From an uncultured Desulfatiglans sp. (GTDB lineage Bacteria; Desulfobacterota; DSM-4660; Desulfatiglandales; Desulfatiglandaceae), in the NCBI GenBank assembly GCA_900498135.1, contig LR026961.1, positions 2,414,666-2,478,665 of the forward strand: a stretch of DNA of 64,000 bases, given 5' to 3'. Position numbers and translations under genes: made by a program. Below, in pieces: positions 1 to 64,000 of this stretch; position 1 is the first letter of the stretch, and the number at the start of each line of letters is the position of its first letter. The notes under the pieces were generated by a model. The model did no database searches. It saw only the letters and a list, made by a program, of their open reading frames with translations, and had not been told where the DNA came from.

Positions 1-762
1 CTCCTTGAAAGTGAGCTTTTCGGCCACGAGAAGGGTGCCTTCACGGGGGCATCGAAGACCCGTATCGGACGCCTCGAACAGGGTAAAGGAGGTACGGTCT
101 TTCTGGATGAAATCGGTGAGATGGCTTTGGGGCTGCAGGCCAAGCTTTTGCGCTTTCTCGAAGAGAAGTCGTTTGAACGTCTGGGCGGCAACCGGACGAT
201 CCAATCGGATGTACGCCTGATCGCCGCGACCAATCGGGACGCTGAAGAGCAGGTGCGTGAGGGTAAATTCAGGGAGGATCTTTATTACCGATTGAATGTT
301 CTACGGGTGCATCTCCCCCCGCTGCGGGAAAGAAGGGAATGTATTCCGAGTCTGGCAAAGCATCTGCTGAATCGTAGCTGCCGGCAGTTGGGCAAGTGTA
401 TCCAAGGATTCGCTCCGCATGTCCTGGACCGGTTCATCGATTACCGTTGGCCCGGCAATATCCGCCAGCTGGCGAATACCATCGAAAGGGCGGTTATCCT
501 CGAAGATTCCGATGTGATTCAGCCCGACAGCATTCATCTTCCCGATGCCGTCATCGTGCCGCAAGCTTCTCCCGAGTGCGAAGCTCAGACGGCCGTACGC
601 TCCCTTGACAGCCACGAGAGGCAGATGATTCTGAACGCGCTCGAAGATTGTCTTTGGGTGCAGAAAGATGCCGCAGCCCTTCTGGGGATCAGTCCACGGG
701 CCCTTAATTATAAGATAAAAAAATTTCATATCACCCATGCCAGATGGCGCCGAAATCGATGA
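1..762 (+). CDS. Sigma-54-dependent transcriptional activator, C-terminal part (5' truncated by window edge)
   Basis: The reading frame is open from base 1 and ends at 762; the start lies outside the window. The first visible residues carry the GAFTGA loop ([15 protein letters not shown]) that contacts sigma-54. They are followed by the Walker B region ([11 protein letters not shown]), the AATNRD sensor I segment, the [11 protein letters not shown] and LPPLRER motifs and the WPGNIRQL sensor II region of the NtrC-type AAA+ domain. The last ~50 residues form a Fis-type helix-turn-helix ([19 protein letters not shown]). The protein hydrolyses ATP to open sigma-54 promoter complexes. One oddity is [12 protein letters not shown], where family members usually have an E-D-I-P pattern. 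The signal domain and therefore the target pathway cannot be seen. It resembles the three complete activators at 51782-56850. Confidence 0.95.
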
Positions 763-787
763 TGAGGTGCAAGCCGGTCGGTAAGGC

Positions 788-1174
788 TCAGGTCCGGTCG
801 GGGGAAGGCGGGGGTGGGTCCGGCAGCTTGGGGGTAAGGCGGACGTTGCTTTTTTTGAGTTCGACAACCAGGGGAATTCCCTCTCGCCCCCCTGACTCAG
901 TGAGCTCCCCCTCTACGAGGCTGTAAACGAGGTCGAGAAGGGTTTTCCTGAACTCGGCAACAGCAAGATCATACATCAGCCATTCTTCGACGGCTCCGCT
1001 GACGACCACGGTAACGCTTTTTTCTTCTGGACCGCGGGATCCTTTCCTCCTGAGTGTGATGTCCAGAGGTCCGAAGGGGGTCAGGAAGCGTCTTTCCGTC
1101 TCCCCTTTGCGGCCGGTCTTCGTTGAAATGAGCATGACCGGCACGGTCAGGTCCACTTTGTCCATGGTGCTCAC
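788..1174 (-). CDS. Hypothetical protein, 128 aa
   Basis: Unrecognised protein. It is supported as a real gene because the GTG start at 1174 is preceded by a GGAGG Shine-Dalgarno sequence seven bases upstream; an in-frame ATG lies three codons downstream at 1165. The sequence has alternating beta-like stretches (VDLTVPVMLIST, SVTVVVSG) and a helical middle (AVEEWLMYDLAVAEFRKTLLDLVYSL). The C-terminus is proline rich (LPDPPPPSPD). No signal peptide or membrane segment is visible. It is convergent with the sigma-54 activator on its left, with only 25 bp between the two stop codons. No function can be assigned. Confidence 0.6.
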   Translation of the reverse strand: MSTMDKVDLTVPVMLISTKTGRKGETERRFLTPFGPLDITLRRKGSRGPEEKSVTVVVSGAVEEWLMYDLAVAEFRKTLLDLVYSLVEGELTESGGREGIPLVVELKKSNVRLTPKLPDPPPPSPDRT

Positions 1175-1883
1175 CCTGCATCCTCCGGCTCTTGCCGGCA
1201 GACGTGCAAACGCCGATCTCCGCTAAAGGTCATCATGCGCGTCCTCCATGCTTTTTGCCTGTCTGAAATGACATGCTTGAACCGTCTCTTGAGAAAAGGT
1301 TCACCCGCCGGTCTGTATTCCGGAGGCCCGAGCATCGTTTTGCGTCTACCAGGCGGCGCTGCGGCGGACGGTCGCGCATGTCGGCGCAGCCGGCGATGCA
1401 GCCCGTTCTTCGAGGATCGGAACAAAGCAGTCCGCAAGAATTTTCTGCATGCTTGATGCCAAACCCGGTTCCTCTGAGGATGGGCGTTATGTCAATCCGA
1501 TTTCGGCTGATCGCAATCGTGCCTGCTCGCAGACGGTTTTCCCGGCAAAGACGGGTTCAGGGCACATGCCCGCCTCCAAGCAGGGCTTTCAATCATCCTC
1601 TACCGGGACCCTGCGTGCCTGATTCCGGGGGGCGTTTCCCGTTACTGAAATGTAACTCGTATGCCCATGTGGTATCTTTCCGGTTGCATGGGTGGCCAGC
1701 GGTTCCGGAGACAGGAAGCCCTTCCCCGTCTGTGGACCATGTGCAGCATGGTCATCGGCATAAAGGCATTTCTTTGAAAACAAGGGGGTGACAGGACCCT
1801 GGAATTCTGGCATATTGCAGACACATTGAGCCGGTCCGTGGGTTCTGGACGGTCGTCGGCACCCGGCCCGGTTCTTACGATCG
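1175..1883. other. Intergenic region without recognisable gene
   Basis: About 700 bp between the divergent starts of neighbouring genes. Reading frames here are short, arginine/proline rich and lack ribosome binding sites, as expected from GC-rich non-coding DNA. No RNA gene was recognised. The right edge runs into a degenerate copy of the dispersed palindromic repeat. Confidence 0.5.
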
Positions 1884-2052
1884 TTCCTTCCGGAAATGGT
1901 CTTTTTGCCCAATCTCTGCGTCAATCTGCGCTTGCTTGTGCGGCGTGCTATTCGTATGCCTCCGCGCGACCGCTCGATTTCCTTGATCTTGGCAAAAATC
2001 CTCATTTCCGGCCTGGAAGCTATGTCGAGTTCAAAGCTTCGTTTCCGGGTGG
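1884..2052 (+). repeat. Dispersed palindromic repeat, copy A (degenerate short form)
   Basis: Matches the element consensus along its length: left end TTCCTTCCGGAAATGG, then CTTTTTGCCCAATCTCTGCG, the central part with TTGCTTGTGCGGCG, the right arm GGCAAAAATCCTCATTTCCGG, and a diverged tail ending near GTTTCCGGGTGGG. The palindromic centre (normally CTGCAG flanked by GGCGAC and GTCGCC) is mutated to GCTATTCGTATGCC. This is an old copy compared with the ones near 5030 and 45872. Confidence 0.8.
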
Positions 2053-2113
2053 GCCTGCTTCAATCCAAACCTTTTCCCGATCTAAACAACCGAATCAGGA
2101 GGTTGATGAAACC

Positions 2114-2275
2114 ATGGCTGGACCAAAAGACCCCGATCCTCAGAAACTGGAGGTGCTCAGGCAGTTACCGGTTGAGATCCTTCGCCAACTGACACGTGAA
2201 GAGGTCGCCGCATTCCTGGGCGACGATCCTTGGCCGGATTCTTTACAGGAGAAATTGAAAGACTATCTGATTTAG
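2114..2275 (+). CDS. Small acidic hypothetical protein, 53 aa
   Basis: ATG at 2114 follows an AGGAGG ribosome binding site (about 2097-2102) at a somewhat long spacing of about 11 bases. The peptide is mostly helical with an amphipathic stretch (VLRQLPVEILRQLTREEV) and a WPDSLQEKLKDYLI end. No cysteines, signal peptide or membrane segment are seen. It lies 70 bp upstream of folE2 in the same direction and might be co-transcribed. The frame is also open upstream to 1826, but that part reads through repeat copy A and is unlikely to be translated. Function unknown; could be spurious. Confidence 0.45.
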   Translation: MAGPKDPDPQKLEVLRQLPVEILRQLTREEVAAFLGDDPWPDSLQEKLKDYLI

Positions 2276-2344
2276 ACCAAGGGGCGGTATATCCGATTCG
2301 TTGTCATGCCCGCCTTGCGGCTTTGATCAGTTCGGGTGAGATCA

Positions 2345-3275
2345 ATGCAGGATATTCAGAGTCATATGGATTACAGAAACATCGACATCGATCAGGTCGG
2401 TGTGAAAGGGATTCGTTACCCCATCACAGTGTTGGACAAGGACATGGGGAGTCAGCAGACCGTAGCGAAGATCAATATGTACGTGGACCTTCCACGCTAC
2501 TACAAAGGCACGCATATGAGCCGGTTCGTGGAGATACTGAACGAACATAGTCGAAGGATATCGCTGCAGAATTTTTCACAGATTCTTCAGGAAATGAAAG
2601 ACCGCTTAAACGCCGAAAGCGCCCACATGGAGATATCCTTCATTTCCTCCAGGATTTCGGTAAAGTTTTGAAGGGATAGCTCAATGCGGAAAGCGCCCAC
2701 ATGGAGATATCCTTCATTTCCTCCAGGATTTCGGTAAAGTTTTGAAGGGATAGCTCAATGCGGAAAGCGCCCACATGGAGATCACGTTTCCATATTTTGT
2801 GAAGAAAGCGGCGCCCGTCACCGGCTCGGAAGGATTGATGGAATACAAATGCACTTTCAAGGGCTCACTTCGGCGCCGCTCGGACCTTGTGATTATGCTC
2901 AACGTGCCGATCTGCACACTTTGCCCTTGTTCCAGGGAGATCAGCGATTACGGTGCCCATAACCAGCGGGGTGAGGTGCGGCTTCAGGTGCGTTTCAAGA
3001 AATTCGTGTGGATCGAGGATCTGATCAGGCTGGTCGAGGAATCGGCGTCCTGCGATGTCTATTCGGTCCTGAAGAGGGAGGATGAAAAATACGTGACGGA
3101 GAGGGCTTACAACCATCCGATGTTCGTCGAGGACATCGTTCGGGAAATCGCCGTCAAACTGAATCATGACAACAATATCACCTGGTTCGCGGTGGAGTCG
3201 GAGAACTTCGAATCCATCCACAATCACAACGCTTATGCCTATGTAGAAAAGCGCAAAAACGAACCAAGCGCCTGA
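2345..3275 (+). pseudogene. folE2: GTP cyclohydrolase FolE2-type gene, frameshifted by a 148-bp insertion
   Basis: The two halves together encode the FolE2 (MptA/COG1469) GTP cyclohydrolase, the zinc-independent-class enzyme that makes dihydroneopterin triphosphate for folate or queuosine. The N-terminal half (ATG 2345, alternative GTG 2336) runs to LNAESAHME and then hits a stop at 2669-2671. The C-terminal half resumes at 2775 as MEITFPYFVKKAAPV and carries the family motif CTLCPCSREISDYGAHNQRG with the catalytic cysteine, and ends at 3275. Between them sit two tandem 74-bp units (2633-2780). Removing exactly 148 bp joins LNAESAHMEITFPYF in one frame, so the insertion alone breaks the gene. 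Either the gene is inactive in this genome, or the insertion is an assembly or population-variant artefact. The rest of the reading frame shows no decay, so the event is recent. Confidence 0.85.
2633..2780. repeat. Two tandem 74-bp units inside folE2, each with an inverted 47-bp piece of a divergent folE2
   Basis: Units 2633-2706 and 2707-2780 are identical. In each, the first 47 bases read on the reverse strand as LSLQNFTEILEEMKD, which is homologous to the host's own ISLQNFSQILQEMKD (about 2560-2608) but uses different codons at most positions. The last 27 bases read forward as LNAESAHME, again with different codons (CTCAATGCG in place of TTAAACGCC). The insertion is therefore a rearranged fragment of another folE2 allele, with its first part inverted. 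Two units add 148 bp and shift the frame. Confidence 0.95.
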
Positions 3276-3291
3276 TGGGGAGGAAAGACGG

Positions 3292-4587
3292 ATGGGCCAG
3301 GATTTGAAGCAGATGTACCGAACGGTGATGGATGACCATTTTCCCGATGAATTGACGATTTCATTCGGTGGTCAGACCCTCGTTTATCGGAAACGGACGT
3401 GGCGTATACCGGATGAAAAGACCGGCGGGCTGGTCGAAAAGGGGTTGCGCTACGGGGAGAACCCGGGCCAGGAGGCTGCATTGTACGAACTGACAGGGGG
3501 GAACCTGATCCTCGGTGGCTGTGAATTTATCCGCCCGGGATGGGGGCTCGTCTCCGCTGTATCCGAACAGCACATGCTCCAGAGCGGGAAACATCCCGGC
3601 AAGATCAATCTGACGGATCTGGATAATGCTCTGAACATATTGAAATACTTGAAATCCCGCCCTGCAGCGGTCATTGTGAAACACAACAATCCCTGCGGCG
3701 TCGCCTATGGAGAGACCTGCGCCGATGCGTATCTGAAGGCCGACATGGCGGATCGGATCGCCGCCTTTGGTGGGTGTGCCGTTTTTAACCGCCCGATCGA
3801 CCCTATTGCCGCCGCCGAGATTGCCAAGAATTATCTGGAAGTGGTTGGGGCCCCCGATTTCGAGGAAGGGGCGCTGGACATTTTGAAAAAGCGGTCGAAT
3901 CTTCGTGTCATTCGTGTCCCGGGAATGGAGCGACTGGAGGCCTACGCCGCTCTGCGCTTCGTCGATTTCAAGAGTCTCATGGACGGTGGACTGATATTGC
4001 AGCAGTCTCCGTTGAATGCGGTCCGCTCTGCCGCCGATTTGAAGCCGGCCAGCGCCGTTCACGACGGGCGCTCCTATAGCATTGAGCGGGCGCCGGCACC
4101 GCAGGAGGTGGAAGACCTCCTTTTTGGTTGGCAGGTCGAGCAGGGGGTGACCTCGAATTCGGTCCTGTATGTAAAGGACGGTGTGACAGTCGGGATTGGC
4201 ACAGGCGAACAGGATCGCGTAGGGGTCGCTGAAATCGCCGTCTTCAAAGCCTATACGAAGTATGCCGACGCCTTGTGCTTCCGACGGCACGGGCAAGCTT
4301 ATAAGGATTTGGAATTACAGGTCAGAAAGGGTGAAAAAGCCAGGGATCTGCTGGAGGAAATCAAGGCGGAGACCGCAGAGGCCAAGGGCGGGTTGATCGG
4401 TGCTTCCATGGTGTCCGATGCCTTTTTCCCGTTCCGTGATGGTGTCGATGTGGGGATCAGAGAGGGGATCGGAGCGGTGATTCAACCCGGAGGCTCTCTC
4501 CGGGATTTCGAGGTGATCGACGCATGCAACGAGGCCCGTCCACAAGTGACTATGGTTTTCACCGGACAAAGGGCCTTCAGGCATTGA
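3292..4587 (+). CDS. AICAR transformylase-type (PurH C-terminal domain) protein, 431 aa
   Basis: Related to phosphoribosylaminoimidazolecarboxamide formyltransferase, the enzyme that transfers a formyl group from 10-formyl-THF in the next-to-last step of IMP synthesis. Visible family signatures are RYGENPGQEAALY, the catalytic KHNNPCG motif, a GVTSNSVLYVKDG stretch and the C-terminal IQPGGSLRDFEVIDAC block. The ~140-residue MGS-like IMP cyclohydrolase domain found at the N-terminus of bifunctional PurH is absent; only ~50 residues precede RYGENPGQ. It is therefore a stand-alone transformylase-like protein, and IMP cyclohydrolase must be supplied elsewhere. ATG 3292 has a GGAGG site at good spacing. 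It follows folE2 by 16 bp, so the two are probably one operon linked by pterin/folate chemistry. Confidence 0.88.
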   Translation: MGQDLKQMYRTVMDDHFPDELTISFGGQTLVYRKRTWRIPDEKTGGLVEKGLRYGENPGQEAALYELTGGNLILGGCEFIRPGWGLVSAVSEQHMLQSGKHPGKINLTDLDNALNILKYLKSRPAAVIVKHNNPCGVAYGETCADAYLKADMADRIAAFGGCAVFNRPIDPIAAAEIAKNYLEVVGAPDFEEGALDILKKRSNLRVIRVPGMERLEAYAALRFVDFKSLMDGGLILQQSPLNAVRSAADLKPASAVHDGRSYSIERAPAPQEVEDLLFGWQVEQGVTSNSVLYVKDGVTVGIGTGEQDRVGVAEIAVFKAYTKYADALCFRRHGQAYKDLELQVRKGEKARDLLEEIKAETAEAKGGLIGASMVSDAFFPFRDGVDVGIREGIGAVIQPGGSLRDFEVIDACNEARPQVTMVFTGQRAFRH

Positions 4588-4673
4588 GCCGATCCATAAC
4601 CAGAGAGGGAGTGCGGCCGCCGCCACGTGCAAGCGGCGGGCACCACCTCCAAAGGCTCCGGAAAATCGCCCTG

Positions 4674-5000
4674 TCATAAAGGAAAAAGCTCGTAGATCCT
4701 TTGGGCCAGCAGGATATTCCCTTTGACCCGCAGTTTCCCGGTCATGAAGGCCTGCATGCCGTTGAGCTCCCGGTTGACCATTGCGATCCAGGTTTGATCC
4801 GACATGGTCAGGATCACCGAGGGCTCGCTAGGCAGGTTTTCTTCGATGGTGCAGGTGTTATCTCTGATGACGGCGGACCACTGGCCTCCGTCGCTGCCCG
4901 TGATGTCGAACCGGATTGTCGCATCCAGACCCTGAGCGGCGTTTGGGTCGAACGCTTCCGGCATTTTCGCGAAGATATCTCTGACACGTTTGAAAGCCAT
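4674..5000 (-). CDS. SCP2 sterol-binding domain protein, 108 aa
   Basis: A single SCP2 domain: the sequence MAFKRVRDIFAKMPEAFDP, then the core with WSAVIRDNTCTIEE, SVILTMSDQTWIAMVNREL, and the hallmark end NGMQAFMTGKLRVKGN followed by LAQRIYELF. Such small cytosolic proteins form a hydrophobic tunnel for lipids or fatty acyl groups; the ligand here is unknown. It converges on the PurH-like gene, with an 86-bp gap. Repeat copy B begins 30 bp upstream of its start, so its promoter must lie within or beyond that element. Confidence 0.88.
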   Translation of the reverse strand: MAFKRVRDIFAKMPEAFDPNAAQGLDATIRFDITGSDGGQWSAVIRDNTCTIEENLPSEPSVILTMSDQTWIAMVNRELNGMQAFMTGKLRVKGNILLAQRIYELFPL

Positions 5001-5029
5001 GCCCTTGCTCCTTGCTGAATGTAGATAGT

Positions 5030-5203
5030 TTCCATCCGGAAATGGCCTTTTTGGCCAATCTCGGCGTCAATCTGCACGTTTGATTGTGCGGCGACCTGCA
5101 GGTCTCCTCCGCGCAAACACTTGATTTTCTTGATATTGGCCAAAAATCCTCATTTCCGGATTGGAAACTGAGTTCTACCGGAAAATCATTTCCGGATGGA
5201 GAC
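5030..5203 (+). repeat. Dispersed palindromic repeat, copy B (intact short form) with 8-bp flanking direct repeats
   Basis: Near-consensus 174-bp element. The left end is TTCCATCCGGAAATGG and the right end CATTTCCGGATGGAGAC, an inverted match. The body is a long imperfect palindrome centred on CTGCAG: GGCCAATCTCGGCG on the left answers to ATATTGGCCAAAAATC on the right. TAGATAGT occurs immediately before (5022-5029) and immediately after (5204-5211), as expected for a target-site duplication. This is the best copy for defining the ends. Confidence 0.92.
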
Positions 5204-5389
5204 TAGATAGTCGGCTCGGACGGCACCCGGCCGCCGATGCGCTGTGTGGAATGAAACCTTCTCCGATGGCTCGCATTTTGGGGTGACTGGCGGAAAAAGT
5301 CAATGGAATCGACTTTCCATGGGATGGGTCTATCCGACGCGCAGAGATCGTTGACTGCCCATCGTGAACCGATTTTCGAGTACGATCCA
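5204..5389. other. Short spacer between repeat copies
   Basis: About 185 bp without a credible gene or RNA, between copy B and the reverse-oriented copy. It contains GGAATCGACTTTCC-like symmetry near 5308 but nothing that can be called. Confidence 0.3.
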
Positions 5390-5580
5390 GTTTTCAGTCC
5401 GGAATGAGGATTTTTTCTTCGAACGCTGCGTGTGCACAGTCCCCTGCCTCACAGCGTGTCCCGCTTTGTTTTAATATATAGAAAATCGAGCGGTTGCGTG
5501 AATCCGACCTGCAGGCTGTCAAACAAGCGAAGGTGCAGGTTGACGTTGAAAGCGGCAAAACAGCCGTTTCGGAAGGTGGG
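5390..5580 (-). repeat. Dispersed palindromic repeat, reverse-oriented diverged long copy
   Basis: On the reverse strand this reads as an old copy. CCGTTTCGGAAGGTGG at the right is the reverse of a left end. GACCTGCAGGC with AAACAAGCGAAGGTGCAG matches the centre, and CAGTCCGGAATGAGGATT at the left is the reverse of the right arm. Between arm and centre it keeps a diverged form of the extra module (reverse strand GCGGGACACGCTG ... GTGCACACGCAGCG), so it belongs to the long form. It is the only clearly inverted copy in the window. Confidence 0.72.
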
Positions 5581-5651
5581 CTGTTTCCCCTTGCAAATCG
5601 CATGGCTTTGTGTTATGCAGCCCGGCTGAAGGGGTTCAAGCCCCTACCTGG

Positions 5652-5826
5652 ATTCCATCTGGAAATGGTCTTTTTGGCCAATCTCGGCGTCAATCTTTCG
5701 TTTGCTTGTGCGGCGACCTGCAGGTCGCCTCTGCGCAAGCGGTTGATTTCCTTGATATTGGCCAAAAATCCCCATTTCAGGTTTGGAAATTGAGTTGTAC
5801 CGGAAAATCATTACCGGATGGAGACC
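5652..5826 (+). repeat. Dispersed palindromic repeat, copy C (intact short form) with flanking ACCTGG repeats
   Basis: 175-bp short form: TTCCATCTGGAAATGG at the left, CTGCAGGTCGCC at the centre, GATATTGGCCAAAAATCC in the right arm, and a tail ending TTACCGGATGGAGAC. ACCTGG precedes it at 5646-5651 and follows it at 5827-5832; extended to 8 bases (ACCTGGAT and ACCTGGTT) seven match. It lies 80 bp upstream of the likely ATP synthase promoter. Confidence 0.9.
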
Positions 5827-5906
5827 ACCTGGTTAGAGATATTCAACCGGCCTGGATTGGGCTTCAGGTGGAGCTGGAAATCGTTGGCCGCAGACCAAAA
5901 AATGTT

Positions 5907-5935
5907 TTGACAACATGCGCTTTTTTTTGTAAAAG
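5907..5935 (+). promoter_or_regulatory. Possible sigma-70 promoter of the ATP synthase operon
   Basis: TTGACA at 5907-5912 is a perfect -35 box. Seventeen bases later TAAAAG (5930-5935) is a fair -10 box. The spacer contains a run of eight T. The expected start of transcription is near 5942, about 45 bases before the first atp start codon. It is the only promoter-like sequence seen between repeat copy C and the operon. Confidence 0.45.
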
Positions 5936-5986
5936 GCCTTACCCCGTGGATTAACTTAATCAAAATGAAGGAAGGGTGAGTTATTT

Positions 5987-6412
5987 ATGCTTTCGGCAAA
6001 TCACACTCTGCTCATTCAAATTGCCAATTTCCTAATCCTCCTCTTTGTGTTGAACCTGATCCTGTACAAACCGATCCGGCGAATCATTGCGGAGCGGAGA
6101 CAGAGGATGGGGACTCTGGAGCAGGCCGTTGCGGACCTCAGGGAGCACTCCCGGAAGAGCGAGGCTGCCATTCAACAAAGCGTCGTTCAGGCACGCAAGG
6201 AAGGTTTTGCCCAAAAGGAAAAGCTGAAGGGGGATGCGCATAAGGAGGAGGTCGGCATCCTTCAGGAGGCTTCGAGCGCTGTAGCCCAGCGCATGACCGA
6301 GGCTAAAGCCGACCTGGATGCGAGAATGGAGGCCGTGCGGAAGGAACTGGAAGCGCAAGTGGCTGCTTTTTCGAAAGATCTGGCCGAAAAAGTTTTGGGG
6401 AGGGCTTTCTGA
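5987..6412 (+). CDS. atpF': ATP synthase Fo subunit b'
   Basis: 141-aa peripheral-stalk subunit. One N-terminal membrane helix (about residues 8-27, IQIANFLILLFVLNLILYKP) is followed by RRIIAERR and a long charged coiled coil to the end, the normal b/b' design. It anchors the catalytic F1 head to the membrane a subunit. It starts the operon and is followed 2 bp later by the second b-type gene. Paired b' and b genes at the head of an F1 operon, with a and c encoded elsewhere, are common in Desulfobacterota and related lineages. Which of the two genes is called b or b' is a matter of convention; this one has the shorter N-terminus and no leader. Confidence 0.9.
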   Translation: MLSANHTLLIQIANFLILLFVLNLILYKPIRRIIAERRQRMGTLEQAVADLREHSRKSEAAIQQSVVQARKEGFAQKEKLKGDAHKEEVGILQEASSAVAQRMTEAKADLDARMEAVRKELEAQVAAFSKDLAEKVLGRAF

Positions 6413-6414
6413 TT

Positions 6415-7026
6415 ATGAGGAAAGGTGGAACCGGTAAAGGTCTGCGATGGATGTCAGCCGGGCTGATGACCACCCTGTTGTGTACAGCGGCTGTGGTTGC
6501 CTATGCGGCGAGCGGCGGTGGTGAACATGCTGCCGATGACAGCGGCAGGCTGATGGATCTGCTGTATCGCTGTATCAATTTCGCCCTGCTCGTTATCATC
6601 TTGGTTGTTGTGATCAAGAAGACTTCTTTAAAGGACTATTTTGCTCAGCGGAGAGAGGATATCAAGCGGCGCATGGAGGAACTGCAGAAGGAAAAAGCTG
6701 CGGCCGAGGCGCGATACCAGGAACTCGAGCAGAAGTTCAAGGACTTCGAGATCAAGAAGAAGGAGATTGTCGAGCAGTTCAAGGCTGAAGGTCTTGTAGA
6801 GAAAGACAAGATCATTGCCCAGGCGAAGGAAAGGGCCCAACAGATCATGGGCCAGGCGGAATCGACGATTCAGCGTGAGATCCAGGGTGCCAAAGACCGT
6901 TTGCGCGAGGAGATCGTCAACGTAGCGGCCCAGAAGGCTCAGGATCTTATCGTCAAACAGATCAAGGCGAGTGATCAGGAACATTTGGTTGATGAATTCA
7001 TAGAAAGGGTGGGGAAGCTACATTGA
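6415..7026 (+). CDS. atpF: ATP synthase Fo subunit b
   Basis: 203-aa second stalk subunit. The N-terminus MRKGGTGKGLRWMSAGLMTTLLCTAAVVAYA looks like a signal or extra membrane segment with an A-Y-A cleavage-type site. A second membrane helix follows (about residues 48-64, CINFALLVIILVVVIKK), and then a coiled coil from ~70 to 190. Two-helix b subunits with a cleavable-looking leader are known in this group. The gene overlaps the delta start by 4 bp (TTGA), indicating translational coupling. Confidence 0.92.
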   Translation: MRKGGTGKGLRWMSAGLMTTLLCTAAVVAYAASGGGEHAADDSGRLMDLLYRCINFALLVIILVVVIKKTSLKDYFAQRREDIKRRMEELQKEKAAAEARYQELEQKFKDFEIKKKEIVEQFKAEGLVEKDKIIAQAKERAQQIMGQAESTIQREIQGAKDRLREEIVNVAAQKAQDLIVKQIKASDQEHLVDEFIERVGKLH

Positions 7027-7574
7027 GCGGCTCAAAGGTTTCCAGACGATATGCAAAGGCGCTGCTGAGTTTGGGGCAGCAAGACGGTCAATATGAATCC
7101 TACGGGAAGGGATTGCAGGCATTCGTCGACTACTGCAAAGCCAACCCGGATTTTTTCGCAGTCATCTCAAACAAGATCTTCTCGGTGGAGGACCGGAAAA
7201 AGGTCCTTGATTTTGTCCTGGAGAAGAGTGAATTTCCCGCGATGGTCAACAACTTCCTGAAACTCCTGCTCGAGAAGAATCGTATCGGAGCCATCCCGGA
7301 TATCACCGACTACTATGTAAAGCTCACCGATGCGCTTTCGAATGTCACCCGTGCGGATATCCTGACGGCCAAGCCTCTTAAGACTCAGGCCCTGGAGAAG
7401 CTGAAGAAGACTCTGTCCGATTTGACTTCCAAGGAAGTCAGGTTCGAGGTGAAGGTGGATGAGTCCCTGATCGGGGGGCTGGTCGTGAAGATAGGGGATT
7501 TGGTATTGGATGGTAGTGTGAAAGCCCAGCTGGAAGGGTTAAAAGAATCATTGAAAAGGGGTGAATATAACTAA
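7023..7574 (+). CDS. atpH: ATP synthase F1 subunit delta
   Basis: 183-aa delta (OSCP) subunit that joins the stalk to the top of the F1 hexamer. The N-terminal helical domain begins [18 protein letters not shown]. The C-terminal part has the family signature [20 protein letters not shown]. It starts at TTG 7023, which overlaps the atpF stop, and its own stop TAA shares a base with the atpA ATG (TAATG), so b, delta and alpha are tightly coupled. Confidence 0.94.
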
Positions 7575-9088
7575 TGGAAATCAAAGCAGAAGAGATAAGT
7601 CAGGTAATCCGCAGCCAGATCAAGGATTATGAGAAAAAGGTGGAAGTGAGCGAGACAGGCACGGTTCTGTCCGTTGGCGACGGAATCGCGCGTGTCTATG
7701 GCGTGGAGAATGCCATGGCCATGGAGATGCTCGAATTTCCAGGTGGGATCTACGGCCTGTGCCTCAATCTCGAGGAGGACAACGTGGGTGTCGCCATCAT
7801 GGGCGACGACAGCCAGATCAAGGAAGGGGACACGGTGAAGCGGACCGGCCGCATCGCTGAAATCCCGGTCGGGGAGCCAGTTCTTGGCCGCGTTATCGAT
7901 GCCGTGGGTCAGCCGCTTGACGGCAAGGGCCCGATCAATGCCACGGAGTTCCGCCGCATTGAGGTCGTAGCCCCCGGCGTTATTGCAAGGCAGTCTGTTA
8001 AGGAGCCGATGTTTACAGGGGTCAAGGCCATTGACGCCATGACGCCGATCGGCCGCGGACAGCGTGAATTGATCATCGGCGACCGCCAGATCGGGAAGAC
8101 CGCGATCTGTGTGGATGCCATTATCAATCAGAAGCGGACCGACATCTACTGTATTTACGTTGCCGTCGGGCAGAAGAAGTCGACCGTCGCCCAGGTGGTC
8201 GACGTGCTCGAGCGCCACGGTGCCATGGAATACACCACGGTCGTAGCGGCCTGTGCGAGCGACCCTGCGACTCAGCAGTTCATCGCACCTTATTCGGGTT
8301 GCGCTATCGGGGAATACTATCGTGACAACGGGAAGCATGCGCTGATCGTGTATGATGACCTTTCCAAGCAGGCGACCGCCTACCGTCAGGTCTCGCTGCT
8401 TCTCAGACGCCCCCCGGGGCGCGAGGCCTTTCCCGGCGACATCTTTTACAACCACTCGCGATTGCTGGAGCGTGCGGCCAAGTTGAACGACGAACTCGGT
8501 GCCGGATCCCTGACCGCCCTTCCTATCATCGAGACCCAGGCCGGTGACGTTTCGGCCTATATTCCGACGAACGTCATCTCCATCACCGATGGGCAGGTCT
8601 ACCTCGAGCCGAACCTGTTCTTCTCCGGCGTCCGACCTGCGATCAACGTCGGGCTCTCCGTTTCCCGAGTCGGTGGCGCCGCCCAGACCAAGGCAATGAA
8701 GAAGGTGGCGGGGACCCTGCGTCTCGACATGGCGCAGTACCGCGAGTTGGAGGCCTTCGCCCAGTTCGGCAGCGATTTGGACAAGGCAACCCAGAGACAG
8801 CTCAATCGCGGCCAGCGGCTCGTAGAGGTTCTCAAGCAGCCCCAGTATCAGCCGATTCCCGCGGAAAAGGAGATCGCCATCCTCTTTGCGGGTGCCAATG
8901 GTTATCTGGATGAATGGCCGGCTTCTTCGGTTGCCGATTACGAGAAGCAGATGCTCGAGTTCATGGATAGCAAACATGGCGACCTGTTGAAGGAGATCCA
9001 AGAAAAGAACGACATCAGCGCAGACCTGAGCGAAAAACTGAAGAAGGCGCTGGATGAGTTCAAGGGGATTTTTCAGCCCTCCGTTTAA
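7574..9088 (+). CDS. atpA: ATP synthase F1 subunit alpha
   Basis: 504-aa non-catalytic nucleotide-binding subunit of the F1 hexamer. The N-terminal beta barrel includes [20 protein letters not shown]. The P-loop is [10 protein letters not shown] near residue 170, followed by the conserved [14 protein letters not shown] and the signature [17 protein letters not shown]. Length and all motifs are complete. Third-position GC is high and matches neighbouring housekeeping genes. Confidence 0.98.
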
Positions 9089-9120
9089 TCCTTAACGACC
9101 TGAAAGAAAGAGACGGATAG

Positions 9121-10002
9121 ATGGCAACCTTAAGGGATATCCTCCGGAAAATCGGCGCCGTCAAAAAGACACGCCAGATTACGCGTGCCATGAATATGGT
9201 GGCTGCCGCCAAGCTCCGGGGGGCGCAAATGAAGATGGAGAGCTTTGAGCCCTACGCGCGAAAGTTTTCCGAAGTCCTGGGGAACCTGGCGAGCCGCATC
9301 GAGCCTGATGTCCATCCATTGCTGGTGAAGAAAGAAGATGTGCGTCGGGTCGAATTGCTGCATTTCAGTGCGGATAGAGGATTGTGCGGCAGCTTCAATA
9401 TGAACGGCATCAATCGGGGCGAGAAGTGGATTCGCGAACAGAAGGAGAAAGGGCTTGATGTGAGCCTGAACCTGGTTGGCAAGAAGGGCCGGGATTTCTT
9501 CACGAGGCGCGGATACCCGATCACCGCCGCTCAGACTCATTTATACGGGAGTGTCGATATCTCGTTTGTCAACAAGATGAGCGCCGGGTTTATCGAACGG
9601 TTTCTGAACGATGAGATCGACGAAGTGTACATGATGTACAGTCGGTTCGTCAGCATGGCTCGGCAGGAGCCGACAGTGGTCAAGTTGATCCCGATCGAGC
9701 CGCCCCGGCAGAGTGAGGAAGAGGTTGGAAAGACTCAGGCGGAATACGTCTGTGAGCCTGACCCCGAGGATTTACTGATCGAACTTCTACCGAAGAATAT
9801 CAGCGTGCAGATATTCAACGCGTTTTTGCAGAACGAAACCAGTGAGCATGCTGCCCGTATGGCCGCAATGGACAATGCTTCGAAAAACTGCAAGGAATTG
9901 ATCGAGACGCTGACCTTGGTCTACAACAAGGCCAGGCAGGCCGCCATTACGGCTGAGCTGATGGATATCGTGGGTGGTGCCGAAGCCTTGAAGAAGGCTT
10001 AA
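9121..10002 (+). CDS. atpG: ATP synthase F1 subunit gamma
   Basis: 293-aa central rotor shaft. The N-terminal coiled-coil helix has LRDILRKIGAVKKTRQITRAM followed by NMVAAAKLR. The Rossmann-like middle contains SADRGLCGSFN. The C-terminal helix has the usual EHAARMAAMDNASKN and YNKARQAAIT stretch. ATG 9121 lies 32 bp after atpA with a purine-rich AAAGAAAGAGACGG leader. Confidence 0.97.
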   Translation: MATLRDILRKIGAVKKTRQITRAMNMVAAAKLRGAQMKMESFEPYARKFSEVLGNLASRIEPDVHPLLVKKEDVRRVELLHFSADRGLCGSFNMNGINRGEKWIREQKEKGLDVSLNLVGKKGRDFFTRRGYPITAAQTHLYGSVDISFVNKMSAGFIERFLNDEIDEVYMMYSRFVSMARQEPTVVKLIPIEPPRQSEEEVGKTQAEYVCEPDPEDLLIELLPKNISVQIFNAFLQNETSEHAARMAAMDNASKNCKELIETLTLVYNKARQAAITAELMDIVGGAEALKKA

Positions 10003-10030
10003 TGGTTTCATATTTTAAGGAGGTCTTTAA

Positions 10031-11452
<1,422 letters not shown>

Positions 11453-11465
11453 GGGTGATTAGCTC

Positions 11466-11882
11466 ATGGGAGACTTATTTTTAGAGGTGGTGACGCCTGA
11501 AAAGGTGCAGGTGAGCCAAAAGGTCGACATGGTGGTCGCACCTGGCTCCCTCGGCGAATTCGGCGTTCTGGAGGGGCATGTGCCCTTTCTGACCGGCCTC
11601 ATTCCTGGAGCCCTGCGCTACACGGCGGGGGGGAAGCCCCACCTGCTGGCCGTTTCTTCCGGTTTTGTCGAGGTTTCCGAGAACAAGGTTACGGTGCTGG
11701 TCGACTCGGCGGAGCGAGCCGAGGAGATCGATCTCGAGAGGGCTCGGTTAGCGATGGAGAGGGCCAAAGAGCGGCTTTCGAAGGAAAGAGGCAGGAAAGA
11801 CATAGATTTTATGAGGGCCGAGTTGTCCCTTAGAAAAGCCATTGCGCGGATTAAGGTTGGGGAGGCTACCAAGGGGAAGTAG
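11466..11882 (+). CDS. atpC: ATP synthase F1 subunit epsilon
   Basis: 138-aa epsilon subunit. The N-terminal beta sandwich begins LFLEVVTPEKVQVSQKVDMV and has the conserved GSLGEFGVLEGHVPFLTGL. The C-terminal helical hairpin (ERLSKERGRKDIDFMRAELS) can inhibit rotation. It is the last gene of the operon, followed by a terminator hairpin 25 bp downstream. Confidence 0.95.
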   Translation: MGDLFLEVVTPEKVQVSQKVDMVVAPGSLGEFGVLEGHVPFLTGLIPGALRYTAGGKPHLLAVSSGFVEVSENKVTVLVDSAERAEEIDLERARLAMERAKERLSKERGRKDIDFMRAELSLRKAIARIKVGEATKGK

Positions 11883-11906
11883 CCAGCGATCTTTTTCTGC
11901 ATTGAC

Positions 11907-11939
11907 AAAAAAGGGCAAGCCGTAGCGCTTGCCTTTTTT
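11907..11939 (+). terminator. Rho-independent terminator of the atp operon
   Basis: AAAAAAGGGCAAGC pairs with GCTTGCCTTTTTT around the loop CGTAGC, with one bulged G. The A-rich 5' arm and T-rich 3' arm make it potentially bidirectional. Its position just after atpC fits the end of the operon. Confidence 0.85.
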
Positions 11940-12096
11940 ATTGACGTTTTGTTCGATTGTGGATAGGATTACAAATTACTTCAATAAAATAGGCGAATGC
12001 CGGGTTGGCAGGCGGGACGTCTGGACGACATCTTACCTCTGGTCGGCGATTGTTTCGATGACGATGAGTATGTTTTTGGGAAAGGGTGTGCCCGTT

Positions 12097-12333
12097 ATGG
12101 ATATTGGAATGGAAGTGGATCAATTCGAACTCTTGGAAGAAAAAATTGACCGCCTGATTGGGAGTATCCAGAGTCTAAAACGTGAAAATGAAGCCTTGAA
12201 TGAGAAGTTGCAGATCCAGGAAGAGAAGCTTGCTGATATGAATGAGCAGGTCGAGAATCTGAGGGCTTCGAGAGACAATGCAAAGGCGCGGATTGTATCC
12301 CTTTTGGATAAGATTGAGCAGATAGGGTTATAG
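12097..12333 (+). CDS. zapB: ZapB-like coiled-coil cell-division protein, 78 aa
   Basis: A short protein made almost entirely of heptad-like coiled coil: QFELLEEKIDRLIGSIQSLK, ENEALNEKLQIQEEKLADMN, EQVENLRASRDNAKARIVSL. This is the composition and size of ZapB, the FtsZ-ring-associated protein that interacts with ZapA. The gene immediately downstream is zapA, which strongly supports the call. Start ATG 12097 is chosen because the upstream in-frame sequence to 11929 overlaps the atp terminator; a second ATG at 12109 is also possible. Confidence 0.8.
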   Translation: MDIGMEVDQFELLEEKIDRLIGSIQSLKRENEALNEKLQIQEEKLADMNEQVENLRASRDNAKARIVSLLDKIEQIGL

Positions 12334-12352
12334 GACCGGTTGGGGGGGGCAG

Positions 12353-12664
12353 TTGAGCAGGCCCATCAAACTGAGCATTTTGGGGAATGATTATCTCATT
12401 CGGAGCGACGAGGATGAGCAGCATGTAAAAGAGATTGCCCAGTTTGTGCGGGATAAGTTCGAGCAAATCAGCAGTCAATCTGATGGAATCTCTGAAAGGA
12501 AGACAGCCATTCTCGCTGCCTTCTATATTGCGAGTGAATATTTTCAGCTTCTTAAACAGTATGATGAAATGGTAAAGCAGTTTCAGGAACGTGAGGAGAT
12601 TGTACAATCCATTAGGGAGCGTGCTCGCAAGCTCAATTATCAGATTGACGCTGTTGTAGATTAA
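12353..12664 (+). CDS. zapA: Cell division protein ZapA
   Basis: 103-aa ZapA family protein that bundles FtsZ filaments. The N-terminal globular part has the family pattern RPIKLSILGNDYLIRSDEDE then HVKEIAQFVRDKFEQIS. It continues into a helix (TAILAAFYIASEYFQLLKQY) and a C-terminal coiled coil. It begins with TTG 12353 after a G-rich leader and sits 19 bp behind the zapB-like gene. Confidence 0.9.
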   Translation: MSRPIKLSILGNDYLIRSDEDEQHVKEIAQFVRDKFEQISSQSDGISERKTAILAAFYIASEYFQLLKQYDEMVKQFQEREEIVQSIRERARKLNYQIDAVVD

Positions 12665-13265
12665 GGTCACGGATTGTTTTTGTTTACTCAAGTTGCAGGA
12701 GCGATGATTTGAGGCAGAATTCTACCCGCTACGGGGATTGTGAGGCCTGTGTTGTGGGTATTGTTTTGCTCAGCGAGGATGGTGGGCGTTATCCATCTAG
12801 GTTAGGTGAAACCGGCCCGCTCCCTGTGCTTGATGAGTAAAACGGCTTGTCCGTTATGCTCCAATCCATGTCGGTGATGTCGTATTGCAGTTGCACCAGC
12901 CGCCGGGCTTACTTAAAGTTCTGATCAAGACGATCGAGTGGTTCTTGCGGCAGCCCCCTCCCCTAATAAAAGCATTCCCGTCGTACTGTAAAACCCTCCT
13001 GCCCGCACGGTTTACGGCTCTTATAGAAAAATGGACTCCCTCTTGTCCGCAGATGGTTCCAGCGGTCTGAGAAACATGAGCCGGTGGGCGTATGCGTGAC
13101 TTTACCGGCGAATTGTGAACATCCCGTCAGGCAGCTATTTTTCCGGCGGCGGAGTTGGGTAACTGCGCAGCTTGCTTCTCTCGGGATTATGGCGCGTTCT
13201 GCCCGTGCAATGGTTGAATTGCTGGTTTAGTTTCTATCGAGAGATGATTTCCTGTAGAACCAAGG
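12665..13265. other. Intergenic region between zapA and the rny-linked repeat
   Basis: About 600 bp with no credible protein gene. Small hairpins are visible, such as AACGG-CTTGT-CCGTT near 12841 and GGATGG...CCATC near 12778-12796. In many proteobacteria the 6S RNA gene lies directly after zapA, so this is the place to look for it. However, the long rod-like fold with a central bubble could not be established by eye, and no RNA is called. Confidence 0.35.
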
Positions 13266-13456
13266 TTCCCATCCGGAAAGGTCGATGTTCAGTTCATCAT
13301 TAGGAAAGCAAGCTTTTGCGGGGAGGCTGCGTCTAGAAAGAACTGAGACCCGCAAGCCCGAAGAGCTTGGTCAGAGTGGACGGGACCCACGAACGTAACC
13401 CTCATTTCCGTGTTTGAAACGTGTCTGTGCTTGAATAGCATCACTTCGGATGGACA
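13266..13456 (+). repeat. Dispersed palindromic repeat, copy K (old long form) overlapping the first possible start of rny
   Basis: The left end TTCCCATCCGGAAAGGTC is clear, and the right arm ACCCTCATTTCCGTGTTTGAAAC is clear. The tail TCACTTCGGATGGACACC at 13441-13458 matches the consensus tail TCATTTCCGGATGGAGAC. The middle is heavily diverged, with a GACCCGCAAGCCCGAAGAGCTTGG segment that looks like a relic of the long-form hairpin module. The ATG within GGATGGAC is the first in-frame ATG of the rny reading frame. Confidence 0.65.
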
Positions 13457-13476
13457 CCAAGGAGAATGAACTCGGC

Positions 13477-15042
13477 ATGATCCCTATATATAGCATCATT
13501 ATTACGGGTGTGGTTTCCCTGATTCTGGGCCTTCTGCTAGGCTATTTGCTGTACAAGAAGATGGTGCAGAATCGTGTGGATTCGGTGGAGAAATATTCAC
13601 AGAAGATTTTGGCCGATGCGGAGAAAGAGGCCAGCAATATTAAAAAGGACGCGGCTTTACAGGCCAAGGACATTTTATATCAGACGAAGATCGAGTTTGA
13701 GAGGGAGAGCAAAGAAAAGAAGGAACAGTTGCTCATTCAGGAGAAGAGGCTGCTTCACAAAGAGGAGAATCTGGATCGAAAGATCGAGCAGATAGAAAAG
13801 CGTGAAACGGCTCAGTCCGACCGCGACAAGGATATCGAAAAGCGGGAGAATGAGCTCAAACGAATGGAGAACGAATGTGAGCGGCTGATCGCCGAACAAC
13901 GCATCCAGTTGGAGAAGCTTGCGGGAATCTCGAGCGAAGAGGCCAAACAGCAATTGATCAGTTCGATGGAGATGGAGGCCAAGCACGAAGCGGCCAAGAT
14001 CATGAGGCGAATAGAGAATGAGGCTCGAACCGAGGCTGATAGAAAGGCGCAGGAGATCTTGTCTCTTGCTGTAAAGCGCTATGCGGGAGAATATGTGGCT
14101 GAGAAGACGGTCTCGGTGGTCAACCTGCCGAATGAGGAAATGAAAGGCCGCATCATTGGTCGAGAAGGCCGGAATATCCGTGCGATCGAGGCCGCTACCG
14201 GCATCGATCTGATTATTGACGATACCCCGGAGGCTGTCATCCTTTCTGGATTCAATCCAGTGAGGCGGGAAGTGGCCAAGATCGCCCTCGAGCGGTTGAT
14301 AGACGATGGAAGAATCCACCCGGCCCGTATCGAAGAGGTCGTTGCCAAGGTCGACAAGGAGATAGAAGCCGCCATCAAGGATGCCGGAGAGCAGGCGGCC
14401 TTTGACGTTGGTGTGCACGGAATTCATCACGAACTGATCAAACTTGTCGGGCGGTTGAAGTATCGGTCGAGCTATGCTCAGAATGTGCTGCAACATTCCC
14501 GAGAGGTGGCGTTTTTGTGCGGGATCATGGCGGCTGAGCTCGGGCTGAATGTCAAACAGGCCAAACGCGCCGGTTTGCTGCACGATATTGGCAAAGCCGT
14601 CGATCATGAGGTCGAGGGTCCGCATGCGATCATCGGAGCGGATCTGGCGAAAAAATACGGTGAATCGAATCAAGTCGTCCACGCCATCGCCGCGCACCAC
14701 GAAGAGGTGGCGCCGGAGACCGTTTTGGCGGTATTGGTTCAGGCTGCGGATACCTTGTCGGGTGCCCGTCCGGGGGCCCGACAGGAGATGCTTGAATCCT
14801 ATGTGAAGCGGCTTGAGGGCCTCGAAAAGATCGCTATGAGCTTTCAGGGGGTAAACAAGTCCTACGCGATTCAAGCAGGACGGGAGATCCGCATCATCGT
14901 CGAATCAAAGATCGTTGATGACAATCAGGTGTTTATCGTCTGTAAAGATATTGCCAAAAAAATAGAAAAGGAGCTGTCTTATCCCGGACAGATCAAGGTG
15001 ACCGTGATTCGTGAGACACGGGCCGTCGAATACGCCAAGTAG
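13477..15042 (+). CDS. rny: Ribonuclease Y
   Basis: Membrane-anchored endoribonuclease that starts decay of many mRNAs. It has an N-terminal membrane helix ([20 protein letters not shown]), a long coiled coil (about residues 30-190), a KH RNA-binding domain ([19 protein letters not shown]) and an HD hydrolase domain with [13 protein letters not shown] as the metal site and AIAAHHEE. Total length fits the family. The frame extends to ATG 13450, but that codon lies in the end of a dispersed repeat and has no ribosome site. ATG 13477 sits 12 bases after GGAG and gives a typical N-terminus (MIPIYS), so it is preferred; this remains an inference. Confidence 0.93.
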
Positions 15043-15509
15043 AATTGATGTTCGATTGCGCTTTTTAATGAGACGCTGCTGCGCCACTGATCGGACATGA
15101 CATTTTCTTCCCCGCTTTTTTCCATTCCTGACCGAGATTTTTTCCATGCTCTCTGCACGGTCGGCTGGCCCCTCTTTATGCGGCGTGTTCTTTCTTTGTC
15201 GATAGCTTGAAAAACAAGGTCATGAACTGAAAGCGGAAACTCCAATGCCAATCGGAAAGTTCCGCAGATACTGCCTGGGTGATGTCTACATGATCTGCAG
15301 GAGAGATGAAATCCGGCTTTGACAGGACGTTGGACGGCTGGGGTCATGATCCGTTGGCGAGATTGTCAGGTGGTCCGAAGCTGATCTTAGAGGCGATACC
15401 TCCGGAAGAGCATGGCCTCATTCTGTTTGCCGAGGCTTGAGCAGGTGGAAATTCGTGGCATCTTTTTTTGCTTTTGTAATTTGTCTCATTTTTGGAGTAT
15501 GGTAAAGAC
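15043..15509. other. Intergenic region between rny and polA
   Basis: About 470 bp. No credible gene, tRNA or terminator with a clear T-run was seen. The stretch just before polA is T-rich and ends in TTTTTGGAGTATGG, which supplies the polA ribosome site. Confidence 0.4.
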
Positions 15510-18197
15510 ATGCCCGATCGTCTTGTCACCGTCTATCTCGTTGATGGTAGTTCTTATTTGCATAGAGCGTACCATGCCATCAGGAATCTGTCCAATTCGA
15601 AGGGATTTCCTACCAATGCCGTTTTCGGATTCACCAAGATGCTGCTCAAACTCTTGGCTGAAAGGAATCCAGAACGTCTGGCGGTTGTGTTCGACGCCAA
15701 AGGCCCCAATTTCAGACATGCCATCTACGCTGCATACAAGGAAAACCGCCCGCCGATGGCTGAGGATCTTGTCGTTCAGGTGCCGGTGCTGAAAGAGATC
15801 GTCCGTTTGCTGAGCGTGCAGATGGTTGAAAAGGAAGGATACGAGGCCGACGATCTGATCGGAACCTATGCTCGTCTTCTGGAGGAGAAGGGTTGCAATG
15901 TTGTCATCGTCAGTGGAGACAAGGATTTCAGGCAGCTGATTTCGCCGTGCATCAGCCTTTGGGATCCGTCCAAAGATGTGGTCACGAACTATGAAGGCCT
16001 CAAGCGAACATACGGATTCGAACCGGGCCGTTTTGTCGATGTTATGGGACTTTCCGGCGACAGCACGGACAATATCCCAGGCGTTCCCGGCATCGGGGAG
16101 AAGACGGCCGTCGAATTGATCAGGGCCTTTGGCTCTTTCGAGGGCGTGTTTCAGAATCTTGGCCAAATCAAGAAGCAGAAGCTGCGCGAGAATCTCGAGA
16201 AATACCGGGAGCAGGCCTATTTGAGCAGGCGCCTGGTTGCCATCGAGCGGTTTGCGGATACAGGTGAGGCCCCAATGGATTTGCGAATCGGGGAACCGGA
16301 CCGGGAACGTCTGGCTCAGGTTTTCAGGGAATTGGAGTTTCATGCTTTATGGGAGCAATTCATGCCCCGTCTTGCGGAGAAAGATGTGCCTCTGCGTCTC
16401 TGTCTGACAAAGTCGGGTTGGCAAATGCTGAAGGATTCGGTCCGTGCGGCGGAGTCAATGGCCTTGGTGGTTTTGACATCCGAGAGCGATCCTCTTCAGT
16501 CGCCGATTGCAGGAATCGCACTTTTCACGCCTGATGAGGGCTTTTCTTATGTGCCGTTGAACCATAATAAGGATGCTGGGGATTCGCCCCGGCTCAGCTG
16601 GGAGGAGATCGAAAAGGATCTGGCCCAACTGCTTGAAGACGAGAGCCTCGGGGTGACCGGGCACGATTTGAAGGTGACGGCTGAGGTATTCGCCTTAAAA
16701 GGGCTGAAGCTGCGACGGTTGGAATTCGACACGATGCTTGCGGCCTATGTCGTCAATCCTGGGCTTAAGCGTTATGATCTGCGGGCCCTGGCTCAGTACT
16801 ACTTGAATTTGCCGATGACCGCCGAGGAAGAGCTTCTGGGTAAAGGCCGGAACGCCCAGTCCTTTTCCGAAATTCCGTTGGAAAAAGCCTCCCGCTATTC
16901 CTGCGAGAGGCTCCAGGTCATCCTGTCGCTTAAGAAAGATTTGTCGGAGAGGCTTGCGGAACATCGAAACGAAGATTTATTCCGCCAAATCGAAATGAGG
17001 TTGATCCCCGTTCTGGTGGACATGGAACTGCACGGGGTCAAGTTGGATCAAGCGGTTTTCCGCAATCTATCCAAGGATTACGCCGGCAGGATGGCGCAGA
17101 TCGAAAAGGAAATCTTTGCTGAGGCCGGGATGGAGTTCAATATCCAATCTTCTCAGCAACTTGGGTTCGTCCTTTTCGAGAAGTTGCAGCTGCCGGTTCA
17201 GCGAAAGACCAACAAGACGAAGCATTATTCCACGGATGTCCATGTGTTGAGGAGACTGGCGGGTGGTGCTTCCCGGATTCCTGAGCTGGTGTTGGAATAC
17301 CGAACCCTGTCCAAGTTGAAATCGACCTATCTGGATGCCCTTTTGAAGATGGTAAATCCAGCCACCGGTAGGATTCACACGTCGTTCAATCAGGCAGTGA
17401 CGGCTACGGGGCGTCTGAGCAGCAGCAACCCGAATTTGCAGAATATCCCCGCCCGGGGCGATACCGGTCGCGAAATCCGCAGAGGGTTTGTCGCTGAGGA
17501 AGGACTCCGGCTGGTCTCCGCGGATTACAGCCAGGTTGAGCTGCGTGTCTTTGCACACTACTCCGGTGACCAGGCCTTTCTGGACGCTTTTCACAGCGGC
17601 GAAGACATCCATCGGCGAACGGCCTCCGAACTGATGGGGGTGCAGCCCGATGCCGTCACCCCGGACATGAGGCGCATCGCCAAGACCATCAATTTCGGTA
17701 TTATTTACGGTATGGGGCCGAGAAAATTGAGTGAGCAGCTTGAAATCGATGTGACGACTGCCAAACATTACATCGAACGTTACTACTCCCGGTACAGCGG
17801 GGTCGTGCAGTACCGGGAGGAGATGATCTCGAAGGCCCGGCGGGATGGATTCGTGACGACGCTTTTCAACCGTCGCCGGTATCTTCCGGATATCGATCAT
17901 AAAAATCCGATGATCCGGGCGGAGGCCGAGCGGATGGCCGTGAACACGCCGATTCAGGGGACCGCCGCCGACCTCATCAAGATGGCGATGATTCGCATCC
18001 ATGAGCGCTTGGGGCCGGATCGACCCGTGTGCCGCATGCTGCTCCAGGTCCACGACGAATTGCTCTTCGAGGTGGTTTCGGAAGAGACGGAGCGGCTCAT
18101 GCCGATGATCCGCCGGGAGATGGAGGATGTTTATCCGTTGAAGGTTCCGCTGCTCGTCGATATCCGGGAGGGCGCGAATTGGGACGAAGTCCATTGA
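15510..18197 (+). CDS. polA: DNA polymerase I, proofreading site apparently inactive
   Basis: 895-aa Pol I acting in repair and Okazaki fragment maturation. The N-terminal 5'-nuclease domain (about 1-260) has VDGSSYLHRAYHAI, EADDLIGT and SGDKDFRQLI. The polymerase domain has motif A DYSQVELRVFAHYSGD (near 671), motif B RRIAKTINFGIIYGMG (near 720) and motif C LLQVHDELLFEV (near 846). The middle 3'-5' exonuclease-like domain (about 300-470) has lost metal ligands: the usual DTET block is LTSESD, the second block is GHDLKVTAEVF with T where Asp is expected, and the Y-x3-D block is YSCER. Start ATG 15510 has GGAG upstream; a TTG at 15492 is the alternative. Confidence 0.96.
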   Translation: MPDRLVTVYLVDGSSYLHRAYHAIRNLSNSKGFPTNAVFGFTKMLLKLLAERNPERLAVVFDAKGPNFRHAIYAAYKENRPPMAEDLVVQVPVLKEIVRLLSVQMVEKEGYEADDLIGTYARLLEEKGCNVVIVSGDKDFRQLISPCISLWDPSKDVVTNYEGLKRTYGFEPGRFVDVMGLSGDSTDNIPGVPGIGEKTAVELIRAFGSFEGVFQNLGQIKKQKLRENLEKYREQAYLSRRLVAIERFADTGEAPMDLRIGEPDRERLAQVFRELEFHALWEQFMPRLAEKDVPLRLCLTKSGWQMLKDSVRAAESMALVVLTSESDPLQSPIAGIALFTPDEGFSYVPLNHNKDAGDSPRLSWEEIEKDLAQLLEDESLGVTGHDLKVTAEVFALKGLKLRRLEFDTMLAAYVVNPGLKRYDLRALAQYYLNLPMTAEEELLGKGRNAQSFSEIPLEKASRYSCERLQVILSLKKDLSERLAEHRNEDLFRQIEMRLIPVLVDMELHGVKLDQAVFRNLSKDYAGRMAQIEKEIFAEAGMEFNIQSSQQLGFVLFEKLQLPVQRKTNKTKHYSTDVHVLRRLAGGASRIPELVLEYRTLSKLKSTYLDALLKMVNPATGRIHTSFNQAVTATGRLSSSNPNLQNIPARGDTGREIRRGFVAEEGLRLVSADYSQVELRVFAHYSGDQAFLDAFHSGEDIHRRTASELMGVQPDAVTPDMRRIAKTINFGIIYGMGPRKLSEQLEIDVTTAKHYIERYYSRYSGVVQYREEMISKARRDGFVTTLFNRRRYLPDIDHKNPMIRAEAERMAVNTPIQGTAADLIKMAMIRIHERLGPDRPVCRMLLQVHDELLFEVVSEETERLMPMIRREMEDVYPLKVPLLVDIREGANWDEVH

Positions 18198-18212
18198 GAG
18201 GATGGAGGATGT

Positions 18213-19148
18213 ATGCCTAGGTATGTTTTCGGGCCGGTGCCCTCAAGGCGGCTGGGTCTGTCCCTGGGCATCGATCTTCTGCCTCCGAAAACCTGCTCAT
18301 TCGACTGCCTTTACTGCGAGGTGGGCCGCACGACGTTGAAACTGAGTGAACCGCGGCCGCTGGTTTCTGTGGCGGAGGTCCTTGAGGAGGCCAGAACCAT
18401 CTTGGAGACGGCGACCACCGATGTCGTTACGCTGGCGGGCTCCGGCGAACCGACCTTGCACAGCGGTATCGGCGAGGTCATCGCTGGACTTCGGGATTTG
18501 AGTTTAGAACCCGTCGTGCTGTTGACGAACGGGTCCCTTTTTTGGCGAAAGGAGGTCGTCCACAGGGTTCTGGCGGCGGATGTGATCATGCCTACCTTGT
18601 GCAGCGCCTATCCCGAAACCTTTGCCCGGATCCATCGCCCGCACCCCGATATCACCCTCGAGAAGGTGATTCGGGGGATCCGGTCTCTAAGGAATGCTTA
18701 TACCGGACGGCTGGCCATGGAGGTCGTTCTGCTGGCCGGTATCAACGACACGCCCCAGGAGATCGAGGCATTGAAAGACGTTTTGGACGAGCTTCACGCT
18801 GATGCCGTCTACCTGAACACGGTTGCAAGGCCTCCATCCGATCCCACGGCCAGGGCCGTCGCTCGGGAGAAGCTGGAGGCCGTCAGGACGTTTCTAGGCG
18901 AGAGTGCTGAAATGGTTGTATCGAAGCCGCTGGCAGCCGGTTCGGGAAAAGGGCTTTCGGCTGCTGAGGTCCTGATCGAGGTGATCAGGAGAAGACCTCT
19001 CAGGTTAATGGATGTCTGTTCATCCCTCGGGTTGACGAAGGATGCCGCTGAAGCCCTGATCAGGGGTTTCGAAGTCAAGGGGCGTATCCGACCCCGGGAA
19101 CAGAGTGGCGAAGTCTATTATACGAGTACAGAAGACGATGGAAGATGA
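18213..19148 (+). CDS. Radical SAM protein with C-terminal winged-helix-like tail
   Basis: 311-aa radical SAM enzyme of the COG0731 type. The N-terminal FGPVPSRRLGLSLGIDLLP is a hallmark. The [4Fe-4S] cysteines are C28, C32 and C35 in KTCSFDCLYCEVG, and AGSGEPTLH is the SAM-binding GEP-like motif. Residues ~250-311 (AAEVLIEVIRRRPLRLMDVC ... EVKGRIRPREQSGEVYY) look like a winged helix. The substrate is unknown. The 3' end overlaps the next gene by 11 bp, and the gene lies 15 bp after polA, so it belongs to the same transcription unit as polA and the CoA activase. Confidence 0.88.
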   Translation: MPRYVFGPVPSRRLGLSLGIDLLPPKTCSFDCLYCEVGRTTLKLSEPRPLVSVAEVLEEARTILETATTDVVTLAGSGEPTLHSGIGEVIAGLRDLSLEPVVLLTNGSLFWRKEVVHRVLAADVIMPTLCSAYPETFARIHRPHPDITLEKVIRGIRSLRNAYTGRLAMEVVLLAGINDTPQEIEALKDVLDELHADAVYLNTVARPPSDPTARAVAREKLEAVRTFLGESAEMVVSKPLAAGSGKGLSAAEVLIEVIRRRPLRLMDVCSSLGLTKDAAEALIRGFEVKGRIRPREQSGEVYYTSTEDDGR

Positions 19149-22100
19149 GACGCGTGCCTCCGGATCCGGGAGGCAAGGGTTGTATGCCGGCATCGACGCC
19201 GGTTCAGTGGCTGTCAAAGGCATCGTCATCGATCAGGCGGGGGAAATCGTTCACGCCTGTCCGTATGCCCGGCATTTTGGGAGGGTCGAGGAGAAGATCC
19301 AGGAGTTGATCGCGCAGCTTTACGCGGATATCGGCCCCGAAAGTTTCCGGTCCATATCTTTTACCGGGAACCATGCCCGCAAGCTTGCCGAGGATCTCGA
19401 CGCTTTTTATGAGTTCGAAAACATCACCCAGGTCCTGGGCGCGCTGCATGTTGAGCCGAAGGCGCGTTCCATCATCAGCATGGGGGGGCAGGATACCGCT
19501 CTTTTCGAGATCGGACACGAGGCCGGGGCGTCCAAAGCGGGCGAAGGAGAGTGGGAGCTGGCCTATTTCAACTCGAACGGGCCGTGCGCATCCGGAACCG
19601 GATCGTTTATCGACCAGCAGGCTCAAAGACTGGCGACGGCCCTCTATGAGACCGAAAAGGTGGTTTCACAGGAGGCCATCGACCAGGTTCTCGCAGATTT
19701 TATCGAGCTCGGTTCGAAGAGCCTAAAACCCGCGCATGTTGCCTGCCGGTGTACGGTCTTCACCAAGTCGGACATGATCCACCTGCAGAACAAGGGCGAA
19801 CGGCTGGAGGATATCATTTTCGGCCTCCATATCGGCAATGCCCGCAATTACATGAGCACGATCGTCTCGAATCGCCGGCTGCGCGCGCCGATCCTTTTCA
19901 TCGGCGGACTTACGCTGAACCGGCTGCAGGTCCAGGCCTTCAAGGCGTATTTCCCGGATCTCGTCATCCCGCCTTATGCCACCGCGACCGGGGCGCTGGG
20001 GGTTGCTTTGCAGGCTCTCAGGAGCGGACACAGAGGGGTTGTCGAGGAGAAGAGACTGGAGGAGATCCGCTCCTCACGGATGGTGAATCTGCCCTCGGCA
20101 CAGAGGCTGATTCTGCGGAAAACGTTGTTCCCGGAAGGCAATCTCGTTGCTTCGAAGCCTCTGAAGAAGAAGACGCGCGTCTATCTTGGGCTCGATATCG
20201 GATCTACGACGACGAAGTATGTCCTGATGGATGAAAACAGGGTGATCATTCACAAGCGCTACGTGCCGACGCAGGGAAAACCCATCGAGGTGGTGAAGGA
20301 ACTCCTGGGGGAATTGCAGTCCGAATGGGGCGGTGCGCTGGAAATCACCGGTACGGCGACTACAGGGTCCGGTCGAAACGTTGTGGGGGATTTTCTCAAT
20401 GTCGATCTCATGATCGACGAGATCACGGCGCATGCCCGCGGTGCTGTCGAGATGGACGCCGCGGTGGACACGATCTTCGAGATCGGTGGTCAGGATTCGA
20501 AATACATCTATATCGCGAATACGCACCCGCTTGATTTCGATATGAACAAGGTCTGCGCTGCTGGGACCGGCAGTTTCCTCCACGAGCTGTCAAACAAGTA
20601 TGGGATCAACATCGTCGGGGAATTCCAGGATATCGCTCTTTCATCGTCGGCTCCGGTTCCGTTGGCCGAGCGCTGTACGGTATTCATGGAATCGGACCTG
20701 GTTTCCTATCTTCAGCGGGGGGCGCCGGTCAAGGATTTGATGGCGGGGCTTTGCTATGCCATCGTGTCCAATTATCTCAACCGCGTCGTGGGCAAGCGCC
20801 GCATCGGAGAGCGGATCATGTTCCTGGGGGGCCCTTCCCTGAACAAGGCGGTTGTGGCTGCCTTTGAAAACGTTCTCGGCAGGGGCCTGCTGGTGCCTCG
20901 GCATCGTGAGGTCCTGGGGGCCTATGGTGCGGCTTTGAGTGTTCAGGAACTGATGGCCTACGAAGGAAAGGGCGAGAGCAGTTTCAGAGGTATAGCCAGC
21001 GCTGTTGCGGATAACATGGAATACGAAGAGAAGATCTGCCATGCCGATCCCAATTGCCACAACCAGTGCAAGCTGAAGATTTATCATTTCGACGGGCGGC
21101 GGAGCGTGTGGGGCGGCGAATGTGGCCGCTACGACGTGACGCGGGGGCGCGGCGAGAAAAAACCCAATTATTTTGCGCTGAGACAGCGCGTTATGGATGA
21201 ATTTCTGGACGGCGTGGCGTTGACCCTCAAAGAGGGGGAGACGCGCCTGGAGGCGGACGGGCGGCCGACGGTCGGGCTTCAGAGGGCCCTGTACGTGCAT
21301 CAGACGGCGGTGCTTTGGGCGCATTTTTTCGATCGGTTGGGGTTCAGACTGGTGCTGACCCCTCCAACGACGCCCGCCATCTCCTCGCGCGGCATCGAAT
21401 CCATGGCCGCAGAAACGTGCTATCCGGTAAAGGTTTCGCACGGACATGCCCGCATGCTGATCGGCAGGACGCGCCACCTCTTCATGCCCTTCATGATCAC
21501 CATGGAGAAGCCTCAGGAGGCCGAAAAGGGCTTTTATTGTCCCATGGTGCAGGGCAACGCTTATATGCTGCAGTCCGCTTTGGGAATTGATCTGAAGAAG
21601 GCGTTGAGCCCGACAGTCTACCTTGATCGGGATCCTAAGACCATAGCCATGGCCTTGACCGAGGCCTTGGGTCCAAAGCTCGGTGTGCACTTTGCTGAGA
21701 CGCACCAGGCCCTGATCCATGCTTTGGGGAAGCAAGCGGCTTTCAGCCGCCGGCTGATACAGGAAGGCGATCGGGTCAGGGCCGCTATGGATGAACATGA
21801 GCCGCTCGTTGTGGTGACGGGCAGGCCCTACAATCTATATGACGAAAGGCTCAATCTGCGTCTTGGGCAGAATTTGGGGAAGATTGGTTTGACAGCCCTG
21901 CCGATGGATTTCCTTGATGTGTCGGCAGTGGACCTTTCCGACTTCCCCAGCATGTATTGGGGCTTGGGTGCACAGATCCTCAGGACGGCGAAGATCATCA
22001 AGGAGCACGATCACCTCTTCGGTCTGCATCTGACCAACTTCGAGTGTGGGCCGGATTCCTTTCTGGAGCATTTTTACCGCTATATCATGGGGGACAAGGC

Positions 22101-22245
22101 CTACCTCATTCTGGAACTGGATGAGCACAGCGCCGTAGCTGGTGTGATGACGCGTCTGGAGGCCTATCAAAACGTTATTGAAAACGTGCTGCGAAAGCAG
22201 CAGCAAGGGTTCAACGGCGCCCTGGACCACAGGGCAGCCAATTAG
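19138..22245 (+). CDS. 2-hydroxyacyl-CoA dehydratase activase-type protein (two ASKHA ATPase domains + DUF2229-like region), 1035 aa
   Basis: Two tandem BcrA/BadF/HgdC-type ATPase domains. The first has GIDAGSVAVKGIVID, GGQDTALFE, the cysteine-containing CASGTGSFIDQQ and CRCTVFTKSDM. The second (from ~350) has GLDIGSTTTKYVLMD, IGGQDSKYIYI, CAAGTGSFLHEL and ERCTVFMESDLVSYLQ. The paired cysteines fit the bridging [4Fe-4S] cluster of this family. A C-terminal part (~660-1000) resembles the DUF2229/COG3580 segment (LTPPTTPAISSRGIESMAAE). Such proteins use ATP to drive low-potential electron transfer to a radical dehydratase or reductase; the partner here is not known. ATG 19138 overlaps the upstream gene. 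The next gene, 286 bp downstream and separated by repeat D, encodes what is often the C-terminal part of one long fused protein. Confidence 0.88.
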   Translation: MEDETRASGSGRQGLYAGIDAGSVAVKGIVIDQAGEIVHACPYARHFGRVEEKIQELIAQLYADIGPESFRSISFTGNHARKLAEDLDAFYEFENITQVLGALHVEPKARSIISMGGQDTALFEIGHEAGASKAGEGEWELAYFNSNGPCASGTGSFIDQQAQRLATALYETEKVVSQEAIDQVLADFIELGSKSLKPAHVACRCTVFTKSDMIHLQNKGERLEDIIFGLHIGNARNYMSTIVSNRRLRAPILFIGGLTLNRLQVQAFKAYFPDLVIPPYATATGALGVALQALRSGHRGVVEEKRLEEIRSSRMVNLPSAQRLILRKTLFPEGNLVASKPLKKKTRVYLGLDIGSTTTKYVLMDENRVIIHKRYVPTQGKPIEVVKELLGELQSEWGGALEITGTATTGSGRNVVGDFLNVDLMIDEITAHARGAVEMDAAVDTIFEIGGQDSKYIYIANTHPLDFDMNKVCAAGTGSFLHELSNKYGINIVGEFQDIALSSSAPVPLAERCTVFMESDLVSYLQRGAPVKDLMAGLCYAIVSNYLNRVVGKRRIGERIMFLGGPSLNKAVVAAFENVLGRGLLVPRHREVLGAYGAALSVQELMAYEGKGESSFRGIASAVADNMEYEEKICHADPNCHNQCKLKIYHFDGRRSVWGGECGRYDVTRGRGEKKPNYFALRQRVMDEFLDGVALTLKEGETRLEADGRPTVGLQRALYVHQTAVLWAHFFDRLGFRLVLTPPTTPAISSRGIESMAAETCYPVKVSHGHARMLIGRTRHLFMPFMITMEKPQEAEKGFYCPMVQGNAYMLQSALGIDLKKALSPTVYLDRDPKTIAMALTEALGPKLGVHFAETHQALIHALGKQAAFSRRLIQEGDRVRAAMDEHEPLVVVTGRPYNLYDERLNLRLGQNLGKIGLTALPMDFLDVSAVDLSDFPSMYWGLGAQILRTAKIIKEHDHLFGLHLTNFECGPDSFLEHFYRYIMGDKAYLILELDEHSAVAGVMTRLEAYQNVIENVLRKQQQGFNGALDHRAAN

Positions 22246-22246
22246 T

Positions 22247-22472
22247 TTCCGTCCGGAAATGGTCTTTTTGGCCAATCTCGGCGTCGATCTGCACGTTTGC
22301 TTGTGCGGCGACCACCAGGTTGCCTCTGCGCAAACGCTGGATTTCCTTGATATGGGCCAAACCGGGACCCGCCGCGAAGCGGTGGGACTGAGCACCCGAA
22401 GGGTGTGAAGAAAAATCCTCATTTCCGGATTGGAAACCTTGCCGCGCCGGATGCTCTTTTCCGGATGGACAC
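22247..22472 (+). repeat. Dispersed palindromic repeat, copy D (intact long form) between two CoA-activase genes
   Basis: 226-bp long form. The left end TTCCGTCCGGAAATGG follows the activase stop codon by one base, and the tail ends TTTTCCGGATGGACAC. Within the right arm, after GATATGGGCCAA, a ~50-nt module is inserted: CCCGCCGC-GAA-GCGGTGGG forms an 8-bp hairpin with a GAA loop, and GCACCC-GAA-GGGTGT a second. Flanks CAATTAGT and CGATCAGT match at 6 of 8 positions. A further solo left end (TTCCATCCGGAAGAGG) follows at 22481. Confidence 0.9.
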
Positions 22473-22531
22473 CGATCAGTTTCCATCCGGAAGAGGAAAA
22501 ACGCACCATCGAGCGCCACAGAGTCGATCTC

Positions 22532-23911
22532 ATGAAGGATACAACTGCCAATGTGATAAGGTTTCAGGCGCTTACCGAACGGGTAGGCCGGGTGAACCTT
22601 CGGAACAAGACCTTTCTGATCCCCCAGATGAACCGGATCGGTTCGCATCTCCTGGCGGCGACCTTTCGGGGTTTCGGCATCCGTGCCCAGGTGATGGAAA
22701 CATTCAAGGGGCTCGACCTCGGGAAGGAGTATACCTCGGGGAAGGAATGTTTCCCCTGTCAAGTGACGACGGGAGACATTCTGTACCACATGAAAAAGGA
22801 AAAAGAGCGGCTTGGAGATGCCTTCAAGGCCGATGATTACGTCTATTTCATGCCGGAAGCGGATGGCCCCTGCCGTTTCGGCATGTACAACAAGTATCAG
22901 CGCATCGTATTGGATTCTTTTCCCGATCTGGAGAGTTTGAGGATCGGGTCGTTGACCACCAAGGACGGGTATGCGCTCGATGGGCTGATCGAGCGCCATC
23001 GGGTGCGGGACCTGCGCAAATCGGCGTATTTTTCGGTGATCGTCGGGGATATTCTCGACCGCCTTTTGTGGCGCGTTCGACCTTATGAACGCCGACCGGG
23101 TGTGACGGATGCCTTTATCGAGCAGGCCATGCAGCGGATGGAGCAGGCTTTCGAGCGGCATGCCGCGAAGAAGGATTTCGATGCGATCCTGGGACGGCTC
23201 GGGGAGATCATCGAGGAGGGACGCGGCCTGGTCGATCCGGCCATCCCTCCGAAGCCTCTGATTGGGTTGGTGGGTGAGATCTATCTGCGCACCCACGTGG
23301 AGGCCAACCAGGATTTGATCCGGTTGATCGAGAGGTACGGCGGGGAGGTGGTGAACGCATCGCTCGCCGAATGGATGAACTATACGAGTTACGACCGTTT
23401 GCGTGAAGCCCGGAAGGATTTCGTCACCGCTCTGCGCCAGCTCCGCATGGCCCCCCTGAAAGAGGCTCTCAACAGAATCATGAGCTATGGGGGGGATTTG
23501 TTCTATCAGGAGTATCGTCAGCGGCAGGTCTACCGTTTTGCAAGGAGCAGGATCGACCTGCTGGAGGACCATCGCATCGCGCATTTGGACAAGCTGCTGC
23601 GGCACACAAACCTGTTCAGCTTCGATGTAGGGACTGAAGCCTGCTTGAGCATACCCGGTATTGTCGAGTATGCAAAAAGCGGATTCAACGGTGTGGTGAA
23701 TGTCTATCCTTTCACCTGCATGCCGAGCACGATCACGTCGGCTGTTATCAAACCCGTCATCAATCGCTACAAGATTCCATACCTGGACACGCCATACGAC
23801 TCCAGTTCCCAGCCCGGAAGAGAAGCGACCATCAGAACGTTTATGTATCAAGCCCATCAACACTTCCAACGAAATGGAAGGCTACGGAAGGAGAGTCATT
23901 TCGCCCCATGA
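22532..23911 (+). CDS. 2-hydroxyacyl-CoA dehydratase/activase-related protein (COG3581-type), 459 aa
   Basis: Recognised by the cysteine-bearing blocks YTSGKECFPCQVTTGDIL, FMPEADGPCRFGMYNKYQ and VYPFTCMPSTITSAVI, which are typical of the C-terminal third of large CoA-activase fusion proteins and of stand-alone COG3581 proteins. The middle part has GLVGEIYLRTHVEANQDLI. The cysteines probably bind an iron-sulfur cluster. Start ATG 22532 is chosen because the 34 in-frame codons before it are repeat-derived; no strong ribosome site is visible, so the start is uncertain. The stop overlaps the next ATG (ATGA). The protein very likely works with the 1035-aa activase encoded just upstream. Confidence 0.83.
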   Translation: MKDTTANVIRFQALTERVGRVNLRNKTFLIPQMNRIGSHLLAATFRGFGIRAQVMETFKGLDLGKEYTSGKECFPCQVTTGDILYHMKKEKERLGDAFKADDYVYFMPEADGPCRFGMYNKYQRIVLDSFPDLESLRIGSLTTKDGYALDGLIERHRVRDLRKSAYFSVIVGDILDRLLWRVRPYERRPGVTDAFIEQAMQRMEQAFERHAAKKDFDAILGRLGEIIEEGRGLVDPAIPPKPLIGLVGEIYLRTHVEANQDLIRLIERYGGEVVNASLAEWMNYTSYDRLREARKDFVTALRQLRMAPLKEALNRIMSYGGDLFYQEYRQRQVYRFARSRIDLLEDHRIAHLDKLLRHTNLFSFDVGTEACLSIPGIVEYAKSGFNGVVNVYPFTCMPSTITSAVIKPVINRYKIPYLDTPYDSSSQPGREATIRTFMYQAHQHFQRNGRLRKESHFAP

Positions 23912-25416
23912 AGACCAAAATGCTTATCAACGCGGTGGAATCGGAGGAATACCGGGTAGCCATCGTCACCGACAATGTCTTGGACGGTTTTTACATCGAG
24001 AGCACCGCCACCGAGCAGAAGATCGGAAATATCTACAAGGGTACCATAGAACGAATAGAACCCAGTCTGCAGGCATGTTTCGTAAATTTCGGGGCTGACA
24101 AGAACGGGTTTCTGCCTTCTGCAGATATTCATCCGGAGTACTATCATATACCATACGACCCGTCTTCCGACGGACCGCCGCCGCCGCTCGAAAAAGTCCT
24201 CAAGAAAGGGCAGGAGCTGCTCGTACAGGTGATCAAAGAGATGCCGGGCCGCAAGGGAGCTCATCTCACAACCTTTTTGTCGCTTGCGGGTCGTTATCTT
24301 GTTCTCACGCCGGGTCGGGAGATGGGTGGCGTTTCCAAGAAGATCGAAGACGAAAAAGAGAGGGTGCGGTTAAAATCGGTCATGTCGGAGTTCACCCTCC
24401 CCGAGGGAGTGGGATTCATCGTGCGTACCGCCGCCCTCAAGCAGAACAAGCGGGAGCTCTCCAGAGATCTGAACCGGCTCTTGCGCATGTGGGAAAACAT
24501 CCGGAAGGCGGCGAGAGAGGTGCCCCCTCTGACCTTGATTCACAAAGAGCAGGATGTCTGCCTCAGGACCCTTCGGGACTACTTCACCGGCGAGATTACG
24601 GAAGTGCTGGTGGACGACAAGGACACCTACGCGAATGTCCAGTCCTACATGAAAATCATCTCCCCGGCTCATCAGAACCGGGTGAAGCTTTACAAGGACA
24701 AACGCCCCATCTTCGATCATTACAAGATCGAAGAGCAGATCGAGGCGATTTACCGCAGCGAGGTGCCCCTCAAGTCGGGTGGATCTATCGTGATCGATCA
24801 GACCGAGGCGCTGATCTCCATCGATGTCAACTCGGGGCGGGGCAAGAGTGGCAAGGATATAGAGACCACGGCCTTCAAGACCAATACGGAAGCGGCGGTG
24901 GAGGTGGCCCGGCAGCTGCGTCTGCGGGACATGGGCGGCCTCGTCGTGATCGATTTCATCGACATGCGGGACAAGAACCACAACCGGGATGTCGAAAAGA
25001 TGTTGCGCGAGGAGATGAAGAAAGACCGCGCCAAGACGGACATGTCCCACATCTCGAAGTTCGGACTGCTCGAGTTGTCGCGCCAGCGATTGAGACCGTC
25101 GATCGAATCGCGCAGTTATCAATCCTGTCCCCATTGCCAGGGCCGCGGCATCGTCCCGTCCGTGGAATCCGCGGCCATCTCTTTCCTGCGCCAGATCTGG
25201 CTGGGTATTACGACCAAAGAAGTGAATCAGGTGCGGGGGATTTTGTCGCTGGATGTGGCGACCTATCTGCAGAACAAGAAGCGGCATGAGCTTGCCGAAC
25301 TCGAATCCCGCTATGGCGTCTGCATCAATCTCAAAGGGGATCCGCTCCTGCCGCCTGGAAAAGGCCAGGTCGAATTCCTGCAGGAGACCCAGCCGAAAGA
25401 GAATGGATCGGTGTGA
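23908..25416 (+). CDS. rng: Ribonuclease G/E family endoribonuclease
   Basis: 502-aa RNase G type, which cleaves single-stranded AU-rich RNA and matures 16S rRNA 5' ends. The embedded S1 domain (about 38-130) includes GNIYKGTIERIEPSLQACFV and FGADKNGFLPSADI. The catalytic DNase-I-like region has ISIDVNSGRGKSGKDIE and GLVVIDFIDMRD with the two metal-binding aspartates, and the Zn-link motif is SCPHCQGRG. The RNase E C-terminal scaffold domain is absent. It overlaps the previous gene by 4 bp. A GC-rich hairpin (GGCCGGG 25441-25447 with CCCGGCC 25456-25462) follows the stop without a T-run. With rny this is the second mRNA-decay nuclease in the window. Confidence 0.95.
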   Translation: MKTKMLINAVESEEYRVAIVTDNVLDGFYIESTATEQKIGNIYKGTIERIEPSLQACFVNFGADKNGFLPSADIHPEYYHIPYDPSSDGPPPPLEKVLKKGQELLVQVIKEMPGRKGAHLTTFLSLAGRYLVLTPGREMGGVSKKIEDEKERVRLKSVMSEFTLPEGVGFIVRTAALKQNKRELSRDLNRLLRMWENIRKAAREVPPLTLIHKEQDVCLRTLRDYFTGEITEVLVDDKDTYANVQSYMKIISPAHQNRVKLYKDKRPIFDHYKIEEQIEAIYRSEVPLKSGGSIVIDQTEALISIDVNSGRGKSGKDIETTAFKTNTEAAVEVARQLRLRDMGGLVVIDFIDMRDKNHNRDVEKMLREEMKKDRAKTDMSHISKFGLLELSRQRLRPSIESRSYQSCPHCQGRGIVPSVESAAISFLRQIWLGITTKEVNQVRGILSLDVATYLQNKKRHELAELESRYGVCINLKGDPLLPPGKGQVEFLQETQPKENGSV

Positions 25417-25495
25417 TCTCAGGGTTCAGGCCGCAGGACGGGCCGGGGGCGGGTGCCCGGCCGAAAGATGGCTCAGGGCGGTGCGCTGAGATTTG

Positions 25496-27328
25496 ATGTT
25501 CAATAATATCTTCTATTTTATCGTGGTTCTCCTGGCCTATGGCGTCGGCGACGCCGAACGGCCTCCGATCCATCTCTTGCCGCTGCATGCCGGCCTGATC
25601 GCTGGAAGCTGGCTGCTCTTCGCCCTGTTGTGCCGGACCGGTTTCAGGGCGCTCCTCACGCGGTCCCTGGGCACGAATGAGGCGGTTCACCTCCCGGAAC
25701 GCTACCATGCGCTCCTGGCGAAATTTTCCGTCCTGGCGGTGATCCTCTTTGCGGTGGCGGTCTACGGTTTCCACCTGAAGGGGTGGTTGCATGCGTTTCC
25801 TTTCTCGGACCGGCTCGACGTCCTGGATCATTCCTTGGCGCTCGCCTTTTTCCTCTGTTACCTGGCGACCATCTGGTATTGGGCCTATCCGGTTTCCGAG
25901 GCCTTCATGGAGACCGGCATCGGGCGCCGCCGGTTCATCGCCTCACATCTGCGGCTCAATATCCCGATTCTTCTCCCGTGGTGGGCCCTCACGTTTATTG
26001 CCGATGTCACCGGGCTTCTAGCCGGGTCGCGGGAAGCCCTTTTCCTGGGAGGAATGCTGGGGCAGATGCTCTTTTATGCGCTCTTCCTGCTTCTTCTCAT
26101 GACCATCATGCCCGTTTTCATTCAGTTTTTCTGGGGCTGTCGGCCGCTGGAAGATTCCCCTCCGGTCCAGGAACTGAAGTCCTTCCTCTCGCAACAGGGG
26201 TTTCGCTACCGCAAACTTCTCAATTGGCCGATCTTCGCCGGGCGCTTGATGACGGCCGGAGTGATGGGCATCGTTCCCCGCTTCCGATACATCCTGTTTA
26301 CGGAGTCTCTGCTGAGGGCCCTCCCCGCAGAAGAACTGAAGGCAGTGGCGGCCCATGAGATGGGCCACGTCAAGTACAAGCATCTACTGTTTTACCTCCT
26401 GTTGTTCCTAGGGTTTATCTTTCTCTTTTCGAGCGGTTTCGAGATTCTCGGCTATGCCCTGCTGGCGCATCCGTATCTCTCCCCCTTGCTTCACGCGGGA
26501 CAGGGAATCGATTCACCCCTATTTTTCATCCTGGCGGCGCTCCCCATGGTCCTGGTTTTGCTGGTTTATTTTCGCTTCGTCATGGGTTTTTTCATGCGCC
26601 ATTTCGAACGGCAGGCGGATCTCTATTCGGCGCGCCTGATGGGATCTCCCTGGCCGGCCATCAATGCCCTGGAGCGGATCGCCTGGCTCAGCGGCCGTAT
26701 CCGAGACCTGCCGAGCTGGCATCATTTCAGTATCCGCGAGCGTGTGGAGACCCTGCAGCGCAGTACATGGGACCGCGGCCTCGTGCGGCGACACAACCGG
26801 ATGCTGCTGATCTCGGTTGTCCTTTACGTGATGGGTGTGGGGGTCCTGGGCACCTTCATGCATTTCTCCGGATGGCGGGACCGGGCCGCCCTGGATCTGC
26901 TTGCGCAGGTGATCCAGGAGGAGTTGGCTGAGCAGCCGGATCATATGGAATTGAGACAGAGCCTGGCGATGGTTTACCAGCAGAAGGGGGATGAGGCCGC
27001 CGCGATGCAGATATACCGGGAAATCCTCGAGCGGGACCCCGGCAACGCAGTGGCCCTGAACAATCTTGCCTGGTTGCTGCTGATCGCACGGGACGAAGGG
27101 ATGCGTGATCCCTCAGAGGCGTTGCGCCACGCGCAGGCCGCAGTCGCCCTTGAACCGTCGGCCGTTTTTCTGGATACCCTGGCCGAGGCCTACTTCGCCC
27201 ACGGCCGTCTAGACGAGGCGATTATGACAGCCGAAAAGGCCCTCGCCGTCGCAGCTCCAGACGATGACCGGCGTTACTTGCGGAGACAGCTTGAACGGTT
27301 TCGGGAGGGTGATGCCGACAAGAAATGA
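25496..27328 (+). CDS. M48-type membrane zinc metallopeptidase with C-terminal TPRs, 610 aa
   Basis: A Ste24/HtpX-like integral membrane protease. Several membrane segments precede the zinc motif (for example FYFIVVLLAYGVG, LIAGSWLLFALLC, FSVLAVILFAVAVY, MLFYALFLLLLMTIM). The HEMGH motif (AAHEMGHVKYKH, near residue 287) has the two zinc histidines and the catalytic Glu. The third ligand is in RHFERQADLYSARLMG. Two more hydrophobic segments flank this. After a final membrane segment (MLLISVVLYVMGVGVLGTFM), residues ~475-600 form TPR repeats (AAAMQIYREILERDPGNAVA), probably for substrate or partner binding. It likely processes or degrades membrane proteins. ATG 25496 is chosen over the adjoining TTG. 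Confidence 0.9.
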   Translation: MFNNIFYFIVVLLAYGVGDAERPPIHLLPLHAGLIAGSWLLFALLCRTGFRALLTRSLGTNEAVHLPERYHALLAKFSVLAVILFAVAVYGFHLKGWLHAFPFSDRLDVLDHSLALAFFLCYLATIWYWAYPVSEAFMETGIGRRRFIASHLRLNIPILLPWWALTFIADVTGLLAGSREALFLGGMLGQMLFYALFLLLLMTIMPVFIQFFWGCRPLEDSPPVQELKSFLSQQGFRYRKLLNWPIFAGRLMTAGVMGIVPRFRYILFTESLLRALPAEELKAVAAHEMGHVKYKHLLFYLLLFLGFIFLFSSGFEILGYALLAHPYLSPLLHAGQGIDSPLFFILAALPMVLVLLVYFRFVMGFFMRHFERQADLYSARLMGSPWPAINALERIAWLSGRIRDLPSWHHFSIRERVETLQRSTWDRGLVRRHNRMLLISVVLYVMGVGVLGTFMHFSGWRDRAALDLLAQVIQEELAEQPDHMELRQSLAMVYQQKGDEAAAMQIYREILERDPGNAVALNNLAWLLLIARDEGMRDPSEALRHAQAAVALEPSAVFLDTLAEAYFAHGRLDEAIMTAEKALAVAAPDDDRRYLRRQLERFREGDADKK

Positions 27329-27343
27329 GCGGTATGTCTGCAT

Positions 27344-28390
27344 TCATCGGATGATTCTCATAACGAGCGGCCCGACTCCCTTTTCTACCATTTCAAGTTT
27401 CTTGGCGAGACCATAGGAAAGATCTATGTCCCTGCCTTCGATAAAGGGTCCCCGATCAGTGACCACTGCCTGCACAGTCTTTCCGTTCTCCGGGTTTGCC
27501 AGTTCCACACGTGTGCCAAAGGGTAGTTCGCGGTGGGCGATGGTTGGGGCATGCATGTCGAACGAATCTCCGTTGGCCATTGGGCGGCCATGATAGGCGT
27601 CTCCATACCAGCTTGCTACGACTTCCTGACTTTCCGGATAAGATGGCTTTCGAATTTTAAGCACGGTGCCGATCTCCAGTTTACGCGGGTCGGCAACATC
27701 ATTGTCATGGACGAGATCTTCCAAGTTGACGTGGAAGCGTCGGACTGCCAAGTCCCAGAGAGTGTCCCCCTGTTTGACGGTATACGTGACCCATTCCAGA
27801 TCTTTCAGCTGGTCCAGTCCTGGTGTGTTATCAGCCTCAGTAATGCTATCCGCAAGATCGTTAGCCCTTATGGTTTTCGCTTCTCCTGATGCTCTTTCAT
27901 GGGCAGCAGGCGTATGACGGTCCAGAGTGTTGTTCAGCTTAATTGGAATTTTTGCTGGGCGTCCCTTCTCAGCGTCCTCAATTAAAACCGAGCGGGCAGG
28001 TTCAACCGTTGCTCTGTCTGAAAGAGCACTTTCGGGAGTTTCTTGGGCCCAAACTGGTTTAGGAGATAGCGGCAACCCTATTTGTTCTATGAAGAACTGA
28101 GAGAAGGTTTCCAGGGGGCGGGACGCTGACGGCTTCGAGACAAGCGATACAGATTGTTGTTGGATTGCCTGCTCAGTCGGTGATCCGATAGGATGGCCCT
28201 GTATCTCCTGGAGCACCTGTTCGAATTTTTCTTCTCCTCGAACGACGGCGCCTTGCTTTAGAAACCAATTACCGTTCTTTGAGCTGCGGCCAATGGCATC
28301 GGGGTTCAGTTTTTTGAGTTTTTGCCACGAGGTGCTAAGAATCTTGGTTACCTTGGCAATAGTATCGCCTTGCTGGATATGGTAATTCAA
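27344..28390 (-). CDS. LysM - LysM - RlpA-like (double-psi beta barrel) protein, 348 aa, no signal peptide
   Basis: Residues 3-50 form a LysM motif (YHIQQGDTIAKVTKILSTSW). A low-complexity linker follows, then a second LysM near 205-250 (YTVKQGDTLWDLAVRRFHVN) and a C-terminal RlpA/DPBB domain (VVASWYGDAYHGRPMANGDS, FGTRVELANPENGKTV, VVTDRGPFIEGRDIDLSYG). RlpA proteins act as septal lytic transglycosylases and LysM binds peptidoglycan. Oddly, there is no signal peptide: the TTG start at 28390 is well supported by AGGAGGT six bases upstream, and the LysM begins at residue 3. It may leave the cell by another route. Convergent with the M48 gene (15 bp apart); repeat copy E begins 27 bp upstream. 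Confidence 0.87.
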   Translation of the reverse strand: MNYHIQQGDTIAKVTKILSTSWQKLKKLNPDAIGRSSKNGNWFLKQGAVVRGEEKFEQVLQEIQGHPIGSPTEQAIQQQSVSLVSKPSASRPLETFSQFFIEQIGLPLSPKPVWAQETPESALSDRATVEPARSVLIEDAEKGRPAKIPIKLNNTLDRHTPAAHERASGEAKTIRANDLADSITEADNTPGLDQLKDLEWVTYTVKQGDTLWDLAVRRFHVNLEDLVHDNDVADPRKLEIGTVLKIRKPSYPESQEVVASWYGDAYHGRPMANGDSFDMHAPTIAHRELPFGTRVELANPENGKTVQAVVTDRGPFIEGRDIDLSYGLAKKLEMVEKGVGPLVMRIIR

Positions 28391-28417
28391 GTGATGACCT
28401 CCTGGTGTTTAGATGGT

Positions 28418-28552
28418 TTCCATCTGGAAATGGTCTTTTTGGCCAATCTGGGCGTCAATCTGCACGTTTGCTTGTGCGGCGACCTGCAGGTCGCCTCCGC
28501 GCAAACGCTTGATCTCCTGGATATCGGCCAAAAATCCTCATCGACGGTTGAA
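28418..28552 (+). repeat. Dispersed palindromic repeat, copy E (short form, right end truncated)
   Basis: TTCCATCTGGAAATGG, the palindromic centre GCGGCGACCTGCAGGTCGCC and the right arm ATATCGGCCAAAAATCCTCA are nearly consensus. Homology stops shortly after CTCATCGACGG, so the tail with the outer inverted repeat is missing. The left flank is TAGATGGT, close to the TAGATAGT flanking copy B. Confidence 0.88.
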
Positions 28553-29023
28553 CACTGCTCAGTACGTGCCCTTCGGGAGAAGAGCGCTTGTCTCTGTAAG
28601 GAATGCTTGTTTTTTTTAAGCAGGTTTCTTCAAAAGAATGCTCAGAGACACAGAAAAACGATAGCAAAAAGCATGCCGAAAAAATATCTTTGGTCTTTGC
28701 TGCAGCTGCGGTAGCGGGGTTGATCGACGTTCAGGACCTCCTTAAGGTGATTTTTCACCCAGGTAAGAATAGTTTTTTGTCCGTAACGGCCTTTGGCAAA
28801 TAGGTTTATCCCGCTTTCCTTCGGATGCTGAAACAGCGGGCTCCGTAAGGCGGATTGCCAGCAAAGCCAGGGGGATGGAGCACGCATCGAAAAGTGGCAT
28901 TTGGACTCGATAAAAACTCAAGAATTTCGCTGTCTGGTCGATTCAATCAAATATGGGCTCTTTCTGCGGATTTCCATCGCCTTCTGTGATGAGTGGTATT
29001 CACTCTTTCCCCCGTTTGATAAC
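28553..29023. other. Intergenic region upstream of a motility/chemotaxis gene pair
   Basis: About 470 bp. The frame of the next gene is open back to 28901 (TTG), but the added 41 residues look unlike coding sequence. No promoter of the sigma-54 type was found here, and no RNA gene was recognised. Confidence 0.35.
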
Positions 29024-29167
29024 ATGGCCGATGAAATTTTGACGCAAGCGGACATCGATGCCCTGTTGGCTTCGATTCAGTCAGGAGATGTTGACCTTGA
29101 GGCTTCTTCAGAAGACGAGATCATGAATAAGGTCGCCAAACACAAGTCGAAGGTGGAGAAAGAATAG
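29024..29167 (+). CDS. 47-aa protein resembling the FliM/FliY N-terminal CheY-binding segment
   Basis: The peptide begins MADEILTQADIDALLASIQS, which closely follows the FliM N-terminal pattern (I-L-S/T-Q-x-E/D-I-D-A-L-L) that binds phosphorylated CheY at the flagellar switch. It continues with an acidic stretch (GDVDLEASSEDE) and a lysine-rich tail, and stops. There is no FliM or FliN core, so it is a free-standing motif. It lies 77 bp before a CheX-like phosphatase gene in the same direction. ATG 29024 has no obvious ribosome site, which is the main doubt; TTG 28901 is the alternative start of the same frame. Confidence 0.55.
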   Translation: MADEILTQADIDALLASIQSGDVDLEASSEDEIMNKVAKHKSKVEKE

Positions 29168-29244
29168 CTTCGTGGCGTGCCCTGCGAGAAGACGAAGCGG
29201 GGCTGAGGTCCGGGGAGAGCGGTTCGGATGGGAGGTTGAATCAG

Positions 29245-29730
29245 ATGTCAGATAAGCTGAAGGAATTTGATTTGACGGAACAGATCGCCCGGGCGGCGAA
29301 AGACGTTTTCAGTACGATGTTGACACTGGACGTAAACCTTGAGGAGGCGCAGGAAGCTCTAGAAGTCGACGGTGACCGCATCATGGGGTCGGTTGGGTTC
29401 GCCGGTGATGTCGCCGGCATTGTATGTATCATCGTTTCGAGTACGTTCGCCAAATTTTTGACATCCCGCATGCTCGATTGTGAACTGGAAGCCGTTGAAG
29501 CCGTCGATGATGTCAATGATGTGATTGGGGAACTCTGCAATATGATCGGCGGCAACCTGAAATCAAGATTTTGCGATTTCGGGCTCCCCTGTACATTAAC
29601 TATTCCATCCATTACCCGTGGTACGCGATTCAGAATGACCCCAGTCCGAGGGTCGCAACGTCTGCGCATGCACTTCCGCTGCGAAGATATCCCCTGGGAA
29701 TTTCATCTCTACCTCAAAGCGGAGTGCTGA
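29245..29730 (+). CDS. CheX-like chemotaxis phosphatase family protein (first of two)
   Basis: 161-aa member of the CheC/CheX family, which dephosphorylates CheY-P. Visible features are the N-terminal IARAAKDVFSTMLTLDVNLE, a beta core with IMGSVGFAGDVAGIVCIIVS, and the helix with the family E-x2-N signature in DVNDVIGELCNMIGGNLKSR, followed by the FGLPCTLTIPSITRG segment. ATG 29245 is chosen because GGGAGG lies about ten bases upstream; a TTG at 29236 would be too close to it. The neighbouring FliM-N-like ORF suggests a link to the flagellar switch. A second homologue is at 46338. Confidence 0.85.
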   Translation: MSDKLKEFDLTEQIARAAKDVFSTMLTLDVNLEEAQEALEVDGDRIMGSVGFAGDVAGIVCIIVSSTFAKFLTSRMLDCELEAVEAVDDVNDVIGELCNMIGGNLKSRFCDFGLPCTLTIPSITRGTRFRMTPVRGSQRLRMHFRCEDIPWEFHLYLKAEC

Positions 29731-29921
29731 TTGGCGCTTTTCAAGGCCGGCAAAACCGATTTCTAGCCGGTCTTGCGGATTTCCATGGGGAAGTTTTATT
29801 TGGAGCAGCGCTTTTCAGAGAGCGCACATGGAACCAGGCGGGAGAGCCAGCCGGAAATGTACAGGAAAATCAATAACTATAAAATTTTCCTAATGACCGT
29901 AATTGCAACGTATAGTGATTA

Positions 29922-31724
29922 TCAACTCCTTAAATAGCCAAAAGCTGTAGCAGTAGGACAATATTTGACAACAACTTCACCGATCTGTTCCAAATCACCA
30001 AAACGGGATTCAATGTTCATGTTCATAATATTGAAAGGTAGTCCGCAGTAAGAGCGATTAAGACGGACTGCAACTTTCTCAATGCTTTCATCAGCATCTA
30101 GAGTCAAGTCCTCGTATCTTATCAATAAAATTTGTTCCTTCAATGAATAAAGGAGATGTGCATATGTTTCCCAAATCTGAGCCTGTCTAATTAATGGCTG
30201 ATCAGAAACAAAAACAAAATTTCTCCATCGGGGGTGCATAAGGGAATCAGAGACCATCGCCTCAGGTATTTTATTATTTTCCTTGCGATTCCAACTGGCG
30301 ATTGTGAATATTGGATTGCGGATTAGAGCAATGATGTTATATCGGTGCTTAATGATTTTAAATATCTGATTTAAATAGGGTATGTTTACCTTCGAGCCAA
30401 TAAGAACATGTTGGTCTATTGGCTTATCGACGATTCTATATGCAACCCTCGCTTTTTTACTTTGGGTATCAGTTGTAAGTTCTCTACCCTCATATCGGTT
30501 TGGAATAGGGGCGCCGGATAACAGCCTTGCCTTAATCCTCATTAAATCCTCCGGAAGGGAGTCAATATTATATAAAATCTCGTTTAGGCAAACGGAATTT
30601 TCAAGGTTATTAAGGATCTTACTGAAAAGGCTGGTCCCACTTCGCGGTATGCCGGTAAGGATAACAACATTTTCGGGTTTTAGATTAATTTCGTTTTCCA
30701 ATGTAATACATGAGAATGTATAATTCAGCAATGTGTGAAACAAACTATTAATCTGATTGTAAATTAAACTGAGATTATAATTATTAGTAATATATTCTCT
30801 GTACTCTTGAGAATTGAACTCATTAGATAGAATCATCCGTGTGCAATCCGATACCGTATTAAAAAGATATTTTTTGGGGAAAATGTTTTCTGCTCCAAAC
30901 CAATTGTGAATAACAGGTTTGATGCCTTTTGCCATTGCTTCAGCTATCCCCATTCCAAAAGATTCCAATATACTTGTTGATATAATAATACTTTTATCCT
31001 CAAGCCACCGGTCAACATTGCTAATCCATCCATAAAATTGGATATTATCTTTTAGCTTCATTTCCTCGATCATCTTAGTGAAATAAAGTTTATATCGCAA
31101 ATCTTGATATTCACCGGCAATATGAAGAGAATACTCATTATCACTCTCGACGATATCGGCCATGCATTGTAAAAGGAGTTCTGGGTTTTTTTTGTAGTTC
31201 AAGTAGCCAACATAGGCGATCTTTTTGTTATTTTGTCGTTCACTATAGGTATATCGAGAGATATTTATAGCATTAGGGATGATTGTAGAAGGGATTTGTA
31301 TCCCATGGGTTTGGTAGAAGATTTCCTGGATGTGCTTAGAAACAAAAATTGCATGGTCAACGAAATCCCATGAAACTTGTTTTGGGTATTCGGTGAATAC
31401 TTCATAGCTATGTATCCTACAAACAATCATGCTGTTTTTATCAAGATAATTGCTTGATTTTATTAAAATTTGATCGCACCATTCAAACCATGTAATATCA
31501 GCCCAATTTATTGCTTTCTGTATCAAAGATAAATCTATTTGTTTCGTGCAGTCTACATATACAGTTTCATGATATTCAGAAAAGATTCTTTCTATATCAT
31601 TTATGAACTTTTTGTCTGGTCCACATACAAATGCAATTCGAATGAGTTGGCCAGCTGTTTTGTTCCTGGCTGCATTTAAGAAAACCGTCGGTATTCTAGT
31701 TTTGTATGATTTAAAGTTTTTCAT
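29922..31724 (-). CDS. Glycosyltransferase (GT4-like) - sulfotransferase fusion, ~600 aa, AT-rich
   Basis: The N-terminal half is a GT-B glycosyltransferase: IPNAINISRYTYSER, KIAYVGYLNYKKNPELLL, LHIAGEYQDLRYK, and the donor-site block ILESFGMGIAEAMAKGIKPV with the E-x7-E pattern. From about residue 350 a sulfotransferase domain begins with the PAPS-binding P-loop VVILTGIPRSGTSLFSKIL. It continues through IIALIRNPIFTIASWNRKEN and ILLIRYEDLTLDADESIEK. The fusion would add a sugar and a sulfate to the same kind of acceptor. The gene is strikingly AT-rich with many ATA/AAA/TTT codons, unlike its neighbours, which suggests horizontal acquisition. Start ATG 31724 (MKNFKS) is preferred over 31739. 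Its location near fliC and fliD suggests surface or flagellin glycan modification, which is an inference. Confidence 0.85.
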   Translation of the reverse strand: MKNFKSYKTRIPTVFLNAARNKTAGQLIRIAFVCGPDKKFINDIERIFSEYHETVYVDCTKQIDLSLIQKAINWADITWFEWCDQILIKSSNYLDKNSMIVCRIHSYEVFTEYPKQVSWDFVDHAIFVSKHIQEIFYQTHGIQIPSTIIPNAINISRYTYSERQNNKKIAYVGYLNYKKNPELLLQCMADIVESDNEYSLHIAGEYQDLRYKLYFTKMIEEMKLKDNIQFYGWISNVDRWLEDKSIIISTSILESFGMGIAEAMAKGIKPVIHNWFGAENIFPKKYLFNTVSDCTRMILSNEFNSQEYREYITNNYNLSLIYNQINSLFHTLLNYTFSCITLENEINLKPENVVILTGIPRSGTSLFSKILNNLENSVCLNEILYNIDSLPEDLMRIKARLLSGAPIPNRYEGRELTTDTQSKKARVAYRIVDKPIDQHVLIGSKVNIPYLNQIFKIIKHRYNIIALIRNPIFTIASWNRKENNKIPEAMVSDSLMHPRWRNFVFVSDQPLIRQAQIWETYAHLLYSLKEQILLIRYEDLTLDADESIEKVAVRLNRSYCGLPFNIMNMNIESRFGDLEQIGEVVVKYCPTATAFGYLRS

Positions 31725-31739
31725 AGCTATAATACCCAA

Positions 31740-32674
31740 TAGATAAGTTTAATTGTGTTTAAAGAAAAATTACAATGAATTATATTATATTCTTTGTATT
31801 GCTTAATTCAATTTTTTTCTGATAGTACATGATATGAGTGTGGCGGCATTTTTATATATCGTGATTTATTGTTTTAGATATATTTTGTAATGTTGTGATT
31901 AAATGATGCAGGAATATAGTGAAAGAGTACATGGCCATTGTTATTCTTATTGCTTATGCATATTTTGGAATTTGCTGGTAATATTATCTGCTGACAAAGA
32001 ATCTGTGTCTGACAATAGACCAGCGTGTCTCTTTGTGTCTTGCCTGACATAAATAGTGTTGTAGAATATTTTTAAGTTTTTTAGTCAGGAGTTGTTGATA
32101 TCGAAAAATCTTCGCTGCATGGGCAGTGCTTATGAGTATTTACAGCAAGGACCGTGCCGTATCGAAGAACCATTGTTTCCTCATAAATGATTGTTTCTGA
32201 AGATTGAGACGCAGGGATATTTTTCTTTTATGAAGGGGCGAGATTATTATGCGTTGTATGGAGTATCGAGGTGTTTCTGCGCCGCATGTTCGTTATCCGA
32301 TTGGTGTTACGTGAAGTATTTGTTCTTTTTTTCAATTTTAGTGATTGTAAAACATAAAGCGTTATTTGCCATAGATTATAATGTTTGTATCGTAAAAATG
32401 CTGTAAATGCTTGGTAGGCATTTTAGAAAATGATAATTTGTGTAAATAACATTTTTTAGTTGCGTGATATGCAAATTAAATGTTAAAAAAAGATGCGTAT
32501 GTATTTACTGCCGTTGCAGATTGTAATCGGATATTTATACGTTTATGTGGAGGGTAAATTTTGGTGAATTGTTTTGTATATATTTTGTATTGATTGTTTT
32601 TGCACAGAAGTTTTAATGAGGTTTATTAAAAACAGGGTTAATAATTTGTTTATTGTTGTGTGGCGCAAATTGAT
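31740..32674. other. AT-rich intergenic region, about 930 bp
   Basis: Very AT-rich DNA with long runs of T and A, stop codons in all frames and no credible gene. The longest frame (71 codons at 32191) lacks a ribosome site and is rich in Phe/Cys/Tyr. It shares the base composition of the adjacent glycosyltransferase-sulfotransferase gene and is probably part of the same acquired segment. AT-rich sequence of this kind would be a natural site for nucleoid-protein silencing. Confidence 0.5.
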
Positions 32675-33730
32675 TTACAAGTAAGATTTTAAAAGAACGA
32701 TTTCTGGTTTTGTTGTTTGCTGTGTAAAGAATTCTGGTATGTCGGATAAGGCTTTGTGAACGGCTTGCTTAGATGAAAATGGTCCCCACATGACTGCATA
32801 ACAATCCTGATCATTTAATCTCTTTGGTAAAATAAATATCGGGCTGTTCACATGGGTTTGGCGAAAGGCATTCTGCACCGATAGGGGATGGCATACGACT
32901 TCGAGGCGGATGCAATATTTCTGGCCGTCGTTTCTGTAACGGTGGTGAAAAAGAGCGGCGGCCTTGGCATGGCGGCCCTGTTGAATGAGGCCCAGGGGGG
33001 TGTCGGGGGCGTGCTGGATATGCATGTCCTCGATTTCTGCGTTCTCCTGAGCGATGGAGTGGGCCTGCTTGGTATCCGTGTGGGCGGCTGGGGAGGAGCA
33101 ACGAGAAGAAGCGGAGGATGGGTGGTCTGCCTCTGGAGATGGGGCGATGGTATTTGGGTCCTGTGCTGGTGGGGATGCCTTTTGAGAGGAGATCTGAAAA
33201 ATTGCATCCTGCCCGTTTTCGAAACTGGGAGGGAAGTGCTTGCCTGGAACGGTTTGGGCGGAGTTCGCGAGAAAAGGAGTCGCCGGTTCTGGAAGGGGAT
33301 GTTTTGGAAGGATGTAAGGGTGTTTACTGCATGGAGGGGCCGTGTGATCCAAGGGAGCTTCGGTCGTTTCGGGTCTGGAAAGGTCTTCGGTTACCGTGGA
33401 TTTCGAGATGGGGTCCAGCGTTGGACCTTGAGGGTCTTGCGATGAGGGCATCGGCAAGGTGAGGGTGTGACCGGCTGGAGATGGTCTCTCTGACCCTTGA
33501 GCGTTGCCTCGAATGATGTCCGCACGAAGGGAAACGACCGGCGGCGGAGATTTTGTGAAGGATGGAGACTTTTCGGTATTGGCCCAATAAAAGAGGGCGA
33601 CGGCGAAGACGGCCATTGCACTGGCTGGGGCCCAAAATCGGATGAAGAGAGTCTTCCGTCTTTTCTGAGTGGGATCGGGACGGGTCTGTTGCCGGATCGG
33701 GATTTCTTCCTCAAATAGATCTTCCTGCAT
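32675..33730 (-). CDS. Single-pass membrane protein with C-terminal SPOR-like domain, ~351 aa
   Basis: Short charged N-terminus (MQEDLFEEEIPIRQQTRPD), one membrane helix at about residues 25-47 (TLFIRFWAPASAMAVFAVAL), then a long proline/serine-rich linker, and a C-terminal ~75-residue domain. That domain (YCIRLEVVCHPLSVQNAF, SPIFILPKRLNDQDCYAVMW, GPFSSKQAVHKAL) has the SPOR pattern of an N-terminal strand, helix and G-P-F-x-S/T turn. SPOR domains bind denuded septal peptidoglycan. ATG 33730 has AAGGAG upstream; the frame extends to TTG 33805, but that stretch contains a palindrome and has no ribosome site. It is divergent from the sigma-54-promoter gene at 33987. Confidence 0.75.
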   Translation of the reverse strand: MQEDLFEEEIPIRQQTRPDPTQKRRKTLFIRFWAPASAMAVFAVALFYWANTEKSPSFTKSPPPVVSLRADIIRGNAQGSERPSPAGHTLTLPMPSSQDPQGPTLDPISKSTVTEDLSRPETTEAPLDHTAPPCSKHPYILPKHPLPEPATPFLANSAQTVPGKHFPPSFENGQDAIFQISSQKASPPAQDPNTIAPSPEADHPSSASSRCSSPAAHTDTKQAHSIAQENAEIEDMHIQHAPDTPLGLIQQGRHAKAAALFHHRYRNDGQKYCIRLEVVCHPLSVQNAFRQTHVNSPIFILPKRLNDQDCYAVMWGPFSSKQAVHKALSDIPEFFTQQTTKPEIVLLKSYL

Positions 33731-33755
33731 CGAGGGCTTGTCTCCTTCGGCTAGT

Positions 33756-33772
33756 GCGGCAAATTTTGCCGC
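33756..33772. promoter_or_regulatory. Perfect 8-bp inverted repeat upstream of the SPOR gene
   Basis: GCGGCAAA and TTTGCCGC around a single T. It lies 26 bp before the SPOR gene start and 52 bp from the divergent sigma-54 promoter, so it may be an operator or enhancer-type protein-binding site. No specific protein can be named. Confidence 0.4.
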
Positions 33773-33823
33773 GCTGGCGTTCTTCAAATAAAAAATATTT
33801 AGCAATGCTGGCTAGTTAAACGG

Positions 33824-33838
33824 TGGCACCTCTTTTGC
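33824..33838 (+). promoter_or_regulatory. Sigma-54 promoter (perfect core) upstream of the 33987 gene
   Basis: TGGCAC-CTCTT-TTGC, followed by A: both the -24 and -12 elements are consensus with correct spacing. Transcription should start near 33850, leaving a leader of ~135 nt before the gene at 33987. Confidence 0.85.
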
Positions 33839-33986
33839 AATCTCTCACAGTGTACCGCTGTGGATGTTCGCCCGGGGGACTGGTTCGAAATCTGACTGCA
33901 TGGGAAGAATTGTATGCAAGAGTGAGTTGTTTTGATAATGATAGCTGATTAAAATAAATAATAAGAGCTCTTAGAGGAATTGCCAA

Positions 33987-34448
33987 ATGAAAATCGATCT
34001 TGCAGCATATTTTTCAAAGGTTTCCCAGACGACTCAAGGTGGGGGAAAGGAATGTGAGAAAGCTGAAAGGGATTTCAGCAAGATCCTCGAGTCCGTTTTG
34101 GGAAATCCGGTCTGTAGGGGGCATGCTGCGCCGGCGACCGTTGAAATGAAGGGCTGCTCCAAAGTAGAAGGGGTTGAACCGGTGCCGATAGAGCGATCCT
34201 CACGGCTTGCGTGGTATCTTGAAGATGTACTGGATGTAGTCGAAAATTATGCTCAAACATTGGCTGATCCAGCGTGCAGCCTCGAAAGCATAGCACCCTA
34301 TATCAATCGGATGGCTCTGGAGCAGGAGAAGATCTGGTCGCTTATGAACGGGCTCGCTGCAGAAGATGGGCTGCGCGAGGTCGCTCGAGAGGTGCTGGTG
34401 ACCTTGTCGGCCGAAATGAGTCGTTTTGAACGGGGTGATTACGTCTGA
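33987..34448 (+). CDS. Hypothetical protein, 153 aa, behind a sigma-54 promoter
   Basis: Not recognised. The N-terminus MKIDLAAYFSKVSQTTQGGG is flexible. Residues ~70-150 are predicted helical (LAWYLEDVLDVVENYAQTLA, INRMALEQEKIWSLMNGLAA, EVAREVLVTLSAEMSRFE). Two or three cysteines lie in the N-terminal third and no membrane segment is visible. A GAGGAATT-type ribosome site precedes ATG 33987. The perfect sigma-54 promoter and the flagellar surroundings suggest a class of late or accessory motility protein, perhaps an export chaperone-like helical protein, but this is an inference from context. Confidence 0.75.
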   Translation: MKIDLAAYFSKVSQTTQGGGKECEKAERDFSKILESVLGNPVCRGHAAPATVEMKGCSKVEGVEPVPIERSSRLAWYLEDVLDVVENYAQTLADPACSLESIAPYINRMALEQEKIWSLMNGLAAEDGLREVAREVLVTLSAEMSRFERGDYV

Positions 34449-34582
34449 TGTCAAGAAAGCTGTCGTCCTGCCCAAGGGATGTGTTCTGTTTTATTCGCGG
34501 CAGTGAGGTTGCAGCCATCGATCATACTGGCCGGGGTGCAGGCAGTCTCCAGATGAATCGGGAATGGCGCAAAGCGGCTTAA
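34448..34582 (+). CDS. Possible 44-aa ORF coupled to the preceding gene
   Basis: The stop TGA of the 153-aa gene overlaps this ATG (TGATG). The peptide starts MSRKLSSCPRDVFCFIRGSE and ends REWRKAA. The overlap suggests coupling, but composition is undistinctive and it could be chance. Confidence 0.25.
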   Translation: MSRKLSSCPRDVFCFIRGSEVAAIDHTGRGAGSLQMNREWRKAA

Positions 34583-35054
34583 TCCGAACGGCAACGCGTC
34601 AAATAATTGACTGAATGAAGGGTATTGGCCTGTGTAGTTTTTTTAATTCGTGGATCAGCTATCTCGAGACAGGCCATAAAGAGCCTTGGGGAGTGTATTT
34701 TGAGATTTCCAGAGAGCATTTCTTGCCCTCTGTCGAGCATTGCTGCGATGTATCTGCCTATCGGAATGGGCAAGATTTACCCAGACTGATTATCCACAGC
34801 CATAGGAAAGGCGAGAGGTTCATGCACGGTGTTTGAGTTTGTTTCATGATGCATGATGTGTGTTTGCCGTGTGAATTTACCGTCGGATCTGCGAAATAAG
34901 AATGTGCTCCAAGGGAGCCGATGCTGAAAGCAGGGAAAGGGAGGCTTTTGGACAATGCCTGCTTCTCAACATGTTGAAATGATATAATTTTGAAAAACTT
35001 ATCATTGCACTGACGCTGCCGGTACCGGTGAAATCTATGGTGAGAGGATGTCCC
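34583..35054. other. Intergenic region upstream of the GT2 glycosyltransferase
   Basis: About 470 bp, moderately AT-rich, with no credible gene. No good -24/-12 match was found. The last bases (GAGAGGA) form the ribosome site of the next gene. Confidence 0.35.
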
Positions 35055-37199
35055 ATGAAGACAGGAGACCCGTGTGTGACCGTCATTACGCCGACACATA
35101 ATCGCCCCGATTACTTGGCGGAGACGATTCGAAGTGTGGTGGGCCAGACAATGTGTGACTGGGAGATGATTATCATCAATGACGGCGGTGTGGATGTAGC
35201 AGATGTGGTTGCTGATTTCCATGATCCGCGCCTTATCTATCGCAATGAGCCTGTCAATCAGGGAAAGGCGGCATGTCTGAATCTAGCGCTTGGAATGGCG
35301 CGGGGGTGCTACGTTGCTTATATAGATGACGACGATATCTGGTATTCGAATCATCTCGACATCCTTTCCCGGACTTTGGATGAGAACCCTGAAATCGGTG
35401 CAGTATACTCCGACCTCTATGCGGTCATATTCATCAGGGACCCTGAAAACGGCCGAAGGTATCCAGTCCATAAGAGCATACAGATCTCGCGGGATTTCAA
35501 CCGCGATTTCATGTTCTATTTCAATCACACCCTTCATGTAAGCTTGATGCATCGCAGGGAATTGGCGCACAGGGTCGGCGGCTACGATCCGGATATCACC
35601 GTTCTGATCGACTGGAACATGACGAGGAAACTCTGTTTTGTAACGGATTTTAAATACGTTCCGGTGGTGACGGGCGAGTACTACATGCCGATGGGTAAAT
35701 CGGATCGGATCTCCAATCTCGAGCGGCAGGATCCGGAACGGTTTAAACACAATCTGCGCAAGATTCGGGCCGATATGCCTCCCGAGCCGTGGCCGAGGGT
35801 TGATAAAGTGACGGTGATCTTGCCGGTTCAAGGTTGGGATTCAAGCGCTGTTGAAATTATGACTGCCTTGACAGATCGTCTTTGTTATCCGGTGAACTTC
35901 TTGTTCGTGAACATTGAGGATGGCCGTTCCGAGGCGGACTGCAGGGAGCCGTTGGGCAAGATATCACAGTTGAAAAATGTGGAAATTCTGACGCCCCCAC
36001 AACCTCTGACACCTCTGGAAGCTTATCGATATGGTGCCGAGAGGACCAATGCCCGCTATGTTTATCTGGCGAGCATGGCTTTCGATCCGACCGTGGAAAT
36101 GCGTTTGCTCAAAGCCATGGCGTTCCTGCGCAGCAAATCCGTTGCCGGTGTGAAGTGGGCTGTGCCCGGAGAAAGGGACTCCGGTTTTGATATTCTGGTC
36201 GAACGAAGGCTGTTTTTGGAACGTTCGGATCTCAACGATGATTCGGCCTGTGTGGATGTGCAACTCATTTCGCTAGTGCCACCCCCGAGCCTTCATTTTG
36301 ATGTTCTCTTGTCACAGGCCAAAACAAGCTTGAAGGAAGGTGATTTTCCTTTGGCCTATAGATGTCTTGTTCAGGCGACAGCTATCCGGCAAGGAGCCGG
36401 GGGGGCGCAGTTTGTGGTGGACATGTTTGCCAAGGTGTGCTTTGAGATGGGAAAATTCGAGGAGGCGGAGGAAAAATGCCGTGCCCTTATCCAACGCGGC
36501 TATGGAGCCGATAACTGGATTCGCTTGGGAAAGATCCTGCAGGCAACCGGTCGCTTCCACGAGGCGCTGGAGGCCTATCAGCGAGGCCTCGATGCCATCG
36601 GTCTCCCGGATAATGCTTTGCAGCGTCCCGTTTTTCCGGTGACGATGCATCAGGAATGCGGTGCCTTCGTCGGTATGCTGGGGGCTGCGGAATGTCTCCT
36701 GGAACTGGACGACCTGGTCGGGGCGGCCCGGTTTTTTCGCAAGGCTGCCAAAGTCAAGGCTGACAGTCATAGAACACTCCTCGGCTTTGGTGCCCTTTTC
36801 CTGAAGGCCGGTGACCTGGCCCAGGCCTGGCAGGCTCTTTCGCTGGCGGCGAAGAAGAATGAAGATGATCCGAAGATCAGCCATCTGCTCGGATGCGTCT
36901 GCGAAGCACGCGAGGAATTGAACTCTGCCTTCGATTATTTCAAGAAGGCATTCGGACAGGATAAAGCCGGTGAGGAAAACCTCTTAGACCTTTGTCGCAT
37001 AGGGCTAAGACTCGGACAATGGCCGGTGTTGGAATCTGCATTGGAGGAGTTTTTGGAGCATAGGCCCGGGTCTGCGGCGGGACTGCGTCGGTTGGCTGAA
37101 GTGAAAGCCATACGAGGTCGTGAAGAGGAGGCACGCGCGTGTCTGGACAAGGCGGCCCTGATGGATAACCATGCGGTTTTTGCTGAAGCCAAAGGTTAG
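35055..37199 (+). CDS. GT2 family glycosyltransferase with TPR repeats, 714 aa
   Basis: The N-terminal GT-A fold begins VTVITPTHNRPDYLAETIRS with the donor-binding INDGG and the DDDD metal site in YVAYIDDDDIWYSNHL (about 90-105). GGYDPDITVLIDWNM is a plausible acceptor-site region. A second Rossmann-like segment (about 255-400) starts KVTVILPVQGWDSSAVEIMT. Residues ~415-710 are TPR-like (YRCLVQATAIRQG, EAEEKCRALIQRGYGA, RFHEALEAYQRGLDAI, AARFFRKAAKVKADSHRTLL). ATG 35055 has GAGAGGA seven bases upstream. Glycosyltransferase-TPR proteins beside fliC/fliD/fliS commonly modify flagellin, which is the likely role here. Confidence 0.87.
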   Translation: MKTGDPCVTVITPTHNRPDYLAETIRSVVGQTMCDWEMIIINDGGVDVADVVADFHDPRLIYRNEPVNQGKAACLNLALGMARGCYVAYIDDDDIWYSNHLDILSRTLDENPEIGAVYSDLYAVIFIRDPENGRRYPVHKSIQISRDFNRDFMFYFNHTLHVSLMHRRELAHRVGGYDPDITVLIDWNMTRKLCFVTDFKYVPVVTGEYYMPMGKSDRISNLERQDPERFKHNLRKIRADMPPEPWPRVDKVTVILPVQGWDSSAVEIMTALTDRLCYPVNFLFVNIEDGRSEADCREPLGKISQLKNVEILTPPQPLTPLEAYRYGAERTNARYVYLASMAFDPTVEMRLLKAMAFLRSKSVAGVKWAVPGERDSGFDILVERRLFLERSDLNDDSACVDVQLISLVPPPSLHFDVLLSQAKTSLKEGDFPLAYRCLVQATAIRQGAGGAQFVVDMFAKVCFEMGKFEEAEEKCRALIQRGYGADNWIRLGKILQATGRFHEALEAYQRGLDAIGLPDNALQRPVFPVTMHQECGAFVGMLGAAECLLELDDLVGAARFFRKAAKVKADSHRTLLGFGALFLKAGDLAQAWQALSLAAKKNEDDPKISHLLGCVCEAREELNSAFDYFKKAFGQDKAGEENLLDLCRIGLRLGQWPVLESALEEFLEHRPGSAAGLRRLAEVKAIRGREEEARACLDKAALMDNHAVFAEAKG

Positions 37200-37385
37200 G
37201 CCTATTTCCTGGCTTCCCAGTCTTCCTGGATCTTGAGAGCGCCGAAGGGTTTTGGGGCAGCATCGATGAAAAGAGATGTCTGATGTTTGAGCACAGCTCT
37301 TTAAACAGCAGTGTGTCGAGCCTAGAGTCGTCAGGTTTGCGTTATTCATTTGCTCAGCTGGAAAAATGATCGAGGTAATTGAACG

Positions 37386-37988
37386 ATGACAGCTAGACTG
37401 GAGATCAACGGCATGGAGCGCTCCTATCCGGAGAGGACAGCCAACCTGGAAGAACTGCTGTTATATGTCATCCAGAACGACCAGGCTCCATCACCCCTGA
37501 TGGTAGAAATCAAGGTGAATGGTAAACACTATGATGAGGACTTTCGCCATCAGGCGCGTTTGCTTTCGCTAAACGATCTCGATCTGGTGGAGGTGATAAC
37601 CCACGACCGTGAAAGTCTTGTCGAGGACTTCCTCTCGCAGTTGCCGGGACATATTGAAGGGATTCGAAGTGGCATCGAGCAGGCCTCAGAATGTTTGCGC
37701 AGGCCGGGGTCCCGCTTGAAGGGGTATGATCTGGTCGCAAGAAGCTTCGAAGTGCTGCATTCCTTGGCGCAGCATCTTTACCAAGTCAAAGCTGCGCTTG
37801 CCGGACAGGAGGAGTTTCCGGGGGGGCTATGGCCTTGGGAAGACCTGGTGGTGACGCTCGACAAAGTTCTGGCTGTGCAGGAGGCCGGCTGCGCCGAAGC
37901 GATAGCTGATGTCCTAGAGGAAGAAATGCTCCCGCAGCTTGCCCGGTGGCATCGACACGCTGCTACCGGGTTTTGCGCTAGAGCCTGA
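37386..37988 (+). CDS. Hypothetical protein, 200 aa, in the flagellar filament region
   Basis: Unrecognised. The first ~75 residues resemble a small beta-grasp fold (RLEINGMERSYPERTANLEE, VEIKVNGKHYDEDF, LDLVEVITHD). The rest is helical (EDFLSQLPGHIEGIRSGIEQ, LVARSFEVLHSLAQHLYQVK, WEDLVVTLDKVLAVQEAGCA). It lies between the GT2 gene and the FliT-like gene, 12 bp from the latter, so it probably belongs to a small operon serving filament assembly. It could be a chaperone or export-linked regulator; no function can be shown. Confidence 0.75.
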   Translation: MTARLEINGMERSYPERTANLEELLLYVIQNDQAPSPLMVEIKVNGKHYDEDFRHQARLLSLNDLDLVEVITHDRESLVEDFLSQLPGHIEGIRSGIEQASECLRRPGSRLKGYDLVARSFEVLHSLAQHLYQVKAALAGQEEFPGGLWPWEDLVVTLDKVLAVQEAGCAEAIADVLEEEMLPQLARWHRHAATGFCARA

Positions 37989-38000
37989 AGCCTCATTGGG

Positions 38001-38348
38001 ATGAGGATGATGGAACGGGAAACACTGCAAAGCCTTATCGCGTTGGGGCGGGTCCATTTGGAGGCTGTTCATGCACGGGACTGGGGTGCGGTCGATGAAG
38101 TCCTGGAGCGGAAGTTGGATCTTTATGAAAAAGGTTGCCCCATAAGGGAGGAAGGCCTGCCGCCGAGGGACTTGCAGAAGATCCATGAATTAATAACCAT
38201 CGAAAAGCAAATCGATTCAGCGCTCAGGGTCAGTCGATCGATGCTATCGGATGATCTGGAAACGGTCCGGTCCTTACATGTTTGTCTGCGTGATCTTCGC
38301 AAAGCAGCTCGCCCATCGACACGTGCGCGCCTGTTTTTGAAGGGTTGA
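38001..38348 (+). CDS. Small helical protein, FliT-like position, 115 aa
   Basis: All-helical: LQSLIALGRVHLEAVHARDW, AVDEVLERKLDLYEKG, DLQKIHELITIEKQIDSALR, DDLETVRSLHVCLRDLRKAA. Size, helical content and location next to fliD and fliS are those of FliT-type export chaperones, which bind FliD. Sequence similarity alone is not strong enough to name it. It is convergent with fliD, with only 19 bp between stops. Confidence 0.6.
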   Translation: MRMMERETLQSLIALGRVHLEAVHARDWGAVDEVLERKLDLYEKGCPIREEGLPPRDLQKIHELITIEKQIDSALRVSRSMLSDDLETVRSLHVCLRDLRKAARPSTRARLFLKG

Positions 38349-38367
38349 GGAAACAAAACTTTTAAGT

Positions 38368-40392
38368 CTAATTGGATGATTTAGCGTTATTGTCCATGAA
38401 ACTGATCAGGGAGTTGATGATCCCACTCATGCGGTTGATATAGCTGTCGAGGCGTGCGTACTGTTGTTTGAGTCGCTCCTCGTAGAGCAAGAGTCGGCGT
38501 TCTTCCTGGCTAATCCGGCTTTCGACGTTTTCAATAATATCTTCGTAATGATTTTCGAGGTTGCTTAAAGGACCACTGCTGCTGAGAAGGTTTTCCAGTT
38601 CGTGACCCAGTTCGGTAATGACGCCGTTTTGCAGCCTCAACTGCGTTGTATGGATTCCGCTCCCGGCTGGCAGAAATGCACTCATGGCGATGCCGCGTTC
38701 GGGCCCTGAAACACCTGTAAGGGTATATGCGCCACTCCCGCCGCTGAGATTCACCCAGTCGCCCCAATCGCCGTTTTCAAGTTTGAAATGGGCTCTTTCA
38801 TTGTCGGTGTCCACCTCTACCTCGTAAAGCCCCGGTGTGGCTGTTGGGAGAGTGCTTGAAAACCGGATTTCGCTGCTGTCGGTCATTCCGCCAAAATAGG
38901 CTGAAAAGACCGCCGCGACGGCATCGGAGTCGTCGTCGAGGGCGTTGCTTAGGATGTCCTGATCCAAAAGCAGCAATCCTTGTGTGTCAGAGCCTTCGAC
39001 AGCGTCGGTGTAAAAACCCAATTGGAGTAGGTTGCAATAGGAGTCGAGGCCGTCCCGGAAACCCGGTGCAGTGCCGCTGATCAGGCTGTCCAGGCGGCTT
39101 TTGATGATCTGGAGCGCGTAGTTTCCCAGAAGGGTGCCTGCCTCCCCGGTTTCAGGGTTATAAGCGGTGGCGTCCTTGACTTCCATGCGGACCGAGTTGA
39201 AGGCCTCGCGGAAGGCTTCGATCTTGGAGATCATTGCTTCCTTGTCGGTGCCCACGGTCAAGGTGACGGTTCCGACATCTTTGAGTGTCACCGTCAGGCC
39301 GTCAAGGATATCGGTGATGAGGTTTGTCGAGCGCTCGATCCATGCCCCGAACGGATAGCCGTCCACCCGTAATTGGGCATTGCAGGCAGCGGTTGTTTCT
39401 GTAAAGACCCCTGCCGTCGCGCTGAAATCCTCCGTATCGCTGCTGCCGTCGAGGGTGGTGCCTCCGGACGGGCTGAGAACGATGGTATGCCCATCGCCCG
39501 TTTCGCGGCCTGTCAGAATCAAATGAGATGCGGCACTGCCTGTTCCGCCATCGTCCAGGATGTAGGCGTTGATGCCGGCTCCCGAGGCATTGATGAGATC
39601 CCTCAGCCCCATGAGAGTCGTCCCGGTCGGCACGATGATATCGACCGGGTCATCTGTCCCGTACTGGATTTGGAAGACCTGGTCTGTACCGCTGGCATTT
39701 ACCGTCTGGCCAAAGCCGGAGGCGCCGAATTGCACCGTGTCTCCGCTTCCGTCCAGGGTCATGTCACCGTCTGGGTCTACGAGGATCGTCTTCGTTCCAT
39801 CCGGAGTAGTCTCTGTAAGCACGAGACGGTCTAGCCCTCCGACACTCGTGATTTTGGCGGTGACTCCCGGATTCGCAGCGTCGCCGTTGATTGCAGCCTG
39901 TAGATCTTCAAGACTTGCGCTATCGGCTACCGTGATAATGCGGGTCGTCCCGCCGTACGCGTAGGAGAAGGTTCTATCTGAGCCGCTCCAATTGACTGGA
40001 TCCGTGCGATCCGCCACTCCAACGTGCATCAGGATCCCGTTCTGGATGCCGCAATGCGCTTCCGTTTCGGCTTGTGCCAGTTGCCCCACGACGAGGCTGT
40101 GATTGCCCTCAGCAGCGGTGCTGGAGGCGGTTGCCGATACGACCCCCGTATTCGACGAGGTGGCCGTGCGGATCAGGAACTCCCCGGGGCGGTCCATGCC
40201 TCGTACCGTGTTGTAGAAAGCTGACAGGGCCGAATCCACCGTGCCGATGGACTCGATTTTGGCTTCCCACTCCGATTGCCAACTCTCCAGGGGGGCTACC
40301 CGGGCTGTGCGGCGGGCTTCCACCAAGGCCTGGATGATCGTATTGAAATCCTGATCACTGCTCATCCCTGTAAAGCTGATCAATCCTGACAT
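38368..40392 (-). CDS. fliD: Flagellar filament cap protein FliD (HAP2)
   Basis: 674-aa filament cap that folds flagellin at the tip. The N-terminal region (TGMSSDQDFNTIIQALVEAR) and C-terminal coiled coil (NLENHYEDIIENVESRISQE, EERLKQQYARLDSYINRMSG) are typical FliD D0 segments. The central part contains repeated units with the LSPSGGTTLDGSSDTEDFSA type (also LVDPDGDMTLDGSGDTVQFG), so an internal domain is duplicated. Such repeats make this longer than the usual 450-480 aa. A reverse-strand sigma-54 promoter lies ~120 bp upstream. The gene is separated from fliS by 250 bp. Confidence 0.92.
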   Translation of the reverse strand: MSGLISFTGMSSDQDFNTIIQALVEARRTARVAPLESWQSEWEAKIESIGTVDSALSAFYNTVRGMDRPGEFLIRTATSSNTGVVSATASSTAAEGNHSLVVGQLAQAETEAHCGIQNGILMHVGVADRTDPVNWSGSDRTFSYAYGGTTRIITVADSASLEDLQAAINGDAANPGVTAKITSVGGLDRLVLTETTPDGTKTILVDPDGDMTLDGSGDTVQFGASGFGQTVNASGTDQVFQIQYGTDDPVDIIVPTGTTLMGLRDLINASGAGINAYILDDGGTGSAASHLILTGRETGDGHTIVLSPSGGTTLDGSSDTEDFSATAGVFTETTAACNAQLRVDGYPFGAWIERSTNLITDILDGLTVTLKDVGTVTLTVGTDKEAMISKIEAFREAFNSVRMEVKDATAYNPETGEAGTLLGNYALQIIKSRLDSLISGTAPGFRDGLDSYCNLLQLGFYTDAVEGSDTQGLLLLDQDILSNALDDDSDAVAAVFSAYFGGMTDSSEIRFSSTLPTATPGLYEVEVDTDNERAHFKLENGDWGDWVNLSGGSGAYTLTGVSGPERGIAMSAFLPAGSGIHTTQLRLQNGVITELGHELENLLSSSGPLSNLENHYEDIIENVESRISQEERRLLLYEERLKQQYARLDSYINRMSGIINSLISFMDNNAKSSN

Positions 40393-40509
40393 GCTTCCTC
40401 TCTGCTTTTTTCGCTTTCCTCAGGGTTCGGTGCCTGGCGCACCGGTCTTCAACTGCCGGGTTGAGATGGTCGGGCTTTGCATTTACAAGTACACCGCTCT
40501 CACAACCAA

Positions 40510-40524
40510 GCAAGAAATATGCCT
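40510..40524 (-). promoter_or_regulatory. Sigma-54 promoter upstream of fliD
   Basis: On the reverse strand: AGGCAT-ATTTC-TTGC followed by TT. The invariant GG at -24 and GC at -12 are present with correct spacing. The expected start near 40498 gives a ~105-nt leader before the fliD start at 40392. Confidence 0.65.
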
Positions 40525-40640
40525 TCTGCGGACCCTTTGGACCATCTGTTCGAGACGGCGGCATTGCCTCTGCAGACGTCTGACAACGGATCGATGTCAG
40601 GCAGATTTTTCCGCTGGCCCCGGCAAAAGAGCACGGGGGG

Positions 40641-41057
40641 TCAGACCTGCAGACCTGTCGCATGCAGGCGAGGAGCGTCGCCGTTTCCTCGCACCTGCAA
40701 ATAGGCATTTTCCCACCCTTCCAGCAGATTGGAGAGCATCTGTCGCACTTCTTCAAGACCCCGAACATCGTTTCGCCAATTGGCCTGAATGAGATGCCGG
40801 TTCATGAAGAGATAGATGCGTCGCAGGCCTTGTGCGAGTTCTCCCCCCTGATCGATATTGAGGGCGTTGTTGAGTTCCATCACAATGTCGCGTGCCTTGT
40901 TGGCGTATATATTCTTGTTCTTGATATCTCCCGCTTCACTGTACTGGACGGCCTTGTTCAGAAAGGTGATTGCCCCTTCGTAAAGCATCAGAACGAGTTT
41001 CAAAGGGCTTGAGGTGTGGATGTCGGCTTCCATATATGCTTTGTATGGTTTGTACAT
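40641..41057 (-). CDS. fliS: Flagellin export chaperone FliS
   Basis: 138-aa helical chaperone that binds the flagellin C-terminus. It has the family signature YKAYMEADIHTSSPLKLVLM, followed by LYEGAITFLNKAVQYSEAGD and LNNALNIDQGGELAQGLRRI plus LYLFMNRHLIQAN-type helices. It lies between fliC and fliD on the same strand, the usual order. Confidence 0.93.
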   Translation of the reverse strand: MYKPYKAYMEADIHTSSPLKLVLMLYEGAITFLNKAVQYSEAGDIKNKNIYANKARDIVMELNNALNIDQGGELAQGLRRIYLFMNRHLIQANWRNDVRGLEEVRQMLSNLLEGWENAYLQVRGNGDAPRLHATGLQV

Positions 41058-41093
41058 GCTAGGCCTCCCCTCAGGATGGCATCTTCAGGCGAT

Positions 41094-41142
41094 GGTCGCT
41101 CACAGGGCCTCTTGGATAATCGAGCGACCCGCGGCCTTTTTT
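41094..41142. other. Inverted repeat between fliC and fliS
   Basis: GGTCGCTC (41094-41101) pairs with GAGCGACC (41122-41129), and CGCGGCC and six T follow on the forward strand. On the fliC/fliS strand the T-run is on the wrong side for a fliC terminator. It may be a leader structure for fliS or an mRNA 3'-end stabiliser for fliC. Confidence 0.4.
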
Positions 41143-41188
41143 CATGTGATGTTGCCTGTCGGCCGCAGGTCGCGCATCTTTTGACGAA

Positions 41189-42403
41189 CTAGCCCAGGAG
41201 CCGGGTGGCCAGTTGGGGCAGGCTGTTTGCCTGGGCCAACATGGCGATGGCGGCCTGAGCCTTCACCTGCAGATTCATGAAATTGGTCATTTCGAAAGCC
41301 ACATCTACATCCGAGATCTGGGATTCTGCAGCCTGGATATTCTCGGACTGGATGGTCAGATTGGTGACGGTATTTTCCAACCGGTTCATCATGGCGCCGA
41401 AATGGGCCCGGCCTTCGTCTTTCTGAATGATTGCGTCATCCAGTGTTTCCAGGGCAGCTTGAGCGCTTTCCTGCGAGGCGATGCTAAGATCAGCAATTCC
41501 CAGTCCGCTGGCCGTCATATTCTGATTTTGAACTGAATAGTAATCCTCCGTGGCGTCATTGCCGGTTCCGAAGTGGATCGTTACAGAACCGTAGGATTCA
41601 TCAGTCCCTTCGCTGCCGTCGGATTCGGAGGTGGAAAATACATACGTGTTTCCGCTCGCATCGGAAAAGAGGGCTTCCGACTCGCTTGCACCGGCAGTCT
41701 GGTTGGTCAGGGCCAGACCTTCACCGCTTGTCCAGCTTGCCACGAACCCCGTGGTGGCCGAATTGGCGTTGAGCCAGCTCACCAGATCCGCTCCCGTGTC
41801 GGAACTTGTTATGACAGAAGTCAATGTGCCCAGGCTGCCGTCATGACCTTTGTATGAAAAGGTGAGCGTTTCGCCCGACTCGAAAGCCGTGAATGCCGAT
41901 ACAACCGTTATCGTGCCTGCCGATAAATTAGCCTGATCTTCCGCGACTCCCATCACTTGGGCAGTCGCAGAAGCGGCGACGGTCCCGTCGAGCATCTTGG
42001 TCCCGTTGAATTCGGTGGCCTGCGCGATCCGCTCGATTTCATCGCGCATGGCGGCGAACTCATCGTGCATGATCTGCCTCTGATCGGTACTGTAAGTCCC
42101 AGTGGCAGCTTGTTCGGCTAGTTCCTTCATGCGGATCAGTTTTTCGTCGATGACCGAGGCGGCGCCGTCCATGGTCTGGAGCATGCTGATAGCGTCGTTG
42201 GCGTTGCGGATGCCTTGGTTCAGGACCTCGACGTCGGACCGCATGAGTTCCCGAACGGCGAGCCCGGCGGCATCGTCGGCGGCGCCGTTGATGCGCAGAC
42301 CCGAGGAGAGGCGGTTGATGGATTTGCTCAGGCCGTTGTAGCTCCGAGCCAAGTTGTTGGCGGCCGTCAAGGCCATGATGTTGTTCTGAATGGTAAGTGC
42401 CAT
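41189..42403 (-). CDS. fliC: Flagellin
   Basis: 404-aa filament subunit. The conserved N-terminal D0/D1 region starts MALTIQNNIMALTAANNLAR and contains SINRLSSGLRINGAADDAAG. The C-terminal D1/D0 region ends NFMNLQVKAQAAIAMLAQAN and LPQLATRLLG. The centre (about residues 150-290) is Ser/Thr/Gly rich and variable, a plausible target for glycosylation by the neighbouring glycosyltransferases. ATG 42403 follows AGGAGGG; the frame extends seven codons upstream (to 42424) but without a ribosome site. Confidence 0.97.
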   Translation of the reverse strand: MALTIQNNIMALTAANNLARSYNGLSKSINRLSSGLRINGAADDAAGLAVRELMRSDVEVLNQGIRNANDAISMLQTMDGAASVIDEKLIRMKELAEQAATGTYSTDQRQIMHDEFAAMRDEIERIAQATEFNGTKMLDGTVAASATAQVMGVAEDQANLSAGTITVVSAFTAFESGETLTFSYKGHDGSLGTLTSVITSSDTGADLVSWLNANSATTGFVASWTSGEGLALTNQTAGASESEALFSDASGNTYVFSTSESDGSEGTDESYGSVTIHFGTGNDATEDYYSVQNQNMTASGLGIADLSIASQESAQAALETLDDAIIQKDEGRAHFGAMMNRLENTVTNLTIQSENIQAAESQISDVDVAFEMTNFMNLQVKAQAAIAMLAQANSLPQLATRLLG

Positions 42404-42582
42404 GTTGTATCCCTCCTTTTGCAATGAATGGAATGAATCATAAACTGCCTACTCCGACCCGGTGCCAAGCTGAATCCCTGCCGTTCACCTCCTCTTTCAT
42501 GATTGTATCATTCAGAACGCTTTCCGTTTGTCTGAGCGGAGCCATAGCGAACGAAGAAGGCTTTCTGACGCCGTTTAAAGGA

Positions 42583-42610
42583 CTATCGTCCAAATCTTGG
42601 GAGGACTTTA
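42583..42610 (-). promoter_or_regulatory. Possible sigma-28 (FliA) promoter of fliC
   Basis: On the reverse strand: TAAAGTCC, then a spacer, then GACGATAG, compared with consensus TAAAGTTT and GCCGATAA. Six of eight match in each box, with the spacing one base longer than the commonest. It would give a ~170-nt fliC leader. Confidence 0.5.
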
Positions 42611-42805
42611 GTAAAAAAATCATCCGGCCGGTGCGATGCAGGCGGCCTTGAACGCGTGGTGACCCTTCAGGAAAAGTAGACGTTTTTAGGCTGTAGAGAT
42701 AAACAACACTTCGCTTGACAAAGGCGGCCTTTTTGGATTAATTGCAGCCTGTTTAGAAAATTTTTCACTGGCTGTTCGGAAAATGCCTCGCGTTAGCTGC
42801 CGGCT

Positions 42806-42820
42806 TGGCCGAAAGCTTGC
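42806..42820 (+). promoter_or_regulatory. Sigma-54 promoter upstream of the response-regulator operon
   Basis: TGGCCG-AAAGC-TTGC followed by A: TGGC at -24 and TTGC at -12 with seven bases between. The expected start near 42832 leaves ~37 nt before the ATG at 42869. It lies between divergent fliC and the response regulator. Confidence 0.65.
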
Positions 42821-42868
42821 ATTGAAAGTGCTGCAATGGATTGAAAGGGGATAGGTGGTCTCAACAGG

Positions 42869-43255
42869 ATGATACATCGATGGCCGAAAAAGATCCTGGT
42901 GGTCGACGACGAATCGGCTATCTGCGATCTGGTGGTGGAGTTTTTGAGCTTCAAAGGATATGCGGTATCGTCAGCGTCCAAGGGGTACGCCGGCCTCAGG
43001 ATGTTCCAGCAAGAGGATTACGATCTCGTGCTGCTCGATATTCGGATGCCCGAGATCAGCGGCTTGGACGTTTTGAGGGAAATCAAGCGCATTCGGCCGA
43101 CTACAGCGGTCATAATGTTGTCGGCATATGGAGATGCTGAGACAATCCGGACAGCCCTGACATATGGGGCCGCGCACTACATCGAAAAACCTATGGCGCT
43201 GGAAGGGTTGCTGAGGACTATCCAAGGCCTTGAGAAGGAGAGAGAGGAGGTGTAA
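42869..43255 (+). CDS. Single-domain response regulator (CheY-like), 128 aa
   Basis: A receiver domain alone: ILVVDDESAICDLVVEFL gives the acidic pair, LVLLDIRMPEISGLDVL the phosphoacceptor Asp (about residue 57), VIMLSAYGDAE the conserved Ser, and YIEKPMALEGLL the Lys. All phosphorylation residues are present and there is no output domain, so it acts by protein-protein contact. It is probably in an operon with the two following genes and transcribed from the sigma-54 promoter at 42806. Confidence 0.92.
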   Translation: MIHRWPKKILVVDDESAICDLVVEFLSFKGYAVSSASKGYAGLRMFQQEDYDLVLLDIRMPEISGLDVLREIKRIRPTTAVIMLSAYGDAETIRTALTYGAAHYIEKPMALEGLLRTIQGLEKEREEV

Positions 43256-43259
43256 TGGT

Positions 43260-43592
43260 TTGGGATGGGTTTTTACCTCTGATGCCAAGCCCGGTATGGT
43301 GCTTGAACAGGATGCTCTCAATCGTCAGGGGACGCTGCTCCTCAAAAGCGGGCGGCGGTTGACGGAGGAGAATATCAGAATGTTGAAATCTTGGGGAGTT
43401 CCGAAGCTCTGGATCGAAACAGGGGATGAAACCGCTGCCAGGGCCGAATCGCCGTCCTCTGCCCGAAGCGGAAGAGATCGCAAGACCGAATTGAGCGCCC
43501 GCTTCGAGGGGGTCTTGGAACACCCGGCCATGGTGGCCATTTTCGAGGCAGTCTGCAAACTGGAGCGAACGAGGTCCCGCGGTATAGCATGA
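43260..43592 (+). CDS. Small protein with HD-GYP-associated N-terminal-type domain, ~110 aa
   Basis: Residues 1-45 (PGMVLEQDALNRQGTLLLKS, RRLTEENIRMLKSWGVPKLW) match the short domain that often precedes HD-GYP or HDOD phosphodiesterase-type domains. The remainder is a charged linker and a helix (LSARFEGVLEHPAMVAIFEA). Start TTG 43260 is chosen because AGGAGG lies ~10 bases upstream; the same frame is open to TTG 43230. Its stop overlaps the start of the HDOD gene (ATGA), so the two probably act together, like the two parts of a split HD-type protein. Confidence 0.65.
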   Translation: MGWVFTSDAKPGMVLEQDALNRQGTLLLKSGRRLTEENIRMLKSWGVPKLWIETGDETAARAESPSSARSGRDRKTELSARFEGVLEHPAMVAIFEAVCKLERTRSRGIA

Positions 43593-44440
43593 AGCCATCC
43601 AGCCGTAATCTGGATCGGATTATCAGGAATGTCGCCGATCTCCCGACTCTTCCCGCGGCTGTTCTCCACATCACGCAGATCGTGAACAACCCGAAGGCCT
43701 CCGCTCGTGATCTGGCGGGGATTATAACGAGCGACCAGGTTTTGACCGCGCGCCTGTTGCGATTGGTCAATTCCTCCTTCTATGGTTTCCCGCAAAAAAT
43801 TTCAACAGTCACCGGTGCGATTGTCCTCCTGGGGTTCGATGCCATACGTCATCTGCTTCTCAGTACCTCGATTTTCCATCTGTTTTCATCCCCCAACGGT
43901 GATGCGCGTTTCCATTTAGATGCTTTTTGGGACCATTCTCTGGGGTGTGCGTTGGCAGCCAAGGTGATCGGGAGCCGGATGCGTTATGAACAGGTGGAAG
44001 AGCTTTTTGTGGCCGGTCTGCTACATGATATCGGGAAGATTATAGAGGTGCTGTATTTTCCCGATGAATTTCAGCAGATCGCCAAAGGGGTCTCAGAGCG
44101 GAATATTTTGATGCTGGATGCCGAGATGCAGATCTTGGGCCTCAGCCATGCAGAGATCGGTGCTGCTTTGGCCGAGGCGTGGCGCCTGCCGCCCAAACTC
44201 ATTCAGGCCGTAGGGTTCCACCATCATCCGGCCGATACGGAACATTTTCGGAGGGAAGCTGCCGTTGTGCATTTGGCCGATATCCTTTGCCGCGCGCTGG
44301 ACCTTGGTTCGGGGGGCGATATGCGAATGCCTTGCCTGGATGCTGTCGCCTGGGATCATCTGGATATCGAGATTGCGGCCTTGGAATCGATTTTGGATGA
44401 GATCGACGCGGGTTTTCGGGACCTAAGATGTGCGATATAG
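43589..44440 (+). CDS. HDOD domain signalling protein, 283 aa
   Basis: An HDOD domain, related to HD hydrolases, covers most of the protein: VADLPTLPAAVLHITQIVNN at the start, TARLLRLVNSSFYGFPQKIS, LLGFDAIRHLLLSTSIFHLF, and an HD-like [15 protein letters not shown] where both H and D are retained. HDOD proteins are common in chemotaxis and c-di-GMP circuits of this lineage. The gene is part of the 42869-44440 operon by overlap with the preceding ORF. Confidence 0.9.
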   Translation: MKPSSRNLDRIIRNVADLPTLPAAVLHITQIVNNPKASARDLAGIITSDQVLTARLLRLVNSSFYGFPQKISTVTGAIVLLGFDAIRHLLLSTSIFHLFSSPNGDARFHLDAFWDHSLGCALAAKVIGSRMRYEQVEELFVAGLLHDIGKIIEVLYFPDEFQQIAKGVSERNILMLDAEMQILGLSHAEIGAALAEAWRLPPKLIQAVGFHHHPADTEHFRREAAVVHLADILCRALDLGSGGDMRMPCLDAVAWDHLDIEIAALESILDEIDAGFRDLRCAI

Positions 44441-44527
44441 CTTGATCATTGACGTTGCAGGACATGGGCCTGAGAAGCAGTAAAAAGGCGAGAAATTTTC
44501 CGAAGAGCCGGAGGAGCAGGTTGCCAA

Positions 44528-45802
44528 GTGGATGAGAAGCGCGTGCTGGATTTTGAAGCGGGTTATGACGCGGCCCTCGCGCTTATCGAGAAGATAGACC
44601 GGCTGGGGCAGGTTCAAGAACGTATCGCTCTTACGGACGGTTTCAGTCGTATTTGGGATGTGCTTCAGGAAGAAATAACGCGTTTGATTCGGGCGGAGGG
44701 GTGCGGGCTGTTTGGTGTCGAGGAGAAGACCCATGCGTTTGTCCTGCGCGAGGTGTCCGATCCAGAAATAGCGGATCTTTGTCGGCGGGAGATTGAACTG
44801 CAGATCGAGAGCGGTGCTTTTGCTTGGGTGATCAATCGGCGTCAGCCTTCGCTCATTCCTTCGCTTGCTTTCAGTGAAGGATGGACCGTGCTGCTTTTGC
44901 CGCTTTCGACCCCGCGCCAAATTCTTGGCGCGGTGCTCGTTATTACTGCCCAGGATCCTAGCGGCATTACCCACGAAACCGTCAGGTTGTTGACGATGCT
45001 TGCCAGGCAGGGGGCGCTGGTTATGGAGAACAGATTTCTCTATGACCGTTTGCGCCAGGACCATGAAAAATTGCGACACGCCCAGAACCAGATCATTCGG
45101 GCCGAAAAGCTGGCGTCGATTGGACGGATGGCTGCAGGTGCATCGCACGAGATTCTGAATCCTCTGACCATTCTTTCCGGGCACCTCCAAATGCTGCAGT
45201 TGCAAGAGGATCTCGGTGCCGGAGCACGTCAAAAACTTGCTTTGGTGCAGGAGCAATGCGCTCGCATCGCACGGGTGGTTAAAGACCTGATGCGCTTTTC
45301 CCGGAATGGAGGAGAGCATGTCTTGAGCCTGGATTTGAACATACTGATCCTGAAGGGGCTGCGACTGGCAGAGAAAGACCTGCGGTCTTCCTTGATTGAA
45401 GTTTCGCTGGATCTGCAGGAAAATATCTTTCCGGTTAGCGGAGATCCCGAGGCCCTTTTGCAGGTTTTTCTGAATCTCGTGAAGAATGCGCGGCAAGCTA
45501 TGCCGGAGGGCGGGCGCCTCCACGTTAGCAGTCGCATGGGCGATGACCCTGGCGTAGCATCCGGAAATAGGCGATTTGTCGAGATGAGGATCCGTGATAC
45601 GGGCTATGGGATTCCTGTGGAGTTGCAGGCCAAGCTTTTCGAGCCTTTTCTGGTGGGGGGGAATACCACAGAGAGGATGGGGCTGGGTCTTTATCTGTGT
45701 TATCGTATCGTGCACGGGCACGGCGGGCGTATCGATATAAAGAGCAGTGAAGGAGAGGGGACCAGGGTCATTGTGGCTTTGCCGGCAGGACCGCCACCCT
45801 GA
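44528..45802 (+). CDS. GAF-domain sensor histidine kinase, 424 aa
   Basis: Residues ~30-175 look like a GAF sensory domain (EITRLIRAEGCGLFGVEEKT, TVLLLPLSTPRQILGAVLVI). The kinase core has the H box in SIGRMAAGASHEILNPLTIL, the N box in VFLNLVKNARQAMPEG, and the G boxes IRDTGYGIPVELQAKLFEPF and TERMGLGLYLCYRIV. No membrane segment, so it senses a cytoplasmic cue. It may phosphorylate the stand-alone receiver at 42869 or the NtrC-type regulator at 51782. The start is GTG 44528 with a GGAGGAGCAGG leader. Confidence 0.92.
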   Translation: MDEKRVLDFEAGYDAALALIEKIDRLGQVQERIALTDGFSRIWDVLQEEITRLIRAEGCGLFGVEEKTHAFVLREVSDPEIADLCRREIELQIESGAFAWVINRRQPSLIPSLAFSEGWTVLLLPLSTPRQILGAVLVITAQDPSGITHETVRLLTMLARQGALVMENRFLYDRLRQDHEKLRHAQNQIIRAEKLASIGRMAAGASHEILNPLTILSGHLQMLQLQEDLGAGARQKLALVQEQCARIARVVKDLMRFSRNGGEHVLSLDLNILILKGLRLAEKDLRSSLIEVSLDLQENIFPVSGDPEALLQVFLNLVKNARQAMPEGGRLHVSSRMGDDPGVASGNRRFVEMRIRDTGYGIPVELQAKLFEPFLVGGNTTERMGLGLYLCYRIVHGHGGRIDIKSSEGEGTRVIVALPAGPPP

Positions 45803-45871
45803 AAATTCAACTAAAGATTCAGAGCGGATCGGTCGATTAAAAGATCGTGGGCTGCGACTTTATCTAGATCT

Positions 45872-46045
45872 TTCCATCCGGAAATGGTCTTTTTGGCCAA
45901 TCTCGGCGTCAATCTGCACGTTTGCTTGTGCGGCGACCTGGAGGTCGCCTCCGCGTCAACGCTTGATTTCCTTGATATTGGCCAAAAATCCTCATTTCCG
46001 GATTGGAAACCGGGTTCTCCCAGGAAATCGTTTCCGGGTGGGATC
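45872..46045 (+). repeat. Dispersed palindromic repeat, copy F (intact short form)
   Basis: 174 bp: TTCCATCCGGAAATGG, GCGGCGACCTGGAGGTCGCC at the centre (one change in CTGCAG), GATATTGGCCAAAAATCC, and the tail CCGGGTTCTCCCAGGAAATC then GTTTCCGGGTGGGATC. The left flank is CTAGATCT and TAGATC recurs just after the tail, a weak duplication candidate. Copy G follows 10 bp later in the same direction. Confidence 0.92.
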
Positions 46046-46055
46046 TATTTAGATC

Positions 46056-46274
46056 ATTGGAAAATGGTTTTTTTGGCCGATCTCGGCGTCAATCTGCAGA
46101 TTTGTTTTTGGGGTGATCTGCGGGTTTACTCAACGCAAACATTTGATTGCATTGATATTGATTTGGGACTCGCTGCGGAACGGTGGGACGGAGCACCCGC
46201 AGGATGTGAAGGGTAGATCTTCATCCTTGGATTGAAAACCGGGTTCTACCGAGGAATCATTTCCGGATGGCTCT
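46056..46274 (+). repeat. Dispersed palindromic repeat, copy G (diverged long form)
   Basis: The left end is diverged (ATTGGAAAATGG); GGCCGATCTCGGCGTCAATC is recognisable. The long-form module is present: CTCGCTG pairs with CGGTGGG around CGGAA, and GCACCCGCAGGATGTG forms the second hairpin. The tail GAGGAATCATTTCCGGATGG is clear. It ends 64 bp before the second cheX-like gene. Confidence 0.82.
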
Positions 46275-46337
46275 ATCCAAGACGGGGAGTGAAGCGAACG
46301 TCAATCGGAACAAGTTCGGTCCGAGGAATAAATTTCT

Positions 46338-46823
46338 ATGAGCGATATGAAAGCCTTAGACTTGAAGGGGTTTGTGAATAACGGAATGCGTGAAGTCTTC
46401 TCGACGATGCTGTCCATGGACCTGGAACCAAGCGGACGACCTTCGACGGATGGTTCCGGTCGGGAAGAGCGGATTGTCGGTTCTGTGAGCTTTGCCGGTG
46501 CCGTCATGGGGAGTGTCAGCATTACTTTGAGTTCGGGATTCGGGCGTGAAATTACGGCTGCCATGCTCGGCATGTCGCCTGATGAGGTGGAGGACCAGGA
46601 GGAGATCGACGACGCTGTCGCGGAAATGAGCAACATGATCGGCGGCTATCTGAAGTCGCGATTCTGTGATTCCGGTTTGCCTTGCGAGCTATCTATCCCC
46701 TCGATTACCAGTGGAACGGATTTCAAGATCGAATTGATGAATTGGGAGCAGCATGAGCAATTCAGCTTCGCTCATGACGGCAAGCAGGTTGAGGTGGCGG
46801 TCTTTCTAAAAGCGGGATCCTGA
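46338..46823 (+). CDS. CheX-like chemotaxis phosphatase family protein (second)
   Basis: 161 aa, clearly related to the protein at 29245. It has LKGFVNNGMREVFSTMLSMD, IVGSVSFAGAVMGSVSITLS, the helix with the E-x2-N signature (AVAEMSNMIGGYLKSRFCDS) and GLPCELSIPSITSGTDFKIE. It sits upstream of a receiver-STAS gene and downstream of a histidine kinase, so its CheY-type substrate may be one of the local receivers. Confidence 0.87.
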   Translation: MSDMKALDLKGFVNNGMREVFSTMLSMDLEPSGRPSTDGSGREERIVGSVSFAGAVMGSVSITLSSGFGREITAAMLGMSPDEVEDQEEIDDAVAEMSNMIGGYLKSRFCDSGLPCELSIPSITSGTDFKIELMNWEQHEQFSFAHDGKQVEVAVFLKAGS

Positions 46824-47017
46824 CACTTTCCCCATCTTTTGCGTTTTCTCCCGGCCTCGTCCGGGAGATCCGGCTGTGGATGCCCTTCGTGCCCTTTTTG
46901 GGTGATTCCTGGCCCGTGGAGAGGCGGGGCAAAAGGAGATACGGTGCGTGGGTCTCTCCCCCGGAAACTCCGAAAGGTGTGAGGCGTACTCAAAAAAAAG
47001 AAACAGGAGATAGACTT

Positions 47018-47761
47018 ATGACGCATAAGGTACTGACCGTGGATGACAGTAAGACTATCCGTACTATTGTCAAGAAGGCCTTCAAACCTTATGACTGTGA
47101 GATGTTCGAGGCCGAAAACGGCGTAGAAGGTCTGGCTGTGGCTGTAAAGGTCCAACCGGATTTGATAGTTCTGGATCTGACCATGCCCGTGATGAACGGG
47201 CTAGAGATGCTCGAGAAATTGCGCGATCAACAGACGTTCATGGCGATACCGGTTATCATGCTGACAGCCGAATCCGGAAGGGAAAACGTGATCAGGATCG
47301 TCAAGATGGGGGTCAAGGATTACATCGTCAAGCCGTTCAAAGGTGAGCAATTGATTGAGCGGGCGGAAAAAATCCTGAAACTGGAGTTGAAGAAAGATGG
47401 GGATGGAGAGGGCTTGGAGGTCATGAATCATATCGTGACTGACGGCGAATTCGAGATTGTTCTATTGTCCGACAAGTTTTCCAAACCTTTTCAGAGCGCA
47501 TTAGAGGAGTTTTTGCAGAAGCGGATCAGGAGGATGAAGGAAGGGGAACGGAAAAAGGTCATTTTCGATCTCAGTACCGTATCGGCCGTGAGTGTCTCCC
47601 TGGTCAAACTTTTGATCTCCCTGTTCAGCAAATGCGATGCGGCGAGTTGCCCTTACGCCGTTGCAGCCAATCGCGGCGTTGCCCAGGAGATGAAAGGCTT
47701 GGCTGAGTTGAGTTCCGTTGCCATCGCTGAGGGCGTCGACGCGGCTAAACAAGCCATTTAG
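47018..47761 (+). CDS. Receiver-STAS-like fusion protein, 247 aa
   Basis: The N-terminal receiver domain (VLTVDDSKTIRTIVKKAFKP, LIVLDLTMPVMNGLEMLEKL, VIMLTAESGRENV, KDYIVKPFKGEQLIERA) has all phosphorylation residues. Residues ~140-247 look like a STAS/anti-anti-sigma fold (FEIVLLSDKFSKPFQSALEE, KKVIFDLSTVSAVSVSLVKL), with a Ser in the position usually phosphorylated. ATG 47018 is chosen for AGGAGA eight bases upstream. The stop overlaps the convergent hybrid kinase gene by four bases. The design suggests phospho-dependent partner switching. Confidence 0.87.
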   Translation: MTHKVLTVDDSKTIRTIVKKAFKPYDCEMFEAENGVEGLAVAVKVQPDLIVLDLTMPVMNGLEMLEKLRDQQTFMAIPVIMLTAESGRENVIRIVKMGVKDYIVKPFKGEQLIERAEKILKLELKKDGDGEGLEVMNHIVTDGEFEIVLLSDKFSKPFQSALEEFLQKRIRRMKEGERKKVIFDLSTVSAVSVSLVKLLISLFSKCDAASCPYAVAANRGVAQEMKGLAELSSVAIAEGVDAAKQAI

Positions 47762-50700
47762 GGGGCAAGAACGCCTTCTGGTTCTGCTTTCAATAAGTTG
47801 ACCAGCAACCGGTGCAGTTCGGTGATACGGTAGGGTTTGCCGATCGCGGCATTGAAGCCGAACTCCCGGTAATTTACAATGAGGGGGTGGTTGGCGTACC
47901 CGCTGGCTACAATGGCTATCGCAGCGGGATTGATGGCGCGCAAGCCGTCGAGTGTCTCTTTGGCACCCATACCACCCGGAACGGTCAAATCCAGGATAGT
48001 GATGTCGAAAGTCTTTCCTGCTTCGTTTGCAGCGCGATAAGTCTGGAGCGCCGTCTCTCCATCACTGGCGCAAACCACTGTATAGCCCATCGATTCAAAT
48101 GCTTCCTGAAGGACGTCGAGCAGTTCGGCCTCATTATCCATGATCAGGATGCGGCCTTTTCCCTTCAGCTCTCTCTGCTCTTCGCCGTCTTGGTCATGCA
48201 GGGATGGGGGTTCCCAGCCCTCCTTACCGGCTGCCGGCAGGTAGAGGGTGAAAACCGATCCTTCACCGGGGGTGCTTTCCACCACGATATGGCCGTTGTG
48301 CTTCTTTATGATCGCATAGGAGGTCGCCAAGCCGAGCCCGGAGCCCCCCGCCTTCGTGCTGAAATAAGGATCGAATATCCTGCACAGGTTTTCACGGGGA
48401 ATGCCGGCACCCTGATCACGAATGGAGATTTGGACGTATTTCCCTGCGGACAGCAGGGGGTGAAATGATCCGCTTACAAAGATGTTGCAAGCTTGAATAC
48501 GGATGACGCCTCCGTTCGGCATGGACTGTTCGGCATTGATGATCAAGTTGTTTAGGACCTGATTGATCTGCCCCGGGTCGCAATTCACCGGTTTCAGATC
48601 GTCCGGAATCTGACAATCGTGAGTGACATTCGATCCCCGCAAGGCGAAACAGACCGAATCCAGGATAATAGCTTTGATTGATGAGGGTTGCTTTATAGGG
48701 ACGTAGCCCCTTCTGCTGAAGGTCAGAAGTTGCTGAGTGAGATCCTTGGCCCGGAAGGATGCCTTTTCAGCCTGAACCAGCTTTTCGTAAGCTTTCTCCT
48801 CCGGCTGGAGGTACATCTTGGCCAGGCTGATCTGCCCCGATATTGCAGTCAGGATATTGTTGAAGTCATGTGCGATGCCGCCTGATAGAAGGGCCAATGA
48901 TTCATATTTCTGGGCCTTTCCGATTTCTTCTTCCATCCTTGTCTTTTCCGTTATGTCCCGGAAGACAACCACAGCCCCTAAGATTTTACCCTGCCGGTCG
49001 ATGATGGGCGCGATGCTGTCCCAGATCAGACGTTCTTCATTGTTCCTATCCATCAGAATGGTGCTGGCGTCAAAATCCTTGATCTGTCCGCTCCGGATGA
49101 CCTCGTCGACAAGCCCTTTCTTGGTCTGGCGCGAGGATGTGTCCAAAAGCTTGAACACGTGGTCGATAGGTTTTCCGGCAGCCTCATCCTGAGAAAAACC
49201 AGTTATATCCTCTGCCACCTTATTCAATAAAACCACTCGGCCTCCCTCGTCTGCAGCGATGACCCCGTCACCGATGCTTCTGAGCGTCACGGCCAGTCGC
49301 TCCTTTTCGGTTTCGAGGGCTGACAGGGCATTCTTTTCCGCCGATATATCTCGAATGACTGACTGCCGCAAATGGGTGTCCTGACCGAGGGGCAGAGAGC
49401 TGAGGGTCGCGTATAAGCTGCCCCCATCAGGCCTTTTCAGCTTAATTTCATGAGTTTTGCCGTCTGGAAGGGCCAACGCCTCTTTCAGTTTCAAGCCGGC
49501 TTCAGAAGGGTGTTTTTCGAAGAGTTCCTGAATGAGCGGGGCTTCTTCATCCGGCATTTTTTCATCTAATGAGAGAACAATCCTAGCCCTTTGGTTACAG
49601 CGCAGCATTCGGCCCTGGGGGTCGTGCAGGATAATTGCATCATCGGAGTGCTGGAAAAGGCTTTCGAACCGGTCCGTACTGATCTTCAAGGCGTGGATAA
49701 ACCGTTCGTTCCTGGCCAGTGCCAGGCTGAGGGATTCTGCGCCGGCACGGGCCTTTTCAAGAAGGGCGATGCGCCGCAGGGTCCCTTCCATAACTGCCTT
49801 AAGATGATCGAAGACGTATCGCATACCGCTCAGTACCGCCAACTGTGTTTTGTCGGTCAAACGCAGTGCCAGTTCACCGGTCATCGTACCCTCTGGTCTA
49901 AACGGCAAAATGAAATAGGGGTCCTGAAATTCAAACCACGGCATCTTTGTTGAGCCCCGCCCTGCCGGATTTCCCGGTTGGCCCCTTTTGTCGATCAAAC
50001 TCTCCATCTCTTGAAGAGGGTGATGATAGCCGCTGTCCTCCGTTGCCCCTTGATAGTGTAGCGGAAACTCAAACAGGCGTGCAGATGCTCCATCCAACCA
50101 GCAAGCCCCTTCCAGATCGACATTATCCCCAGCGTCTCTGCAGCAGACCAGTCCGGTTTCTATCTCCATGCTCTCGCGCACATGGTCGGCGGTCGTCAAC
50201 AAGAATGTGTGGATGTCATCCGCTTCAAGCAAGAGTTGCTGTAGGCTCAGGATGCCTTCCAGAAGACGTCGCTCTTCTTTTTGTCTCCTCAAGCTCTGGC
50301 TGCCTGAAATCATACGGTCTAGCGTCCTTCTCGCCGCCTTGAGACATGCGAGATAGAAGTCCTTTTCATCTCGATGAATCTCCAGCAAGGTCGCTCGTCG
50401 AGAGATCTGCCGACCGATAACGTCCAGAATTGCCGCATATGAATTCTCGGGTATGCCCAGGATCTGGAACAGGCTTTTCCGTTCTTCAGGACCTCGGATA
50501 GGCGGCAGGGTGTCTGCCATACAATCGTGAGACAGAAGATCCGCCAGCTGAATGATGTGCATCAGCCTTTGGTTCCGAATGAATGTCAGGTCCTTCATGG
50601 TGTCCAAAGCGCGATGGTGCAGCCAGATGACGTGTACCATGATTTCAGGCAGACGCCATTTCTCCGCCAACCACTTTCCTGCGAGCGTGTGATCGCATCC

Positions 50701-51303
50701 GAAGAGGTCTTCTTCCATTTCCAGCAGTGATTCACCGGGGACTTGCGAGTTCAGAATCTGCTCCCAATCGGTTCTGAAAAAGGCATGAAAAACCATTCGG
50801 CCGATATCGTGAAGAAGACCGCCGAGAAACGCCTCTGTTTTAAGAGAAGGCGCGGTTTTATCAGCCAGTATTTCAGCCGCAACGGCACATCCCAGACTGT
50901 GCAACCATAGTTGATGATCCACTTCGTTTGAATCGCCGGCGAAGGTGTAACGCAAGGACTGAAAAACCAAAAGGGTCATCGTCAAATGGCGGATTTCATC
51001 CAGCCCGAGCAGCACCACAGCGTTCCTGACGGATGTGACCGGTGCACGCAGACCATGGTAGACCGAATTGACGAGGCTGATCACCTTCATCGCGACGGCT
51101 GCATCCGTGGTAATGAGATCGGCGACCTCTTCGAGATCGATTTCGTCGCGATCGAAGATCTCGAGAAGTTTGGTAACCAAGGTGGGAAAAGCAGGCAAAT
51201 TTTCGATTTGTCTTACAACTCTACGCACCTTGTTGGTTTTATGGTCCATCGGCTGCATGTCGAAAGACTTTTGAGCCCTGCCAAAGTCGTTTGAAAATCC
51301 CAT
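47758..51303 (-). CDS. HDOD - sensory - PAS - PAS hybrid histidine kinase with receiver, 1181 aa
   Basis: An HDOD domain comes first (about 20-230; IENLPAFPTLVTKLLEIFDR, GGLLHDIGRMVFHAFF). A GAF-like region follows (about 360-540), then a PAS domain (FQHSDDAIILHDPQGRMLRC), a second PAS (IGDGVIAADEGGRVVLLNKV) and a HisKA (LALLSGGIAHDFNNILTAIS, with the H in AHDFNN). An HATPase (NLIINAEQSMPNGG, GSGLGLATSYAIIKKHNG) and a C-terminal receiver (GRILIMDNEAELLDVLQEAF, ITILDLTVPGGMGAKETLDG, GKPYRITE) complete it. No membrane helices. ATG 51303 has AGGAGAT six bases upstream and is preferred to TTG 51327. Confidence 0.9.
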   Translation of the reverse strand: MGFSNDFGRAQKSFDMQPMDHKTNKVRRVVRQIENLPAFPTLVTKLLEIFDRDEIDLEEVADLITTDAAVAMKVISLVNSVYHGLRAPVTSVRNAVVLLGLDEIRHLTMTLLVFQSLRYTFAGDSNEVDHQLWLHSLGCAVAAEILADKTAPSLKTEAFLGGLLHDIGRMVFHAFFRTDWEQILNSQVPGESLLEMEEDLFGCDHTLAGKWLAEKWRLPEIMVHVIWLHHRALDTMKDLTFIRNQRLMHIIQLADLLSHDCMADTLPPIRGPEERKSLFQILGIPENSYAAILDVIGRQISRRATLLEIHRDEKDFYLACLKAARRTLDRMISGSQSLRRQKEERRLLEGILSLQQLLLEADDIHTFLLTTADHVRESMEIETGLVCCRDAGDNVDLEGACWLDGASARLFEFPLHYQGATEDSGYHHPLQEMESLIDKRGQPGNPAGRGSTKMPWFEFQDPYFILPFRPEGTMTGELALRLTDKTQLAVLSGMRYVFDHLKAVMEGTLRRIALLEKARAGAESLSLALARNERFIHALKISTDRFESLFQHSDDAIILHDPQGRMLRCNQRARIVLSLDEKMPDEEAPLIQELFEKHPSEAGLKLKEALALPDGKTHEIKLKRPDGGSLYATLSSLPLGQDTHLRQSVIRDISAEKNALSALETEKERLAVTLRSIGDGVIAADEGGRVVLLNKVAEDITGFSQDEAAGKPIDHVFKLLDTSSRQTKKGLVDEVIRSGQIKDFDASTILMDRNNEERLIWDSIAPIIDRQGKILGAVVVFRDITEKTRMEEEIGKAQKYESLALLSGGIAHDFNNILTAISGQISLAKMYLQPEEKAYEKLVQAEKASFRAKDLTQQLLTFSRRGYVPIKQPSSIKAIILDSVCFALRGSNVTHDCQIPDDLKPVNCDPGQINQVLNNLIINAEQSMPNGGVIRIQACNIFVSGSFHPLLSAGKYVQISIRDQGAGIPRENLCRIFDPYFSTKAGGSGLGLATSYAIIKKHNGHIVVESTPGEGSVFTLYLPAAGKEGWEPPSLHDQDGEEQRELKGKGRILIMDNEAELLDVLQEAFESMGYTVVCASDGETALQTYRAANEAGKTFDITILDLTVPGGMGAKETLDGLRAINPAAIAIVASGYANHPLIVNYREFGFNAAIGKPYRITELHRLLVNLLKAEPEGVLAP

Positions 51304-51781
51304 AAGGATCTCCTGTCGATTTTTCAAGAATGCCGTTTTTCCCCTGCCGAACTTTGTTTAGCCGGAGTCGATTGAGGAATCCGCAGCGGCTCTGAAAAGG
51401 AGCCCCGTCGGCATCCATATCCTATTTCGGGATTGGAGCCGGACTTGTTCATGAAAGACTGTGATGGACATGCACTAGTGTATTTTTCGGCTGTTCACGC
51501 CGGAACTTTAGCTTTTTTGCACTATGGATTGAAGCTGCATTCGCTGTCGCTGCGGCCTCTTCTTTTTCTTCCCTGTTTTCAAGGGAGCAGAGGAAGGATT
51601 TATTGACAATTTTTGGTTGATTTTGTATTTTTCTGGCCTGATCCTGTAGCCGCCTGGCTGCGGCAGATGAGCAGCATCCCATTTTCTTAAATCAATCGCT
51701 GACGATATTTTTTCGCTGTAGGGGCAATTTCGATATCCCTGACGGCTACTCGTTCTATCCGATGCAAGGTATAGGAAGTCG
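51304..51781. other. Intergenic region between divergent kinase and NtrC-type regulator
   Basis: About 480 bp. A possible old relic of the dispersed repeat is seen at 51415-51450 (TCCTATTTCGGGATTGGAGC). A reverse frame of 77 codons (51449-51682) starts GCCSSAAARR and has no ribosome site. No -24/-12 promoter was seen. Confidence 0.35.
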
Positions 51782-53125
51782 ATGGACCATTTTCAAATTC
51801 TTTTCGTCGATGATGAACCCGATATAAGAGAAATTGCTCATAAATATATGACCTTCCATGGGTATAAGATCCGAGTCGCCGAAAGCGGTGATGTGGCTCT
51901 CGAACGCCTGCGTATGGAGCGGTTTCCGGTCGTATTTACGGATTTATTCATGCCCGGAATGGATGGATTGACTCTCCTGAAGATCATCAAAGATGAATGG
52001 CCGGCCACGGATGTGGTTGTTTTGACGGGATATGGCAGTATCAAGTCAGCTATTGAAGCGACGAAGCTCGGATGTTATGACTACCTGCAAAAACCGATGA
52101 AACTAGAGCGCTTGAAGCTTTTGGTGGACCAGATCGCAGAACGCTGGAAAAAGACCGAGCCCGATAATTTGCTCGAGGTGGATGGAGATTACGGCAGCTT
52201 TGACGGGGTGGTGGGCAAGAGTCCGCGGATGCAGGAGATATTCGCCCTTATTTCCAAAATCAGCTCGAACGGTCCTACGGTATTGATCCATGGCGAGAGC
52301 GGTACGGGCAAAGAGTTGATTGCCAGAGTAATCTGGCGAAAAAGCTCGCGGCAGGATAAACCTTTCGTGCCGGTCAATTGCGGGGCGATTCCTGAAGGGT
52401 TGGCCGAAAGTGAACTCTTCGGTCATGTGAACGGTGCTTTCACTGGAACGGTACGGGATACCAAAGGGTTGTTCGAGGCGGCTGACGGAGGAACACTCTT
52501 TCTGGATGAGATCACTGAAATTTCTTCTTGCATGCAAGTCAAGCTGTTGCGTGCTCTGCAGGAAAAGTGTATCCGGCGTGTAGGGGAGTCTAAAGAGTTG
52601 TCGGTTGATGTCAGAGTCATCGCCGCCACCAATCGTGATCCGTTGGTCAGTCTCCAAGAGGGCCGCTTGAGGGAGGATCTTTACTACCGGCTGAATGTCG
52701 TGCCGATTATGTTGCCGCCTTTGCGAGAGCGCAAAGAGGATGTTGAAGGGCTTGCTCGACATTTTTTGAAGCGACTGGAGCGGATGAATAAAAAAAACGG
52801 GCCGATTAGCATCACCACCCAAGCGCTTGATGCCCTTCGTCGATACCATTGGCCCGGCAATGTTCGAGAGCTTGAGAATGTCATAGAGAGGGCCTTTTTA
52901 TTATGTTCGGATCATTTGATCCGATTGTGTGATCTTCCTTCCAATATCGTTGCGATGCCACAAAACAGTTCCAGCCAAAATTTAAAACTCAGAACGCATG
53001 AAGCGAACCTGATCGAGAAGGCTCTGTCCGAGGCCGGCAGCAATAAAAGCACTGCCGCAGATCTGCTCGGGATCAACCTGAGCACGCTTTACCGGAAGAT
53101 GAAAAAATACGATATCCCTCTCTGA
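51782..53125 (+). CDS. NtrC-family response regulator with GAFTGT loop, 447 aa
   Basis: The receiver domain (FVDDEPDIREIAHKYM, VVFTDLFMPGMDGLTLL, DYLQKPMKLERLK) has full phosphorylation residues. The AAA+ domain (about 140-375) has Walker [16 protein letters not shown], Walker B GGTLFLDEITEISSC, AATNRDP and LPPLRERKEDVEGL. The Fis-type HTH (AADLLGINLSTLYRKMKKYD) ends the protein. The sigma-54-contacting loop reads VNGAFTGTVRDT instead of GAFTGA, a change in the most conserved motif of the family. It may still work or may have altered sigma-54 contact. Probable partners are the cytosolic kinases at 44528 or 47758. Confidence 0.95.
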   Translation: MDHFQILFVDDEPDIREIAHKYMTFHGYKIRVAESGDVALERLRMERFPVVFTDLFMPGMDGLTLLKIIKDEWPATDVVVLTGYGSIKSAIEATKLGCYDYLQKPMKLERLKLLVDQIAERWKKTEPDNLLEVDGDYGSFDGVVGKSPRMQEIFALISKISSNGPTVLIHGESGTGKELIARVIWRKSSRQDKPFVPVNCGAIPEGLAESELFGHVNGAFTGTVRDTKGLFEAADGGTLFLDEITEISSCMQVKLLRALQEKCIRRVGESKELSVDVRVIAATNRDPLVSLQEGRLREDLYYRLNVVPIMLPPLRERKEDVEGLARHFLKRLERMNKKNGPISITTQALDALRRYHWPGNVRELENVIERAFLLCSDHLIRLCDLPSNIVAMPQNSSSQNLKLRTHEANLIEKALSEAGSNKSTAADLLGINLSTLYRKMKKYDIPL

Positions 53126-53167
53126 TGGTCTTTTCGTTTCCCGCATGCAGTCCCACCGTTAGGTAGT

Positions 53168-53380
53168 TTCCATCCAGAAATGGTCTTTTTGGCCAATCTC
53201 GGCGTCAATCTGCACGTTTGCTTGTGCGGCGACCTGTTGGTCCTATTCGCACAAGTGATTGATTTTCTTAACCTTAGCAGGCTGGGCCTATCCCGAAGGG
53301 GTGGCCTGAGCACGCGAAGCGAGTGAAGAAAAATCCGCATTTCTGGACTGGAAACTGGGCCGTGCCGGTGAATCGTCCTA
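53168..53380 (+). repeat. Dispersed palindromic repeat, copy H (long form, tail truncated)
   Basis: The left end TTCCATCCAGAAATGG follows the regulator stop by 42 bp, with flank TAGGTAGT. The centre is altered on its right side (GCGGCGACCTGTTGGTCCTA). The module has a different sequence but the same shape as in copy D: GGCCTATCCC-GAA-GGGGTGGCC pairs over nine base pairs with one bulge, and CACGC-GAA-GCGAGTG forms the second hairpin. Homology fades after GTGCCGGTGAATCG. Confidence 0.87.
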
Positions 53381-53829
53381 TCCCATTTCATCGCTTGTGA
53401 GTTGAATCTTGAACGCTTTTGGCAAAATGCAAAAGCTCTTGCATTATGCAAAGTGGACGGGGCCGATTCATTGAAGGAAAGCTGGAGCTTATTGATCTGA
53501 TTTTGCAATCCCGTGAATTTTCTCGGGTGCCCGGCTTGTGTCGAGCTTTTTCAGAGGATCGGGGGAGATTGGGAAAAATCCGGACGTTTGAGCCTTCGGA
53601 CTCATCGCAAAACGGCTTGAACCCTTAACGGCGAAGGTCATTGGATATGGAGTGCGAGATGCTTTTTCCCAGTTTATGCCGTTTCAGTTCACGAGGCGGT
53701 TGCATTTGCATTTTACACAAGAGGACCGGACCTATTTCAGGTTCAAGGATAAGACCTCCATTGCCTTTTAATGCCGATCTTATTGAAATGTTTTGTTTCC
53801 TATAGTTGTACACGGGTCCTGGGGTATGA
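53381..53829. other. Intergenic region upstream of a sigma-54 activator
   Basis: About 450 bp between repeat H and the sigma-54 promoter. A 69-codon frame at 53419 begins with TTG and lacks a ribosome site. Nothing else is recognised. Confidence 0.35.
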
Positions 53830-53844
53830 TGGTATGGATCTTGC
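53830..53844 (+). promoter_or_regulatory. Sigma-54 promoter upstream of the FleQ-like activator
   Basis: TGGTAT-GGATC-TTGC followed by T: correct -24 and -12 elements with standard spacing. The expected start near 53856 leaves ~145 nt before the GTG at 54003. A sigma-54 activator under a sigma-54 promoter implies autoregulation or a cascade. Confidence 0.65.
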
Positions 53845-54002
53845 TCTTTCCTTGCGTGGTTACGAGGCGTAGAGCGATTCCGATGGAGCGTATTCCCGGG
53901 GTCCAGCTCAGTTCAAGGGTTTAAGAAGAAGATTGGTCCTCCGTCGGCCAGGATTAAAAAATCAGAAAAAAGCGGCTGCGGGATTTAAGGGGATCACCTT
54001 GG

Positions 54003-55076
54003 GTGGAGGAACCGTTGAACCACGTTTTCAATGCATTGCTGGAGGATGATCAAGAGCAGGGATCAGTGGGTGTTTCGCCCAAGTCGTCCCGTGCTGCTTC
54101 GCTAGCTTTCGGATCCTTGGTCGGCCAATGTGGCCAGATGCAGGCGGTTTACAGCCTTGTGCGCAAAGTTGCCCGAACCGATTCCACTGTGATCATATAC
54201 GGAGAGAGCGGAACGGGTAAGGAACTTGTAGCACGGGCGATTCATGAGACATCCGATAGGAGAGACAAGGCCTTTGTGGCGATTAATTGCGGTGCCATTC
54301 CGGAGAATCTCCTGGAAAGCGAACTCTTCGGTCATGTGAGAGGGGCTTTCACGGGCGCGACCACGAACAAGCCCGGAAAATTTGAGATGGCTGACGGCGG
54401 AACGATTTTTCTGGACGAAATTGGAGATATGAGTCCCGAACTGCAGGTCAAACTCCTGCGGGTTCTTGAAACTCGTTCCTTCGAGCCTGTCGGTGGAAAC
54501 CGCTCTTACAAGGTCGATGTACGTGTCTTGGCGGCTACCCATCGGGATTTAAGGGACGCTATTGCCAAGGGCCGTTTCAGAGAAGATCTGTTTTACCGCC
54601 TGCACGTCATTCCCGTCACCCTGCCGCCTCTGCGCGAGCGGAGGAATGATATCCCTTTGCTGGTGGAGCATTTCGTAGCGCACTTCAACGCTGCCAAAGG
54701 AATGAGTATCGCCGGTATCCGGTCGGACGCCCTCGAACGTCTGGTGGATTACCACTGGCCCGGGAATGTCCGGGAACTCAAGAATATGATGGAACGTCTG
54801 ACAATTCTCCGGGGGCAAGGGGAAATCGATCTATCCGATTTGCCTGACAAATTTCTTGCCATGTCATCTGCCGAGGCAAAGTTTGTTCCGCAGATTGAGT
54901 TTTCAGAGGAAGGGATTTGTTTGAATACAGCAGTGACCGAGTTTGAAAAGGCGTTGATACTCCAGTCGCTTCAGAAAACGCAGTGGGTGAAGAACAAGGC
55001 GGCGAAGCTCCTGCACTTGAATCGCACAACACTCGTCGAAAAGATCAAACGCCACCAGTTGCAGCCGTGCTGCTGA
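54003..55076 (+). CDS. Sigma-54 activator without receiver domain, FleQ/FlrA-like, 357 aa
   Basis: A ~40-residue N-terminus precedes the AAA+ domain directly (Walker [87 protein letters not shown]). The C-terminal Fis-type HTH is KNKAAKLLHLNRTTLVEKIK. Lacking a receiver, it is not controlled by phosphorylation and would be constitutive or regulated by partners. Its place just upstream of the FlbD-like gene and the flgB operon suggests the top regulator of flagellar gene expression. The start is GTG 54003 with an AAGGGGAT leader. Confidence 0.92.
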   Translation: MEEPLNHVFNALLEDDQEQGSVGVSPKSSRAASLAFGSLVGQCGQMQAVYSLVRKVARTDSTVIIYGESGTGKELVARAIHETSDRRDKAFVAINCGAIPENLLESELFGHVRGAFTGATTNKPGKFEMADGGTIFLDEIGDMSPELQVKLLRVLETRSFEPVGGNRSYKVDVRVLAATHRDLRDAIAKGRFREDLFYRLHVIPVTLPPLRERRNDIPLLVEHFVAHFNAAKGMSIAGIRSDALERLVDYHWPGNVRELKNMMERLTILRGQGEIDLSDLPDKFLAMSSAEAKFVPQIEFSEEGICLNTAVTEFEKALILQSLQKTQWVKNKAAKLLHLNRTTLVEKIKRHQLQPCC

Positions 55077-55306
55077 CCATCATCGTGTCAAATATATGAC
55101 GACCGGTTCGGACTGTTGACGCCCGATGTCACAAGGCGCTGCTCCGTCCTTGCAGGTCGAATGCACTGCCCTACTGCACCGGCTTTTTAATCATATCTCC
55201 CACACCCGATGTTTGTTCCTCCTTCTAAAGGCTCTTTAAGATTTCCCCCTATTTGACCCATAGTCATTCCAGGTCCACTTTTCTCATACGATGTTTTTCC
55301 AATCGG

Positions 55307-55321
55307 TGGCATGTTTCTTGC
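55307..55321 (+). promoter_or_regulatory. Sigma-54 promoter of the FlbD-like gene
   Basis: TGGCAT-GTTTC-TTGC followed by C. The -24 GG and -12 GC dinucleotides are correctly spaced. The expected start is near 55333, about 120 nt before the ATG at 55453. Confidence 0.75.
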
Positions 55322-55452
55322 CGTTTCTAAGACAGATCTCATTTGGGGCCGGTTCCCACGGATTCCGATTGGGGTTGTGCAGTGACGCAAGAAAGACGCC
55401 TGTATCCATCCAGGGGAATGCCGGCGAGTGAAGGGAAAGGAGTAACGGCTGC

Positions 55453-56850
55453 ATGCGGAGGGCGACGATCCTTCTTGTTGGTGGCGATTCTGAGCTTTGG
55501 AGCCAGGTTGACAGGGTGCTGGGCCGAACCGGTTGCGAGGTGCAGCGGGTGGCGGCAGGCAAGGACGCTGCCGCCAGAGTGGCTGAGACGCCCTGCTTGG
55601 GTGTCCTCGTTGATACTGCGACGGCCGGAATGCCCTGTAGTGAATTGATCAAGACCGTCAATGGAGTGGCGGCTGAGATTCCGGTTGTTTTTACGGCCCG
55701 GCAGAGAACCGTGTCCGAGGCGATGGAAGTGATGCGGGCGGGGGCCGAGGACTATCTTGGGAGGCCTATTGATTCCCGGCATTTGGTCGCTTTGGTCGAG
55801 CGGTGGCGCAGCCGGGGGCATCACGATATGCGACCCGAGGTGAACCGGGATCGTCACAGCGGCTTTGACGATTGCCGGGAGATTGTCACACGTGACCCCG
55901 CTTTTTTAAATACCTTGAAAGTCGCCGAAAACATCGCCCTCAGTCCAGCGACGGTCCTTATTTATGGGGAGAGCGGCACCGGCAAGGAACTGCTGGCTCG
56001 GTTCATCCATGAAAGAAGTGACCGCCGCGAAGGTCCCTTCGTGGCGGTCAACTGCGCCGCGCTGCCAGATGGTCTGGCGGAGAGCGAACTTTTCGGTCAT
56101 GAGAAAGGCGCGTTTACGGGGGCGTTGAATCGCAAGTTGGGGCGGTTCGAGCTGGCCGATGGTGGCACGCTTGTCCTGGACGAGATCTCCGAGACACCTC
56201 TGCCCATTCAGGCCAAATTGCTCCGTGCCCTGCAGGAACAGATCATTGACCGGGTCGGAGGCAGCACTCCGATATCGGTGAATGTGAGGGTGATCGCCAT
56301 TACCAACCAGGACCTCGCAGTGGCAGTGGAGGAAGGTCGCTTCCGGGAAGATCTTTTCTACCGTGTCAATGTTATCCCGCTGATGATTCCGCCTTTGAGG
56401 GAGCGCCCCTTGGATATCCCCCTCCTGGCCCGCTATTTCATTGAGCATTACGCCGACAGGGTGGGTCGGCCGGCGCCGCGCCTTTCCTCTGAGGTCAAGG
56501 AACATCTTGTGAAGCGGGAGTGGAAAGGGAACGTGCGCGAACTCGAAAACACCATTCAGCGCGGGATCTTGTTGTGTCAGGAAGAGGTCGTTCTGCCGGA
56601 ACACTTATTGTTGGAAGGTCCCTTCAAAAGTTTTTCTACCGGCAAGTACATGGTCGAGGCGGGCTTGTCGATGAGAGAGATGGAACGGCGACTGATTTTG
56701 GCCACGCTTCAAAATGTCAACGGTAACCGTACCCATGCGGCCCGGATGCTGGGAATCAGTATCCGAACACTGCGGAATAAACTTAGGGAATACCGGGATC
56801 GCGGGCTGGTCCTAGCCGAGAATTCCGGAGCGGCGGTGGGGATGGGTTGA
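55453..56850 (+). CDS. FlbD/FlrC-like sigma-54 activator with degenerate receiver, 465 aa
   Basis: The N-terminal receiver-like domain (about 1-120) begins [16 protein letters not shown], so the usual acidic pair is reduced to one Asp. [17 protein letters not shown] keeps an Asp at the phosphorylation site, but [10 protein letters not shown] has Arg where the conserved Lys should be. Phosphorylation control is therefore doubtful. The AAA+ domain is complete ([58 protein letters not shown]-type [14 protein letters not shown]), and the HTH is [20 protein letters not shown]. Receiver-degenerate regulators just upstream of flgB control the hook-basal-body operon in related bacteria (FlbD/FlgR type). 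It is likely the direct activator of the promoter at 57039. Confidence 0.92.
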
Positions 56851-57038
56851 AAGAGGATCTGCCGCGAAGACCCATTCTAGTGTTTGCATTTCGGACAAGG
56901 CTTTAGGGCGATCAGGCGGAAAAATTTTCCCAACGGCCGGCAAGAAATCACAGGGGCAGGATCGCCTGAGCGCATTGCGTCTCATTTTTTTGTTTTGATT
57001 GCAAGGCGTTATCTTTAGATGAGGAGGTGCGATAGGGG

Positions 57039-57053
57039 TGGTATGTTATTTGC
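57039..57053 (+). promoter_or_regulatory. Sigma-54 promoter of the flgB-fliJ operon
   Basis: TGGTAT-GTTAT-TTGC followed by T. The expected start near 57065 gives a ~22-nt leader before the flgB ATG at 57087, with GGAAGGGGGA as ribosome site. Confidence 0.8.
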
Positions 57054-57086
57054 TGCTCGCTTAGCATAGGAAGGGGGAAGAGGGCT

Positions 57087-57500
57087 ATGTCAAACGGCGG
57101 TCTGTTTGATGGAACGATCCAGAAGTTGTGTCATGCATTGGACCTACGTTCCATACGGCACAATATGATTGTCTCCAATTTGGCCAATATGGACATTCCG
57201 GCATATAAGCCTTTTGATCTGGTCATTCGTGAGGAGATGGGCAAGGACCGTGGAGAGGCTTTGCCGCTGCTGCAGTCGCAACCCGGACACATGGCATTGG
57301 CAGGGGCGGGCCATTCAAGCTTGCAGCTTGCACCAGCGGCGATGGCGATGTTTACGGAAGACTCCGCTGCGCCTGCACTGGACCGGGAGCAGGCATTGGC
57401 GGCTTTGGCACAGAATGGTCTGGTCTACAACGCAACGGCCCAGATTGTCGCCCGCAAGTTCGATGGTCTGCGTAACGTCGTTGAAGGAGGAAGGGAGTAA
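57087..57500 (+). CDS. flgB: Flagellar basal-body rod protein FlgB
   Basis: 137-aa proximal rod subunit. The family features are the N-terminal LRSIRHNMIVSNLANMDIPA then YKPFDLVIREEMG, and the C-terminal NGLVYNATAQIVARKFDGLR. First gene of the basal-body operon, six bp before flgC. Confidence 0.95.
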   Translation: MSNGGLFDGTIQKLCHALDLRSIRHNMIVSNLANMDIPAYKPFDLVIREEMGKDRGEALPLLQSQPGHMALAGAGHSSLQLAPAAMAMFTEDSAAPALDREQALAALAQNGLVYNATAQIVARKFDGLRNVVEGGRE

Positions 57501-57506
57501 GCGCCC

Positions 57507-57950
57507 ATGGATTTTTTAAACGCCCTGCAGATCAGCGCTTCCGGATTAAGTGCCCAAAGAATGCGTATTAATTTGATTACAAGCAACTTGGCCAATGCTG
57601 ATACGACCTCCACGGCTGAAGGTGGCCCGTATAAACGAAAGGATGTGATTCTGGGGGCTTTCCCGGTGAGCAGGGAGAATGATTTCAGAGATGTCATGTC
57701 CCGTGAGGTCGAAAATGCAATGGCCGAGGTGAAAGTGGTGGGAATTGTCGCCTATGAAAGGGCGCCCCGGATGAAATATGCGCCTGGCCATCCGGATGCG
57801 AACGGCGCGGGTTATGTAGCCATGCCGAACATCAACGTGATCGAAGAGATGGCGAATATGATGGTGGCCGCACGCAGTTATGAAGCGAATCTGACGGCCA
57901 TCCAGACCACTAAAAGCATGGCCGCCAAGGCTCTGGAGATAGGCAGATAG
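57507..57950 (+). CDS. flgC: Flagellar basal-body rod protein FlgC
   Basis: 147-aa proximal rod subunit. MDFLNALQISASGLSAQRMR and INLITSNLANADTT form the conserved N-terminus, YVAMPNINVIEEMANMMVAA and RSYEANLTAIQTTKSMAAKA the C-terminus. Between flgB and fliE with minimal gaps. Confidence 0.96.
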   Translation: MDFLNALQISASGLSAQRMRINLITSNLANADTTSTAEGGPYKRKDVILGAFPVSRENDFRDVMSREVENAMAEVKVVGIVAYERAPRMKYAPGHPDANGAGYVAMPNINVIEEMANMMVAARSYEANLTAIQTTKSMAAKALEIGR

Positions 57951-57952
57951 CC

Positions 57953-58255
57953 ATGAAGATCATCCCTCTCTTGCATACAGAAAGGCTTTCGGTCCTTCAA
58001 AATCCTGGTTCAACCGAGAAAGTGCAACAGCCGGGCACAGGTTTCGCTTGTGCCTTTAAATCGGCCCTCGCACATGTCAATCAACTACAGAAAACGGCGG
58101 ATACGGCGGCCGTAGATCTGGCTGCCGGGAGACGAGAGGACATCCACCAAACCATGATCGCTATCGAGAAGGCAGATGTCACTTTCAGACTCATTATGCA
58201 GATCCGCAACAAGGTAGTCGCGGCCTATGAAGAAGTGATGAGGATGCAGGTTTAG
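57953..58255 (+). CDS. fliE: Flagellar hook-basal body complex protein FliE
   Basis: 100-aa adaptor between the MS ring and rod. The C-terminal half is typical: FKSALAHVNQLQKTADTAAV, IHQTMIAIEKADVTFRLIMQ, IRNKVVAAYEEVMRMQV. It starts 2 bp after flgC. Confidence 0.94.
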   Translation: MKIIPLLHTERLSVLQNPGSTEKVQQPGTGFACAFKSALAHVNQLQKTADTAAVDLAAGRREDIHQTMIAIEKADVTFRLIMQIRNKVVAAYEEVMRMQV

Positions 58256-58325
58256 TGTCCGTGGCTGGTAAAACCTTCTAAGCATGGAACCCGATAGGAT
58301 TTACCGCTGAAAACATTGAGGTGAT

Positions 58326-59960
58326 ATGGCATCTACACTGCATTCCAAGTTTTCATCGGCGATTGCTTCCTTCAAGTCCCTCAGCCACACCAGACGGGTG
58401 GTTCTGCTGGGTCTGACGGCGGCGGCGGCCATGTCCATTATATGGCTCATGGTTTGGGTCAACACCCCCGATTTTCAAGTCCTTTATGGGAATCTCGCTC
58501 AGGAGGACGCTGCCGCCGTCGTCAGTCGCCTCAAAGCGCAAAAGATTCCTTTCGAGATTGCGGCGCAAGGACGCACTGTTTTAGTGCCTGCCGAGCGGCT
58601 CTATGAGCTCAGACTCGATCTGGCTTCTCAAGGATTGCCGCAGGGCTCGGGGGTTGGTTTTGAAATCTTTGATAACACGAAGCTCGGGATGACCGAATTT
58701 GTTCAGAACGTGAATTATCAAAGGGCCCTCCAGGGGGAATTGGCCAGAACCATTGCGGGTTTCAGTGAAGTGGAAAGCTGCAGGGTGCATATCGTCATGC
58801 CCTCCCAATCCCTTTTCCTGGATCAGGAGGAGTCGGCCACCGCCTCCATAGTGTTGAAAATCCGTGAAGGATGCCAGCTCAGCCAGAATCAGATTCAAGG
58901 AATCATCCACCTTGTTTCTTCCAGTGTGTCGCGGCTGGCCCCTAAAGACGTGACGGTGGTCGACAACTTTGGCAAGATCCTCGGCAGGGACAGCGAATCT
59001 TCGGACATGCGGCGTGTCAGTTCCGACCAGCTCGAATACCAGGTGAGGGTGGAGAAGAATCTCGAGAATCGGATCAAGACGATGCTGTCCACGGTCCTGG
59101 GACCCGAAAAGGCCATCGTACGCGTTTCCTGTCTCATGGATTTCAGGCATGAGGAAAAAACCGCGGAACAGTACCAACCCGATGCCGTGGCGGTGCGCAG
59201 TGAGCAATATCATAATTCCGGGTCTGCAGGGGCCGATGCAAGCGTTGTCGATGTCCCCCTTGGAGTGGATTCGATCGATCAAGAAGAGAGAAAGAAGAAG
59301 TCGGAGCCAACCGCTGGTGCCGGGTCCGAGAGGCAGAGCCGCGTAGTGAATTACGAGGTCAGCAAGGTCATCAGCCACGTGGTCGAACCAGTGGGGCGTA
59401 TCAAACGCGTCTCTGTAGCGGTGGTGGTGGACGGGACTTACCGCCCATCGAAGAATGCACCCGATGATGCGCAGACGGAATACGTACCTCGCAGTCAGGC
59501 GGAACTCGAGCGAATGGAGGCCCTGATCAAACGGGTCGTGAATTTCGATGCGGATCGCGGGGACCAGGTGGAGGTAGCCAACATGCCTTTCGAGTTTCGT
59601 GGTCAGCCGGAAACTGAGGAGACGAGCGCTTTTTCACGCTGGGTGCGATGGCTTGAACCTTTAGGTATGTATTCGAAATACGTTATTGCGGTTCTGATAC
59701 TGTTGTTTGCTTACCGGTTGGTTGTCCGTCCGGTTATACGCTGGCTCACAGCCAGCTACGGCGGAGAGATGGATCTCCAGGTTCTAAAGCAGCTGCCCAT
59801 GACCGTCAAGGAGCTGGAAGACGGGTACGGACGCAGCTCAACGGTTGGTTCCGCGGCTTCGAACCGGGCGCTGGAGGCAATTACGAGAGATCGGGATCGA
59901 TCGCTACAGTTGATGCGTGAATGGCTGAAGGAAGGGCAGGCCGGGACTCCGAATAGCTAG
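58326..59960 (+). CDS. fliF: Flagellar MS-ring protein FliF
   Basis: 544-aa inner-membrane ring protein. The first membrane helix is at ~26-45 (VVLLGLTAAAAMSIIWLMVW), followed by NTPDFQVLYGNLAQEDAAAV (ring-building YscJ-like region). GSGVGFEIFDNTKLGMTEFV and NYQRALQGELARTIAGFSEV are the standard signatures. A second membrane helix lies near 455-475 (YVIAVLILLFAYRLVVRPVI), and the cytosolic tail binds FliG. Its stop codon abuts repeat copy I, which separates it from fliG by ~440 bp. Confidence 0.96.
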   Translation: MASTLHSKFSSAIASFKSLSHTRRVVLLGLTAAAAMSIIWLMVWVNTPDFQVLYGNLAQEDAAAVVSRLKAQKIPFEIAAQGRTVLVPAERLYELRLDLASQGLPQGSGVGFEIFDNTKLGMTEFVQNVNYQRALQGELARTIAGFSEVESCRVHIVMPSQSLFLDQEESATASIVLKIREGCQLSQNQIQGIIHLVSSSVSRLAPKDVTVVDNFGKILGRDSESSDMRRVSSDQLEYQVRVEKNLENRIKTMLSTVLGPEKAIVRVSCLMDFRHEEKTAEQYQPDAVAVRSEQYHNSGSAGADASVVDVPLGVDSIDQEERKKKSEPTAGAGSERQSRVVNYEVSKVISHVVEPVGRIKRVSVAVVVDGTYRPSKNAPDDAQTEYVPRSQAELERMEALIKRVVNFDADRGDQVEVANMPFEFRGQPETEETSAFSRWVRWLEPLGMYSKYVIAVLILLFAYRLVVRPVIRWLTASYGGEMDLQVLKQLPMTVKELEDGYGRSSTVGSAASNRALEAITRDRDRSLQLMREWLKEGQAGTPNS

Positions 59961-60186
59961 ATCAACCGGAAATGGTCTTCTTGGCCAATCTCGGCATCAG
60001 TCTGCACGGTTGCTTGTGGGATGACCTGTAGACCACCACTGCGCGAATTCTTGATTTAATGGGTATTTTGCAAACTGGGACCTGCCGCGGAGCGGTCGGG
60101 CTGATCGCCCGAAAGGTGTGAGGAAAAATTATCATTTCCGGATTGGAAACTGGATTCCACCGGGAAATGATTTCCGGATAGACGCT
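59961..60186 (+). repeat. Dispersed palindromic repeat, copy I (long form) between fliF and fliG
   Basis: 226 bp. The left end is AACCGGAAATGG (TTCCAT part mutated), then CTTGGCCAATCTCGGCATCA. The centre is altered (ATGACCTGTAGACCACCACT). The module CCTGCCGC-GGA-GCGGTCGGG and CGCC-CGAAA-GGTG keeps both hairpins. The right arm ATTATCATTTCCGGATTGGA and tail GGGAAATGATTTCCGGATAG are clear. It begins at the base after the fliF stop codon. Confidence 0.88.
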
Positions 60187-60398
60187 GGTCAGGACGAGTG
60201 TATAGGCTCGACTGTTTGTTGGATGTGTTTGATGTCCCTGAAGAAAATTAACGGTTGGGTTCTGGAATGCAGCAGGTTGGTTGATGGTACGACTGTGGCT
60301 TCGACACCGGCCCTGGATTTCGACGAGCAGTGCCATGCCGAGATCGGCCGGATTGGATGCTTCTGAGCGGAAAACGGATATCGCCAGAGGTTGAATGC
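60187..60398. other. Spacer between repeat I and fliG
   Basis: About 210 bp with no gene called. The fliG frame is open back to 60330, but the ribosome site favours the start at 60399. Confidence 0.35.
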
Positions 60399-61370
60399 AT
60401 GAATCCAAGACATTTGCCTGGTTCATTGAAAGTCGCCATCTTGATCCATTCCATGGGTCATGAGGCGGCTCGCCACATCTTGGACAGTCTCCAGGCGCAG
60501 GAACGCGAACTGGTCAAGCAGCATCTGGATCAAATGGGTGCAATTGCGCCCGAGGTGGTGGATCGTGTAGCAGAAGAATTTGCAGAGATGCTGAGCCGTA
60601 TTCAGCCTTCAGCCCCACCGTCGCTTGGTTTGAGGGGAATGGACCGCCAGGCGGATGTCGTGGAAGACCCCCGTCTCCCGAATCTCAGAGCGGTGGAGTG
60701 CCTCGGTTCGGAAGTCGTTTCCGACCTTCTCAAAGATGAACATCCGCAGACCATCGCTATCGTGCTTTCACACATTACGACCGAATTGGCCAGCAGCGTG
60801 ATGCAACACCTGCCGGACGAGACGAGACGGGAAGTGGCGCTGCGTATCGCAGGGACTGAAAAATTCCTTGCTGCTATGGTGAACGAAATCGATCAGATTC
60901 TTGGCGAAATTATGCAAAGCAAGGATAGCGGCACCTCAAGGAACGTGAGCGGCGTCGATCGGTTGGCCGAGATGCTCAACCTTATGGAAGGCAGTTTGAG
61001 CGAGGCGCTTATCAGTAATATCGAGGAGTCTGATCCGGATTTGGCGGCCGCGATCAAACAAAAGATGTTTGTCTTCGAAGATCTGGTTCTTGTGGATGAT
61101 CGTGGTTTGCAGAAGCTTCTGCGCCGGATCGAGTCGAAAGAATTGGCTGTTGCGTTGAAGGCGGCCTCGGAGGCGGTTAAGGACAAAATTTTTAATAACA
61201 TGTCCGAAAGGGCGGGTGAAATGGTTCGTGAGGATATTGAAGCCCTCGGTCCGGTCCGGATGAAGGAAGTAGAAAACGCACAGCAGACCATTACCAAGAT
61301 CATTCAGGAACTGGAAGAGAAAGGAGAGTTGGTGATCAGTGGGCGCAGAGGGGAAAAGATCGTTGGATAA
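60399..61370 (+). CDS. fliG: Flagellar motor switch protein FliG
   Basis: 323-aa rotor protein that receives torque from the stator. N-terminal FliF-binding domain (LKVAILIHSMGHEAARHILD), middle domain with DEHPQTIAIVLSHITTELAS, and C-terminal charged torque helix (MFVFEDLVLVDDRGLQKLLR, SERAGEMVREDIEALGPVRM with the conserved Arg/Asp/Glu). ATG 60399 follows AGAGG. The 3' end overlaps the fliH frame. Confidence 0.95.
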   Translation: MNPRHLPGSLKVAILIHSMGHEAARHILDSLQAQERELVKQHLDQMGAIAPEVVDRVAEEFAEMLSRIQPSAPPSLGLRGMDRQADVVEDPRLPNLRAVECLGSEVVSDLLKDEHPQTIAIVLSHITTELASSVMQHLPDETRREVALRIAGTEKFLAAMVNEIDQILGEIMQSKDSGTSRNVSGVDRLAEMLNLMEGSLSEALISNIEESDPDLAAAIKQKMFVFEDLVLVDDRGLQKLLRRIESKELAVALKAASEAVKDKIFNNMSERAGEMVREDIEALGPVRMKEVENAQQTITKIIQELEEKGELVISGRRGEKIVG

Positions 61371-62115
61371 GATGGACAAGGTCGGTTTGCGGCAAGATGC
61401 GGGATTCCCGCTTTACTGTTTCCCTCAACTCTCCCGATCGGACCCTTCAATCGACAGCGGATCAGGGATCACCCAGAAAGGATTCCAGCCGTATGTATCG
61501 AAAGAGGCTTCATCCAGCAGCGGTGCGCCTTGGCCCATGCAGGAGAACGGCTCTGCCGGGTTGGAGGATGAAGAAGCTGCGCAGCGAAGAGCGAAGGAAA
61601 TCGAGAAATCGGCCTACTCAAAGGGCTTCCAGGAAGGGAAAGAGGCCGGTAGAAATTCCAGCCGTCAGGAACTGGATCCAATCTTATCCAATTTCCGGGA
61701 GGCGCTCCAGGAACTGGTGCGCGTCAAACGCGAAATCTACATGAGGGCGGAGAAAGAGGCCGTCGAATTGGCTATGGCCGTGGCGAGGAAGATCGTGTGC
61801 CAGGAGTTGAGTGTCAGACGAGATATTATTCTGGGTGTGGTACGCGAGGCCTTGAAGACCGTTGAAGATCACGAAAAGATCACTATCAAGGTCAATCCGA
61901 GAGATCTCGAAGTAATCAAGGATACAACGGTTCGCAATCCGGACTTTTTTGACAACCTCGGACATGTCCAGTTCGAGGAGGACCCCGGATTGGGCGATGG
62001 CGGCTGTGTGATTGAAACGGCGCTGGGAGAGATCGACGCAAGGATAGAGCGGCAGCTGGAGGCAGTGGAAGAGGCTTTCCGGGCTGAGATGATGACGCAT
62101 TCTTCGGCCGGATAG
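61339..62115 (+). CDS. fliH: Flagellar assembly protein FliH
   Basis: 258-aa negative regulator and stator-like partner of the FliI ATPase. The N-terminal ~80 residues are low complexity. Residues ~90-130 have the glycine/alanine-spaced helix (IEKSAYSKGFQEGKEAGRNS). The C-terminal domain is related to V/F-type stalk E/delta subunits (VELAMAVARKIVCQELSVRR, VREALKTVEDHEKITIKVNP, EEDPGLGDGGCVIETALGEI). GTG 61339 has GGAG upstream and overlaps fliG; ATG 61372, just after the fliG stop, is an alternative. Confidence 0.9.
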   Translation: MGAEGKRSLDKMDKVGLRQDAGFPLYCFPQLSRSDPSIDSGSGITQKGFQPYVSKEASSSSGAPWPMQENGSAGLEDEEAAQRRAKEIEKSAYSKGFQEGKEAGRNSSRQELDPILSNFREALQELVRVKREIYMRAEKEAVELAMAVARKIVCQELSVRRDIILGVVREALKTVEDHEKITIKVNPRDLEVIKDTTVRNPDFFDNLGHVQFEEDPGLGDGGCVIETALGEIDARIERQLEAVEEAFRAEMMTHSSAG

Positions 62116-62161
62116 CGGCGAAGCAGATTCATGGGACAGGGAGCAAGACCGAGGAGGGTGA

Positions 62162-63487
62162 ATGGTCCCGATTATCGATTTCAGCAAGTACCATCGTACC
62201 CTGCAGCACCATAGCCCGATCCGGGCCATCGGCCGCGTGACGAAGGTTGTCGGATTTTTGACGGAGGCAAACGGCCCCGTTTCAAGTGTCGGCAGCATCT
62301 GCGAGATTTACAGCCGCGAGTGCGCTTGCCGGATCACTGCGGAAGTCCTTGGTTTCAGGGATGACAAGGTTCTGTTGATGCCACTTGGGGATCTCCACTC
62401 CATTTCACCGGGCAGCCGCGTGGTTTCAAGGCAGGGGCGCGCAACGGTGCCGGTCGGCGAACGGCTGCTTGGAAGGGTGGTGGACGGGATGGGCTCGCCT
62501 ATTGATGGTAAAGGCCCCATTGGGGCGGATGCGAAGTATCCCATTTATGCAGAACCGTTGAATCCCCTTCTGAGGAAAAGGATCGAACGTCCTCTAGATG
62601 TAGGCGTCCGAGCAGTGAATGGACTCCTGACGATCGGCCGTGGTCAGCGGATGGGAATCTTTGCTGGATCCGGTGTGGGCAAAAGCGTGCTCCTTGGGAT
62701 GATGGCCCGCAACACAACGGCGGATGTCAATGTGATCGCCCTGATCGGTGAGCGGGGGCGTGAGGTTAAGGACTTCATAGAAAAACACCTTGGGGAAGAA
62801 GGGCTGCGGCGCTCTGTAGTCGTGGTGGCAACCAGCGATTGCATGCCAGTTATCCGGATGCGCGGGGCCTTCATTGCGATGGCGATCGCCGAATATTTCC
62901 GTGATCGCGGCCAGCAGGTCCTGTTGCTGATGGATTCCATTACGCGCTTTGCCATGGCCCAACGAGAGGTCACCTTGGCTGCGGGAGAGCCGCCCACGAC
63001 AAAGGGATATACCCCTTCCGTCTTCGCTCAATTGCCCCGACTGCTCGAGCGGGCGGGGACCTCTGCGGGCGCAGGGAGCATTACCGGGCTCTACACGGTG
63101 CTGGTCGAAGGTGATGACATGAACGATCCGATTGCAGATTCAGTCCGTTCCATATTGGATGGACACATCGTCCTATCAAGGGATCTGGCGCATCAACGGC
63201 ACTATCCCGCCATTGATATCCTCGGGAGCATCAGTCGTATAATGGACGATATTGTCAATGCTGGAGTCCAGAAAAATGCTGATGAAATCAAAAGAATCCT
63301 GGCAGCTTATCGGAAGGCTGAGGATATTATAAATATTGGAGCATACGCTCGCGGAAGCAACAAAGATATCGATTATGCAATCAAAATGATTGATAAAATC
63401 AAATTTTTTTTGCAGCAGGATAAAAATGAAAGGGTATCATATGAACAGAGTATAGAAGAAATGGATCGGATACTTAAGTATGATTAA
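62162..63487 (+). CDS. fliI: Flagellum-specific ATPase FliI
   Basis: 441-aa hexameric ATPase of the flagellar type III export apparatus. It has Walker A GIFAGSGVGKSVLLGMM (near residue 166), the export-ATPase signature ALIGERGREVKDFIE, Walker B VLLLMDSITRFAMAQREV and AAGEPPTTKGYTPSVFAQLP, with GSITGLYTVLVEGDDMNDPI. Base composition changes near the 3' end: from about 63230 the codons become AT-rich (for example AATATTGGA, AAATTTTTTTTG), continuing into fliJ. Confidence 0.97.
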   Translation: MVPIIDFSKYHRTLQHHSPIRAIGRVTKVVGFLTEANGPVSSVGSICEIYSRECACRITAEVLGFRDDKVLLMPLGDLHSISPGSRVVSRQGRATVPVGERLLGRVVDGMGSPIDGKGPIGADAKYPIYAEPLNPLLRKRIERPLDVGVRAVNGLLTIGRGQRMGIFAGSGVGKSVLLGMMARNTTADVNVIALIGERGREVKDFIEKHLGEEGLRRSVVVVATSDCMPVIRMRGAFIAMAIAEYFRDRGQQVLLLMDSITRFAMAQREVTLAAGEPPTTKGYTPSVFAQLPRLLERAGTSAGAGSITGLYTVLVEGDDMNDPIADSVRSILDGHIVLSRDLAHQRHYPAIDILGSISRIMDDIVNAGVQKNADEIKRILAAYRKAEDIINIGAYARGSNKDIDYAIKMIDKIKFFLQQDKNERVSYEQSIEEMDRILKYD

Positions 63488-63489
63488 AT

Positions 63490-63670
63490 GTATCTAATTG
63501 GTAAATGATTTATTTTGTTAATTGCGATATCAATTTGCAAGTTTGCTTTTGCAGAGCTTACTAGATTGTGTCCATACGGAAATGATTTCGCGGTAGGACT
63601 AAGTTCCCGAGTAAGAACATAAGTTGTTTTATATTTGCAAAACTTTCTCATTTCTGGATAGTAATCAATT
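63490..63670 (+). repeat. Dispersed palindromic repeat, copy J (highly degenerate) between fliI and fliJ
   Basis: Recognisable landmarks in order: GGTAAATGATTTATTTTGTTAA at the left, GCGATATCAATTTGCAAGTTTGCTTTTGC matching the GCGTCAATCTGCACG-type stretch, and CTTTCTCATTTCTGGATAG at the right arm. It also has GTCCATACGGAAATGATTTCG, which looks like a second end. The changes are mostly towards A and T. It fills most of the gap between fliI and fliJ. Confidence 0.55.
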
Positions 63671-63681
63671 AAGGATATCGA

Positions 63682-64000
63682 ATGTACAAATTTCCTCTAT
63701 ATGCTGTTTTGAAAAATGAAAAAATTAGAGAGGAATTAATTGAGAAAGAATTGAATGATTGTTATTTGCTGTTGTTCAACACTAAAAACAAATTAGATAA
63801 AATCAGTTTTAAACGATCAAGCTACATTAGATTGCTTGAATTAAAGCAGGAGTCAGGTAGCGATGCCTCGTTGTTGATCTTGTATAGTGATTATATCGAT
63901 CAGCTATCCTTGGAACTTGAGAGAATTGAGAAAAGAGTGCGGCAGCTCGAAGCTGAAAAAGAGGATAAACGACAAGAGCTTCTCCATGTCGTAAAAAAGC
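63682..64000 (+). CDS. fliJ: Flagellar export protein FliJ (3' end beyond window)
   Basis: The frame is open from ATG 63682 to the window edge (106 codons). The sequence is one long charged coiled coil (LELKQESGSDASLLILYSDY, QLSLELERIEKRVRQLEAEK, KEDKRQELLHVVKK) starting MYKFPLYAVLKNEKIREELI. This, plus its position after fliI, identifies FliJ, the coiled-coil stalk of the export ATPase. It is markedly AT-rich compared with fliF-fliH. GGATATCG precedes the ATG as a weak ribosome site. Confidence 0.85.
   Translation, partial: MYKFPLYAVLKNEKIREELIEKELNDCYLLLFNTKNKLDKISFKRSSYIRLLELKQESGSDASLLILYSDYIDQLSLELERIEKRVRQLEAEKEDKRQELLHVVKK

Follow-up and report, generated by a model that had tools for sequence, protein, structure and literature searches.

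A phylum-wide, fold-preserving MITE family in Desulfobacterota, probably mobilised in trans by an ISNCY-family transposase

A 64,000-nucleotide stretch of the genome of an uncultured Desulfatiglans sp. (hereafter the window; G000:C1:2414666-2478665 of the closed 4.80-Mb genome G000) contains twelve large palindromic repeats that a first-pass annotation could not assign to a named family, which raises the question of what these repeats are and how they come to be there. All twelve were recovered at the positions given in that annotation, using a direct-repeat search and a profile HMM that returned 0 matches on reversed sequence. The copy placed at 5030 is genuine, but its true unit spans 5028-5203, the start having been read two bases late. 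The copies had also been described as intergenic, and their overlap with any predicted open reading frame is indeed 43 bp or less. The twelve repeats are copies of one MITE family and are arranged in the window as follows.

1881-2052, plus strand: decayed MITE copy (direct-repeat search, HMM)
5028-5203, plus strand: complete 176-bp reference copy of the MITE (HMM, 210 bits)
5358-5572, minus strand: degraded MITE copy in reverse orientation, in two pieces (HMM)
5651-5825, plus strand: near full-length MITE copy with duplication TACCTG/CACCTG, 5 of 6 bases matching (end-pair analysis, HMM)
13231-13457, no strand given: decayed MITE copy (end-pair analysis, HMM)
22245-22472, plus strand: MITE copy with a nested double-hairpin cassette of about 50 nt at about 22361-22411 (HMM, cassette pattern)
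28416-28590, plus strand: MITE copy (direct-repeat search, HMM)
45870-46045, plus strand: near full-length MITE copy (direct-repeat search, HMM)
46053-46272, plus strand: MITE copy adjoining the 45870-46045 copy, with a nested cassette at 46160-46216 (HMM, cassette pattern)
53166-53390, plus strand: MITE copy with a nested cassette at 53277-53328 (HMM, cassette pattern)
59960-60185, plus strand: MITE copy with a nested cassette at 60073-60124 (HMM, cassette pattern)
63500-63665, no strand given: decayed MITE copy (HMM)

The window also contains a 74-bp tandem duplication (2609-2756), the copies of which are 97% identical, and several sigma-54-activator-like genes (7-491 and 52406-56372) with common conserved DNA stretches (GESELFGH-type motifs).

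The family extends well beyond the window. We identified 109 clusters in 0.864 Mb of G000, taken as stretches, which scales to ~600 in 4.8 Mb and agrees with the earlier expectation of hundreds in the genome. A near full-length copy is present in 31 of the 109 clusters, equivalent to ~170 genome-wide, and the end sequence occurs 362 times across the genome with at most one mismatch, compared to 0 for a backwards control. With genes called by a simple codon-usage script, the elements overlapped coding sequence by 9.6%, while 73% of the sample as a whole was coding. Searches of Rfam and of plasmid and phage collections with the repeat gave no match.

The unit is 176 bp long and is bounded by the inverted ends GTTTCCATCCGGAAATG...CATTTCCGGATGGRNAC. 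Reading from the left, the end GTTTCCATCCGGAAATG is followed by a long imperfect hairpin with GGCGACCTGCAGGTCGCC at its centre; an inverted copy of the end (CATTTCCGGATTGGAAAC) then lies inside the element, ahead of a tail of 35 nt and the right end CATTTCCGGATGGRNAC. The reference copy and its flanks contain the following parts.

5022-5027, no strand given: left target duplication TAGATA (sequence of the reference copy)
5028-5044, plus strand: left terminal inverted repeat GTTTCCATCCGGAAATG, its first 15 bp equal to the ends of the G000 ISNCY element
5090-5107, plus strand: central palindrome GGCGACCTGCAGGTC(T)CC
5114-5126, minus strand: candidate IHF site fitting the consensus WATCAANNNNTTR
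5151-5168, plus strand: internal inverted end copy CATTTCCGGATTGGAAAC, closing the long hairpin ahead of the 35-nt tail
5187-5203, plus strand: right terminal inverted repeat CATTTCCGGATGGAGAC
5204-5209, no strand given: right target duplication TAGATA (sequence of the reference copy)

In other genera the central palindrome is GGCGTAC..GTACGCC, the paired changes preserving its symmetry. Almost every aligned element has the IHF-consensus-like sequence, with variation at its four spacer bases, and we take it as a lead to a putative IHF site; Correia and some BIME elements carry IHF sites. The element is non-coding, its 176 bp holding at most 58 codons, and its fold greatly exceeds what chance would give (z = -7.2, 0 of 200 shuffles). 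The double-hairpin cassette of ~50 nt, AAACCGGGACCC..GGGACTGAGCAC..GTGTGAAG, occupies one fixed insertion place within the MITE, and its stems differ among copies with matching changes on both sides. The cassette pattern gave 14 matches in the 0.864 Mb, all 14 inside or adjoining a MITE. Other genera (L045, L096, L109, L166 and L168) carry different hairpin-rich insertions within the same MITE, for example GACTCGGGGCATCC..CGGAATTG.

For the analysis of target duplications, end pairs were gathered blind to the flanking sequence (n = 49). A perfect 6-bp duplication was present in 23 of the 49 and a 7-bp duplication in 6 more, while duplications of 5 or 8 bp were observed in 0. The target consensus TANNTA (T43 A49 N N T47 A45) was derived from 52 copies whose 6-bp duplication is exact. 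We also joined the flanks of young G000 copies and searched for the joined sequence in the sister species G001. Five G000 insertions (L030, L005, L006, L013 and L020) are absent from G001, where the corresponding sites are 81-93% identical and contain a single target copy. These precise empty sites show that the repeats are mobile DNA and were still moving after the split between the two species. Other G000 insertions are common to G001 and are therefore older.

No transposase had been noticed in the window, and a search covering the DDE_Tnp_1 family agrees. The long end-pair search in the G000 sample also returned no autonomous copy, and it was a search by transposase family that instead revealed the partner. 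The first-pass annotation had raised the prospect of an autonomous transposase with the same ends, and this is found elsewhere in G000, with identical 15-bp ends. The genome carries three copies of an ISNCY-family insertion sequence (IS) of 1,693-1,698 bp, encoding a 455-aa DDE transposase. The three genes score 432-445 bits against NF033593, the NCBI model for the ISNCY family, and the partner-element transposases overall score 432-450 bits, above the curated cut-off of 325 bits. One of the G000 copies (L256, 1,693 bp) has the ends GTTTCCATCCGGAAA with TAAATA on both sides, and these ends match those of the MITE exactly over 15 bp. Identity is 91-92% for the remaining two copies, which share the ends apart from a single change at one end of each; both are without a matching duplication, one having none and the other having flanks that suggest recombination.

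Independent partners in G016 and G249 have ends that resemble the MITE ends of their own lineage. The G016 element (L237, 1,698 bp), found among the transposase loci of element-rich genomes, has the ends GTGTCCATCC with TAATTA on both sides, and its transposase and one relative exceed the NF033593 cut-off. The ISNCY copy in G249 (L270) has TAATTA as its duplication and GTTCCCATCCGGAAAC as its ends, which are close to the Desulfuromonadales MITE ends. A related ISNCY element in G267 has different ends and a duplication of TAAATA or TAATTA, and the target preference therefore goes with the transposase family. Related ISNCY elements at L248 (1297-2983), L269 and L277 have different ends (GTTTTTGTAG, GTGCCTGAACG) and the same 6-bp TAAATA/TAATTA duplication. 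Within ISfinder, the partner IS would probably fall in the ISDol1 group.

The MITE and the IS have the same terminal 15 bp and the same TAWWTA-type 6-bp duplication, and little in common beyond the ends; in contrast to the MITE, the IS is 1.69 kb long, carries a gene and is without the internal hairpin core. This limited similarity, and the two G000 IS copies without a matching duplication, weigh against mobilisation of the MITE by the IS. Because ends and duplications are shared, the ISNCY transposase most likely moves the MITE in trans. Judging from these sequence comparisons, we consider it highly probable that the repeat is a non-autonomous MITE mobilised, via the shared ends, by the ISNCY-family transposase of the same genome. 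The DDE transposase from the 1.69-kb IS elsewhere in the genome would recognise the shared ends GTTTCCATCCGGAAA, and the 176-bp element would be excised or copied and then inserted at an AT-rich TANNTA site outside coding sequence. The 6-7 bp duplication would arise when the staggered cut is repaired, after which the inserted copies would decay where they sit. The conserved hairpin may be needed for mobility and not for host function at each site. A MITE was one of the options offered in the first-pass annotation, and the terminal inverted repeats, the 6-7 bp duplications, the empty sites and the autonomous partner with identical ends show that option to be right. What was an unnamed repeat can now be described as a mobile family, and a candidate transposase can be named for it. 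In the open-licence literature we found no paper describing this MITE or any MITE of an ISNCY element.

Related copies are widespread among sulfate- and iron-reducing bacteria. A DNA-level match was present in 25 of 61 genomes of relatives. Scanning named genomes with a 20-base pattern located loci in Desulfobacterales, Desulfuromonadales and other Desulfobacterota, and those with full ends also have 6-bp duplications. A few pattern matches outside the phylum (in Mycobacterium, Lachnospiraceae and others) are likely to be chance or binning errors. A covariance model built from 33 elements had matches in 43 of the 247 phylum genomes and, within a single order that is probably Geobacterales, in 84 of 117. 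The element measures 175-178 bp in many genera and 186 in others. A MITE is a known kind of element; the phylum-wide, fold-preserving and modular form seen here is unusual. This spread, the covariation and the end-less core forms considered below all go beyond what was foreseen from the window.

Could the hairpin work at the RNA level at each site, the repeats being host regulatory RNAs or terminators, as proposed for RNAs of G. metallireducens? The stable fold would fit this explanation, as would its covariation. Across genera 95.7% of cells are paired and 15 of 45 pairs have changed on both sides; the both-side-changed cells number 94, where shuffling predicts 29 and slid controls reach no more than 24. 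Such phylum-wide conservation of the internal fold is stricter than a passive MITE requires, and counts against our preferred explanation. However, stem mismatches among the G000 copies comprise 127 G-U and 116 A-C, showing no preference and no strand bias in decay, and RNA-level selection on individual copies is thus not seen. As the fold is kept across genera while the G000 copies decay without a G-U preference, we read the pattern as selection that would act on copies as they move rather than on every resident one. The target duplications and empty sites also argue against regulatory RNAs. A role as a terminator in G000 is disfavoured by depletion between convergent genes, where 5 elements were observed and 22 expected, a rough figure because the genes were called by the codon-usage script.

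Further points in favour of regulatory RNAs come from Geobacter. In Geobacter metallireducens, 24 'predicted short RNA elements' with the central palindrome GRCGTAGCGCTGCTACGCC have been listed (Aklujkar et al. 2009, PMC2700814 Figure S1), and one copy sits between dapAB and dapL (PMC2700814). The account of these elements in that source is of predicted RNAs, not mobile DNA. We find that the ~118-nt core of the MITE also occurs without the inverted ends, and that core-only members of the structural family in two related Geobacteraceae genomes, G306 and G336, have the GRCGTAGCGCTGCTACGCC palindrome at their centre, the G336 matches being weak (18-27 bits). These core-only forms have no terminal inverted repeats, and the predicted RNAs may be related to them through this palindrome. 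The core-only loci L332-L360 (G306, G336) and L328 (G160) lie just after stop codons and between operon genes. Core-only forms in Geobacterales mostly start a few bases past a stop codon, a position that would suit a function in RNA. Overall we regard host regulatory RNAs or terminators as an unlikely explanation for the family, and retain the mobilised MITE.

Several core-only forms are closed by a copy-specific, self-complementary outer stem, and for one form the orthologous site is empty. Another idea for the Geobacterales core-only forms, that the core had entered a hairpin already in place, was rejected, one empty site being without such a hairpin. It is possible, and we suggest it only tentatively, that the ~118-nt core is a functional unit by itself, recognised as folded DNA or RNA. 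It would travel in the MITE in Desulfobacterota, and be kept without ends in Geobacterales, after stop codons inside operons, where it might have been domesticated as an mRNA-processing or regulatory device. The analysis also points to a relation between the intergenic 'predicted RNAs' of Geobacter and a transposable element. Full-length, cassette-bearing and end-less core forms across many genera make up a rare natural series, which lets one ask how a MITE keeps its folded shape for so long and whether its hairpins become host parts. The questions of most worth are the reason for the conservation of the core and the role of the end-less copies.

The MITE may also be mobilised mainly by another transposase with a similar end preference, the ends being shared with the ISNCY element by descent only. 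The ISNCY transposase (NF033593) was detected in 9 of the 247 phylum genomes, 3 of which have the MITE, and the co-occurrence is not significant (3/9 vs 40/238, p = 0.19). Of the 43 MITE-bearing phylum genomes, 40 are without a detected NF033593 gene; many are drafts, with closed genomes among them. As no partner gene was detected even in closed MITE genomes, further transposases may be active as well, or loss of the partner may be frequent. In most genomes, then, the MITE either outlasts or outpaces its partner or is served by additional helpers, the drafts blurring the picture. G000 itself has ~15 further DDE_Tnp_1 matches. None of the other transposase loci examined, which cover a part of these matches, combines these ends with a 6-bp duplication, whereas in three lineages both features are found in the ISNCY element. 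We therefore think it quite improbable that another enzyme is the main one, and mobilisation by the ISNCY transposase remains our preferred reading.

Spread of a REP/BIME- or ERIC-like element through a RAYT/IS200-type (REP-associated) transposase would likewise give palindromic, intergenic repeats of high copy number, and REP-like hairpin cassettes are nested in some copies, but this origin is very remote given the 6-7 bp duplications and clean insertion, which are not expected for IS200/IS605-type enzymes. The comparison with ERIC and BIME in the first-pass annotation holds as a likeness and fails as an identity. ERIC, Correia/NEMIS and BIME are, like the present family, short palindromic intergenic repeats with hundreds of copies; they differ in sequence, length and target duplication and belong to other phyla. 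ERIC inserts at TA, and the target duplication of ERIC, Correia and BIME elements is TA or none. Membership of ERIC or Correia is ruled out by a duplication of 6-7 bp rather than TA, and membership of REP/BIME with RAYT, which have short REP units and no duplication, by the 6-7 bp duplications together with the empty sites.

Another comparison is Chunjie, a described MITE of Geobacter uraniireducens of 178-235 bp, one copy of which lies in a phosphate uptake operon that is duplicated (PMC10969869). Genome G330 (5,136,364 bp, one contig) has two identical phoU loci and is very probably the G. uraniireducens genome of Chunjie. Its two phoU operon copies differ by 244 bp, made up of a 235-bp element with the ends CAGCGTTGTCCGGTTTGG and a 9-bp duplication AAAAAAAGC, and this Chunjie-1 insertion, in one of the two operons, lies at about 7762-8006 of L330. 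Both families are MITEs of similar size from the same phylum, very probably with a host in common. Chunjie was nevertheless rejected as the same element on its different ends, its 9-bp duplication and the lack of sequence similarity. G330 also carries the present MITE family.
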